64,000 bases of DNA from Taenia hydatigena (taxonomy: Eukaryota; Platyhelminthes; Cestoda; Cyclophyllidea; Taeniidae): NCBI GenBank assembly GCA_036345935.2, contig JADWOT020000007.1:6526644-6590643 (forward strand), given 5' to 3'. Below are positions 1-64,000 of the stretch, piece by piece. Position 1 is the first letter of the stretch. Each line of letters starts with the position of its first letter. A program made the translations under genes and the position numbers. The notes beneath the pieces are model-generated. The model ran no database searches. It saw only the letters and a list, made by a program, of their open reading frames with translations, and was not told the origin of the DNA.

Positions 1-3000
1 TGGGTTCTTGGGGTTAAAAATGCAAAATAATGAGCACAAAACATGGAGTTAATTGCCTTAACCTTTAGGTTGCATTTTCATTGCAAGGTTCTTTTCTCTA
101 GGCCGGCCAGTTGATTAAAGAGATGTGCTTTGTCAGTACTGCAGGCGCCTGGACGCGCGCTTGCACACGCTGGGCCTCAGGTGCTACCCATCTGCTGACG
201 ATGAAGACAAACGCACTGAACCACACAAGCGAAGCACTCGACGGCGCTTCCACCGATGAACCCCTTTTGGGTAGGAGAATAACAAGGATTAACAAGTTTA
301 CAAAAATTTTGATAAAATTAGGGGTGTACCTGTGAGGATTGTTAAATTCATTACCGAAATTCTTCTTCAGAATGACGACATTCGACAGTTGCTATGCCCC
401 ATTGGCTCAAATAGAACATCGGCCGACATCAGCGTAATCGATGGAACATGCAGCAATTTTCCTTACGGGTGAGGCGTTTCAAATCCTCTGAAGGTTAATA
501 TTTGGCAAATTTGGAGCAAAATACTCAAAATTGCTGTATAGCTACTTGAAAATCCTTCAATTTTGAAGTTATCTGTAATTTTAAGTAGCTTTCGCAGTCG
601 TAACATTGCGTTGAATAGGTCTTATGGCACCGGCAAGGTGCGAGCGAATCCGGGGAAGCTCAACTCGCTTATCAGTTTATAAAAATATTGATACCACTTG
701 TGTATGCATAGGAAGGGGTCGTTAATGGGTGGGTTTGCAAGAAGGTGGCTTGGGCGTGTGCCGTCACCATAGTGACTGCACTGAATGACTCTGTGCCAGC
801 CAAAATCAATTTACAAACTAATGATTACCTTGTGGCGATTAACACGAAGGAGCCATTAGAGCAGCTTTAGCCATTTATTTCGTCTTGATTATATCTATAG
901 GGTCGAGTGCTTCTGCATTTAAATACTTCTCACCCCTGTGGAAAACATAACGCTGCATCCTTGCAGTACTACTTATTAACGGAAATCCATTCAAAGTTAT
1001 GACTACAGTAAAAGCCTTTGTTGATTTTTGACCCCTCCTTTGGTTTGACAAGCAATGAATGCTAAGTATGTATCGGTACTTCCAAAATTTGCACTGATTT
1101 TGGAGGCGTATATGGATTTGACGTCGGATTAAGCAGGAAAACAAAACAGTCGTTTCTAATTATCAAAATGGTTAAGCACGAGTACCCGAGGGGTGAGTTG
1201 AGAGTGAGTAAGAGGTTGATAATAGGACATTTAATTATGGGCAGACTTCAGTGATAAACGGGCCGAATCGTGGTGCATATAATCGCGGTCGCGTAGTCAC
1301 GTAAATCACCTATGAATGTTGAGTGTTGAGAAAGCACGCAAAGGAATGCACTAGTGAAGTAAGGAAGATAGGCGAGAAGAATTGGATGCTGAATGCCCTA
1401 ATGGATAGTTTGGTGATCCTAATCATCGGAACGAACATCAAAGCTCTTATCGTCTTAGGTAGCCAAATTGCCTTAAGTTAGAGCGCAGAGTTTTCGCCTC
1501 GAATTCAGAATGATATCAGAACATAAACAAGCGGTGCACCTAATACAAACAATGACGGTGCACAAATTCAACTAAATGTGCTTAAACTGAGGTTTATGAG
1601 CTGTTATATCCCTAATTCAACTTCAATAATTAATTGGATCATAACTCAAGGCGGATTACTCACATGCAAACAACTGTGAAAACTGCAAAACTTTGAAAGC
1701 AAATTTTTACAAAGGATTTGCAAAGCCATGCATAGAATTTTGTTTCGATGAATTAGTTCCGCTCGGGAAGCCGCTTGTTTTACAGATCAGGACTGCATGA
1801 CTATAGATCATGTGTGGGGTTGGCTTTAGTGTCTTGGATTGTTGTCATCGTTGCCACCGTTGTGAGAATCCTGAAGATGGTCAGCGAGTAGATACTGCGG
1901 TTAAGGATGCAAAGTAAATGGGCGTTTTGATATCTGCAGCACTGATAGCACGAGTTTCCACAAATAGACCCCGTTATTTGGTCTGGATATCAGGTCTTTG
2001 CGGATCATAAGCGGCCCTCCCATCGTGTTTGCGAGACAGAGTCGCTGTGGTCATTTAGTGGTTTAGTCTTGACGTCACCTGTCTTGCGGCATTTCAATTC
2101 ATTTGGTCTGAAGCGTACCTGCTAAAACGCAATTTTATTATGCATGGGCAACTTACAAAATCTTATCGTTTGAAGACGCTGACAAGACCTTTGCCTTGTG
2201 ACTGTTCCTCCGTTAAACCACTGTTCTCCTTAGTCTGATTAGTTCCGTGCAAAGTTTGCAGGGAGTAGAGTGGACTTTGGTTATCCGGGTTGGTAAGAAT
2301 TAGGCTTCATCATGGGTATTTGTGCAAGTTTTTGCGCAGGTTGCCATGCCTTGTCTAGCAGCACTCATTATCGCAATCCGGCAATGGTAGTTCCGGAATA
2401 TCGTAAATATTAAGCACTTCAACAAAGCCATAACCTGCCGTATACGACCTTTTTCAACTAAACTAAGGCAAAGTTGCAGTGGGAAGATGCACGCTAATTT
2501 TCTTTTACGCAGAATTCAAAAACAAGTGGAATGGTTTATTACGAGTGCAAAAATTTTTGGTCAATGGCATTAATAGACGTCATTAAGCAAAACAATTAAG
2601 GCTGTCACCTCGTAGAGGCAGTGGGAGCAATGGCATAAACGATTGTTCAGGATCCACACAAATGGTTAACCCACATGTTAAATGGTCAATTTATCACCTG
2701 TTCCAGTAACCTTCAGACCGGAAAACCTCCACGTACCTGTTGAAGCAAATGCAACGTGCAGAAACATTCTCAACCAAGGAGACGTTCTTCGAGAATTTTG
2801 TCAACAGAGGGGAAGATTGATACCTATTCTGACAGTGGCATGGACTGCGTGTCGACGTCCCAATCTTAGGAGAATCTTCACTACTTCGATTTTGGTTTGT
2901 TCAAAGCGCGTCTGCTAAAGTTGCATAGGACGTAATTCAGTTCAGCAATGAAGAGGAACAAACTGAAGTGTCTAATAAGCAAAATTAATGCCGTGAAAAT

Positions 3001-3224
3001 TAGGGAATTTCGAATGCCGCTAAGTAGTTGCCAAGAGCTGCGAAAAGTAATAGCAAGCACGCGCAACAAGAGAAAGGAGAGACTGAGGTAATGGAGGTGG
3101 GTGATAGAAAGGATAAGGTAGGAAATGTGAGGTAACGTCATTCCTAGCGATCATACTACGTAGAAAGCACTGGTTCTCGCCCGACCACCAAAGTTAAGCT
3201 ACTTCGAATCGAATTAGTAGTTGC
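1..3224. other. non-coding stretch, nothing recognised
   Basis: No reading frame here resembles a known protein, and no tRNA, snRNA or long repeat was found. The longest open frames (up to about 90 codons) have the irregular composition of chance frames and overlap each other on both strands. Confidence 0.5.
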
Positions 3225-3470
3225 GTGGGTAACAGGCTAAAATGTTTGGTGTCAGGTCCTCTCTCTCTCTTCTCAATCGCCCACCACTTCTTCCCACCCT
3301 TCTCCACTTGCACTGCACTGCACTGCAATCCACCCCAACTTGGACCATCGCAACCACATTCCTTTGCTGCACGGCATCCGGATTTCCATTCCAATGTGTG
3401 CTATCCTTAGTCGCCTCCATGCTTGATACGCGCTGCGCATCTGTTTGCAATGGCATGTGTGCCTGCCTTA
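3225..3470 (+). repeat. diverged dispersed repeat, copy 1
   Basis: A pyrimidine-rich stretch that includes a short TC microsatellite (about 3258-3274). It matches 40965-41210 in the same orientation in several spots in the same order, for example around the shared words CCAATGTGTG and CATCTGTTTGCA. The match is patchy, so this is an old duplicated piece or a low-complexity resemblance. No coding potential is visible. Confidence 0.35.
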
Positions 3471-3931
3471 ATAACGAAGAGGAGAGGTCCAATTTTCAAC
3501 ACTTTGAAATGTGTAAAACCATGCGGTCCGGAAAGTCGCTTATCACATTTTTGTGTTAACTTAACATTTTCTTAGTATTGAGTCTACTGGTGAGGATATC
3601 ATGGCACACTGTGCTTATTTCTAGTTTGCTTTCGCAATTCGGCTTTGCTTTGCCTTCGAAGAACAACTTAGTAGTGAATCCTGTGCCACTACATGCAATC
3701 ACAAAAATGTATGAATACAAACGCATGGTTAGTGCCTAGTTGGTGGACATGCTAAGTGAGCGCATGCCAGTATGCTGGCAAATCCTGCCGCCTGGTCAGC
3801 GGAAAAGAGAATAAAGAAGTGAATTGAAGTGGCGGGCGAACACTTGGTGAATCGCCTTGGCAAGCCAGGTAAGCGAGGCGTCGATGCGACATGAAGCTAT
3901 ACCCGACCATGTGAATAAGCAAACGATTAAC

Positions 3932-4003
3932 TTGCAGGGCGTGGTTTTGATCCACGGACCTCTGGGTTGTAAGCCCAGTGCGCTACCACTGCGCCACCCC
4001 GAT
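3932..4003 (-). tRNA. initiator-tRNA(Met)-like gene with UAC anticodon
   Basis: A 72-nt cloverleaf on the minus strand. The D stem is GCGC/GCGC, the anticodon stem CTGGG/CCCAG is perfect, and the T stem CGTGG/CCACG is perfect. The backbone is that of a eukaryotic initiator tRNA-Met: the D arm follows TGGCGCAG, the anticodon stem is flanked by AGAGGT, and the T loop is ATCAAAA, with A rather than T at position 54. The anticodon loop reads CTTACAA, so the anticodon is UAC (a valine codon reader) instead of CAU. Five acceptor base pairs hold (four Watson-Crick and one G-T); the outer two positions (A1/A72, T2/C71) do not pair. It could be a relic, or an initiator-derived gene with a changed anticodon. 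Nothing in the flanks decides this. Confidence 0.65.
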
Positions 4004-5649
4004 CGCAATGCTTGCATCTTTTAATTTAGTTTATGTCCTTTAGCAGGTTGGCGCAAGCAACATGACAAATCACCGATTTAGGCTTAAATAGCCACATAAA
4101 GTCGAGGCATGCATGCGTGCCTGAATGATTACTATGTAACTGGTTGACGCGTAAGCAGTGAGGTAGCAGAGGTAGAGATAGTTATGGATGCCAAGGAAGG
4201 AAAGAGGAGGCGAGGATGTGGGTGTATACACTTGGCACTGTGATGTGGTGCAGCACAACATAGCATAGCATATCGCGGGGTGTTGGAACAGAGCAGGTTA
4301 GCGGGAAATGCACTGATATGGGACTATGGTAAGCCATCTCTGTGATGGTGTAGCAGTGAGCTTTTCTCGATTTCAATCTGTTGTGCGCACAGGCGACAGG
4401 ACGCTAGACTCCGTGGCTACATGTACGTGGGTACCACATGAGGTGTCTAATGACAAGGAAGTAGAAGTTAGCATGGTTGTTCTTGTAGAGTTGATAAATT
4501 GGATTTTATCACTCATGTCTTCTGGCCATCGATTTCTTTCAGGCTCTGATGCTATGACATTTATGAATTTGAGCCCCATCAATGATTGTTGACGCGGGTC
4601 TTCAATAATATTGGAGAGGCATTCAGTTATCATTGATACCGATGTTCAAACAATCTTATAGGCTGCAGCGATGCATTAGCCATTTCATGCGGCAAACTCT
4701 GCGCAGGGTGACACATCACATCCTAACCAAGAGTATCCACCCCTATCGCTCTGATGTTGCGGCTAAACCTCTTAACAGGCTAAACAACTCATGCACATCG
4801 TTTTCATCTTATCGATAAGAGGAATAATGAGCTTCATGAGCTGCTGACTATAAACTCGAGCATATTCTTATATTTTCGCATTAAGGGTAAAATAGTTAGT
4901 GCAGTTTGAATTCCTAAAAATCAGGATTTACGCAATTTCGCTCACACAGAAATACCCTCTAGCAAAAAGAAATATGCTAGGTTCCCTTGATAGCACTCTT
5001 TTACTTCGCATAATCTCTACATTATCGAGAGTGTGCAGGTTTTTGCTGCTAAGTTTTACGGCTGCTTGGTGCTTAATTCAGATGCTTGACAATTCAGGAC
5101 TGTGATTCGAAGTTGACCTGATGCTTGTCTTTGAACACAGTGCTGTACCAGTGGTCTTGGCTATTCCACATCTGCACAGACAAAGGCTCTACATATGACT
5201 TCAACCCACTCAAACCTTGGCTTTCCTAGCATCAGTCGATGCAGCACTAAATTAAGATTGATATGAGGCCAGTGATGTAGCTCGGTGATGAATAGTTCGC
5301 TTTGCATGAGAGAGGCCTCGGATTCGAAAGCCGGCATCTTCGGTTAATGCGTCTTGAAAGTAGTCCTCGGCCAACGCAGTCTTTGCTTCGATTCCGTGCT
5401 CTTTTTAAGCTCTGGCTAGTCATTTGTTTACTGCTTCCGGTTCTCTGCGCATGGACCCTCTCAGTATGATGAAAGTTGGAGAGTAAAAATCGGCTTCCAT
5501 TCATCCTATTGGCTCGCTTAACCTTGCCGTTTTCCATCCGACATGACACACGCGGGTTCAGCATCGGATCCATTTACTCCGCCGTATTAAGCCTGTAGCT
5601 AGAGCTGTGCTATGACCGACTAAATGAGGTAAGTGTGAGTGGTTGCATC
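4004..5649. other. non-coding stretch, nothing recognised
   Basis: No supported gene. Open frames at 4326-4592 (+) and 4373-4633 (-) lie opposite one another and resemble no family I know. Confidence 0.45.
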
Positions 5650-5722
5650 TGCGTCCGAAGAGAATCAAACTGTCGGCTCCTGGTCTACGGTACCAGTGTT
5701 TTAGCCACTGAGTCATGAAGAC
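5650..5722 (-). pseudogene. tRNA-Thr(CGT) relic
   Basis: A minus-strand tRNA-like fold of 73 nt. The anticodon stem CTGGT/ACCAG is perfect and the D arm (CTCAGTGGCTA) is typical of tRNA-Thr. The loop ACCGTAG places CGT at the anticodon, but the universal T33 is C. The T stem (GACAG/CTCTT) and the acceptor stem have several mismatches. These losses point to a dead gene. Confidence 0.5.
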
Positions 5723-8700
5723 CACTGGCAATTATGTCTCCTTGACTCTGTCCTCAATCTCCGCCACCATTTCATCAATTTAACGCTTTGACTCACTTCA
5801 CGGCATTATTGTGCGTGAGCATTTGGTGTCGACACTCACTTCGTGCTCAATGCCCCATGAATTCCATCATCCACTTGACTTTCCAAGGGTTTTGAGTGCT
5901 CTAGATAAGAGACAGAGCACGCCGAGTGTAGTCAACCTCAACAAGGTCTTAATTCTGCATAATTTCATTACAGTCACAACATCAATAACTTACCCTCGAT
6001 GCATCAAAACGTCTTCCGTCCAACCTGCTTCAATCCTTAATCAACACAAACTTACCTTGCTGGGGCTACTGCTCCCCTACATGCAAGATCGTTGAGAGTT
6101 TTTTCTTTCAGGGAAGATCATAATCGAGGCAACTTTTGTTGCCAATTGACATCTGCTTTGCAAGTTCTCTTCTGTTTAGTTGCATAGAGCTTAGTACAAG
6201 CCAAATCGGAAGTGAATGTTGTTAACGTGGTGGTTAGTTGATGCAGCAGTTGCCCTCAACATACCTCACCTCTGCCTCCATACCTCGAAACGTGCAGTAA
6301 AGCGGCAAAGACGAGTTTAGGCTTCCGCCGTACGGGGATCCTAGGAACACTCCGGAGCCGAGGCAATCACTACTGATTCCGAGATAACTTTAGTTTAGCA
6401 CTTGCTACTTTAATAACTAGGTAGGAAGCTCGAAGCAAATAAGAAATTGATGGACTTCAGTTGCTGAGGGAAGGGGATCATATGCACGGCGGCTCTTTCG
6501 ACACACTCTCGCTCTCTCTCGCCATTTCAGGTGGTTGTTTTTGTACATTTCTCTGCCATCGTTGCCTGCTGAGCCCATTTGAAAATACTAGGTCAGGACT
6601 ATAGCAAATATTGACGCACCATGTCGTCTAGCACAAAATAACTCCGGCTTCCTTACGCTAGTCACTACCCAATATCTACATATATTTCTTGCCATAAATG
6701 GAATCCTACCTCTATCCTTCAAGCCTAGTTCAACCACTTTTAATGACATATCGTTGTGTTATTTTGCCATAAACCCATCTACGCGGAATAAGTTACTTCT
6801 ATCGGTAATGGTTGACCGACACAATTTTTGCTTTTCGGTTCTGTGGACTTAAAGATCAGCTGTAATTTACGTGTTTAGAAAGCTCTGTAATTGGTTTGGG
6901 CATGACGGCGAGGACCACCCTAACTATTCAAATCCAACGGTTCATGAAAAGCTCTGTTTTATCTCCCTCCAGTTTATTTAGAGGCCGGGTAAACGGGAAC
7001 GATAACTATCACTGAGGTCAAGGCAGGTGAATGGCGCTTGTCTACTGGCTTAAGCTTCAGCAATAGCCGCCTAGGCATATTTGTGCCTCCTTGACAGCAA
7101 ATTTGGACGACTCAACCCTCTATGGCTTAGATTCAAGTGCAATTTGAGCTATGACGAAAAAGTTTAATGGCTCTATATCATGTCCCTCCTTGGTGATCAT
7201 TGCAGCAAAAATTTCTCCAGCTTTGCTTTAAAATGCTTGATTTCTTAGCGATTTTGTCTTTTTTTCATTTTCAGCAGTTAACAAACCCATTTTAAGCATT
7301 GTTTTGAGCGCTAACAATACGGACGTGCAATTTTCTGGCAGACTTAACCACCTGATGCTCCTGATGAAGCCACGTTTTTGTTTAAAATGGAAGGATATAT
7401 TTCTGATATTTCCCGCACTTTACAAACACGGCAAGAGCATAAAAGTTTGTATGAAGATTAGGAGAAATTGAGGCCTTAGAAGTGTTTTATCAACTTGATC
7501 GCTTCATGTGCACCCATGGGTGGTCGTTAAAATGCACCGAATTCCCGAACGACCTTATCACATAAAGAACTTTTTAGTTCTCTTCCAGAATGTGCTTGGT
7601 TACGGGCTTGGCTTGGAACGTTCACCTTGCTGCAGGATTGAGCGCAGTTCCACGGAACCAACCGGATGTATATTTCCTGTTAGCTGATGTGGTTGCGTTG
7701 CGTTTGTTGCAAGCTGTTAGTGTCATCGATTTAGTAAATAAATAAATGCATGCCTTTGCTCCCCAACTTACACCCTCCGGCTATGAATTGCAAGGCAATA
7801 CCTTATGGAAATTCAGATCAACTGGCATGAAATTATTTCGTGTCAAAAATTCGAGCACCAAATAGTTGTAAATCACATCTAGAGCAATTCTTACAAGTAA
7901 AGGGGATGTCGAACATAAGTCTTACCATATTTTCGTTTGCGTAACTGCTAAATGTGCAAAAAGAGATGCCTTGAAAACGATAAAAGCTGAAGGTAATAAA
8001 CTAATTACCGTCAATTTTGTAGAGGAGTGAAGAAGCGTGGAAGTTTCTACTGCCGCCGCGAAGCAATAGTAAATGCGCTAGTAAGCCTCGTGATCTAATA
8101 ATGTTAAGCCTTGCAGAAATCCTACCATAAACCTTGCGTTTACTTGCTTCGTTTTGCGATGAGAGGCTAAGAACCTTATAGTTGGTGCGAAAATGGAGGG
8201 TTTCTACGCTCTCAGCAAATGGAAAGCATAGCAGTCTAGGTTTCGCCCAATCCACATGCTTACGCTGTTTACTTAGCTATACTTTCACCAGTTCTGCTAT
8301 CTACACTCCTAATCACTATGGCTTTGAATGCAAATGCAGTGTTCGAAGGACAATGTAAGTGGTTATTAACATGTCCTTACACACTTCCATGCTTCCACCT
8401 CCACTTGGAGTAGAATACTTAATTTTCCCTTTCAGTCCTGTAAGCACAATAATCCCATCGTGCTACCTTTTTCACTCTGCTTCGCCCTTTGAGCAATTAT
8501 TATCGTTTACACTGGATGTTGTAGTTGTCGTCAGGGCAAAATACCACTCGCTAGCAAGTAAAAAGCAAAACATGCTACAGACAACAGAAACCAATGCATG
8601 CAGGTGCCTTGCTCTAGGTGCTGGTCGGTAGCTGTAGTAGTACGCCTATGCCTGTTAAGCGTTAAATGCTGGGAAGATTATCTGCGGATAGAGCGTAAAA

Positions 8701-11700
8701 CCCACGGAAGATTTCAAGCACATTGGAGGGAAATGAGGCGAGGTGGAGTCAGAGCATTTGGGGTCGGACGGTTATCAGCAGCACGTGTGACCAGACCTAA
8801 CATTGTAGTGACGGGCAAACATTTTATTGCTGATGGCATCTGTAGCATTATCATAATTACTTGACAGCAACAGTTGCCTTAAATGCTCATCTTTTTGGGG
8901 CTGCCACTTTGGAGTGTACGACCCATAAGCTCCTTCGAAGCTGCAAAAGAGGTAAGCATATCTATTCCGGTGATGAGCTTACACTTTTAAAACATGTGGT
9001 TTCGTAAAGCAGTGCACTCCATCTAACCATGACAACTTATTGCTTCAACCACCTCACCCACCTCTAGTGTTTACTAGACTTTGTGCAATTCGTGTCTGTT
9101 TGGACCCCTACTGGTGTGGCCTGAAAATCTGATTCAAAGTGTGGCGCATTGGCTTAATTTTTCATATTTAAATTTAGCCTCCTCAATGATGCGTTTGTGT
9201 CGGATGCCTCTTAGGCATTCACATATTTCTCTGTTTACACCACAAGGCGCCTACTGCTAGGCAAATGAAGGAGATGAGTGGCAGGTGGGGAAAATATGTC
9301 GAATGAAGTAAAGAAGGTAGATAGTAGAATGCGTAATGGAGTACTGGAAAACCGGATAGGCTGTATTTTTATTCAAAGAACTAACCTTACCATCATTCCA
9401 TAAATGAAAATGATGTCAGTTTCTTTGCTGGCGTGCCTTAGGAAATTGGCAGGAACGCCTCTTTTGATCGTCTTATAAAAAGCAAAATTGTATTCTATTT
9501 ACAAAAAAAACGCTACGCATAGCGACAACAGCGCCGTCAAGTATAACGACACAAATGTTGTCTATTGCATTCACTGTTGATTAAAAATGGTTATCATAAC
9601 CGGCTCTGGTGTGCTTTGAAGCGAATGCTCCCCCATCTTATTTATTGAAATCCACTTTTTATTCATATGTGGTGTGCATTGCTGCCTTTTAGCTTAATGG
9701 TTGGCATTACTTCTCTCTTCCCAAATAACTGCACTTCAACGTTGCTTTCCATCGTAAATTTTATGCTAAATCGAAGGCACAGAGAAGTTAGCAGTGCATG
9801 AGCTAATCCAACTTACCCCTCCGTGTTTGTCCATCTTTCCGCAATCATTCTATTAGGTCGACATTATGCACTGTTGCCTGACGCATGCATCGTCCAATGA
9901 ATTGGACGCGATGATAACAAAACCTTATGCAAATTGTCCAGATCACAGCTCATAGCTGTCTGTTGGTTTCTACAGCTGTGGTGATAGTATGCAGATAATA
10001 AGTTGCAGACTTTAGTGCTCATGCATCCATTACACCTATCGCCCACTTTGCCATAAGCCCTGAAATGCATCCTCCTCAACTTTCCCTACGTGTGTTTATT
10101 ATCATTGTGGTGCATTTCCTCTAGTTTGATATATTCATTAAGATTTATGGTATCAAAAGCTATCAGATAGATAAGATATTTAACGAACGTATAGCGGAGG
10201 CAATCACACAGACACCATGTGGACCACACGTAAAAAGATTGTAGTGTGAAGATGCATTGGAACGAAGAGTGAAGGGATAAGATTGGTCCCCATCCTTTTG
10301 ATTCCAATGGACTGACCATCAGGCGGCCAATTTAGTGCTTTGATAGTATGGAGGCGGTCTCCCACCTAATCCACATTGCCGACGCTTGCTTGTGCTTACT
10401 ACGAAATCATATGACGTGGAGGTTAGTGTTGTTCTCGAACTGTAAGAATCGTTATTAAGGGATGCACTGCGGTAGGCATCGATGAATCATGCAACGTAAG
10501 GAGAAATCATAGCAGGTAAAAACCTCAGGTTATTGCTGAAATTTGTAAGTAGTGCAAGAATGAATTGCAACAAAATGTCACTACATGATGGGATAAGGTT
10601 AAAATTGGTCTTGCATTAAAAGCAAGTCAGTCTATGGAGGATGTAGTTACGTCTCGAAGTATGGCCTTTCTAACCACGCGAAGGGTAGCTTAGCCCTTCT
10701 GTACGGTATTAAGCAGCGTGCTCTTGCATACTACTTCAACATTCGACACCAATGTGGTTGCAGTCCACAACGTTTACGTGCCTCCCACGGGAACGCGTTA
10801 GAGTCTGCTCGTTTGATAGGTGCACTGATAACCAACACCAATGGGTTCACGCATGATTCATTACAATGAGCAGTTAGCAAGCCCATCCCATGTTTGTCGG
10901 CAGAGTTTGTGGGAAGGCAACGATCAGTGGCCGCAAAATGAGAGGACATTTGGCCCAAAAAATACTTTAGTTGGGAAGGCCTCGAGGAATCACACATCGA
11001 CGCCCGCGAAGGGGAAAGGACATTAATTAGCGCCTAAGCATCTATAATATTCTCTTAGCAAGCGTCAGCCCTCTATTATCTATTTCGATATTACGTGTTC
11101 GTTCTGCATGGTGTCAGATCATAGCACCCGCAGGATGGGCAGCCATGGTTGCTACTGCAACTTGCCTCTTCCTCTTCTACGCTCTTCAAAAATCTAATGC
11201 CTTTCCGTAAATTTGAGTTTATTTTGCTTAAAAGGGCTTTATTCAGCTACGCTTTTCTTGTTGTTTGTTTCTCGTATAAAAATTGCTAAGATTTTTAGTA
11301 CTACACCCTTTTGCCGAAACTAGCGCCCACCTACTTTGTTTACATTAAAACTGTTTTAGTATCGATAATTCTGCACGCGGTAGCTGGATATTTGTTGAAA
11401 GAAGTTGGAATGAAGGTAATTGAATGGAGGTCCTTGCATCAATGAGTTTGGTGATGAGATTGTAAAGTTGGAGCACTTCATAAAAGAAGCAATAGCCGCT
11501 TTTTGAAAAGTGAGCAACAGGACTCCAAGCAAGAGTATGCGACAACGCCATCCATGCACTGTGCACCTGGTTTTCTCGTCCGTCACCCATTTAGGTGACA
11601 GGTGACTTAAGTTTCTCCTAAATCCATGCTTCGAAATGCAACTGTCCTGTTCTTTGCCACATCCATCCACCAACTCTAAACTAAGTCGCAGGAACGTATT

Positions 11701-11809
11701 CGGACACACCATCCATTTACAACACCCAGGGCAGGCTCTAGAAGACATTCGGTTTTGTTTATATAAATGATATGTTAGGGAGGGGAATTATTTCAAGGTT
11801 GCGTAAAAG
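5723..11809. other. six-kilobase gene-free stretch
   Basis: Nothing recognisable over six kilobases: no tRNA, no snRNA and no protein-like frame. A weak match of the block around 11025-11090 to 52155-52215 (shared words such as AGCGCC/TTAAGC and CATCAGCCCTCTA) suggests one more old dispersed duplicate, too short and diverged to define. Confidence 0.4.
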
Positions 11810-11895
11810 AAAACTCCAGCGAACAAAGATCTAACCAAATAAGTTCCCAAAAACTTTAAAATACGCACACTAGATAGCCTTCTAAGAAAAAATCA

Positions 11896-11956
11896 GGGCT
11901 CGGGTGAACCAAAACTTGAACCCGAAAACTCTCGCTCCTAAAGTCAAAACTGGGCC
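11896..11956 (-). pseudogene. tRNA-Pro relic (cluster copy A)
   Basis: The minus strand keeps the 3' half of a tRNA-Pro: loop TTTAGGA, followed by AGCGAGAG and a T arm close to the intact tRNA-Pro at 22203. The D arm is largely deleted (61 nt remain). It is orthologous in position to the relics at 25468 and 46442. Confidence 0.5.
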
Positions 11957-12030
11957 CTGTAGTTGTTTTGGGTTAATTAATAGTCACAATTTTAGGCTTG
12001 TACTTGGCTTAGCTTAGGGCATTAGTGGCG

Positions 12031-12103
12031 CTCTAAAGGACTAATTTATAAAGCCTTGGTACCCTTAAGACAAAGGTCGCAAATTCGTGTTCTATCTGAT
12101 ACG
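12031..12103 (+). pseudogene. tRNA-Arg-like relic 1 (cluster copy A)
   Basis: The weakest of three corresponding relics (the others are at 25615 and 46304). It keeps a D-arm pattern like CTAATTTATAAAG and a T arm of the type seen in the other copies. No stem is intact. It is called mainly from its position between the Pro and Arg(CCT) relics. Confidence 0.35.
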
Positions 12104-12734
12104 GCTGGCTCATGACGTCTTCAGACGCAGTCAGCCAGACTGATGAGCGGTTGGTGGTGATTTGCAAATTATCCCTCGGATTCGTGCTGCAATTAGCACC
12201 GCTGCTAGGCGATAGTGTCACACACTTGAGGCAACAAATATTGATAATATTTTCGAGAGGATGTAAAATTTGGTAAAGCACAACTAGCCTACCAGTGCAG
12301 GAGCCGGAAACAAGTTTTGCTTGAAAACGCTATGATCACTCAGGCTGGATGTATTTATAAGATCTCAGAGAAAATTTGAGATAAATCGTTAAAAGAAACA
12401 AAAGAATTGGATTACCTACGAAGACCATGTGATGAATGCGAGCAAAGTGTAAGCATTGTCAAGGAATGTTAAGAAAACAAAGGAAATGGAAATGTGTGAA
12501 GGGCACTCAGAAAATCAAATGGAAGATAAATGTTGTAAGATGTTAAATAAAGCGAAAAAAATGTGGCTTTAGCTGAAAATAATAGATCATATAGAAAACA
12601 GTGAGGAGTGGTGTAAAATGAGTCGAAAATTGTTAAGTAGCGCTGTCTGGACGATAGAAACTATGGAGTGGTAAAATAAAGAAGAATAAAAGGACGAGCG
12701 CATGCGATAGTATGTATTCTTGGCAAGTAGATTA

Positions 12735-12807
12735 AACAGAGTGCCAATAAGGGTACAGCGTATACTTCCTAAGTGGAAGTTGGTGGGTTCGGGTCTTACC
12801 GTGGGTG
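12735..12807 (+). pseudogene. tRNA-Arg(CCT) relic (cluster copy A)
   Basis: It keeps CTTCCTAAG in the anticodon region, GAAG after it and a T arm GGTGGGTTCGGGTCTTACC, and runs into the same CGTGGGTG tail as copies B and C. The D arm has lost the TGGCCTAATGG signature that is still present in copy B. Decayed. Confidence 0.5.
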
Positions 12808-12943
12808 TTCTATTTGCACCTGTACCAATGTACCGGTTCTCTTTTCAAAAGCGCTAGTAAATGTCGAAAAATGCGCGTGTGCAGGATGTAGCCATCTTAT
12901 CGCCGATAATCAACAGCTTTTAACGGCGTATTGTGGAATGTGC

Positions 12944-13014
12944 CATCCAGGGCGCAACTCAAATTCGCGACCTTTAGAATCTGAGATTGATGTCCTCACC
13001 TAATGCGCTGTCGG
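12944..13014 (-). pseudogene. tRNA-Met relic (cluster copy A)
   Basis: The minus strand shows remnants of an elongator tRNA-Met (AATCTCAGATTCTAAAGGTCG in place of the usual CAT anticodon loop and flanks). The anticodon is destroyed. It corresponds to 26408-26468 and 45551-45609. Confidence 0.45.
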
Positions 13015-13019
13015 AACAA

Positions 13020-13660
13020 TCCACCTATCGTTTTGCAGGTTTACACCCTTCCGCTCATTTAATCTCTCTTTGTTACATGGAAGCAGCTTTCCTCTCCCCG
13101 CCTATGCTTCATCCACTTCGTCTCTACAATATGTGTGCACGAAAGCATGTAGCCAATAAGTCATGACTTAACGACCAAAACTGCATCACACATCTCACTG
13201 AATCGAGATTGAATTGAGGTTGATTTGACCACAGCCTGTACCTTTCCTCAATTCCTGCATCGATGCTAAATTTGCATCAGCCAACTAGTACTGCTTTCAA
13301 TCAACTCGAACACTGAAACATTGCACCTATTATAATCCGTATTACACGCCCCATCAGTGTCTTATTTATCAATATTATTTTTAGCAAATTCAGTCCATGC
13401 ATAAATAATAAGCTAAAAATAAATGTATATATGCAAAGATACGTGCAAATATTCACAGCTACATATAAGGATAAGTACATGCATATAAATATTTGTCGAT
13501 GGACGGTTATTAAGAAAAATATAATCACAGTGTAGAATTTTTTAGCATAAATGCGGAAGCTACTAATCCAATAGCTACCAAGTAGACTAAATTTGAAGGC
13601 CAAGATGGGCAGATTGTTTCTATGTTTCCGAGTGGATGAGTGGGGTAGTGACTGCCTGAG
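13020..13660. other. block present only in cluster copy A
   Basis: Between the Met relic and the downstream homologous tail, copy A has about 640 bases that have no counterpart at the equivalent place in copies B (26486-26560) or C (45470-45545). It is AT-rich in its second half and contains no recognised gene. I could not find clear terminal repeats or a target-site duplication, so it may be an insertion in A or a shared deletion in B and C. Confidence 0.4.
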
Positions 13661-15559
13661 CAAGCGAAGGAGCGTAGGGTGGCATGGAATTGTTGGGTTT
13701 AATGTTTCTGCATAAACAGCATCAATAGTGCTCGAGCTGTTGGGGTGCATTTAGCGAATGCTAACTTAAATCAAAGAAAAGTGCACCTGCGCCTTGGTTT
13801 AGGTGACATTCGGTCAGATCAAAAGCTATTAGTGGTCAGCTGCAGAAGAATGAAAGGTAGAAGCAATGGTGGAGGTCGCCGGTGATGACGAGCCAACGAG
13901 ATGCGTAAATTGACTGAGATGTTGTGCACAGGAGGTAATGTGCGACTTGAAGAATGATAAGTGGAAAGAATTATTACCCACTTGGAGAAATTAGTCAAGA
14001 GTGATGATGGGAGGTTCTTTAAACAGTAGGCGTTGAATTATGGAAGGGCGAAAATGGGTTTGTGATCCACTTATTATGCAGTCAATTGCGGCAGGTGATT
14101 AAATAGGAGGAACTGTTTTTTGTGTGAAGGCTAGAACACTTTATAAAATGAGGCATTCATTATGGTCGGATGAGCGAAAAAATTAAGGCGAAGGAAAGAT
14201 TTGAGCCAAAGGTGTCTCAGGAGATTCCCGCAATTTCTGATCGACTAATTACTACTCTCTACCAGTGTTTTCTTCTTATTGGAAAGCAATAAAGAAGTCA
14301 TTCCGAATTAAATGTTTTGCAAGCTAGTGACACCTCGGTCGGTGTGTTGCAATGATTGTAGCGCAATGCTTAAGCCCATTAATAAGATGGTTTTAGCTGT
14401 TTAGCAAAAGGGAAAAGGTAACAAATTGTGGGTGCTATGCTCAAATGCATGGTGAGTGGCCATTTGCTTGGCGTGATCGCAAGTGAGCCAACTGGAAGTC
14501 GGGTTATCTAGCCTCGCCACCGAATATGTTTTGTATGCGTAAAAGGGTCACGGTATCAATCGTTCATCATGAGAAGAGAGTTCATTTGAATTAAAAATTG
14601 ACGACTGAGATATTTGTTTGTCATTTAGATGTTTTATAGCATAAGATAGACGACTTAACCAACGAAAGTCGGTGCAGCGAGAATTCTGTTAAGGCTTCTC
14701 TTCATTTCATTTTGTCACGATAATGCGGACACTTACAATTATTATTTTCAATACTTCATGGCTTAATGAGTAGTGATCCTTTATGTGAGGGTGCACATCA
14801 TAATTATAAGTAGTCGCAGAATTTGTTTTTAAAGAATGAGCTCAATGGCTGCCTTAAGCGACTGATTTGCTAGCTCTCTGTCTCGCTGTTTTCTTCTAAA
14901 CACGTTGCCATTTCAATGATGCTACTAGATAGACTGTAGTAACACTTAACGCTTAAGTGGACTAAAGTTCGGTTCAGTGCGGTGACTGACATTCTCCATT
15001 CTCATCCTCTCCGGATGCCTTTGCGCAATTAAGGAGAGTTAACCAGGAGAAAACATGAGTGAGGATTTCTCATCTACACCGATAAACATGGTTGTCGACA
15101 CTTGCGTCGACTGAATTCCACCCTGTGTAAAAAATCCTTAAAAGGTTATGCATAATGTTTGAGGTTGCGATTAGCCCTACCATTGTTCCTGTTTGTAAAG
15201 CTTTTTTCATTAATGCAAATGCATCACTCTTGAGGGCAGGAATGGATATTTCAAGCAGAAACCCGACTTCCAGTGCGATGCTTTAGACATTTTAATACGG
15301 GAGGCGGTCAAGTATAAATTAATTGCGAAATGGCTGTTACATCATCTTTTTAGCCACAAGAACTTTTACAAGGCCTCTCTACTACTCGCCTACTTGAAGA
15401 GTACTTACACTAGATTTTGGAGCCCTCCTCATCCACTGTGTCCATCACGCCGTAAACCACCTTTAGACACTAGCTTTCGAACCGCCTAATAATTCCAAGT
15501 TTATGTTTTAAACTACCTTATTTAGGTTAGGGCCGAATGACGCATGCCTCAAAAAGTAT

Positions 15560-16300
15560 AGGTGCATTTAGAACTGTCTACATGTGATGCCAACACGTTG
15601 CAGGAGTGGCGATGCGGTAACAAAATGCCACGCACGCCTAGATTTTACAAATCATTTTATGTGTTTCAGAGCCATTAAAAGGTGTTATGGTAGGTTTACT
15701 TACTGGCTGAAAGTTAAGGAAAGTAACATCACCTAGGTTTAATGAACGAAGTGCCTTCATTGCTCTTTGGTTGACTGGGCAGAAAGTGACTGCTCGGGGA
15801 TGTAAAAAAATGATGCGACGCGATTGAATGAGCACCAACTTATTCCTAATAAGCTGCCTAAAAGGAAAGATTTCAAGATGGCGTGCAGTGCTCAGAAGCG
15901 AAGAATTAAGTGCGACTAAATTTTTTGGTGAGACGTTTCAGCATTTTATTTTTAGAAATTGGCAAAGGTGTTGTCTAGTAAGGTCGTCATCGAAAGACCA
16001 TTGTACGCATTGAGTTTGATGGGCCTTAAGTAAAAATGCCTAAAACATCTCCACAAAAATTGCACTTTTTAAAGAAATGATTTACTCTATGGGCTCCAGG
16101 ATGCCATGCTCCAATCCAAATGCATAAATTGCAGGTGTCCACAGGATTTCCGTCACAATGCTGGGGTGCTTCAATCCTTTGAGAGCTGCAATTTCTTTTG
16201 CCGATATCACGGACACACCCACCTTAGATGCATCAAGCTTAATGCGCTTACTGTCCTCCGACGACCTTTGGTTATCAGAGACAGACATTCACAGCCTTCA
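15560..16300 (-). pseudogene. decayed cyclin-dependent-kinase-type protein kinase
   Basis: Fragments of a CDK catalytic domain occur in the right order on the minus strand. From 16270 to 16150 there is a KGRRRT-like piece in one frame, then KRIKLDASKVG and a PSTAIRE-helix equivalent (GVSVISAKEIAALKGLKHPSIVT) in another frame. Near 16001-15954 comes WSFDDDLTRQ, resembling the hinge/DLKKYL region. At 15850-15720 come FRQLIRN, SRRIIFLHPR (where HRDLKPQN should be), VNQRAMKALRSLNLG (where the INxxGxxKLADFGLA stretch should be), and finally CVAFCYR near 15610 (VTLWYR). Catalytic HRD and DFG are gone and frames shift at least twice, so this is a pseudogene. The spacing is compact enough for an intronless copy. 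Call by recognition of motif order, not by search. Confidence 0.5.
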
Positions 16301-16812
16301 AGCAAGCAGATTGCTCCTTTGCACAGGTCGCATAATTATGCATTGTAGTTGACTATCTTAAATGAACAAGCTTGTACAGGCCACTAGTTTTTCATTTGAT
16401 CCATTTGTCGGGAGGCACGTTAACAGCAAAGGGCAACAATGAAGCACTAAATTTAAAGTAATGGAGAAGAACCAATAGCCTTAGTAGAACTCAAACTCTG
16501 AGAAGACTATCATCAATTTGTGGACTTTAAGGTCATTTGAGAATTTAAGTTTCAGACAGAAACGGAGCGTTGGTAAATTCAAAAGGCCTGAAGACCTATT
16601 AGTAACCTCTACTTCGAAGGTGTTCACGTTCCCATCTTGTGAGAGGGCATCTTTTAAAAAGGCCTTTACTCTGCACAGCTTCATTAAACCTTCTACTGCG
16701 GACATGCACGTTTAAAATAAGGCTCAAATAATTACAGCTGCTCACCGATCCCCATAATCTTGCCATATCAGCAATCACTTAACTCAATCTCACTGGGGCG
16801 GCTATCATACTT

Positions 16813-16994
16813 GTGATTTACTCCCTGATCATGTCATTTTAGTCAAAACACCGTAGAATTTCAAAATAAAGGACGGGCCACCAGAGAAGTAGACAATGTT
16901 GGCTGAAGACAAAATAACCCTCCAGCATGATAGGAGAACAGAGCAACTTAAGCTATATCAATCACGATATGCAACACATTGTCCGATAGACGTA
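16813..16994 (+). repeat. short tandem segmental duplication, unit 1
   Basis: Unit 1 of a pair with 17039-17260, from a shared CTGATCATG(T/C)CATTTTAGTC start to a shared GATATGCAACACATTG end. The units are separated by 44 nt. No gene is visible in it. Confidence 0.8.
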
Positions 16995-17038
16995 GACTTC
17001 CTGATAACAGTAACATGCATATTACAGCGAGATTGCAT

Positions 17039-17260
17039 TTTGGTATTCACTCTCTGATCATGCCATTTTAGTCAAAACATCGTAGAATTTTAAGATAAAG
17101 GACGAACCACCAGAGAAGTAGACTATGTTGACTAGAGATAAAATAACGTTCTAGTATGATTAGAGGATGTGCCGTTGGACACCTGCACTGGCTGTATGTG
17201 TAGTCTCAACAGAACAACTTGCACTGTCAATCGCGATATGCAACACATTGCCCGATAGAC
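17039..17260 (+). repeat. short tandem segmental duplication, unit 2
   Basis: Second unit of the pair with 16813-16994. It carries about 44 extra nucleotides (about 17165-17210) relative to unit 1. A 19-nt fragment of the same sequence (CCATTTTAGTCAAAACATC) also appears at 35062-35080, so part of it may belong to a dispersed element. Confidence 0.8.
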
Positions 17261-17941
17261 AAACAATTTGGGCGAACGAACAGCTCAGGCACTCTTTTCA
17301 TGGATTGTATGCTAGGTGGCATCTTCACCTCTTATATGCACAGCTACTCTCGATGTTTGGAATGATGCTGAAGAATCTTGTCTTAGCATGTCAACATGGA
17401 TATGTTAATGGGACTATTCAAGCTTCTTCCGTCGCATTATCTTTGGCGCTTTCATTTCATGATTGCACCATTTAGGGCTTCGATTCAAGTATATTTAGGC
17501 GATACTTTACAACTGACGTCTGCAATGACGTTGTTTTCGGACGTTGAGGACACTTGACCCATTCTTTGATTGCAACTCATCTGCAAAATAGGTAAAGGAC
17601 TTTACCAACTAACCACTTGTTGATTTAATTAGCTTGTTTTCATGTAAATTAGTAGAATGAGCGGTGTTAACTTTAGTTCGAATCTCTAAACATCGGGGAA
17701 CAACAATTGTCAATCGTATCCTCCATTGATCGCCCGTTCGTTCTCTTGTTTAAAATCCAACCGCTCGAAGAAGTTAAGCAAGGTGAAATGGAATGAAGCT
17801 GAGGTGAGTGGAGTGCTTGGTGGCGGCTCTGCGGAGTTGTCGATTGGAGGAGTGGACACGCAACATTAACACAATCTCAAATAAACACCAAAGATTGTGT
17901 GAAAATGCTTAAGGAATAAAAAAGGCCTTCTTAAAAAGTGC
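17261..17941. other. non-coding stretch, nothing recognised
   Basis: No supported gene or repeat. The open frame crossing 17167-17475 includes the tandem duplication and looks fortuitous. Confidence 0.4.
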
Positions 17942-18013
17942 GGCTCAATGGTCTAGGGGTATGATTCGCGCTTCGGGTGCGCGAGGTCCCGGGTTCGAAT
18001 TCAGGCTGAGCCC
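17942..18013 (+). tRNA. tRNA-Pro(CGG)
   Basis: A 72-nt tRNA with the anticodon stem GCGC/GCGC around TTCGGGT, giving anticodon CGG. The D arm (GGTCTAGGGGTATGA) is the A-box form of eukaryotic tRNA-Pro and the B box GGTTCGAAT is present. The discriminator is C, as in tRNA-Pro. Position 7/66 of the acceptor is A/C and one T-stem pair (G51/A63) is broken, whereas the tRNA-Pro at 22203 pairs throughout. It could be a functional minor proline isoacceptor, or one that has begun to decay. There is no T-run directly behind it; the first run of five T lies about 40 nt downstream. Confidence 0.8.
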
Positions 18014-21000
18014 ATAGCCATGGATCTTTGTACGCCTCTTTATTCTTAGCTTTTTCAGTTCGATAAGTACTACATCATCGAGTCATGACCACCTTCCTCT
18101 TCCACCCTTATCCTCTCTCCGGTTTGCGCTAAAAATGCTTCCTAGGCACATCTGTTCCTGCTTACCGGTCATCAGAAGTGGGTCGGACTCTGCCTACTTT
18201 CAGTACTGTTGCTATTCAACTTTAACTAGTTCAGTCGGGGCTTTATATAGGAGAAGTTGATGAGATTCGCCCACTAGAACATTTGCCTTCTCCATCCACC
18301 TTCATTTGCTTTTTTATCCTATCTCCCTTTATTCTTATTCACGAGAACAGGCCTAGCGCATGTTAGAAGAATAATGTCAAAGCAAAACAGACCACTGAAG
18401 TGGGTGAAATCGATCGCTTATACCTTACCACTAGTTTCCTGCCGACAGAGCCAAGGTAGAGCTAATAATTTAACGACTGGTAAGCGGCTAGACTTCGTGC
18501 GCATGAAACAGAACCCGCTTCGCCAATGTAAAGAGCACCTAATATAACTCATGAGTGATTGATGCAGAAAGGCTGAGTGCAGACGAGATTGTGACCGTTC
18601 CCTTCAGATTATTAAAAGAAATCGGTTTGGGTGTGTGAATGTGTGTGTGTGTGTCAGATGATAAGTGGACGTTGTCGTGGATAAATACAGACAATTGTAA
18701 TGAAGGTAGGAAGTGTAAGGAGACGAACAGAGTGTGGAGGTAATGACACCACGGATCATCTCGCGGTCTATACCACATAAATTTTCAATGGCAAATGAGC
18801 AACTTATTCTATTCATGCCGAAACATGTTCGTTGCACATGTCATAGAACTCTAAGCAAAGTTAAGGCGGCAAAATGAATTATGGTCCATGTTATGGAACA
18901 AGTTGAAGAAATGGATAGATGCATGGATGCTTGAGTTTATTTTGAGGTGTTTTGGATGCTTAAGCATGTGAAAAGCATGAATTTAGCACATTCATTTGTG
19001 AGTGCTCCAACTCTGCCCACGAAAACTGTAAAGAGGCCCATTTTAACTTCCCGCTATTTTGGTTGATGCTTTCGTTCCGGCTAATGGGTACGTAGAGCTG
19101 AAAGATCTTGTAACTGGTAAAGTGCATTCGCCTCAACGTGGGTCATTGTCATCATTGGAAGTCAATTATCGCTTGTGATGCTTTGCACTGGAAGAAGAGC
19201 AACCCTCTCAAACCTAGGTGTCGCAGCACTAACTGGCTCTCTGGTGACATGTAACCGCTCAGAGCTTCACCCTTCTACACTAAGCATGCAGTGTTGGAGC
19301 TTATTCACCAACCTCATTGTTATCCTCATGAAAATGCCCTCAACGTATCGTGTTCATATGCCATTCGCTCTTTGTCACAGCTTTTAGTCTTGTAAATGTG
19401 TCCATTTTGTGATGAATGTGTCTGATAAGATAGCCTCAAACGGCAAGTAATTACGTGATTAATCACCGGCGTATATTATGGCTCTGCTACTTGGAAAAAC
19501 AGACCCTCTTCATGCATCATGAATCTCGTTAAAGGCGCTAAATGTTCTGCTACTATGCACAAACCATCAGTGCCGATCGCCATAGCCATCGCCAATATCG
19601 CTAGCCACTAAACCACACATGGTGCCGATGTGTCCGATTCATGCCACTTTTCTTCTTCCTTTTACTCGTCACCTATCATGTCACCTTGAGTAGCATTCCT
19701 CCCGTCCATAAATCGCCTGCCAATTAACACAGTACACCCTTTCCACAAGTGCCAATACAATTTACATTAGCACGTCTCATCAATTCTTTCAAACTTTTAC
19801 TAGCGATGAGATTTGCAAGCTCATTTTATTGTAGAACCGGTGGCATTGGCTTTATTATTGAGACACCGACTCTTAGAATGTCAGCATGGCACATGGGATC
19901 GGAAATCAGTGCAACAAGTCCAATCCCTCCTTCCGCTTCTCTGTCCCTTAACCGTGAGAGAATGTCTCACTTTACATGAAGGAACACAAACGCAGAATAT
20001 TCAACGCACATGCATGAACGCACTGTCTAAGTTATAACAGACTTGGCTTGACATTCCCTAGCACTAAGAGCCAGATCGGGATCACGAAGTTTTTTTCCGG
20101 GTCAATACTAAATTGAACACACTGCAACGAATTCGGCCTTTAACAAATACCCGCGAACTATCCGCACCAGTCTCCAACATCGGGCACATTTAAGATGTTC
20201 GATTAAACAGGCAACTTTACTCCAACTAGGGCTTACTATGGCTAGGGAGCGTGTTTGAGAATGAAGGTAGTTCGTTGGCCTACGCAGTGTATATTACAAG
20301 AGGGATGGGACTCTGCAAGTTCCTGCTTAGTTTGTTTTGATGTCGATTCCGTTTTTTATCCCCAACATTCCCTGAAGCCAGCAAGATCGATTTTCCAGCC
20401 TGGCATGGGAGCTTACGAGAGGCGACACAGCCAGAGGTATATTTATCCCAACGACGACTTGTTTCCAACAAAATTTGGCCAATGTTTAGTGGCAGGCGCT
20501 ACTTTTAAATATTGGATACGGGCCAGTAACTTAGATTTCACTCAATTAGCTATGTTTCATGTTCTTGACTTAGTTCATAAATAGCAACCTTGTCCTGTGT
20601 TAGACTAATTAGCTCTCTTCCACAAAATCCTTTCTCCTACGGTCGTATAGCGCTCGCTATGAAATCAGGCAAAGGAGTATGCTTGGAGTAATGTACTTGA
20701 GCTCTTAGTATAGCTCAGTATGAGCTGGTGGATAGTGGTTCGCAAACAGTAAAGTCGGTAATTACCGACAAACGCAGACACCTGGATAAAGCTAATTAAA
20801 ACACAGATAATTTTTTGCGATGTATATCCTTGTTAACATGAGATTCGAATGTCATAACATTTAATTAAATCACTTTAAAGGATTTCGAAGTGTTAATGGG
20901 ATTTTAGCGCCATCAAAGATCACACCAATGTTGTCCCCCTGTTATCTCCAAGTTATGGCACCAAAAGTCAGTTTTATGCCTTGACTAGGTTTTGACGTAT

Positions 21001-21600
21001 AGCATGAAGAAAGGTATTGTGTAACAACTACCTGGATGCGGTTGGATGGATCAGGGATGTGGCAAGGGTAATGGTGAATTTGTCGGTCTCCGGGCGAATG
21101 GCGGAACCGGCATCGTAGGTAATTTGAGCTCGTAGGAGCACGTGCTGCATCGCATCGGTTCGGTGGTGGCACTCAATAACTTTCAAATCACTTGGCATCA
21201 CTCTTCCTCATCTCCACACAGCGCATTATTTTCCCATAAATTATACCCTTCCTTCTTATTTTACTCCCCTCAATATCTATTCCCTTTTTTAACATTCAGA
21301 GTGCCCTTCTCGCCTACTCACTTACTTCGTTTTATTCACTTCTCATGGAAATGTTCACACACTGCGTTCACAAATCACACTATTCTTTTCAACTAATTTT
21401 GTTGTTCCGTTCCTGCTTGTTGATTATTCCTAGCATTTCTTTGCCGATTTTGTGAATACGAAGTATATGAATGATTGTACCGTTTTCAAACAAAAAGGTG
21501 CTGTCGATCCTACGTTTGCGGACCAACCGTACTTTTAGAAATGTTGCTTCCGTCCGAATACTTGATGATTTCTGTTGCCACTGTTAGTTCCGTGCCGTCG
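18014..21600. other. gene-free stretch with a GT microsatellite
   Basis: Contains a short (GT)7 run at 18641-18654 and a 110-codon open frame at 20255-20584 (+) that matches no family I recognise and lacks any domain signature. Nothing else was found. Confidence 0.4.
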
Positions 21601-22055
21601 GGGAGACGCCTTGCTTATATGGATGCACCACTTTAGCCGGACTCGCTTTGTTGGCGACTGCTAACAAAGGTTGGCATGCTTCGAACCGGTTATGCACAAT
21701 TTCTGTACCCATCACTATGACAACCCGAAGTCTCATGTAGCCACGCTGACAATGATAAGCTTCCTCCTGTGGCATTTGCTAGCTAATCGATACTGGTGTC
21801 CATTGGTGAAGTTCAAATTTCACCTGAGACCAATCGTATAAGCATACATTAATTAGTGAACACGATTGACATACGCATTTGTTTGTTTCTAGTGTTTTCT
21901 AGACGAAAACGTAAATGCATCACCGTACCTCGCCGACTGCTGCTGCGCTTGTGGATGATGGGTGTTAACACTCACCACAAGGTCGAGGGATAATCAGCCT
22001 ATAAATGCCCGCTTTTAACGACTCTAGGTAACCACGGCGGGAAAGATGAGCTGCT

Positions 22056-22128
22056 CATCCTGGGTGGGACTCGAACCCACAATCTTCGGCTCCGGAAACC
22101 GACGCCTTATCCATTAGGCCACCAGGAC
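22056..22128 (-). tRNA. tRNA-Arg(CCG)
   Basis: A 73-nt minus-strand tRNA. The acceptor GTCCTGG/CCAGGAT pairs throughout (one G-T), the D arm is TGGCCTAATGGATAAGGC as in eukaryotic tRNA-Arg, the anticodon loop TTCCGGA gives CCG, and the T arm GTGGG/CCCAC is perfect with the loop TTCGAGT. The discriminator is G. It faces away from the tRNA-Pro that starts 75 nt further on. Likely functional. Confidence 0.93.
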
Positions 22129-22202
22129 CGAGCTGCCTGCTATATTAAAGTGTTTCTGCTAATTTGCTGCAACGTTTGCGCAGCTTACTGCTACGCTCGC
22201 GG

Positions 22203-22274
22203 GGCTCAGTGGTCTAGGGGTATGATTCTCGCTTTGGGTGCGAGAGGTCCCGGGTTCAAATCCCGGCTGAGCCC
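22203..22274 (+). tRNA. tRNA-Pro(UGG)
   Basis: A 72-nt tRNA with a perfect acceptor (GGCTCAG/CTGAGCC), perfect T stem (CCGGG/CCCGG), and loop TTTGGGT giving anticodon UGG. The discriminator is C. A and B boxes are canonical. It is divergently arranged with tRNA-Arg(CCG), with 75 nt between their 5' ends. Likely functional. Confidence 0.95.
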
Positions 22275-22710
22275 GCTACCTACGGCGCCTAAAGTAAGCT
22301 GGTAGCGTCATTTGCTTTACTGTCTTCCTAAACAGTGCTAGCCTTGCTTCCCGCGGTCAATGCTCAAGAACAGGTTTAACTAGCTTACCGGTGCATTGTC
22401 CTGCTTGTTTGGATTTCCCTAAGATTAAGGGAGACCATGCATTTGAAGCCGAGTACCAATCGCATGCAACCTTGCATTGTTTTGTCTTCGCACACCTTCT
22501 TATGACTGCGTGCAGAGTTGGTGGATGAATGTGGCAAAGCACTAAAAACTATGTTTTGCAGCACGTAATTGGAAAGCGTTTCAAGTCATAGGCCAGTTTT
22601 GGTACATCTCTGTGTTTGCGACCGATTTGTATGTATCCCTCATTGTGTTTCGCAGCTTTTTCGCATTTTGGAGAATAAATTTATTTGTTTATGTGTTTTG
22701 TGTTTTTTTT

Positions 22711-23245
22711 TTCACATGTTAACATCCTCATGAAGTGATCCAACACGCCAAATGTAAACAACTTTAGTCGGTCGACCAGGTGATATGAACTACAACGGAG
22801 TAAATCCACCTTTATCTAGGATTGGCGTCTTCATCGTTGCTCTATATTGCCCGCCCTTCGGAACTAGAGCTCAGCAACCAATGCCGTGTAGCGTCTGGAA
22901 CATCTTTCGAAAGTCGTATTCCTAGTCAATAATATCTAGCTCTGGGATACGGTAATTCTTTTGGTAGAATAAATGACCCATTCGGAAGAATTTGCATGCT
23001 TAAACAGCTAAGTTGATGCATATGGGCACTCATCTAAACAGTGCGGTGGGTCTTGTGAACACTGCAGTGTTAGATTGGAGATTTAAGTGTCTTCGATATC
23101 ATTGTTACTGTTTTGTTACTCAATTCTTCTGCACACGCCTCTACACGAGCATATATGGCCAGCAATATTCTAGCGAAGGAAATAAAAGTAAAGTAAAGCA
23201 AATTTCGTGCGTGACCCCGTGTGTAGGTCAAAAGGAATGTCGTCA
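22711..23245. other. non-coding stretch, nothing recognised
   Basis: No supported feature between the Pro and Ser tRNA genes. Confidence 0.4.
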
Positions 23246-23327
23246 CGACGCAGATGTGATTCAAACTCATGCTTGGCGACCCTAGTGAATTAGCAGCCCA
23301 TCGCCTTAACCACTCGACCACCGCGTC
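23246..23327 (-). tRNA. tRNA-Ser(GCT)
   Basis: A type-II tRNA of 82 nt, the usual length for tRNA-Ser. The acceptor GACGCGG/CTGCGTC pairs at all seven positions (one G-T), the D arm is GGTCGAGTGGTTAAGGC, the anticodon loop CTGCTAA gives GCU, and the discriminator is G. The anticodon stem is weak (one mismatch and two G-T pairs), one T-stem pair is broken, and the variable arm pairs poorly. It could be a working or a recently decaying gene. Confidence 0.75.
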
Positions 23328-24349
23328 CAGCTTCGTGCCCTTCCTCCAGCCTAACCAACCGTCTTCTTACCACATTATAACTTTCTTGCCTACTGCATAC
23401 GTCAGTCTACCAGGTTCTTACGGAAATCGAGTAGATAAAATTAAAGAGCATATATACAGGGATCAAAAGGACCATGAACAAATACGGTTAATAATGAAGG
23501 CCTGCAGAAAGGCATTGTTAATGTTCTCCGAGCTGCACTGCACGCAATCTTTAGTATTCGCTCAGTCTACAATCTTTTCCGCCAACTCCCGTTCGCAACT
23601 TCGCCAGTGTCCCACCAACGTCGTCTTCCGTCCTCTTTCTCCTCAGCATCCTCATGCCGTAAATGTGGTGATAGCACTGTTGACGATGTGTGGTTAATCA
23701 CACTTTCCCCTGCCGCGATTATTGACTGTTTTTAACTTTGCGCCCTTCGCTCTTATCCTATTGTTTTCGTTAATGCATCTTTAGCTTGCCCTTTTATGCC
23801 CACCAAAAACTTGCTACTATTTCCGTGCATTCAAATTTATTTTCTTACACCCATCGTTACTTACACTTTCCATCGATCGCAATGCCACCTCCTCGCTACA
23901 TCCATTCAATCCTTTGTCTCCCATACTGTCACAATTACCTCAGGACAATCGTTAGCCCCTCTCAAATGCATTTCAGCAGCCACCAAATAATCGGCCTTGC
24001 ATTCACGAAATGTGACCATCTTCGCAGATGCATCCCAGTAGTTATCTGAAATTGCGAACTAAGATTTGATCAAAGAATGACGAACAAACAGATTAAACAA
24101 CTCGACTTAGCCAAACTATTTCACTCTTGCCTTAAGGACTGCCGAAATCACTGCTCCACAGAATAATGGAGAGCCTGTGGTGGCTGTCAGATAATTTTAG
24201 GGATGTCTAACAAAGCTCATTGGTAAAGTAAGGACTTATTAACGAAAAATTAGACCATAGGATTCGTATCTAGACTTTCTATAATAATGACTCTGTTATA
24301 TACCATACAAATTCAATGAATGGGCAATGAAATGATTTGGAATCTACAG
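23328..24349. other. non-coding stretch, nothing recognised
   Basis: The long open frames here (for example 23269-23697) run through the tRNA-Ser gene and are pyrimidine-rich chance frames. No other feature was found. Confidence 0.4.
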
Positions 24350-25467
24350 CGGTTGATGAGTAAATGTAAGGAAAACATTTTATAAGCCTGTGTAAGAAAG
24401 TGAGCTCTGTTAAGTTTTAATGTTGTTGAACTAATTACTTTTGCTACGGAACATAAAGCTTGCGGAAGGAATAGCATTCAACGGCTCCCCTTTGTCCCCT
24501 TCCCATTGGTTAAAACTTGCTATCGCATGTGTTATATCACCGTTTTTAAAGCAGTAAAAGCCTTGGCCATGCGAAAAACACATTCCGTCTAATGCGTACC
24601 CAGACCGTCAAAATTTTGTTGCATTGATTCGCAAAATGCATCACAGGACAATATTCTTCTTGTTGTTATCTCCCATCAGTGCAGTGCTATACAGTAATTA
24701 CGCGCTCACTCTGGAAACTCTAAATTTATGCAGTGTAAGCATTTCCTCTTAAAAGACTCTGATTAAGATAAAGATGCCGAATGAGATGATTTTAACTTAA
24801 TTGAAAGTAGCAGCGATGAGGCTGCTTCTGAAGACAGTCCATCAGTTGGATCTGCAGCACATACATTCTTCATTGTCAATATGGCGTCCAATGATTGCTG
24901 TATATTCATTTTAATGCCTTAGACGAGGCGCTGTGATCAGCTTGACATTGATATTGACGCACACACGTCTTGGGTATGGTAACCTTGTCCAGCCCTCCTA
25001 AAAGACGATGCCTCTGACCCCACTCAATGTATATCATGACGCGTCAGTCACGACTTTGTCAACCCTACTAGCTTGGTCTCCTCAATTGGTAAAACAGGCA
25101 CTCCAGGAGTTTAGTTTTGGCGCAATAACCAACTGTTTACTCCAATTTTGAAAAGTGTGCTGGCAAACTGTCCGTAAGCATCATCTAAGACCAATCAGGA
25201 ATGACACTTGGCTTCAAATACAAAACTTAGTTGATCTTCTTTAGCAATAATATCGGTAAATTAACATCGAAGAAATTCATTTTTGCAATCAACTCCATGA
25301 CCCTGGATAGCAATTTTAGTCATGCTTGTACAAATGATGGGATAAAAAAGAGAACCGCTTCCAAATGGCTTCAGATAAAGTAGCGACCAACAAAAATCTG
25401 ACTAAGTAGTGATCCAAGAAATTTAAGACGCGTTTACCATATAACTACCAAGTGCAAATCAGGTGTC

Positions 25468-25538
25468 GGGCCCAACCAAATTTGAATCAGGAAACTTACG
25501 CACTTCAAGTCAAAATCACACCGCAGAACCGCTGGACC
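25468..25538 (-). pseudogene. tRNA-Pro-like relic (cluster copy B)
   Basis: The minus strand resembles tRNA-Pro over its length (acceptor GGTCCAG, T loop TTCAAAT), but the anticodon loop has become TTGAAGT and the stems carry mismatches. It corresponds to 46442-46513 in copy C. Confidence 0.5.
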
Positions 25539-25614
25539 CTGTTGCTGCCTTAAGTTAATGAATAACCACAATTTTAATCGCGTGAGCTTGGTCCATCTTC
25601 GAGCTAAAGCGGAG

Positions 25615-25687
25615 TTCTAGCTGGCTAACTGATAAGACTTCGGATTCTTAAGGCAAAGATTGCAGGCTCGTGGTGTCAGACGCTCGC
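25615..25687 (+). pseudogene. tRNA-Arg-like relic 1 (cluster copy B)
   Basis: Keeps TGGCTAACTGATAAG (D arm) and AAGATTGCAGGCTCG (entry to the T arm), as in tRNA-Arg. The anticodon region GGATTCTTAAGG is ambiguous and the stems are broken. Confidence 0.5.
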
Positions 25688-26197
25688 AGCGACACGATTT
25701 GACAATATTTTCAAGTGGATTTAGGCTTTAGAGAAGCACGATTAGCTCACAAGTGCTGAAATCCAAAATATGTTGTCTGAAAGCACTGCGATCACTCCAG
25801 CTCGCTACGTTTACAAAATTGTTAATGAAGGTTGCGAAAAATAGACAAAAGGGACAAAGGATTAAAATCAACTACGAAAATAATGTGACAGGGGAGCGCA
25901 AAATGTAAGCACAGTCAAAACATGTGAAGGAAACAAAGGACATGGAAAGGTGTGAATGGCACCCAGGACGTCAAATGAGGAATGAATATTGCGAGGAGCC
26001 AAATATTACGGAATAAATAGTAAAACCTATGGGAATGGGGAAGAGTGATGTAAACTGATTCGGAAATTGTTATGTCGCACTGCTTGGGTGGCAGAATTGA
26101 TGGAGTAGTAGGATAAAGAACGAAAAATTGTACAGATGCAATGGTATCCATCCTTAACAAAATAATTTGGTTAAGTGTTTAAAAAGTCGCGGGTCCA

Positions 26198-26270
26198 GCC
26201 GGTGTGGCCTAATGGATAAAGCGTCCGCCTCCTAAGTAGAAGATTGTGGGTTTGAGTCCTACCGTGGGTG
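26198..26270 (+). pseudogene. tRNA-Arg(CCT), degenerating (cluster copy B)
   Basis: The best preserved tRNA of the three cluster copies. The D arm is TGGCCTAATGGATAAAGC, the loop CTCCTAA gives CCU, and the T arm GTGGG/CCTAC pairs with one G-T. The acceptor GCCGGTG/CGTGGGT has one G-G clash and several G-T pairs; the anticodon stem has a C-A mismatch. It might still be transcribed. The matching copies at 12735 and 45722 are clearly dead. Confidence 0.6.
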
Positions 26271-26407
26271 TCTTTCTTACCCACACCAATATACGTTCTT
26301 TTGCAGCAGTGCCAACAAGTGTCTAGAAATGTGCGCATGCGTAGCTGCAACTGTCTTTTCACTACTTGCCATCGGGCGCCGAAGGAAAATTCTGGAAGGA
26401 AAAGCAT

Positions 26408-26468
26408 TGCCCAGAGCGAGACCCGAACTCGCGGCCTTCAGATTACGAGACCAATGCGCTACCCGGGC
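26408..26468 (-). pseudogene. tRNA-Met relic with CGT anticodon (cluster copy B)
   Basis: The minus strand shows a tRNA-Met frame with a truncated D arm (61 nt). The acceptor GCCCGGG/TCTGGGC still pairs with wobbles. The loop CTCGTAA carries CGT where copy C keeps CTCATAA (CAT). Confidence 0.6.
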
Positions 26469-27390
26469 GGGCCTTCCACGTACTTATAATATTTTAGAAC
26501 CTCACAAATCGAGCAGAAAAGCTCGTGAAGAAACGTAGAGTGGCTCAGAATTGTTGGAATTTGATGCGCCAACACATACGGCATCAATTATGCTCAGTTA
26601 CGTTTAGGTTGATTAAGTGAATACTAGCTTAAATCAAAGAAAGTGCATTTGTGCCTTGGTTTAGACGAGACCCGGTTAGGGTAGATGCAGTTGTCGGTTT
26701 GATGCAGCGTTGGCGATGGCGTTGTTCAACCACTAAGAAGTGTGTCCCAGTGTGAAAAGCGGTGAGTACAGGGGGGAGTTAGTACGTCACGTGACGGAAT
26801 CGCGCCCAAAATTTAGCTATGCATAAGTGGTAATGTGTGGTGTGAGGAATGATAGGTTGAAAGAATTGCTACTCACTTCGATTTCGACTGCTGTGAAAAA
26901 GCTATTTAGTAGTGGTGGTGAGCAGTGCTTTGAGCAATGGTCGCTGAATGGCGGGAGGGTGGAAATGTATTTATGACCCACTTGTTATGCAGTCAATTAT
27001 GGCTGGCTATTAGATAAGAGAATTTGCGTTTCAAAAGAGCTTGAACACTTCATAAAACGAAGCATTTGATATGGTTAAGTTAGGACGAGGAGTGAGGTAA
27101 AAGGAAAAGTTGGCTCAAGCGCGCTCTGGGGCTTTTCCACAAAATCGGATCATCTGGTTAGTTCTTACCTCCAATCTGTTCTCACATCAGAAGGCGGCAA
27201 GGATATCGCTGCGATACAAATTACCTGACTGCTATTTTACACCTCGATCAGTGTGCTGCAATGTCTGCAACGCAATGATTACAGTAAACACAGTGATTAT
27301 TGCCAAAAGTGGCAAGTTGTCGGTGATATGTTCAAATGAATGATGAGTCGTCGATTGACTGGCTTGCTTGCAAGTGGGTCAGTTCATTAA

Positions 27391-29251
27391 TTGCCTTTAG
27401 CTTCTATTTATTTTCTTTCCCATTTCGGATTCGCCATTAACCGAAATCGTTGACCACCTAATTCTAGTTATTAAATAAATGATAAGCACTCTTGAGGCCG
27501 ATACTGATGGTGGTAATAATAATGATCCAGCCATAATTCAAGCTAAACAAGCAAACAGCTTATCAAACATACGTGTTCTTTCTTTTCCTGTGCTTTACAG
27601 AATTACACGCATAATTCGGTTCTACTGAGCAAAAATACGTTATTACCTTATTTTCTAAGTAAGGGATGATTTTAAGGAAAAGGCAGTCGGCTAAATGCTG
27701 TCCCTTACTTTACAAGAAGATTACGCCTTTTGTGGACCATGTTTACCTTTGCCGCAGGTGCCAAGCGGATAACAAAACAGCTAAAATTGTGTTCATTTGT
27801 TCGCAACATGAATGCTAAATATGTGCCGCATTGGCCTTTACGCCAACTTGGCGCGTATGACAAAGCATTTCACGTGCTAATTTAAAAAGTCCGTCAAAGT
27901 TATTGTTGAGCCTAGCATGGAAACAGATTTTAAATGCAAACACCTAGCTGGAACGTCTTAATTTCGTTTCATTTGGTAAGCCTTGACAAATTTACTTTCA
28001 CCTTGCTTATTCCTTTCAAATGTCCATTCAACCTGCCACTTATGTTTCTGCTGCTAAGTAAAGGAAGATTTGTCAACAGTAGTCCGCCGAAATGTAGAAA
28101 AGTGAGGTGAGGGAGGAGCGGGATAAAGACACCGAGGTGAAAGTAGTAACCTCCATATATTTAACACGCAGTTCTTTATTCCATGCTAAAAAGGAGTACA
28201 GCGCATACCTCATTGTAGCTCAGCCTTTGGCTACTAGAAGCCAAGAATGAGCTTGCATGCGCTTACTTCTTATCGCACCTCAAATTAAATCCTGGGGTAT
28301 CCATTCGATTTTTATACAGTTGCATAGTTATGAACAGTCTAATTGATATCTTAAGTTGGAAATCTGTCAGGACATTGTGTGCGAATGCGGCATTGCGCCT
28401 TCCCGCTGGTAACAGAAGACCTTCTATCATAGCTGAAATATGAAGTTGGTCTTAAAGAAGTCAGTCTTGATGGGTTTGCTCGCATGCCATTCATGCCAAT
28501 GATGGCGTCATTTGGCCAGATGCCCTGTGCCAATCCAGTAGCAGTAAATGCAGAGCCACTTTCGACAGTTAGCTGAAATGATCGCCTGCACTATTGCATC
28601 GTGCGCAAACACCTGCTTTAAGCTAACGGACATTTTCAAGTCACACCCAATGAAGCGGTCTAACGCCTTTTGTAAACTTCCTTACAAACAGCATCCTTGC
28701 CAACCTCACGACACGGACAGTCTTTTCCATCAAATCAAGAATCAATGGAGGGAGTGCCAAAAGAATTTCGCCCAATGAGTGCATGTAATCAACGTGCAAA
28801 TGTCAGAGTACCTTAACACAGTCAAAATTAGCCTCACCACAGGTAGTGACACCAAGGTCAATCGCTTCCCGAATTTGAAGCTACAGTTTTCGCATGCAAT
28901 AATGAACTAGCGCCGGATTTGTGCTGAGGTAGAGAATATGGCTTTGTACAGAGTTGGCATTTAACGAGTTTCTTTTCTGGTGTAAACCAAGAAAAATTCG
29001 ATGTTTACCATGCACTCTTGCGACAAGCATGGTTGTATCTGGTTAGAAGCAATAAATGGATCAAGTAGGCTGAATGTGTTTTGCTTTATTTAGCTTAACG
29101 TCTTTGCATAAGCTGCAAATCTGATAAAGCATCATGCTCTCTTATAAAGAGAGTAGCTGCTTTCATGTGGATTGCTATTTAAAGATTGTAAAGGCGAGTC
29201 AAATCAGTGATACCTGAGAATAGACAAAGGAAACAGGAGCAAATCAACAAA
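27391..29251. other. non-coding stretch with a short perfect hairpin
   Basis: No gene recognised. A perfect 7-bp hairpin lies at 29137-29153 (CTCTCTT-ATA-AAGAGAG). Open frames here do not resemble known proteins. Confidence 0.4.
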
Positions 29252-29323
29252 TGCGTGTGCCGGGAGTCGAACCCGGATCGACTGCTTGGAAGGCAGCCAT
29301 GATAACCGCTACACCACACACGC
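29252..29323 (-). tRNA. tRNA-Gly(UCC)
   Basis: A 72-nt minus-strand tRNA. The acceptor GCGTGTG/CACACGC is perfect, the anticodon stem GCTGC/GCAGT holds the loop CTTCCAA (anticodon UCC), the T stem CCGGG/CCCGG is perfect with the loop TTCGACT, and the discriminator is A. A and B boxes are intact. No run of four T follows within 30 nt, a trait shared with other tRNAs in this window. Likely functional. Confidence 0.95.
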
Positions 29324-30410
29324 GCCTTTGCGCGCCGTCACACAAAAGCCACACGAATACGTTCCTTCTGGCATTTGCTGTTACTTCCTGCCCTTTTCTT
29401 TTGCCTGTCGGCCCAACGGGAACTCCTGTCACCAGGAGGTAGACGTCAAGTCTTAATGCCCAATTGGGAGGTTGATCTAAAATGAGGCATTGTGTCTAAG
29501 GTAAGATATATCTTGCTGTTTCCATCATCGTGACAACTGCGGCCATTTGATACTCTGTTTTCTTGAATAACAGTTCTAAACCAGGTATATTAGACTCATC
29601 ACCATCTCCTTATTCATCTCACTGGCTGGGCTAGAAAGTGCCAGAGCTGTGTGAATGTTTCAAATCAGTAGCAAATTTTTACCAAGCTGATGCGGTAAGT
29701 TGATTTCCATCAAACAGTCTGATTAATTACACCATCTTCTTGGAAGTTACAATTCGTACTTGCAGATAATGCTCATAGTCTCCCAAAATTTTCTCTTTTC
29801 TGCATTCTGACAATAAATTACTTTTCTTCTGCATCAGTATGCCACATTACGACTTCGGAAACACAATTAATTCTAAGCTGACAAGATTGGTAAACGAGGT
29901 AGATTACTTATTTTTACCGCTAGTCGTCGTTCCTGATGATCGCGCACACGATTAACACTGCCGCATGGAAGTAAACGACAGCGTCAATGTGCGCATTTGA
30001 TTGTTTCACGATGGTGCAGTGGAGACTGCGGCACAGAATAGCACAGCATTACAACACCAGAGTGCAGAGGCGCAGGATGCGCAGCTAATTGCAAGTATAA
30101 GTGTAGTGAGACGGCTGCACTTGAGAGGTCAGCCAGAGAGGTGGAATGGCTTAATGACAGCCTACTGAAACAGATAGTGAGTAGAGTGCGCATAGATGTG
30201 TGTGATTAGGGATGAGCAATTCAGCTGAGGATGAATGAAGTAAAATAGGAAACGAAAAAACGGGTAGTGATGAGCGTGGAGGATTAGACGAAACGCAGGG
30301 AAGATGTGCAAAAGATGGGTGAAATTAGAGGCTGTTGAGAGCGATGGTGTAGCGGTCGGGGAGCAAGTGAAAGCTACTCGAGGCCGTGGTTTGGGTGGGC
30401 CTAGTGGGGC
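29324..30410. other. non-coding stretch upstream of U2
   Basis: Nothing recognised. The 60-80 nt before the U2 start should hold its proximal sequence element, but I cannot name a consensus for this organism. Confidence 0.4.
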
Positions 30411-30597
30411 ATCGCTTCTCGGCTCTCTGAGCTAAGATCATGTGTAGTATATGTTCTTTGCAGTGTAATTTCTGCAACGGTCCCTAATTTGGGACCAATG
30501 AAATTACCTGTATTTTTCCAACTGGGACGGGTGCTGTGAGCTTGCTCAACCCCGTCCACGGGTCGGCCTCGTATTGCATTACCTCGAGGATGGCCCA
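30411..30597 (+). ncRNA. RNU2: U2 spliceosomal snRNA
   Basis: U2 base-pairs with the intron branch site in the spliceosome. The gene starts with the hallmark ATCGCTTCTCGGC and keeps GCTAAGATCA and the branch-recognition core GTAGTA (30444-30449). Stem I ends in GCTC-TCT-GAGC. Stem IIa is TTGCAG/CTGCAA (30458-30463 with 30472-30477) and IIb is GGTCCC/GGGACC (30479-30484 with 30491-30496). The Sm-like site is ATTTTTC (30512-30518). Stem III pairs GGACGGG with CCCGTCC (30525-30531 with 30551-30557) and contains the familiar GAGCTTGCTC. Stem IV pairs CCTCG with CGAGG around TATTGCATTACCT. The bases of several stems differ from the vertebrate form yet stay paired, which argues for a working gene. 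The Sm site ends in C instead of G. Length (about 187 nt) is typical; the 3' end is estimated. Confidence 0.9.
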
Positions 30598-33069
30598 TTA
30601 ATGAATACCAAGATAGAGGGAGGCAGCGTGGACTGCGTGTATGTGTGGAGCGCGTCCCGCGGCTGGTCGTTTTGCAATGCGCATGTACATGTGTGCGAGG
30701 GGAAGGGATGGAGTAGGGACTGTTCTCCTCGCAAAGCACTCTGCGTCACACCACGACACCGCCTTCCCTCGCAGCTCAAAACAGCGCCGCTCCTCAGCAA
30801 GCAGAAGAGCATTGCGCACGAAACCGCATCTATCCACTCGCTCAATCCCACGGCATACTGAATGTCCACTGTGTGGATTGCAAAGGCTGCTCAGGAGTGC
30901 GGGGTGTTAAGAGGCTGGATCGAGGGGGCAGTCTCGCGGTTCATTGCTCCCTTTCAAGTTGTTACTTTCGTAAATATTATCCTCATTTGCTAGCAGTTCA
31001 CTCATGCAATGCAATAGTTTTATTGCTTCCAATGCGCCTTTGGAGTGAGGGGCAGTGGAGTGGTTTGCGCCTTGTACTGGACAACAACCATTTCACTCCC
31101 TCTACTCAGTTACTTTCTCCAGGGGTGAGGGGGGAGGGCGGGTGGCTGTAGAAGAGGAGGCGTCGTCAGAAGCCTGTGAATGGAGAGAACCTCAGCCAGT
31201 ACAATTTATTAAATGTGCAAAAGTGGTCTTGGACGTGATTCTCATGCTGATTTCCTACGTAACGCCTAAGCTGGTCTAAATTGTGCAGTAGGCAATTTTT
31301 TCAGGTAGTTAGGATACGCGGTCTCAGTTGTCCCAATGAACAATTCTAATGACCTTTGCTCACAGCTAATTCGCACCACCCAAATCTCACTAGGCCCCTT
31401 GTCCTTCCAGAGCTCAAAGACACACACTGCGATTCGTGCATCAATTAAGATTTTATCGGTTCGCGGATCGTTAAGTGCGAGCGCATTCCGATACCATCAA
31501 TATATCAGAGCTCTTAGTGCAATCAGAAGAAGACGCAAGTAAGCTTTTAGCACCGCGCACAAGCACTTGGGACTATCCTACATGAGCCAGAGGAAGAATC
31601 ACGACACGCGACTTCAAATCGATATCCGCCGAGATGGAGAATTGATACACAAATTCAGGCCAATTTACTCACCACAGCTGTACTGCAGGATTTATCGTCT
31701 TTATGGCAAAGAGTTGGTCAGAGTGATGAACGTTCTGTCACCTAATACCTGCTTTGTCCGCACCACACTACTCCGGTTTTAACCATTATTCTGCAACTCT
31801 GCAAGGGCAGATCGCCGATCAGACGCGAAAGTGAAGTTCGCACACTTATGACTGAAAGGAAACTACCTGGTAGTACATATAAGGGCACCCAACAAGGGCA
31901 GCACCTAGGCTGGGGCTAATGAGACGAGGAACTAATGCAATAATTTGGTTGTTGAGAGAGATCACTGAGAGATCATGAGGCAGCCATTGCGAACACCGTG
32001 ATGGGGATTGCGTCAGAATTTATGGGGACAGAAGGGAGGAAATGTCTCGTCCACTCCGTGTTCGCACTGAAATCTATTAGCTCTGACCTATTCGTTCAAA
32101 GGACTACAAGACAGAAGGCAAGGCGATAATCAGGAAATGCGCAACATCTTTATCCATGGTGTAAATCTATGCCGCGTTGAATGCACCCTTGGTGTATGAT
32201 GTATGATGATTGTTGCATTCACGGAAGACGACAGAAGCCACTATTCTGTTTTCAATTTGTAACAAATCTGCCAGCCTGTTTAAGGGTAGCATTTCAATTC
32301 CCATATTTATTGTATGATGTTCAAGCGCACTTCTTCCTAAAATGGATACCCTAAATGTTGCGCAGTATTTGGTTCCTTACTTAATTGTCCGCAAATATTT
32401 TATAGATGTATGCAAATCTTTCTACAAATCCTCTTTTAACAATGAACTGCTTGCTGTTTTTATATATTTGCATCGACCTTTTTAACTTAGACTTTTTTGT
32501 GCATTTGCGTAGGTTTAGGATTAGGAAGGTATTTAACCAGAAGTTTTTTATTTCGGCAGTTTCAAGGTCATTGACCGTATTTAGTATATTGTCTGCCGGT
32601 ATGGTGGGTGAGTTGCGTGTTTTAGTTGCGGCGCTATTTTGGCAAAGTAGGATCTGTTGGCTTTGGATTGAGAAGAGCTGTTAAATTTCAGGCTTCAATT
32701 GGTGTCAATGATGGTCCGGATCTTAAGAACGACAACAACGTACCTGTCTGCCGTGGTGCGTCTAATAAGCTCCGAGGGATAACAGAAAAATTGGCGAATT
32801 TGAGGTTTGACCTTTCTACTGCTCTCCAATTTGTGGTGGTACGAATGGATTTCTGCCCAGTAAATGACATGATCAATGTTGCGTTTTGATAAATCAGCCG
32901 TTAATCCTCTTTCCGAAGCATTTTTACAGATGCATTATCCAAATTGCTGCAGTAGCCATATTAGTAGAATCGGTCGTACTTATTGGACGCGAATTCAGTT
33001 GAGGCGCCCTCTGAAAGGGTGCCTGAGCACTTTTCCTCCATTTATGAGCAGAATGTCGTCGCTTTCAGC
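30598..33069. other. non-coding stretch, GC-rich near U2
   Basis: The first several hundred bases after U2 are relatively rich in G+C and CpG. They include a G-tract cluster at 31122-31142. The overlapping frames at 30574-30910 run in several phases on both strands, as expected by chance in GC-rich DNA. Nothing was recognised in 31300-33069. Confidence 0.4.
31122..31142 (+). other. potential G-quadruplex motif
   Basis: Four G tracts with loops of 3, 1 and 1 nt (GGGG-TGA-GGGGGG-A-GGG-C-GGG) satisfy the usual G-quadruplex pattern. It lies about 525 nt downstream of the U2 end. No link to a gene is visible. Confidence 0.6.
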
Positions 33070-33160
33070 TTCAGCAGGCGCGATCTGAATAAACCTAAGC
33101 CAAGGTCGTAAACATTCTGCTACGAACGAGACTTTAACGTGCATTCTACGCGATCGTCAC
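33070..33160 (-). pseudogene. tRNA-Ser-like relic, more decayed copy
   Basis: It aligns with 42544-42632 over its length (shared GCGAT, CCTAAGCC and CTACGCGA/CTACGCCA blocks), and its flanks on both sides align weakly too. It no longer has a readable anticodon loop on its own. Confidence 0.35.
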
Positions 33161-36100
33161 ACTAAATGTCTATCCATCGGCTTGATCGATACTGCTTCTC
33201 GAATACTCAGCCTGTTCCTGCTGATACGAGGATGTTTTCGGATGGAATATTTGTTGGCGCAGGTGATGGGTGGATGCAAATATTGAATTCTGCTGCGAGA
33301 AATGGAGATGACTGAACAAATGAAGCGGCATACCAGTAATGTTTCCTCAGAGTGCAAAGGACAGGTGTTTCGTTAAGGCTGTGCCACCGCTGAATGTCGT
33401 TTTGGCAATCAGCGTTCGCTGATGGATTTTTGTGCCGAAACTGTTGGAAGTCTGCAAAGTAGGGTGCAAACGGTGCCGTGTCGTGACTCCCGCGTTGTGA
33501 TGTGGTAGGCAAAAAGGGCCAAGTTAATGAGTGTGAAGATTGTGGATGGATGGAGGAAGGAACTTGCCAATTCATAGGTGCGTATAGATGCACATCTGTA
33601 AAGTCCCCACTTGTACATACTGTTTACTTGCTGTTTATCTCCTTTGATGAGGTGTGCCGCCTGACTGCGAAGCGTAGTCTTTTGCATTAAGCCGCAGTCA
33701 CTGCCTATTGAATGGGGATCCAACGCTGACTTAGGACCAACTGTGCCTCCTCTTACTATTTTATCTTCCACATGTTTCACTTTTTTGCTGTCATCAATTG
33801 TTTAGGTGCTTTCACCCAGCACTGGTATACATGAAGTATTGGCAGTTCTGACTTGCGCATTTTGTTTTGTTTTTTTTTCCGGTTAGATGGGTGGGTAATG
33901 TACGTTTGTCGATCACTTGTATTGTCATGGAGGCCTAAATGGTGCAGGTCGTGTTTAGCGGGATTTAATGAGTATGCATGTGTTTTTTGAGTAGTTTCAT
34001 TGAGAGAAGTTGTTTATAGTTGTTGCAAAGTGTGTTAAATTTGTTGTTAGTGGATTGAGTGCACTGGATGTTGCTAGGTAAGGGAGATTGATTTGCTTCA
34101 TGCTACGTGTGAGCTTCTGCAACGGACCGCAGGCATTGCTTTTAAATAAGTGCAATTCCATCCATGTTGGGATGGTAGCATTTATGCTGGGTACTCTTGC
34201 ATTAAGTGAGTATATTATACTTAAACCCCTGGTGGTTAGAAAGCTTGCTGCTGCTCTACTTCTTCTCATTGTTTTGTGGATTTGACGGGACTATCTCGTA
34301 GGTTTGTGCGCATTTTAGGTGCACTCAGATTTTCCCAATTATTAGACAATTTCATTGGTCTCTTCTGCCGATGTTGGTTTATTTGTAAACGGAAGAAAAG
34401 GCGGGGCAGAGGACGCGACATTGAGCGAGTCCGATTGTTTATTGTTCCCTACCCAAGCCACAAAACTGCGCGCATTTATCATTATCAGAAGAAGCATCCG
34501 GGGATGTCTGCCACCGAATTGCTGATGAACGAAGTGTTTATGGGAAACGTAATGTCACGATGATGACTTTGATGACGACTCACCAATTATCTTGGCTTGT
34601 TCACTTCTCCTGTAGCAATGCAGTAGTCTCGACGTAGTCCATCCCCTCACTCTTACCCCTTAGGCGTAGTAGTATTTAGCGTTGGCTTTAGCTGTTTTGC
34701 TTTTGGGCTAACAGTTGGCTGATGGGTAGTGGGGACAGGCAAAAGTGTAGGTTAGCAGCATTAATATTCTTGACGACCAGTGGTCAGTAGACGTCCCTCA
34801 AGACGCGGGTGGATGTGCACTGGCAAGTGATAAGCTTCATCTGATTCTTTATTTACGTTCTTTAACTCACCTGTTGATTTGGTTATTTGGCTGGTAAGGT
34901 TTTGTTGGATGGACAGTCGAAGGTGAGGCAATGTGCATGTTTCACTGTCTATGGATCTATTCTTCTACTTAACTCCATTTGTTTTGCTGTAATGATATGA
35001 TATGTGACGTTGGAACGTTTGTACGGTCCTGCTTGATATGAGCGAGCTTGTTAAAATCGTTCCATTTTAGTCAAAACATCTGTCTGTCGGAGATGCTAAA
35101 ATGAGCACCTCTCCGACGCCCTCGTGATGAGTGGTTTTGGAGAGCATTGCTTAGGTTGGAAGTTGCTCCTAGCTGGAAGAAATGGAATGCTTTACAATGT
35201 TCAGCTGTCTTATGCAAAATACATGTTCTGCTGTTTTTTAGAGCACGCGCACACGCACGTTTGGTCTATTGCAGTAACATCTATTGTCTTTGACTGCTGC
35301 CGTGCGCGTGTCCAATACAGCGGAGCTGTGGGTGCATTAGGTGTCGGGGAGGGTGGAAGGGGCTACCGCCGTCATAGACATGTCCACGGTTTAGTGCGTA
35401 CGGTCCCTTAACCGTAAGTTCTAGCAATTGACGATATTGGGCGTTTTCAAAATCCTTCGATTGCTCATTTACACCCTCGTTCTTTGTTTATTAAATTGTT
35501 CGGTCATCTAGTGAAGGTTTGGAGGCAGAGTCTGCATAAGGAGGTAAAGCCAGTGTCGGTTGTCTAATGATCTGGCTGTCACTCTGTATATCTCAATCAC
35601 TCTGTCAGCCAACCTATCAACGCACTCAACTGTCTATTGTTTCATCTATCGATCCATTTCTCTGCCCATCCTTTAATTTGCGGAATGTGTAGTGGCCAAT
35701 TGCAATAGCATACGATTAAATATGTGAAACTGGTCGAGATGAACTTGTTTTCATTGTTCACAGAAGGCATTTAAATGGTGAAAAATGCATCACTTTGAAT
35801 GGCAGAGACGTTGAAGGAAGGCACCTTAGTCATCCGGATATGAAGCTAACTGGGGAAGGTAAAAACATCAATTCGATGTTGATAGATTACTCAATTTGCT
35901 AGTCTTTGCACAGACTAAAGTTAAGAGAGGGAAGCAGGCGTCAATTAAGGTGCCTCTGAGAATGCAAGTTTTGCTGAAGATGATGTGTAGCAATGTTGGA
36001 AGGCTAGCTGGATCACATTAGGCGTCATGTCAGTGCAGAACTGTGCCGGCGTTCTTTCTGATGCTGCCGAAGCCGTTTTCCTACGAAGTGCAGGTAGGTA

Positions 36101-37382
36101 ATAGCAATCCTTTAGTCTAAGCGTAGCGTCTGTAACACAAGACTTAGCTGTCAAGCAAGGGGTCGCGCAAAACAGTGTTGGCTGTTTGGTTGCTCAAAAC
36201 CACTGGACGCAGCCAAAATGGCCGCGTGACTCATCATGATGGCCTTATCCATCAATTTGGTCTCAGCCACGGGGACACGGGATCCATAATGGGAATAAAC
36301 ATTGTCAATCCACATTTGTCTCAAAGGTTGCGCCGTTATTCATCAGGGGATCTAGAACTCAGTCAATACCTACTTACAGGGCTGCCAAACTCAACCAGGG
36401 ATGATTAAATCGAAATGTGTTAATCACAAGGGCTACGAGACACATCATCGAGCGCTTGACGCGTGGCGTTTTCACGACTGGTCTCTGCGTTATTGCTTCT
36501 TTCCACTCTGCCATCGGTTCTATTTTCAATGGAACGCATGAGATGGATTCTTCATTTTAGTTTGGTGGGCTCTCTTATCATGGTTAGAATGGTTAATAAA
36601 TCCGTTGTGCTGTTCTCTTCACTTTCACGCGTTTGTTATTTGCCCATGCTCAGACATTTGCAACATTTCGATTGGGTAATACTTTAGTTTAAAAGCACCT
36701 GCGGGGAGGGCGATTGAGCATCAGAAATCGTCCGTTTCCCCTCCTTCATGACCGATGCTAATTTTTGACTTCCAATGAAGGAGTGAGAGAGCTCCTGTTA
36801 ATCGGCCCTCGCGTATGGCATCAGATTTACTGATTTCATTCCGTTTTGTGATTTCCTCGTAAAAGTCAGCATTTTTGAAGGAAGTTTAAAGGCAGCTGCT
36901 TGGCGAGGTGGGGTCTCTTGTCTCTTGTTAGCTTGCGAAGAGTAAACGTCAACCCATTTAGAGGATCTTGGTAGAGCGTTAGAGTTTTCGCGTTTCGGGC
37001 TCAACTATAACGTGCAAAGTCAAGTAGGTTGGCTATTTCCTCAAAAGGTGGGTTTTGCAACGATTCTGCTAAGCCGCCTCTTTGCACTGTTTCATTGGGT
37101 TCTTGGGGATCTTCTTCGCTCAGTTGAAATTCTGTCTTTCTAATAATGTGCAAAGAAGAGGCAGACATTTTCGTTTCGGTTATTTGCTTTGGCAGGGAAT
37201 TTCGGCGTAGCTTCATTCTTCCCGTCTTTGAGCTTGTAATTAATTCATCAGTGAGTTCAAGCTTTTTACCTTTTTAACACCTGAAATTTAGCAATTTTTG
37301 TCGATCTAGCTTCAAGTTTTTTCGTAACATCTTTTCTCCTGTGCTACGTGTGTTATTGTCCACAACCTATGCATCCGTCGTA
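33161..37382. other. non-coding stretch, several unresolved frames
   Basis: No gene was recognised. Frames at 33997-34285 and 34276-34563 have hydrophobic or basic stretches but overlap on both strands. On the minus strand, 36798-37216 has two abutting hydrophilic frames. None can be tied to a family. Confidence 0.35.
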
Positions 37383-37760
37383 CAGTCGCCAGAGTTCCTC
37401 TTCATATAGAGCTCAAAACGGGTGGTTGTGGTCTACATTTCATTAGTGCAAATAGTCTGGTGATATTTGATCTTGATTGGGATCCAGCTGACGACGACCA
37501 GACCGCAGTGCGTGTACGGAAGGGACAGCTTCACACCTATCGCATCAAATCGGTTCTATAAATATCCCGGTCGTGATTTCCTTTTAGTTGCGCATAATGG
37601 AGGAGAGGATGCTGTAATAGCAGGCGCACCCGAAGACATTGAGCAATTGTGCGGTGGAGTTAATGGGGAAGGTGGGGGGACGTTTTGGTCTTGTTGAGCT
37701 GAATGAGCTCCTTGCATGTTACTCAAGGACTGCTCGTGACATGCCTGACAGATTGGTCAT
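37383..37760 (+). pseudogene. RAD54-like SNF2 helicase relic
   Basis: RAD54 is a Swi2/Snf2 DNA translocase of homologous recombination. This fragment covers the end of its second helicase lobe. From 37383 the first frame reads QSPEFLFI-stop-SSK (the family's SPEF-FMLSSK run). A frameshift at about 37418 is followed by GGCGLHFISANSLVIFD, then LDWDPADDDQTAVRVRKGQ, matching motif V (GGCGLNL), DWNPA.D.QA and motif VI (R.WR.GQ). The frame stops at 37559-37561. At 37683-37755 another frame gives FGLVELNELLA and TARDMPDRL, like the family's C-terminal HFSL-ELRELF segment. One stop, at least two frameshifts and loss of the motif VI arginine context show it is dead. No upstream ATPase lobe was found. 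Named by motif recognition. Confidence 0.7.
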
Positions 37761-40700
37761 AAAGGTGATTTCTCCTTCCTTCATTGCCATCCAAATGAAG
37801 GAAGAATTTTGAGCTTGATTTGCCGTAAGCATTGGCATTAGCATTAGCACGAATGTATTCGTCCCCTGCACAATTTTACGGCAGGTCGTTGTTTGCGTTT
37901 TACAGTTTAAAATGTCTGAGGTGTGTAAATCTGGTGCAGACACGAGGTCCGTCACTTGAAGCGGCTTATAGCCGTAGTTTGTCCGTGTGGATCCTGGAGA
38001 TTATGCGCTGAAGGAGGAAGGGGACATTGAAAAGATCGATAATGTCTTCCGTCATCGTCCGAATGGGAAGCAACTTGAGACTCTCTAAATCTCCAATTCT
38101 CACCGATTCTGATGTCTGCACCTCTCTCTCTAGGCCTGGATGATGTCCAATGCTGTATGCTTCTTCAGTGTTTCCATTATTAGAAAATCTAAGGTGCTAC
38201 ACACGGTGCCTTCCTTCTGTTTTTCCTTACCACTTTCACATGCTAGCATCCTGATTTCAAGTTAAGGGTGCACAGTTGCTTAAATCCAAGTAATGCATCT
38301 AACGATTTGTTTATACTGAGTAACAGGAATGCGTCTGTCCCAGATATGGCTTTTAGATGCTCATAGTCCATGCACAAACGCGTGGCTTTTATAATTGTGC
38401 AACGTTATTTTGAATAATCTCTTTCATTGGACTGTTTGCTTTTAACCGGTGCGTGGTATGAGTCTAAGTGTTTAGCAGATGGGTCTGACTTCACCGGCAT
38501 CCACCTTATGCTTCAAAAAACTTGCTCGGCCTAGTTGAGCGCTTTACAACTGGCACCGTATTTCGCTCTTGTTGTCGATACTATGAATCAACTGTGTGTA
38601 ATCTCACTTAAGCTGTTCATGCGCACGACTGCGTCCTTTTGGAGGACACTGCAAGTGTTATCTGCGACTCTATCGGTAGCGAAACAGTTGGATTGTCTTT
38701 ATTGCCACATCTGCTAATATATTCCCAAGTTTTGAATCTGCGGTGCTTTGCTGCAGAATGTCCATCGAGTGGACAATGCGACAATCTAGAAAACTTTTGT
38801 AAAACTGAGTACGTGGTGCACTTGGACGACGACAAGCATAGGGATAACAGGATATCAATCAGACTCAATAGATCTCTAAAGGATTTGAAGTTGGATGATT
38901 ATAATCACTAAATTAGCCTTAAGCACTTTTGACTCAGTCTGCACTTGAACCGGGAATTTTAGCAATCTTAATCGATATAAAGGTTTATGCAGCCCTCCTG
39001 GATAGACAGACCGTTGACTGTCTGAAACAAAACACAGGCATCCTGTGTGTGAACAATGCGTCGCCATGTGATGAATGGACGTGTTGTTACGTGTTCTATG
39101 TCCACACTGCGCGTGCACACACAGACGGGGGTCGTGGGACGATGCTGGTTGGGTAAGCACTAATGGAGGTTCGATGGCAAGGCATGGTGACCGAGTGTGG
39201 GGGTGCAGGATGCAGACACAAGGGGAAGAAAAAGGGGGAGACGGAGGTGCGGTACCACCATGAGTACAGTCACCTATTCACCAGCTGCGGATGACGAACG
39301 TATCAATCGAGACGGGTTTAAGCATGTCTACTTATGAGAACAGTGGATGGCCTGATTCATATTGTCGCCGCACCTGCTTTCTCCAGCACACATTCGCATG
39401 GGTAGAGTGTGACGGTTTGCGTGACCTCGACAGTAAAGCCACTGTCATTAGCTTAATAGTTACTCCAGACCCTCAACTAGCGCTGTACTGACAAGACCGC
39501 AGGATTATTAGACATGCTCCAAGGGTTAAGTAGATTTTGACCAAATAAGCGCGCACTAATTAATCTAAAAATTGTAACATTAAATGTGGCAATACTACAT
39601 TGGATTTTACAGCCTGCGTGCAATGTTTATCAAATTGTACGATTTTGACGACGTCTGTAAGCACAAATTCAAGATAAAAATTATGACATGATGGTACAGC
39701 CACAATGACGCCTCATTTTTACTTAGCAGTCACAAATGACATAAAACAACTTCCGGAAGAAATGACGCATCTATACTTGAGAGACGAACTTGATTCCATG
39801 ACAGTTGTACAAACGAAATGCCGCAGAAGATTTGCAAGTGGATCAAAGCAGCGCATGAAGCTTCATGATACAGTTGATAAATGCCATTTTCCGTTACGAC
39901 AAAGCCAGCAAATAAGATGACAGGTGAGGCTAAATAATGTAAAACCCTTGTAAGTATGAGGCCTGCCATAATTAAGATGGAAGAAGACGGCAAGACACTG
40001 CTTGCCAGCATCGATGACATGGATGCACGCACTTGTGGAACTGTCAAGATGGAAGCCGTTTAAGCAACAATAGTCTCTAATGCTAAGTACTAGACCAGGT
40101 TGGTTTGTTGAACAGCAAATAATGTTTTTCAGACCAAACAGATCTTCGAAAAACAAGAATCGGGTTTACTCTTTAACAAATTGTGGGTCCCTTGCAGAAT
40201 TAGGCACATTTATGAATACAAGCATGTTGGCTGAGCTTACTCCTCTAGGCTAACAGCTAGTTCTCACATGAGTATCTCGAGACAAGGTACGCTTTCAATG
40301 CATTGTGTGTAAAGTAGAACAATGAACGTAATTCACACCAATCATTTATCGCCCTTACAAATAATAATATAGATTGTGGAGAAATGCATATCCTCGAAAG
40401 TGCATAATGCGAAACATCGAGAACTGAAGGGTGAATAAACTGATTAAAGCTTTTTCTGTTTGATTCAAACAAACTTGCCAGGATAGAATCTTAAACAGTG
40501 TTGTAGTTCAAAGAAAATGAGCAATGTTTGCGCCATTAGCACATTGAGGGATGCAAGTAAAATTAGCACCTTTTACCATAAGACCTGCTAAGAACAAAGT
40601 GGAATAGATCAGAGTGTGGCCTTTCACTCCAACTTGAATCGAAGTAAATAGTGTAAGCGAAAAAAAGATCAAATGTTAAATTTCGAATACGAAATTATAG

Positions 40701-40964
40701 GTGAACCCAAACACGAAGGCACATAAAGTAAATTGGAAAACGTACGAAGATGGCGTTTGCCTCGCATGGAAGCACGACTCTAAAAAAGCTCTGGAATTTA
40801 CTGCATCCAGGGCAAAAAAATTGCTTAGTGCTTCAAGAATTGTGACAAAGAAAGAAATCTTCCCAAAGATAAATATTTTTGCCAAAAACAAAGGTCGTTC
40901 CATAACCATGCCGCGTTACGAGAAGTTGTAAGGAAAATAAAAAGGGAATACTCGGTGTTGCTAG
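37761..40964. other. non-coding stretch, nothing recognised
   Basis: Frames such as 38639-38911 (+) and 39705-39920 (+) contain no signature I can name and carry overlapping frames on the other strand. Confidence 0.35.
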
Positions 40965-41210
40965 ACCCCACATTGCCACTTTCATCCCTTCCTACCTAAT
41001 CACTTTTTCCTCCATCTCCTCTTCAAATACCACCCGTCTTCTATATACCTACTTACATGCAACTTCAACCTGGACAAATGCAAACACTTCTCTCCGCTGC
41101 GCAGCGTCCTCTTTCCCACTCCAATGTGTGGCATCATGCACCACCACGCATGCTAGTCATTGCACGTCTGTTTGCACACGCATGTGCGCCCGTCGCGGTG
41201 GCCACCTGGA
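40965..41210 (+). repeat. diverged dispersed repeat, copy 2
   Basis: Patchy match to 3225-3470 in the same orientation, best around CCAATGTGTG and GTCTGTTTGCA. It is followed directly by a tetranucleotide repeat. Confidence 0.35.
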
Positions 41211-41214
41211 GAGG

Positions 41215-41276
41215 GAGGTGGATGGTGAATGGATGGGTAAGTGGGTGGATGGCTGGCTGGATGGCTGGCTGGCTGA
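41215..41276 (+). repeat. (TGGM)n tetranucleotide microsatellite
   Basis: An imperfect run of GGAT, GGGT and GGCT units ending in GGCTGGATGGCTGGCTGGCTG. A plain microsatellite. Confidence 0.85.
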
Positions 41277-42543
41277 ATAAATATTACGTAAGAAAAGAAG
41301 ACCAAATGTTACGAGTTCAAAATTAGCATAATTGCGACCACGAAATCTGTTGCCTCAGAACTCGGATGCACTTTCAGTAAGGTGAGAAACCATTAAAAAT
41401 AGATGCATTTTCACCTGCAACAGCATCTGCAGATGCCGTTTGACTTGCGTGGGACCACTGCATCTGGCTGCAATTCCTATAAATTAGAGGATTCGGTACT
41501 ACCCAATAATTGCCTAGTTGTTTTTATGACGTAAACACTTTTTGCCAAAACCAAGGTTGTTTTTTTTTCACACAATGTTAAATGTAGTTGTGGGGCAAAA
41601 TAGACGGTCACTGTGCAGAAGAGAATGGTTCCAAAGAACTTCGGAGGTTAGAGCAAGTATGACATTTATGCCTGTCCGCCGGACACTGAACGCGATCGCA
41701 ACAACTAAAACCAACGTCACCTCAAATCGAGAGACAGCTCTAGATTTCCGACCGCGCCTGCGTCATATTAAAAGAACAAATAGAAGCATTCGTGCTTATA
41801 ATGGTATCATTTCTCCCCTTATCCGCCTTACATTTACACACCAACCCACCCATCAGGACCCGTCCTCACACTATTCCATTCACTATTCGGCATCATGCAT
41901 CCCTCACAGTCCTCTTTTATTCGTCATCGTAGCAGGCGCACAGGCCAGTGCGAATTGAAGCGTAATACCTACCAAGCACGTTGGCGCCGATATTGCCTTT
42001 CCTACATGGCTCGCTTATCTTACTTATTTACTAGTCATTTATTTATTACATTATCTGTTGATTTTTTCCTTCTTTGTGCATACTATTATCCCCGTATTTT
42101 GGCCGTGTGAATTCTACTTTTCAAAATTATAACATCTTTCACTTTATATGCTATATTTTTGCTGAATTTTCATCCATTGATGTTGACATGAATGTGTCTG
42201 TTTTGCGGTGGCACTTGATTGGTTTGGAAACATTTCTGAATAAGCTTGGTTTGAACTTTAACTCTTATATTACTCCATGCATTTTTTGGTACTAATGAGT
42301 TGATAATCAGTAGTTTTGTGATGCATTTTGTGTCTTTTCAAGTTGAGTGTTTACGCTTCATAAAAAGAATCGCTATCTATTATGTTTCTCATTTATTGGC
42401 AATTGCTCGGCAGCATTTGTATCATCCGAATGTTTCCGGTATCATTGTTGTTTAGTGAAAGCGGTATGGCTGTGATAACCTTTAAAAGGGTACTTCAGTT
42501 TGCTATTTTTCATCAATAAACAAAAATTGCTTCCTATGCAACT
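41277..42543. other. non-coding stretch, nothing recognised
   Basis: The 138-codon frame at 41542-41958 is pyrimidine-rich at its end and matches nothing known. The remainder is AT-rich. Confidence 0.4.
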
Positions 42544-42632
42544 TCGGCAGACGCGATTCGAACGAACCTAAGCCGAGGTAGCGGAATCCTCTGACGTTCG
42601 AGATGTCAAATTGCAGCCTACGCCACTGTCAG
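42544..42632 (-). pseudogene. tRNA-Ser(CGA)-like relic
   Basis: The minus strand shows a type-II tRNA outline: TTGAC/GTCAG anticodon stem, a loop containing CTCGAAC (CGA) but enlarged to nine bases, a long variable region (GGATTCCGCTACCTC), and a T loop TTCGAAT. The acceptor halves do not pair well and the T stem is disrupted. It is a relic with a sister copy at 33070-33160. Confidence 0.45.
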
Positions 42633-44399
42633 ACTAAGCATAAACCTGCCTATTCTGTCAGTAATATTATCGAAGAACGTCGTCTTGTTCAAGAATATCA
42701 TTAATGGTCGCATTTCTTTCGACAGGTAAGTGGATGTTTTTCGGTTCAAGGAACGCTGAGTGATGGGTGGGCCATTCCTCATCGGCCATTTTGCCGCTTC
42801 CACCGCTTCTACGAGGCGCTAAGTAGTCTTCAATCAGCACCGGTGCGCTGTATTTGTTGACAGCTCTAATTTTTTATGCTTATTAGCGTTCTTTTTAATG
42901 GTATTGACCGAAATGACTTACTCTCGTATTGGACTATTCTACTTTTTTTTGCATTCCGCTTAAAAGAAGAATTGACGCGGCTTTTTAAGGACTACGACCA
43001 AGACATTATAATATCTTCAAACCATTTTTACCAAACTGAGCATACTGGTTGTTGATAGTTAAGGCGTGGCAATCTGCGCAATAACTCACATGAATATCTA
43101 CGGTGAGACATGATCCTTATCTCCAAATAAGTCTTCTTAAGGCCAAAGAGCAGTATAGGTAAGCCTTTAAGCAAATCGAGATGGTTCCATTTTGCGCCAG
43201 TATCAAGTGAGCAACCTTACTAATGGCATCTTGTAATAACTCTGCCACACATAATATGGTCTGTAGAACCCAGACGTGCGTGGCATTTCGCTATCGTATT
43301 GTCTCTATTGCGACACGCTAGCATAAAACATGGAAAGTGTAAATGTCCCTTAACTTTTTTGGTGCATGCGTGATTGCACCTTAGGTTAAATGCGCTCGTT
43401 GGAAATATTAATTTAGAATTAAAATAACGGTTTGAATGCTAGTGTCTGAAGGTGATTCACGTCATGGTGGGTAGGATATATGGTACATTGGATACAAATG
43501 CTTTTCAAGTAGGCGAGTGCTCAAAGAGCTTTATGAAAGTTCTTGTGGCTAAAGGAGATGGAAAAGCAGCTATCTGGCGATTGCTGCAGTTGCAGCCAAA
43601 GCAGCCAAAGCATCTCACTGAAGGTCTAATTTTGTGCTCGATACATCAATTTTTGCTTCTAAGACTAGCACGAATGAATCACTAAAAATTTTTACAAACG
43701 GGAACAATGGGAGGGCCAATCGCAAGCTCATATGCTGCGCATACCTCATAGAAATATTTACAGTGTGTAATACGGTTCACGCAGGTGTCGACGATCAAGC
43801 CTTTTTTGTGTGAATGCGAATTTCTCACTCATTTTCCCTTTAGGCAACTTTACTTGGTGGTGAGAAGAAGGCATCCGGAGCAGCTGCAGACCGCGACTAT
43901 CAGTCACTGAACTTAATCGGGTCCGGCATGCTGAAATATAAGAGTGTTACTAATGTCAATTAAGTAAAATCACTGGAAATAGCAATGCATTTTGAAGGAA
44001 ACAGCAATAGGGGGAGCAAACAAACCTGTCGATTAAGGCACTCAGTGAGCCCATTCGCTAAGAACAAATTTTGCAGCCACTTATGGCTATAAGTTGCGCT
44101 TTCATACAAAGGAATACTTCTTGTCAAGTTATAAAATTATTGAAACCAATAGTTGGGAATTGCCGCCATTATCGTGACTAAATGGAGTGAAGAGAAGCCT
44201 GAGAAGAGGTCTAGCGCATGTGACTCCTCCATTAAAGTCAAATGGATTCTAAGAACCAGCATCAAGGTTGAAGTATTCATAGTCTGGCTAATCGTAAGAA
44301 AGGAGAAATTGGGGTAAAAATGAATTAATTAAGTTCGATTTGCGGCCATGAACGACGATGGTAGAAAGAACCTTTCCTTTAAAGAGAGTTCCGATTTGC
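42633..44399. other. non-coding stretch, nothing recognised
   Basis: No gene or clear repeat was found. The frame at 43452-43685 (+) has no domain signature. Confidence 0.4.
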
Positions 44400-45550
44400 G
44401 ACAACGCTGCAATAATGGTTGGTTTAGTCGTCTGAAATCATACACTGAAGAACGCCCAAATGGCAAATGAATGACTCGGTCGTCAAGATTGATTCAAATA
44501 ACTTCTGCTGCTGTGGTGGACGATTAATCCCGTGACCTTTCTACGCACACAAAACACATTCGGTGGTAAGGCTAGATAGCTCCACTGCCAGCTGACCCAT
44601 TTGCAAGCAAGCTAGTCAAATGACGACTCATCATGGATTTGAACATATCGCCCACAACTTGCCACTTTTTCTTTTTGCCAACTAAATAAAATATACACGT
44701 ATATCCATGGGCATGATCACTGAATTCACTGTAATCATTGCGTTGCAGACATTACAGCACACTGAACGAGGCGTATAATATTAGTCAGGTAATTTGTATC
44801 GCAGCGATATCCTTGCCGCCCTCAGATGTGAAAAAGATTAGGGGTAAGAATTAACCAGTTGATCGGATTTTATGGGAAACTCTCAGGGCAGTTCGAGTCA
44901 AATTTTTATTTTTACCTGGCTTCTCGCGCTCACCTGGTTACAGCGAAAGCTTCAATGTATGGTGTTCTGGCCTTCACAAAAATACAATTTTGCTTATGTA
45001 ACCACCAGCCGTAATTAACGGCACAATAAGTGGGTCATAAATACATTTATACCCTCCCACCATCCATCGGCCATTGCTTAAAGAACTGCTCACTATCACT
45101 ACTAAATAGCTTTTTAGTAGCAGTCGTAATCTTTTCACCCATCATTCCTCAAATCACACAATTCCGCTTATGCATAGCTAAATTTGGGCGCAAATTCGCC
45201 ACGTGACGTACCACTTCCCCTTGTACCTATCACTTTTCACACTGGGACACGCTTCTCATTGGTTGAACAACATCATCGCCAAAGCCTCCTATCATTGGTT
45301 CTCTCATTCATTTTGATGCATCGGACTGACAGCAGCATCTGCTCTAACCGCATCTCATCTAACCCAAGGCATAGATGCACTTTCCTTGATTTAAGCTAGC
45401 ATTCGCTGAATCAACCTGAACGCAACTGAGCATAATTGATGCCGCATGTGTTGACGCTTCAAATTCCAATGACTCCGAGCCATTCTACGTTTTTTCACTA
45501 GTTTTTCTGCCAAATTTATGTTTTAAAATATTATAAGTTTGGAGAGGTCC

Positions 45551-45609
45551 GCTCGGGTAGCACAGTAGGTTAGCGCGTCAGTCTCATAATCTGAAAGTCG
45601 CTCTGGGCA
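45551..45609 (+). pseudogene. tRNA-Met(CAT) relic lacking the T arm (cluster copy C)
   Basis: The D arm and anticodon arm are those of an elongator tRNA-Met (GGTTAGCGCGTCAGTCTCATAATCTGA region), with the loop CTCATAA intact (CAU). The T arm is deleted: after AGTCG the sequence jumps to the acceptor strand TCTGGGC and A. A run of five T follows at 45614-45618. Lacking a B box, it should not be transcribed as a tRNA. Confidence 0.65.
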
Positions 45610-45721
45610 GCGCTTTTTCCTTCAGGATTTTCCTTTGGCACCTGACAACAAGTATACGCACATTCATAGACACTTGTTTGCACTACCGCAAAAGGACGTA
45701 CACTGGTGTGGGTGAACGAGA

Positions 45722-45793
45722 CACCCACGGTGAAACTCGCAACCACAATTTTTTCTTAGGAGGCAGACGCCTTATCCATTAAGCCACACAAGC
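45722..45793 (-). pseudogene. tRNA-Arg(CCT) relic (cluster copy C)
   Basis: The minus strand keeps TGGCTTAATGGATAAGGC and the loop CTCCTAA (CCU), but the 3' half of the anticodon stem has become a run of A and no longer pairs. The T arm is altered (TTGCGAG). Same position and tail as the copies at 12735 and 26198. Confidence 0.55.
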
Positions 45794-46303
45794 TAGCATT
45801 GCGACCTTTAACATTTAAGGTTATCATCTTCCCAAGAATGGATATCATTGCACCTGCATTGTTTATTCGAGTTCTTTGTCCTACTACCTCAATAATTTTA
45901 TCACTCAAGCGATGCGACAAACAATTTTCGGCTCAGTTTACATCACTCTTCCCCACTCCTATAGGTTTTACCAATTTTTCCCAAATATTTGGCTCCTCGC
46001 AATATTCATTCCCCATTTGACGTTCTGAGTGCCCTTCACGCCTTTCCACGCCGTTTGTTTTCTTCACATTTTTTGCCAGTGATTACATTTCGCGCTCCCC
46101 TATCACATCATTTTCGTAGTTGATTTTAATCCTTTGTTCCTTTTGTCAGTTTTCTGCAACCGTCATTGCCAATTTCGTAAATGTAGCAACCTGGAGCGAC
46201 CGCAGCGTCTTCAGACAAAATCTTTCGGATCTCAGCAGTTGCAGGCTAATCGTACTTCTCCAAAGCCTGAACCCACTAGAAAATATTGTCAAATCGTGTT
46301 GCT

Positions 46304-46376
46304 GCGAGCGTCTGACACCACGAGCCTGTAATCTTTGCCTGGGGGCACCGAGGCCTTATCAGTTAACCAGCCAGAA
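46304..46376 (-). pseudogene. tRNA-Arg-like relic 1 (cluster copy C)
   Basis: The minus strand keeps TGGTTAACTGATAAGGC and AAAGATTACAGGCTCG. The anticodon stem-loop (TCGGTGCCCCCAGGC) is not readable. It pairs with 25615-25687. Confidence 0.5.
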
Positions 46377-46441
46377 CTCCACTCAAGTTCGGAGCGCACA
46401 CGTCAAAAATTGTGGTTAATCATTAACTTATGGTAAAAACA

Positions 46442-46513
46442 AGGTCCAGTGGTTCCGTGGTATGGCTTGGACTTGAGGTACGTAAGTTTCCGGATTCAAA
46501 TTTCGGTTGGGTC
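46442..46513 (+). pseudogene. tRNA-Pro-like relic (cluster copy C)
   Basis: A full-length 72-nt outline with D arm GGTTCCGTGGTATGG, T loop TTCAAAT and terminal C, as in tRNA-Pro. The anticodon loop is TTGAGGT and the anticodon stem is disrupted. Confidence 0.55.
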
Positions 46514-47612
46514 CTAATTTGTACTTGGTAGTTATCTAATAAACGCGTTTTAAAGTTTTTGAGTCACTGCTTGATTAGGTTCTTGTTGTTCGCTACTTTA
46601 TCAGAAGCTCTTTGAAAGCTATTTTTTTCTTTTGTCATCCAGGGTCATCGAGTTGATTGTAAAAATGAATTTCTTCGAAGTGAATTTACCGATATTATTG
46701 CAAAGAGAGATCAACTAAGCTTTGCATTTGAAGCCAAATGTCCTTCCTGATTGGTCTTAGATGATGCCTACGAACAGTTTGCCTGCACACTTCCCAACAT
46801 TGGAGTGAACTGTTGGTTATTGCGTCAAAATCATACGTCTGGGAGTGTCTGTCTTCCCAATTCGAGGAAGCGAATTTGGTAGGGGTGAAAGAGTCTTGAC
46901 TGACGCGCCATGATAAATATTGAGTGAGGTCAGCGGCATCCTCTCTCGGGAGGGCTGGATAAGGTAACCGCCACCGAGGCGTGTGTGCGTCAATGTCAAT
47001 GTCAAGCCGGTCAGCGCGCCTCGTCTACGGCGTTAAAATGAATTTACAGCAATATTGGACCCCACACTGATAATGAAGAAACTATGTGCTGCAGATCCGA
47101 CTGATGGACTGTCTTCAAAAGCAGCCTCATCGTTTCTATTTTCAATTAAATTGAAATAATCTCATTTGACATCTCCTTTATCTTAATTGAAGTCTTTTAA
47201 GAGGAAATGCCTACATTGCATAAATTTAGTTTTTCTGCTTTGAGCATGTAATTATTGCGTGGTACTGGACTGATGAGAGATAGCAACGAAAAGAATATTG
47301 TCTTTTTATGCAATTCACGAATCAATGCGTCAAAATTTTGACGGTCTATGTACGCATTAGACGGAATGTGTTTTTCCGCATAGCCAAGGCTTTTACTGCT
47401 TTAAAAACAGTGATATAACACATGCGATAGCACTTTCAACCAATGGGAAGGAGACGAACGCCCTGCTTTAGAGGAGCTGTTGAATGCCTTTCCTTCTGCA
47501 AGCCTTATTATCCGTAGTAAAATTTATTAAGTAAACAACATTAAATCTTAACAGATCTTAATTTCTTACATAAATTGATAAAATGCTTTCCTTACTTATA
47601 CGCATCAACCGT

Positions 47613-49440
47613 TCCGAGCTCACAGACAAATGTTCCTTACGGTAGGAATAAAACCGCAATGCACTGCGACCGAGTGAAGACTTCAAAAAACAAGAAGTGA
47701 CAAACAATGCGGACTAGGAAAAGGCGTAACCTCAACTTCTGTCGACAACGCAAAATTTCTTATGTGGTGCGATGTGGTGCATCGTGGTGTGTTGCTATTG
47801 ACCTTAAAGTGTTTTTCTTAAATTAGCACTATGGCGGATACCCCAATTAAAAGGTGCTTAGCATGTATTTGTGATAACTATGCCATGTTAAATATGCCAG
47901 CCACCTTTTGTGCCATATTACAACCGTCCGCCGCGCGTTTGAAATGTCCACGTATAGCTTCCAGGAATCGAGCGCCATTTAGTCACTGGCACATTCGCCA
48001 TGGTGTACTGCAATCTGTCCCACGGCCAGGCAGAAGGAAGTCAAGCAGGATGCCAGACATTGTGGAGAAATGACGAATGACGAAACAAAGTCCCACTTAT
48101 ACCCTAGAAATTAAGCTGCCTATCTTCCACTCAATCTGCAACAGTTCGTTAGAGAGCCCTTCTTTGCTGCTCAAATATCATGCCGCATCAATGGGACAAT
48201 GTGTTTGCTTATTTATATTTATAAATTGCCTAAATGAAGGAGGGCAAAAGCACTGATTATTCAGTGGCAAGGCTCGTGCCAAAATGCTGGTAAGGAGTAA
48301 AATCTTTTCCAAAAAATGATTAAAAGTGTGCATACATGTATGAAAGATGGTGAACAGGCAATTAATTAGTGTTGATAAGGGAATCAGGCACTGCAATACA
48401 GTCCCTTGCAGCCGCTGCAAAACCTTTGAAAAAGACTAGAAGCACCTTGTTAAAATAAAAAAGAATGCAGTGATCTCCCTGATTGGTATTCAGTAAGTGC
48501 TACCCCGTCATTAAAAGAGGATGCATCCCGGGGTGTCAAACGAGACCTCCAGAAACTAGCTGTTTTGCGTTCAGAATCGACTTTGGTTAAAAAAGCCTCA
48601 GTCAGCCATTATGCTTCTGGAAATACGAATGAACGTAGAGATATAATCCAAGTAAATTGTGTAATATTTGAATCGAAAACCGATTAGTAATGATTGCATC
48701 AGGCTTCGAAAGGTAGTCAATACGTATCCATAGAGGAATGTGTAGAACACATAATGCCTATCTGACAATAGTGAAATTGTTCTTCGCCGTTACGCAGATT
48801 CTGATTTTGAGTCTGTTTTTGATAACGAGTTGCACTCGTATAGGGTGTCTAATGAATAGGTTAGGCTGGATGATGGAAGGATGTCTTCATTCCAACATAT
48901 CGTAATAGACTTTAAATCCACCAAAGTAGATTCTGTGCTCTGTTTCTTGGAATTCATTTTAGGCGGATAATACTCTCTCACGGTAAAGAGAAGGGTCTTC
49001 CTTGAAGAGGTGAGGTTTTTCCTTATGAGACTGGAGGAGACCCGGTTGTCTTACCCAACTAGTGAAAAAGTGGGGCATGAAGTATCAAAGCCTTAGTTGC
49101 ATTCTTGCATCATTGCGCAACAAATTCACATTTGGACAAGTAAAGCCCCTGATGCCATCCATAGTGAAAGAGAAATAGTAAAATATCCTCCGCCATAACT
49201 GTGAATAAATCTCTTTCCCTCCTTTGTCCACCTTCAGCTCTAAATCACCCAACTTTATATAGCGACTCCACGCAAACAATGAGAGAGCAGAAATTGGGCG
49301 CACAAACCGTCTTTTGTTATGCTGTTTTACTGTGATGAGTCATTCCTCTGATTATCTTTGACTTCGTTAAAATTAGAGGTCTATCTGAGGGCGTTTTGGG
49401 TAGTTAAAGAAACGAGTAACGTTGCACTAACACCATTTGT
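47613..49440. other. non-coding stretch, nothing recognised
   Basis: No supported gene. Includes a short GATGTGGTGC direct repeat near 47765. Confidence 0.4.
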
Positions 49441-50955
49441 AACCTCAGTTGAGGCCCACTCTGCCTCGTAGTAGTGCCTGTTTTCATGTTTTAAGGCTTA
49501 AGCATGCAAAAATTTGAGGGGCCGGGCTGGAATGCAGATGGCGGTTAATTTTGTGCGTTACAATTAAAATAGGGACAGAGACGTGAAAAGCGTGTAGGCG
49601 AGAAGTAGGCTCGTCCCTAATAATTGAACGCCTGAATTCCTCTACATAGTTATGTCCTGGCGTGTAATAAACTGCTGTATCTGATGCTGTTATCAAGGAA
49701 TCGATACCGGCAGGAAGCTGTGGCGGGCCTTACTTGGTGATTTCAGTGAGCGTAAAACTGTCAAGGCCAAAATATCATACACTAGGACTCGGTTATTATG
49801 GTTGGTTTTTAAAGAGCAGTCGTCGGGTCATGATAGGAGGAGTCTCCGGGCTATGATGCAAAAGGAATGAAACAGGAATGGAAGGAATGGGGAGAAGAAA
49901 TTAGTAGGGATTACCGCTAGCCAGAAATCAGATCCGAGTCTTGAGTGCGGCAGTGGAACGTTCTGCTGCCGAAGCACCGGCACCCGCCACCACGCAGAAG
50001 TCTCCTCACAACTCCACATCCCGCCGACACCTTTGGCAGTGTCCAATGGACCGATGTGTGCCTCCATCTATGTAATTTGTGTTGTTTCTTTTTCCAATAC
50101 AGGTGTGCGCAGCACTCTAGGTGATGATTCCGGTTAGTTAACCACACCTTTTGCGACAGTGCGACTCCGTGGCGCAACGGTAGCGCGTCTGACTCCAGAT
50201 CAGAAGGTTGCGTGTTCAAGTCACGTCGGGGTCACTACCTTTTCCTCCCCCCTCTTGCCGTTGCCTGCAGCACATCCCTAGCTTGTATTCTCCTGCTATC
50301 ACTTTCGTTACTCTGTCGCTGCCCTTACTACTACCGTTACCTCCGTGCTGGCATTACCATCGTCGCAAGTGATGTCCTGTGCAATCACCCTCACTTTTTC
50401 TCAAAACAACTTATTTCAGTCTTTTGCTCAAACTAAGAGACACAGCAATATCTACACCTGGACTGCTTATTATTGGCATGCCACGGTAGGAGGGATAAAC
50501 TGCAATGATGACACTGTCAATATGAAAAGCGTTGCAAGGAAAATTTAGTTTTTGCCCAATTTTTCGTGTGACCACTCGTCAAAGCCCTCTGCCCCACTTA
50601 ATGCCACAATAGTGCGCCAAAGTGGCAAAAATCAAGCGTTTTAGTGATTTTGGATGAAGTCAGCGGAAAAGCGCTTGCAGTTAAATACATTCGGAGGGAA
50701 AAAGAACACACAAGATTATACTAAAGCGCCAAGCGTAGGGAAGAATCCACACTGGTGGGTCTTTCAATCGTTTCTCATCTGCATCGGCTTGTGAGGCATC
50801 TCTTTTGAAAAGATGCTTACATCCACGAAGTATGTAAAGCTCACAGTAAAGTAGAGGATTCACTGGTAATAGTAGATAGGAGAATTTCATCTCAACGGAT
50901 ACAAACATACAACATACTAGCATTGTTTGATTGCGTTATTATCTATGATCCCACT
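49441..50955 (+). repeat. Trp tRNA segmental duplication, copy 1
   Basis: Direct copy of about 55102-56400, beginning sharply at a shared AACCTCAGTTGAGGCCCAC and ending near GCATTGTTTGATTGCGTTATTATCT. About 250 bases here (about 50560-50810) are missing in copy 2. The unit carries tRNA-Trp. Confidence 0.85.
50163..50234 (+). tRNA. tRNA-Trp(CCA)
   Basis: A 72-nt tRNA. The acceptor GACTCCG/CGGGGTC pairs fully (one G-T), the D arm is TGGCGCAACGGTAGCGC, the anticodon stem TCTGA/TCAGA holds CTCCAGA (anticodon CCA), the T stem GCGTG/CACGT has one G-T, and the discriminator is A. Standard for eukaryotic tRNA-Trp and likely functional. Confidence 0.95.
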
Positions 50956-53854
50956 AGGTCTTCTGCTAGAAAACGAGGTGATAGTCCTCAGGTTTAAACA
51001 TTCATTGGTGAGTAGCATCTCCAAATTCAGCGATTTTCATGTGGGACACATGATTATGGGGATGTGTTGAGCACACACTTGGACCGACTAGTGTTATACC
51101 TACAGGTTAGTTGAATTTATCTGTGCCGGTTAGGAGTGACTGCATTTGAGTCGATTTTTAAGGCACTAGCAAATACATCTGCCATAAAATCTAAATGCTG
51201 CTGACCACGGCAAGTTCCCGACGTTTCAGGTGTACTTAACACCATTAAGCGCATCAAATATCTGCAAGCCTTGATTCGGTTTTAGGCTGGCTTGTGTTGG
51301 ACTGACTGATCCACTATCATGCCACTTAAAAACCGCTTTCCAAACGAATTGGATATGTACCGCTACATTTAATGTGGTAATCATTGTCACGCTCTGTCCT
51401 TCTAATGAAATGTTTTCGAAGTATTATGACTCCAAATTGTCGGTGCTCACCTTACAAATACGATATCTTCAGCGAGTATAGCCAAAGGCATGCCAGATTT
51501 TCCTCGCGCAAAATATGTCATAAAGTTCGATGATGCCTCTCAGTTAAATTCATTTGAAATATGAGCTGATTTTCCTAAAAATTAACAGCTATTTACTCAG
51601 CGAACATGATATGATCGTGTAGCTTGCATCATGCACAATATGGCAGACAAAAATGTTTTGCAGCCAGATAGCATCGATGAGTTAAAAACACTCTTTGATT
51701 AAACTATAATAATATTAAACTTGACAATGCGTTATCGGGGTATTTTTTGCAGCAATTGACGACCCTACACAACATAGTCTTAAGCAAATACTAAAATAAT
51801 TTTCCACTCACCCATGCGTGAGATTGTTTGCAGTCAAACTCGCCGTGGGTCGAGTAGATCAGTGAATGGATTAACCGACTGGGCAGATAACCAGTGAGCA
51901 ACGAATACACAGCAGGCGGTCTTGTTGATTTTATTGATCCGTTGATCGACTAACCGCCCAAAGCGGATGAGTCATCAACGAGGCACCCGCTGAAAAGAGC
52001 GTGGGCCACTCACTTATCCAGCAATGGCATATACATGCCAAAAACATGCGGCACGGGGTATACACAAAATGAACAGACTTCTAGTACCAAAAATGTATTT
52101 TAGCAAGCTTTGAGATATTACACACAAGCAGGCACATAAAGAAAGGAAAATTAACTAGCGCTTAAGCGTAAGCTGCATTTATTTAGCAAGCATCAGCCCT
52201 CTAGTATCCATTCAGATGGGACTTAGTAAAGGTTCGTATACTGCAAACAACCCCCCTTTGCCTTCTCCTCCCCTTCGAAGTGTGAATACTACTGATAGGG
52301 TGCTTACCCTGCTATTACCCTGTCAATCTCTATGAGAAGCTATTTAATCTTGCTTCCAATAGTCAAAGGTTTCCGACACATTTGCTGTGCTTAACATCAA
52401 AAGTACACGCACGCCAAATGTGTCAATTATGACACCTTCAGAGTAGGGCAGCTTTGGAAGCAACTGGGCATTTTACGTCGAAATGAAGAGCATCGAAAGA
52501 GTTGCAGTGTTGGTTAATTAAATGTGCTACAAATTGATTGATTAGATCGTTTGAGGCCAGGATCCCTAAATGCACTTGCCACCGATTACGATGGAGCAAC
52601 CATGTGGAATGTGGGCGCGTAAGGTGGCAACTCCACTCCCCTAAACCGCCATCTTCAATCACTACCTAGATGTTTTGAACTGACAAATATCCCTCTCTTG
52701 ACTTCTGGCTCACCATTAGAGTCAGTTAGATGCCCCTCTTCCAGCTTCCTGCATGGTCTCCTTTGGAACCTGACCCAGCGACTGTTAAGCATCAAATGAG
52801 TAGCACTAGCATTCTACCTCGAAATTCGAACGTAATATCTATCACGGTGGCGTGTGAAGTAGAGGAGATGTGGCTGAATGCACCTTACCACGTTCTTCTT
52901 CTTGGGCAAATTTAGCTAATACACATCAGGCACCTGAAAGTAGGATAAGTGTGTAAGCATATTTCCTTTCCCGTATGCCATCATTAAGAAGTTGCTTTAC
53001 CAATAACATCTCAGTGGTCACTCAAATATCCATCCACCAACCGATCCGGCCTCAGTAAACGCTTCAGTCTCACCACATCGTCCTGGGAGCATACAGATCA
53101 CAGTTTGGAAACGTGACATCATGCAAAGGCTGTGAAGGATGAGAAACTGTGGTAAATTTAAACCACAGGCACTCATTATAAGATTTGCACAACTTATCTA
53201 TGAATGTTTTGTGGCATTTAACATCCTGCCTAAATGTCGAGATAAGGTTTAGTCAATGCGCAACTCATAAAACCCGAAACTAACCTTTTGCTAGTGTTAC
53301 AAGGAGGAGTATAAGCATCCTTACACGATCGAGGAAATAAAATCAGTCATGGGAAAAAACCAGAGTCGACGATGAGGGTATTTATATGAAAGTAGAGGCA
53401 CAACTTTGGTAAAGGGCTGAACACCCTTCGACAGACATGCAACGATAATCACCGTTTATTCATTGGAAGGGCAGGCACTGTCCACTCGAATTCTACCATG
53501 GAAACGATGCACATGCCAGTTCTCACCAAAGACCACGTTTGTCTTGAGGTAGTTCAGAGCCGTGCGATAAATGTTTGCAAGTTGTTTAAGTTTGATGCAT
53601 TCAATCAATTCATGAGTATGCGAACCGAGTGACGAACCTATCTCGCCTATAAGAGAAATCAGACCTTGAAACATCAAACCTTTTACAGAATCAATGTAAA
53701 TGCAGCTGAAAGCCTCTGCATCTTTACCTTTAAATAGCTAAGGATAAAGAAGTTGAATGAAAGTTAATATAGACTAGCTTTTAATCAAGCACGCGAAAAT
53801 AATTTCTCGGTCAAAGGCTAACAACACCAATCCGCTGTAATTTACGCTTGGTAA
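50956..53854. other. gene-free stretch, nothing recognised
   Basis: Only short frames. The block at 52155-52215 resembles 11025-11090 (shared TCAGCCCTCTA core). Nothing else was found. Confidence 0.4.
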
Positions 53855-54289
53855 ACGCCAAGAGCGACTACAAAATTGGGCAAAAGCCAATAAGGGTTGG
53901 CATACATGGAACCAGTAACGCACAATCTTTGCAACCATTGCTGTGACTACCCGTAATCTCATGCAGCTGCATTAATGAAGAGAAGCCTCTTTTTGTGGCA
54001 TTTGTTGGCATATTGCTGCTGACATCTTTCAATCAGGGTCAAGCCTCACCTGAGACCAGACGCAGAAGCCTTCAGCTATTGGCAAACCCAAGTGACAGAT
54101 ACGCATCTTCTTGTTCTCAATGTTTGCTAGACAAAAGCGTGAATACGCTGCCGTCCCACTTTGACCACTGATTCCAATTTTCGTCGATGAGCACTGTCAC
54201 CATCATAAGGTCGATAAATAATGGATTTATCAAACCCACACTTTAACCGCCTTAGAAGTTGGCATCGAAAAACTTGTAAATCTAAAAAT

Positions 54290-54362
54290 AATCTTAGGTA
54301 GGACTTAAACTTACAATCTTTGACTCCGGAAATAGACGCCTTGTCCATTAGGCCATTAGGAC
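54290..54362 (-). pseudogene. tRNA-Arg(CCG) relic
   Basis: The minus strand still reads TGGCCTAATGGACAAGGC and the loop TTCCGGA (CCG), but the anticodon stem (TCTAT/GTCAA) and two acceptor pairs are broken. It is the decayed partner of the gene at 22056. Confidence 0.75.
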
Positions 54363-54368
54363 CAGGTA

Positions 54369-54405
54369 CAAGAGGTCCAGGGTTTCAATTCTGGCTAGGC
54401 CCGCT
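54369..54405 (+). pseudogene. tRNA-Pro relic, 3' half only
   Basis: AAGAGGTCCAGGG, a T loop TTTCAAT and GGCTAGGCCCG correspond to the last half of the tRNA-Pro at 22203. The acceptor 5' strand, D arm and anticodon are deleted. Confidence 0.7.
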
Positions 54406-54895
54406 GTCTATTTGGCAGTTAAGGGGTAATCTGATAAACGCGCCACAAATTTTCTATTTCCCTTTTGGTTTATATCCTGTTGGTCATTATCTTCAGCCCT
54501 CATTTACCTGAACAGTATCTGCGTTGCATCCCAAGGTCATCGCCCGAGTGCAAGATCAACTAGTTTGCTGGCATATTTTCCAACTTGTCTGGAGTTCCTC
54601 AAGGTCAGTTAACTGATTTTACTACCGAATAAGAGCAATAAAGCTTTTTAAAGCCAAATGTCTTTCTCACGCGGCCTTAGATTGTCTTTATGCCTGTGCG
54701 CGTTCCTACGACTCAGTTCAGTGCTGGTGAATGAATGTAGCAAAGAAACAGAAATCGATGTTTCGCAGCACGTAATAGGAAAGCAATGAAAGTCAATGCA
54801 GCCTACTTGTGCACGCTTGTTGACGTTATTTTGCTGCTTCTGTGTATTTTTGGACTAAAATTATTTGCTTTTTAAGATTTTGTGCTGTTCATGCT

Positions 54896-55101
54896 TTACA
54901 AATCTTTCATCAAAATGTGCTGAATACTGTTTGCAAAGTGTAGTTCACAATATGGCCGTCTTTTACTAGGTCAAAGTCCCGTGGGCGACATTGGATTAAT
55001 GTAAATAAAATGAGATTAGCTTTTAGTTTATACATGTATACGGAACCATTACTTGACTTTTGCCTACTTGTAAGATAAGAACCTCATTTATTTGACATCG
55101 G
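54896..55101. other. short spacer between two duplicated blocks
   Basis: Nothing recognised between the Arg/Pro copy and the Trp copy. Confidence 0.4.
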
Positions 55102-56400
55102 AACCTCAGTTGAGGCCCACTCTGCCTCGTAGTAAGGCCTGGTTTCATGTTTTAAGGCTTAGACATACAAAGACTTGAGAGACTGGGCAGGGAAGCAAGT
55201 GTCGGCCAATTTTGTGCGTTATAATGAAAAATAAGGACAGAGGCGTGGGAAGTATGTGTGCAAGAAGTAGGTTCGTTACTAATAGTTGTGCGCTAGAATC
55301 CCTCCACGTGGTTATGCCTTATTGCGTAAGAAAACAGCTTGTATTTGGTGTTATTACCAAAGAATCGACACTGGCAGGAAGCTGTGGCGTACCTTAAGTG
55401 GGAATTTCAATGAACGTAAAACTGTCAAGGCTATAGTGCTATCTTACGCTGGGATTTAGTTATAACAATTGGAAGACCGATATGTTGCGCAATAGAGAAC
55501 TCAATTTAAACGATTTGAACGAGCAGTCGTCGGGTCTTGATGTGAGGAATCGCCAAGCTATGATGAAGAAAGAGTGGTACAAGGATGAAAGAAATAGGGA
55601 AGAAGAAATTAGTAAGGATTTACTAACCAGAAATCAGATGCGACCCACGAGCGCGGCAGTAGAACATTCTGTCGCTGAAGTACCGGCACCTGCCACCACG
55701 CAGAAGTCTCCTCACACTTCCATATCCCGTCAACACCTTTGGCAGCGAGTCCAATAGACCGACGTGTGCCGCCACCTATGTAATTGGTGTTGTTGTTTTT
55801 TTTGCAATACAGGTGCACACAGCACTCTAGTGATGACGCTGAGATGGTCAACTGCACCATTTTCGGCAGTGTGACTCCGTGGCGCAATGGTGGCGCGTCC
55901 GACTCTAGATCAGAAAGTTGCGTGTTCAAGTCACGTCGAGGTCAGTACTTGTTCTCTTCTACCTCTTTTGCCGTTCCCAGCAGCATATCCCCAACTTGTG
56001 CTCTCTTGCTACCACTTTCGTCACTCTATCGCTGCCCTCACTACTGCCGTTACCTCCGTGATGGCATTACCGTCGTTGTAAGTGACGCCCTCTACAATCA
56101 CCCTTACTTTTTTCGAATATAATCTCTTATTTAATGCTTCTACTCAACCTAAGCAGTACAGCACTACCTACAATTAACCTGCTTACTAGTGGCATGCCAC
56201 GGTAGGAGGGATAAACTGCAATGATGACACTGCCAACATGAAAAGCGTTGCAAGGGCAATTTCGTTTTTGCATGTCCACAAAGTATGCAAAGCACAGTAA
56301 GGTAGGCGAAGCACTGTTAACAGTCGATAGGCGACTTACACCTTAACGAACACAACTGTGCAACTGACTGGCATTGTTCGATTGTGTTATTATCTCCGAA
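55102..56400 (+). repeat. Trp tRNA segmental duplication, copy 2
   Basis: Direct copy of 49441-50955, 5.7 kb downstream. The open frame at 55482-55757 inside it is interrupted in copy 1, so it is unlikely to be coding. Confidence 0.85.
55873..55944 (+). pseudogene. tRNA-Trp relic with CTA (amber-reading) anticodon
   Basis: A 72-nt copy of the tRNA-Trp at 50163. The loop is CTCTAGA, so the anticodon is CUA, complementary to the UAG stop codon. One anticodon-stem pair (C-A) and one acceptor pair (C-A) are broken, and the D arm has changed GTAGCGC to GTGGCGC. The A and B boxes are still recognisable. Most likely decay, but a transcript would be a potential nonsense suppressor. Confidence 0.8.
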
Positions 56401-57366
56401 TTCACTGCTGTTGCCTTTAAAGCTATGGACTAGTTCAATGCACCACAGTCAACTGATGCGTTTTAACTGCTATGTGGTGGAAACCAAAATTCAATCGATG
56501 CTAATGGGCTCTTTAACGTATAAAGGTCTAAGCATTGGTGGTCCATTCATGAGGACTAACCAACAAGTCACCACTACAATAATTATATTGCCAAAGATAT
56601 GTAATGAGATGCACTCGCATAGTTTGCTGACATGGTCTTATGGCAACCGTATGGCGATCGGCGTGCTGAAGATCAGCGTAAGTCCAAAACATAGCAAAGA
56701 GGAGACGAGGTTAAGGGGTCTTTTATAAATTAGCAAGATAGTGACATCAACGCTTAAAGTGAATATGCCGGGCGATTACAAGTAATGTCATTGACAAAGC
56801 CAAGATATATAGGGGGTAGGGTAAAGGTGGACTGCTAAATTAATGAGGAAAGAGCAATAGCGACAGTGGTTTAGTGGTTCCTTTCCTGCGGCTGGTAAAA
56901 GCAATAGCCAGAAAATATGGTTTGTTTTCGGTCTCACCGCGGCATTATTAGAACGTCGTATTTACCCGTCTAAACCAACTGCGGAAAATCGCCTGTCGCT
57001 CGTTTAATTAAAAGCGTTAGGAAGGGTTCTATGTAAAAATCTATGCTTCATTTCCACTTTCGCTCCTTCTACATTCTTGGACTTTGCATTGACTGGCCTA
57101 CTAACAGCACATTAGCAGCTTTTTATTCCTAAAGATACATGGTTGTGTATTTCAATTAGTGCGAACATGGCTATTCTGACTTCCTAATGACCAGTCGAAA
57201 TGATTTGACAGCTTATAGCGCACTAGTTTCATAAGGATGAGCTGATAAAATAAAGGTCTAATTAGCCAAATCCCGTGAATAAAGGCAAACAAGGTCTAAT
57301 AAACTTAACTAGAGATCTGCATTTTTCTTATTACTACTTTAGAAGGATCCGTTTACCACTGCGTTC
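56401..57366. other. non-coding stretch, nothing recognised
   Basis: The 114-codon frame at 56384-56728 begins inside the Trp duplication and has no recognisable domain. Confidence 0.4.
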
Positions 57367-57466
57367 NNNNNNNNNNNNNNNNNNNNNNNNNNNNNNNNNN
57401 NNNNNNNNNNNNNNNNNNNNNNNNNNNNNNNNNNNNNNNNNNNNNNNNNNNNNNNNNNNNNNNNNN
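57367..57466. other. assembly gap, 100 N
   Basis: Exactly 100 N, the conventional placeholder for a gap of unknown size between contigs. The true distance and orientation across this point are uncertain. Confidence 0.99.
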
Positions 57467-59552
57467 TATTCTAAACTTTGTTTCCAAGCCGAACGAAACA
57501 CCAAGTCAAATGCACTGCCAAGATGGATCACTGACGTTGGTGTCAAGCATCACCTCAATCGCGTCGAATGCTGGCGACTGGCATGGTTAGCTCGTGGGCA
57601 CTTCTTGAGGCACTGATCACGATGTGATGGCAGGTGCATGAGGTTACCAAGGGGCGCGTCGGCGACAACACTCGAAAGAAAAGGAGGGCAATGCACGCTA
57701 ACGGATGACGCCACTTGATTTTTCGTGAAAATATTGAGGTTGCTTAACACCGCCTGGTTTGAATGGACGAAATAAGTACGTGCTGCTCAAATGTCACATT
57801 AGAAATTAGTTATCTTTCATTGACCGAATCGACCGTCGTAGAAACACATCTTCCAAAATGTCGCGTGCACTGTTTCCATGGCGGCTACTGAGTGGATTGC
57901 CTGCTTGTCTAGTAAATGGGACTCCGTGAGTAACGACGTATGGTAAATATATGTTGTGAAGTGGTGCGCAGGGTAGACTACGTAGAGGGAAAAAAGTACC
58001 ACATAGCGTGTCATCCGAAAAGCCTTTGTAGTGCAAACTTAAGTAGTGAACGTTCAAATAGACTAGCCTTCCCAATGTAAGGCTTCATTAATTTAATGTG
58101 CCACTTACAACGCATTTCTAAAACAAACTCAGTAAGCATTTTCACAGCAAGCAGAATTTTGCTCCAGTTACCAAGATTCGTAAAGCAAACATCTATAGTA
58201 CAGCAGACATGTGGGATAATGATGCTGTTTGCGTGGTCAATTGTTATCCATCGCATGGTTTACACAGTTTGAGTTTTGCTAGATCTGTCTTGAATTTGGT
58301 GAAAAGGTTGGAATATTTCGTACATTGGTAAACTCAGGGCAAATAATCAGTCGCAATCTGTGTTCCAACATGGCTTAACAAAGTAAAATCCATCCTCCGA
58401 CATTTAGCAAACATTCTATGGGCTGATGCGGTCCCTTGATTTTCTCATGCTCTTAAAAGGAGGAAGAGATGGCATCATTCCCACTGCCTTCATCACTCAC
58501 CTCAGCTTTAAATAGCATTGATATCGTCTACTGGTGTAACATTAGTAACATTTAGCTTTAAGGCCTATGGAATCAATGCTAATCAAATCCACAATTTGTT
58601 GCTACATGTGGTGTGCTCGCCGTCATCTCAAATTGAAACATGCAGATGCTGTCCAGGCAGGTCTTGTCATTGTCACTTGGATTCCATGTCCGTTATTTAC
58701 ACCTCCATTAGGGCGGAGGGCATTTCCTCACTTCTGTCGCACCTACTTAGGAACCCAAGATTACGTTAGGCCATGTATTGCTTCAGACCTACCCTTAGAG
58801 ATCTGCTCTCTCACTGACCTGCCACGAGCAATTGATAGGGTCAACACAGCGGTCTGCCAATTCTAACACGTTTGAGGCTCTACCTTAGAAGCTGCAGCAC
58901 GGTAGGTGTGCATAAGTCGAATGACTTCTTTTATAACCATGTGATGATGTCAAAAATATGCGATGAATGTGAAAGACTTTTAAATTGTGACTGAATATGA
59001 GATATTTCGACTAGATCCGGTCAAACCAAATTCTTATCTCATTGCAAATGAGGGTTTTTGTTATACTGACCACATCCAATTATTAGCAATATTTACATTC
59101 ATTATAACGGTACCATAGAGCAGATTGCACACAGAAGAGGTATATAAAGGCGCACATTCCATAGGTTTGTGGGTCAAAACATCGTTACAGACTAGGCTTT
59201 CCTCTTTTTATGCAGCAAGCATGAGCATAAATTAAAAAAATTTGCAGTTCATTGTGCGTGGCCCAATACAGTCTGCAAGGGAACAGAGTTGATCATCAAT
59301 GAGAGTAGGCAAGCATGCCAAAATACGTATTTGGCATTTAGTAAATGTAGGCTGCGATTGAAACAAACAGCAACTTTGGTTAACGGGATTTTAAACTGTA
59401 GTGATGGGCATGAATGCAACCGTTAATAATATGCTCGGTTTCACGTAAAGGCTTACTTAAGCATTAGGACCATTGAAGTGATTAAGACCACAGTCATGAA
59501 GTAGTGAGGGTAAATTTTGTCAGTTCTGACGATCGCAAAAGTTGACGTGAAA
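57467..59552. other. non-coding stretch, two unresolved minus-strand frames
   Basis: On the minus strand, frames at 58011-58256 and 57806-58075 abut in different phases and could be one frameshifted old gene. No motif allows a name. The rest holds nothing recognised, and no clear AATAAA was found just downstream of the FN3 gene. Confidence 0.3.
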
Positions 59553-59710
59553 CTATTTACAGTGGTCATGGTGGGATTTGTGACCACGTGAAGCAGTCAT
59601 CGAAGGAGTTGAAGGCAAATCAGCTATCGCAATGGTCGTGGGCATCTTGCCATTCGCTTCGATTGTGGAAGTCCTTGTGGACATTTCAGTCGTAGATGGC
59701 ACACCTTCCT
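59553..59710 (-). CDS. FN3 gene C-terminal exon
   Basis: Encodes about 51 residues rich in Thr and Ser (VPSTTEMSTRTST, PTTIAIADLPSTPSMTAS) ending in a His/Lys cluster and a TAG stop. It may be an O-glycosylated tail. The acceptor is uncertain: TTGGAAG|AG is in phase and so is one 6 nt later, but neither has a good pyrimidine tract. Confidence 0.5.
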
Positions 59711-62388
59711 CTTCCAACCGAATTTTTAAATTCATTCAAATTTTTAAATCTCCACCTTCCAACTAAATCCTAAACTGTTATATTAAAAGGTGTAAAAAGA
59801 CTCACTTCTGTCTAAGCGGGGTGTAGTTACTTCCATTTCGGTGCTGCAGGGGCTAACAAAGGCGTGTTCGTCCATATCACCCGACACTGTGTATGCACTG
59901 ACACCTGCTTTGATAGTTTGCCCTGCCTCCAACTTCTCGAAGGTATATATTTCGTTTGGGGGAGCAAAGATAACCTGCTGTCAACTATTGTTGACCTTTC
60001 AGTAGATTTGAGAGTGTTCAATACGTCCGGCGGGTTGGGGTGGCGGATACTAGGTCATGTATACTGTGGAAGAGTTGATTGCTTCAAGTTGCACATTCCG
60101 GGGAACAGTGGGACCTGCACAAATGACAATGCATCAATGAGTAATTATTTTGAAGGGAAGTGAGGGCGACGAATTGTTATTTTTCAGTGTACACTCACTT
60201 GTCTCTATATGAACGAGGATGGAGGTGAAATAAAAGAGCAATGGAGTGAATGATAAATCTGAGCTACCGAATTCATTTAGCGGATAATGAAATAAGGCGA
60301 GGAAGTTATTTTGGTAGTAACAGAGGGACACCATGGTTGGCTTTTTCTTTGAAACCTATCGAGTGCTAACTAATAGTCTAGCATTCAAAATAGCGGGTAG
60401 AGAAGACTCACCTCCTTTAAAGGGTGGAGTAGTTATGTTCCCTTTGCTGCTAGGAGGGCCAATGAGATCACTTTTGTCCTCATCATCGGAACGAGTTTGT
60501 GCGCTAACTCTCGCTACAATGGTCTGCCCTGGCCCTAAATTCTTGAAGGCATAGTTCTGAGTTTGGGGAAGGGTAATAATACCCTGCGGCTTATTGTCGA
60601 GACTCCAAGAGACGCAATAATGGACAATAGGTCCGACAAGTCGAGGTGGCGGACCCCATCTCATGCGCACTGTGTAAGAGTCGATTGCTTCAAGCTGCAC
60701 ATCCTGAGGAGTGGTAGGATCTGCACAGGTGAAAATGCATCAATGTGTCATTTTGCATGGGAGATTGATGAATGTCTACTTGTTCCAGTGTGCTCCCTCG
60801 TGTCTCCACATAAATGAGAATGGGTATAAAATGGCGAAGCGTTAGAGTACCGCCATATTGGATGCGTCCTATTCAAAGTTCGTGTCGATTTTATGGCAGG
60901 GAATGGTGAGAGTGGGTCTGCATAATTAATTCCGGGACCAGCAAATTGATTGGCTGCTTTGAATACATCCAGTAAGTTTCAGGCAATAGTTAGCATTCAA
61001 TAAACGAGTAGAGCAACTTACCGGCTTTAGAACCTAGTGTAATTGCTTTCACTCCGCTGCTGGCTGAAGTGTATGCACCAACTTGGGCTATAATAGTTTG
61101 TCCTGGCTTTAAATTTTTGAAGGTGCAGTTCTGCATTGGAGGGAGAATAATTACGCCTTGCCAACTATTATCGAGGCGCCAAAAGATGCAGTATTTAATA
61201 ATACGCCCATCAGGCTGAAGCGGTGGATCCCACTTCATGCGCATCGTGCGAGAGTCGATCGCTTCAAGTTTCACATTTCAGGGAACAGTACGATCTGCAC
61301 GCATGAAAATGCAACAATATGCCACAAAACACGGGAGGCCAATGACTTCTCATTTGTCCTACTGTGCTCTCACGTGTCTCCATGCAATTCGGGTTGGGTG
61401 CCCAATGGTCAAGTATTAGGCCTAATAAAAAATGTCAACTGCTTGATGCATTAAAAGTGTGAAGACATGTGGTTGGGAAGAAGACAGACCTGTGTATACC
61501 ACTTCACGTACAAATGCGCTAGAAAAGGCTCAAAAATACCATGGTAATACGAGTTCGTCGATGTGACTGCATGTTACTGATGCTGACACTTTTTCACATG
61601 ATCAACTCGCATTTCAGCAGTAAGAAAACTTGCTGTTATCCACTCATTTTATCATTTAGGGTTTTCGAAGTTTATTTTGAGCTCTAAAAATAACAAGCCA
61701 TTCTTCGACGCCTCCTAAATTGTGTCAAACCAAGCAAACAGCAAAATGTCACAGAAGGGGTCGCTTCTGAATCCCGCCTACGTATGTCTGCGGATTTAGA
61801 AACAGACAACCCTTTAAGTTCAAGAACTTTGCCATTTTGTTCATACTTCGGCATCCGATTCCAGTTCAGGAAGAACCAACTACGCATACATGTGTAGTTT
61901 GACAAAGAATTCTTCTATTCATGTGTTGGACACGAGCTATATTTGATAGCCCACAACATTCTGTTTTTTCTGCAGACTACGTATTGTAACGGCTTCATCA
62001 AATTGATTCACCTCATTTGCCGCACGCGCTTTTAACTAAAAGCATTGGAAAGACCACGAAGAAAATGAACAATGGCGGAAAAACATTGTAAAATAGGGTT
62101 GAATCGAGCAAAGCCTACTCGGCGGCATTTAGTTGATTTGGCCGTGATGAGACGTGAATTATAGCAACGCAATGCGATGCGTCGTAATGGGATGCAATTT
62201 AGCAAAAAAAAACACTACCTGCGATTCCCAAATTGGTAAATTGAGCAAATATCCTTATTCGTCAAGTATCTTTGCTTGTGTAGTAGGCAGGGTAAAGCAT
62301 TGAAAGGCACCTTACCTGTCACCACTGTGAGTCCATCATGCAGGATGAAGGCTGTCAACAAAATGATGCGCAGTCGAAGCGACATCAT
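59553..62388 (-). CDS. secreted FN3-domain protein gene, five candidate exons
   Basis: The gene reads on the minus strand: signal-peptide exon (62316-62388), three tandem FN3 exons (61022-61294, 60412-60720, 59806-60114) and a Thr/Ser-rich C-terminal exon (59553 to about 59710). All donors are GT and all acceptors AG, and every junction is phase 1, so any FN3 exon can be skipped without a frame change. FN3-1 and FN3-3 contain stop codons; FN3-2 is open. Joining exon 1, FN3-2 and the tail gives 540 nt, an open product of 179 residues with one signal peptide and one FN3 domain. That plan resembles the secreted single-FN3 oncosphere antigens of tapeworms, an inference from architecture only. No transmembrane segment or GPI signal is visible. 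The final acceptor is weak (purine-rich) and could be 6 nt further on. Confidence 0.7.
59806..60114 (-). pseudogene. FN3 exon 3 of 3, three stop codons
   Basis: 309 nt, the same length and phase as FN3-2, bounded by GTGCAG|GT and AGAA|GTGAGT. Homology is plain (VQLEAINSSTVYMT, YPPPQPAGRIEH, YTFEKLEAGQT, VSAYT). Stops lie at 60050-60052 (TAG), 59999-60001 (TGA) and 59981-59983 (TGA). Each replaces a tryptophan codon of a sister exon. No frameshift has accumulated and the splice sites remain intact. Confidence 0.75.
60412..60720 (-). CDS. FN3 exon 2 of 3, intact
   Basis: 309 nt, phase 1 at both ends, bounded by CTGTGCAG|AT and GGAG|GTGAGT. It encodes DPTTPQDVQLEAIDS, then MRWGPPP, IVHYCVSWSLDN, the FKNLGPGQT turn before the F strand, and VSAQT. 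These are the conserved Trp, Tyr and Leu-x-Pro-Gly positions of the FN3 family. A Ser/Thr/Pro-rich end follows the domain. It is the only one of the three FN3 exons without a stop and so is the likely coding module. Confidence 0.8.
61022..61294 (-). pseudogene. FN3 exon 1 of 3, closed by a stop codon
   Basis: The exon runs from GTGCAG|AT to GCCG|GTAAG, both phase 1, 273 nt. It encodes a clear FN3 fold: KLEAIDS, MKWDPP (the B-strand Trp and PP), IIKYCIFW, TFKNLKPGQT and AYT. A TGA at 61278-61280, six codons in, lies where the sister exons have CGG or CAG. Used as an exon it would truncate the protein at once. A cryptic acceptor after TTGAAG would bypass the stop in frame but lacks a pyrimidine tract. 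Confidence 0.7.
62316..62388 (-). CDS. FN3 gene exon 1, signal peptide
   Basis: It starts with two adjacent ATG codons (62388 and 62385). It encodes an N-terminal basic stretch (MMSLRLR), a hydrophobic core (IILLTAFIL) and a small polar end, a typical secretory signal. It ends at ACAG with the donor GTAAGG directly behind, after the first base of a codon. I chose the ATG at 62388 because the open frame upstream of it lacks another ATG. Confidence 0.75.
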
Positions 62389-64000
62389 CAAGCCGGAAAT
62401 GAATGGCAATTACAGCATACGCACGGTGTGCTTATGCATACGTTGTGAACCAATGTTTTTGACCCACAAAAATAAGCTGTACATTTATGCTCGTGCTGTG
62501 ACCTCACACACCTCATGAGCGATTGTGCCGAGGATGCTGCCATCAATAAATGGTGTTCACATTCATCTTTGTGAGTGTTTTTGTTTTTGTTGGCGAAGAA
62601 ATGCGATATCGCAAGAGGATTAATGCTGAAATTAGGACCGCGGAAAGAAGTAGGACTAAAGTGCATTAAACGCTTTCTGAAGACCAAACATTTCGACTCA
62701 GAGGCTTTGCCATGTTTACTAGAGGACCGGTAGCAGATCCTCCTAATGAATGCTTTCCACTTTTCTACCCGGAGCAGCAAATCTTTAACATCTATATGTC
62801 AATATGCTTTGGCTGTGTATCGCCCGTGTTTTCAACTGCCTTATTATGTGCGCCTGTGCCAATGGAAATTATTTGAGCGGTAAAAACGAATACCAATGTT
62901 GGCTTTTAGATAAAATTTGGTCACTCTTAAGCAAAGCTGCATTATTCGGTGAAAGAACTAAGGATTCAATTAATAGTCGATTAATTTTAACGGCCTTTGC
63001 AGTATTGCCCTTGCCCTTCAAGAATTGCTTCTGAAGCGGTCAAATATGCTCAGATTTGGGGTTACGATATGTTGCGCACACACATTATGCTGCCAAGGAA
63101 CCTGCAGCTACTTGTTCTTCGATAGCGCAAAAAAATTACGCTCGCGAAATGACCTCTATACTTTCACATCATCCTTTACTGTTTCTTGTCCTTATCCCAC
63201 TTTTTAACTTTACTTTTAGTTTTAACAGGTGCATACATGGCCGCTGACTTTAGCTCTGCGTGAACGACCGATCAACCTGAGGCAGACTTGCGAACTGCTC
63301 ACTGTAATGACTCGTGCGTGATCCATTAACATTAATTATCAGCGCGCTCATCAAAAAGGCAGACTAACGCGTTTCCATAAGAGAAGCAGTAGGCACCAGG
63401 CACTAGGCGGTAGAATGTCCTGACGTCGACGTGGATCACTTCGGGGCAAGACCAAAGACCACTCAGTCAGTTGCTTGGTTATGACAATGATTCGATAAAC
63501 ATCTTGTATACCTTAGATGATGGTCATGGGAAAATCTTGGCATTTCATGCACTTGTCGATAATCTGTTCACACATGAGGAGGACATTAAGACTCACAAAA
63601 TACCCTGGTCGTTGCGAGTAACACAGGCAATCTCCAGTCAAATAGCATCCTCTTCGGCTAGTTTCCCCCGTATTGCAGATGCTTGAAACTATATCGACTG
63701 ACCCAATAATCTCTTATTAATTCCAGATTAATCAATTACCTCTGGACAAGCAGATACGGCCGCTATTTAATGACACTAATTGCATAATCACTTGGCATAA
63801 TTTGAGGTGCCGTCAAGATTGGGGCCAACTAAGGACATATTGAAAAATGCACCTTTAGTGGCATATCGGCCTTCCAAAAGAACAGGATCATTTGCGCTTG
63901 GTCAACATCTGTGAATACCAGACATGATGGACCGTAAAGAGCCCTAATTGATAGCAATCTTTACCTTATGGCATCGTTTTCTCTCGGGGAGAAAAGTAAA
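62389..64000. other. presumed upstream region of the FN3 gene, otherwise empty
   Basis: On the minus strand an ATTGG box (inverted CCAAT) and a weak TATA-like GCATAAATG lie roughly 60-110 nt upstream of the start codon; neither is decisive. Further out nothing is recognised; the frames at 62804-63686 are short and mutually overlapping. Confidence 0.3.

Follow-up and report, generated by a model that had tools for sequence, protein, structure and literature searches.

In this study, we analysed a fibronectin type III (FN3) gene copy in a window of Taenia hydatigena DNA, the window being the whole stretch of 64,000 nucleotides at G000:C7:6526644-6590643 of a 306 Mb genome. The window copy lies on the minus strand from 62388 to 59553 and comprises a putative signal exon, three FN3 exons (F1, F2 and F3) and a tail exon, within a duplicated block:

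62316..62388, minus strand: putative signal-peptide exon (E1), 73 nt, ATGATG at its start, donor GTAAGG
61022..61294, minus strand: FN3 exon F1, 273 nt, TGA at codon 5 (61280)
60412..60720, minus strand: FN3 exon F2, 309 nt, open over its whole length
59806..60114, minus strand: FN3 exon F3, 309 nt, in-frame TAG 60052, TGA 60001 and TGA 59983
59553..59710, minus strand: Ser/Thr-rich tail exon, 158 nt, terminating at TAG
57467..64000, no strand assigned: duplicated block common to the window copy and L009, L010 and L011 (98.1, 97.5 and 96.8%)

The block runs past the right edge of the window, and on the left the matches end at an assembly gap (57367-57466). In the window copy, AG/GT borders are found at each of the eight splice sites, and each FN3 exon has a length that is a multiple of three and phase-1 borders. 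The units are spaced by 606 and 574 nt and show repeat identities of 72% and 65% against the reference copy. Exon coordinates and repeat identity thus confirm the layout given in the first-pass annotation, with three FN3 exons at these spacings, phase-1 borders throughout, stops in F1 and F3, an open F2 and intact splice sites. The product it had proposed for skipping of F1 and F3, made up of putative signal, F2 and tail, indeed amounts to 179 residues by length. The Pfam fn3 profile matched F2 (1.2e-9) and the post-stop part of F1 (7.1e-9) and gave no match on the short part of F3 beyond its last stop; the identity of F3 rests on alignment to open F3 exons of other loci. No frameshift was found in F3 of the window copy, and its F1 is 36 nt shorter than in open sister loci.

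Related loci were collected by genome searches with F2 and with an open F3, in which 150 of 596 and 150 of 597 candidate places were scored, respectively; both searches gave the same picture, and locus counts are lower bounds. Several loci with FN3 exons ~600 nt apart were found among the 150 of 596 F2 places scored. Twenty regions were taken, 18 of which are FN3 loci, and the 11 closest were aligned with the window copy, giving 12 loci in total. The alignment, the event counts and the dN/dS values, the last computed for 20 chosen pairs, do not include seven loci that were too divergent or frameshifted (L019, L020, L022-L025 and L027). In this divergent group F2 carries a TAG in six of the seven (L019, L020 and L022-L025), and two of these, L019 and L020, have an open F3, the reverse of the pattern in the window. 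Exon E1 shows 77-100% amino acid identity in nine of the 11 aligned relatives, with no match in the other two, L010 and L018.

The tail exon has the same end in seven of the 12 aligned loci and stops 16 codons earlier in the other five (L013, L014, L016, L017 and L018), so that the tail stop is no lesion peculiar to the window copy. A tail frameshift, suspected because a hydrophobic run follows in another frame, was ruled out by the same comparison. This run (59552-59453, minus strand) lies after the tail TAG; in 10 of the 12 aligned loci it is in frame with the tail, and in the window copy and L010 it is in another frame; in the loci seen, at least one stop precedes it. It may represent an anchor that was lost or a last exon so far overlooked.

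The alignable introns of the three units had initially been taken as a mark of recent duplication. The likeness of the introns as such was reproduced: in the window copy, I2 and I3 align at 70% (z=21.8), and the last 300 nt of I1 align at 67% with I2 (z=13.3) and at 60% with I3 (z=5.5), each against shuffled controls. In L012 and L013, I1 and I3 were no more alike than expected by chance (z 0.1 and 0.4). However, the units of the window copy have only 66% of bases in common in their exons and 60-70% in their introns, and this intron difference of 30-40% speaks against a recent event. Between loci, noncoding gene parts differ from the window copy by mostly 1-3% in L009, L010 and L011, where the short intron 4 reaches 6%, by ~10-14% in L012 and by 16-28% in L013, figures which leave out the stretch lost by L010. 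An unrooted tree was built with 33 exons of the 12 loci and four outside FN3s, without F1 of L018 and F1 and F2 of L021; in it, the F1, F2 and F3 exons each form their own split (support 0.99, 0.89 and 0.94). Since exon positions separate in the tree and the units are more diverged than the loci, unit duplication predates the spread of the loci. Judged from these divergences, the triplication is old and not recent.

L009, L010 and L011 match the window, at the identities listed above, over blocks of ~5-8 kb, lengths which are limited by the stretch fetched and by the assembly gap of the window. Together with the window copy they occupy separate places on one scaffold, two per orientation. The F1 TGA and the 36-nt F1 deletion are common to all four copies, and the F3 TAG (60052) and TGA (59983) are common to these four and L021. 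In addition, L009 and L011 have extra stops in F1, and the window copy has one in F3 (60001), seen in this copy only; the four differ mutually by ~1-4% in most parts. As in duplicated pseudogenes, disabling lesions are thus common to the copies and accumulating. L011 has GC as its F1 donor, the only changed F1 donor among the four. L010 (G000:C7:5985600-5995500) is without an equivalent of window 62253-65035 and has therefore lost exon 1 and upstream DNA; its F2 is open despite this loss. The fifth locus, L021 (G000:C7:986500-996400), is a mosaic: its distance from the window copy is 2-8% over the part running from intron 2 through the tail and 11-17% over the rest (250-column windows). Its F2 is broken by one stop and a frame change. 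Gene conversion is likely, in a tract that carries the F3 stops. A further place, L029 (G000:C7:3026500-3032500), holds a duplicate of the 3' flank and of the end of the tail, adjoining a long run of N, because of which FN3 exons are not visible there.

In five of the 12 aligned loci (L012, L013, L014, L015 and L016), exon 1 is present and each of the three FN3 exons is open. In five of the six possible cross-clade pairs among them, dN/dS is 0.18-0.28 for F1, 0.38-0.46 for F2 and 0.14-0.18 for F3. The close pair L012-L015 gives 0.89, 0.47 and 0.28, and L014-L016 gives 0.61 for F2 on three changes; these ratios are pairwise counts with common branches and no confidence limits, and close pairs have few changes and are more variable. 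The values point to a maintained three-domain protein at the open loci. On another scaffold, C4, two loci likewise have three open FN3 exons, preceded by an exon that resembles the signal exon (52% identity, E=0.001). An alternative suggestion of the first-pass annotation, a gene dying after expansion from one to three domains, is supported as to decay and not supported as to a fresh expansion, with five of 12 loci open at dN/dS of 0.14-0.46.

Among the four copies, 9 of 309 sites are variable in F2, compared with 68 of 1945 in noncoding parts (Fisher p=0.74; low power) and 31 of 582 in F1 and F3 together (p=0.13 vs F2). The F2 changes comprise five nonsynonymous and four synonymous ones, against 23 and eight in F1 and F3 (p=0.41), and their types do not depart significantly from site expectation (binomial p=0.14; nine variable sites only). 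The nonsynonymous share is lowest in F2, though not significantly so. New stops within the group account for 3 of 31 changes in F1 and F3 and for none of nine in F2 (p=1). About 4.4% of random F2 substitutions create a stop, and in simulations with point substitutions only, without indels, F2 is still open with a probability of 0.91 after two substitutions, 0.68 after nine and 0.42 after 20; the substitutions private to F2 of the window copy number two. Over the 12 aligned loci, F2 is open in 11, F1 in five and F3 in six. Counted as independent events, which were assigned by hand and without the in-frame F1 deletion, F2 took one of seven first hits (p=0.26) or two of 12 disabling events (p=0.18). 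Between the window copy and the open loci, dN/dS is 0.29-0.65 for F2, 0.33-0.78 for F1 and 0.24-0.57 for F3. As values below 1 are also seen in the stop-bearing F1 and F3, these ratios reflect the history before the loss. These tests gave no significant sign of selection on F2 after loss of F1 and F3 (p=0.74, 0.14 and 0.41; nine variable sites), and weak selection would escape samples this small. L017 (G000:C10:2638400-2648300) has its own stops in F1 and F3 with an open F2, like the window copy.

By analogy, the gene plan resembles that of taeniid FN3 oncosphere antigens, with a putative signal exon, phase-1 FN3 exons, a short tail exon and fn3 profile matches in F1 and F2. For EG95, a gene plan of signal exon, FN3 exon and third exon is described, in a multigene family with a pseudogene, and alternative splicing was not found according to that account (PMC2671473). 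EG95/EM95 of Echinococcus and the 16k/18k antigens of Taenia follow the same three-part plan of signal, one FN3 and third exon; Tm16 and Tm18 are described with a signal and one FN3 domain (PMC2706984). The EG95 alignment spans 70, 306 and 95 sites (PMC2671473), compared with 73, 309 and 158 nt in the window copy. EG95 has one FN3 and is GPI-anchored; the gene studied here has three FN3, and no hydrophobic end precedes the stop in its tail frame. Taenia 45W/TSOL45 shares with this gene the presence of more than one FN3 per protein, and in TSOL45 the domain number varies by splicing: TSOL45-1A is reported with two FN3 domains, TSOL45-1B without exon II, and the mRNAs of TSOL45 code for two FN3 domains, for one or for none (PMC3383989). 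However, two domains in TSOL45-1A stand against three in the maintained plan, the window copy carries stops, and the likeness described here is one of gene plan. Like the window copy, the eg95-7 pseudogene and an eg95 of E. vogeli whose exon 1 carries a stop (PMC2671473) belong to a multigene family of FN3 antigens and are broken; unlike theirs as described, the lesions of the window copy are common to several dispersed block copies. A protein search with F2 for a named family gave no candidate, and neither did a search of plasmid DNA, where a hit was hardly to be expected; five PDB matches were obtained, to receptor phosphatases and Dscam. A limited literature search combining three fibronectin type III with Taenia and oncosphere yielded no hit. 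For the T. hydatigena genome, an assembly of 308.54 Mb is reported, followed by a Hi-C version, and surface antigens such as TSOL16B and Tsol15 are described as expanded; by term counts, fibronectin, EG95 and pseudogene do not occur in the main text of that paper (PMC8384839).

The feature in the window is real, and the explanation that we favour is mostly ordinary: an old three-FN3 gene was duplicated, and this copy of it is broken. We consider it quite probable that it represents a pseudogene of a multicopy lineage, derived from a secreted three-FN3 gene of 45W/EG95-like build, in which F2 is open by chance. Common lesions, block duplication, an F2 rate close to that of noncoding DNA and open sister loci are direct observations, from which we infer the absence of a product of the window copy and the order of events. 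We propose a model in which a three-domain gene would have arisen by the old exon triplication, with other loci appearing still to maintain it. One copy would have lost its coding function through the F1 stop and deletion and the F3 stops, and the broken copy would then have come to be present as DNA blocks of several kb at at least four places including the window, with gene conversion probably behind the mosaic fifth locus and every block copy drifting. F2 would be open owing to few substitutions since the loss rather than to protection, and in a transcript with every exon translation would end after ~29 residues. The open middle exon needs no special cause.

Survival by exon skipping, as the first-pass annotation had put forward, would omit F1 and F3 and yield the signal/FN3/tail protein on the single-domain plan of EG95. 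The three FN3 exons are symmetrical phase-1 units, so that the frame is kept on skipping, and the window copy, L009 and L011 have exon 1 together with an open F2 and tail. L017 shows the same stop pattern via its own stops, and the reported skipping of FN3 exons in T. solium TSOL45 (PMC3383989) makes the idea conceivable here. However, F1 and F3 of the window copy still have AG at their acceptors and GT at their donors, so that skipping is not forced, and the selection tests lend survival by this route no support, with F2 changing at about the noncoding rate, open in L010 although exon 1 is absent and broken in L021. We therefore regard rescue by skipping as unlikely. Regulated skipping, with the middle domain as sole product and the outer stops as a switch, inclusion giving nothing and skipping a single-domain secreted protein, appears quite unlikely; if true, L017 would be a second, independent case.

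The decayed gene might also still matter, either as a non-coding RNA or as a gene-conversion donor diversifying the open three-FN3 genes. The L021 mosaic, with 2-8% versus 11-17% distance from the window copy, means that tracts seem to move between copies, but this sole mosaic joins two broken lineages, and in the parts compared the window group had no tract in common with any open locus, which renders such a role improbable. If the assembly were at fault, the near-identical copies would be haplotypes of a single locus or stretches of it entered more than once, or the stops would be errors; this idea could draw on an assembly with 1354 contigs and gaps and on the 60001 stop being seen in one copy only. 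We consider this very improbable, as the copies lie at separate scaffold places, two per orientation, are ~1-4% apart and have their own lesions; that stops found at four or five separate places are sequencing errors likewise seems unlikely. T. hydatigena appears to keep a dispersed three-FN3 family, on the plan of the taeniid vaccine antigens, beside spreading broken copies. Antigen-gene counts in this genome should separate open from broken loci, and the open three-domain loci deserve study more than the window copy, with the reported TSOL45 precedent of two, one or no FN3 in mind.

Two minor observations concern the surroundings of the family. The upstream flank of L026 equivalent to window 65345-70010 has matches in L022, L023, L024, L025 and L027, with ~65-77% likeness even among divergent FN3 loci, and L026 has only two ORFs of at least 110 aa. 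On scaffold C4, the three-FN3 loci L032 and L033 (G000:C4:1538500-1550500) closely resemble each other and are oppositely oriented, each of their FN3 exons being open, and more loci of the three-FN3 type appear at C4:1497000-1508000 in the F2 and F3 search tables.
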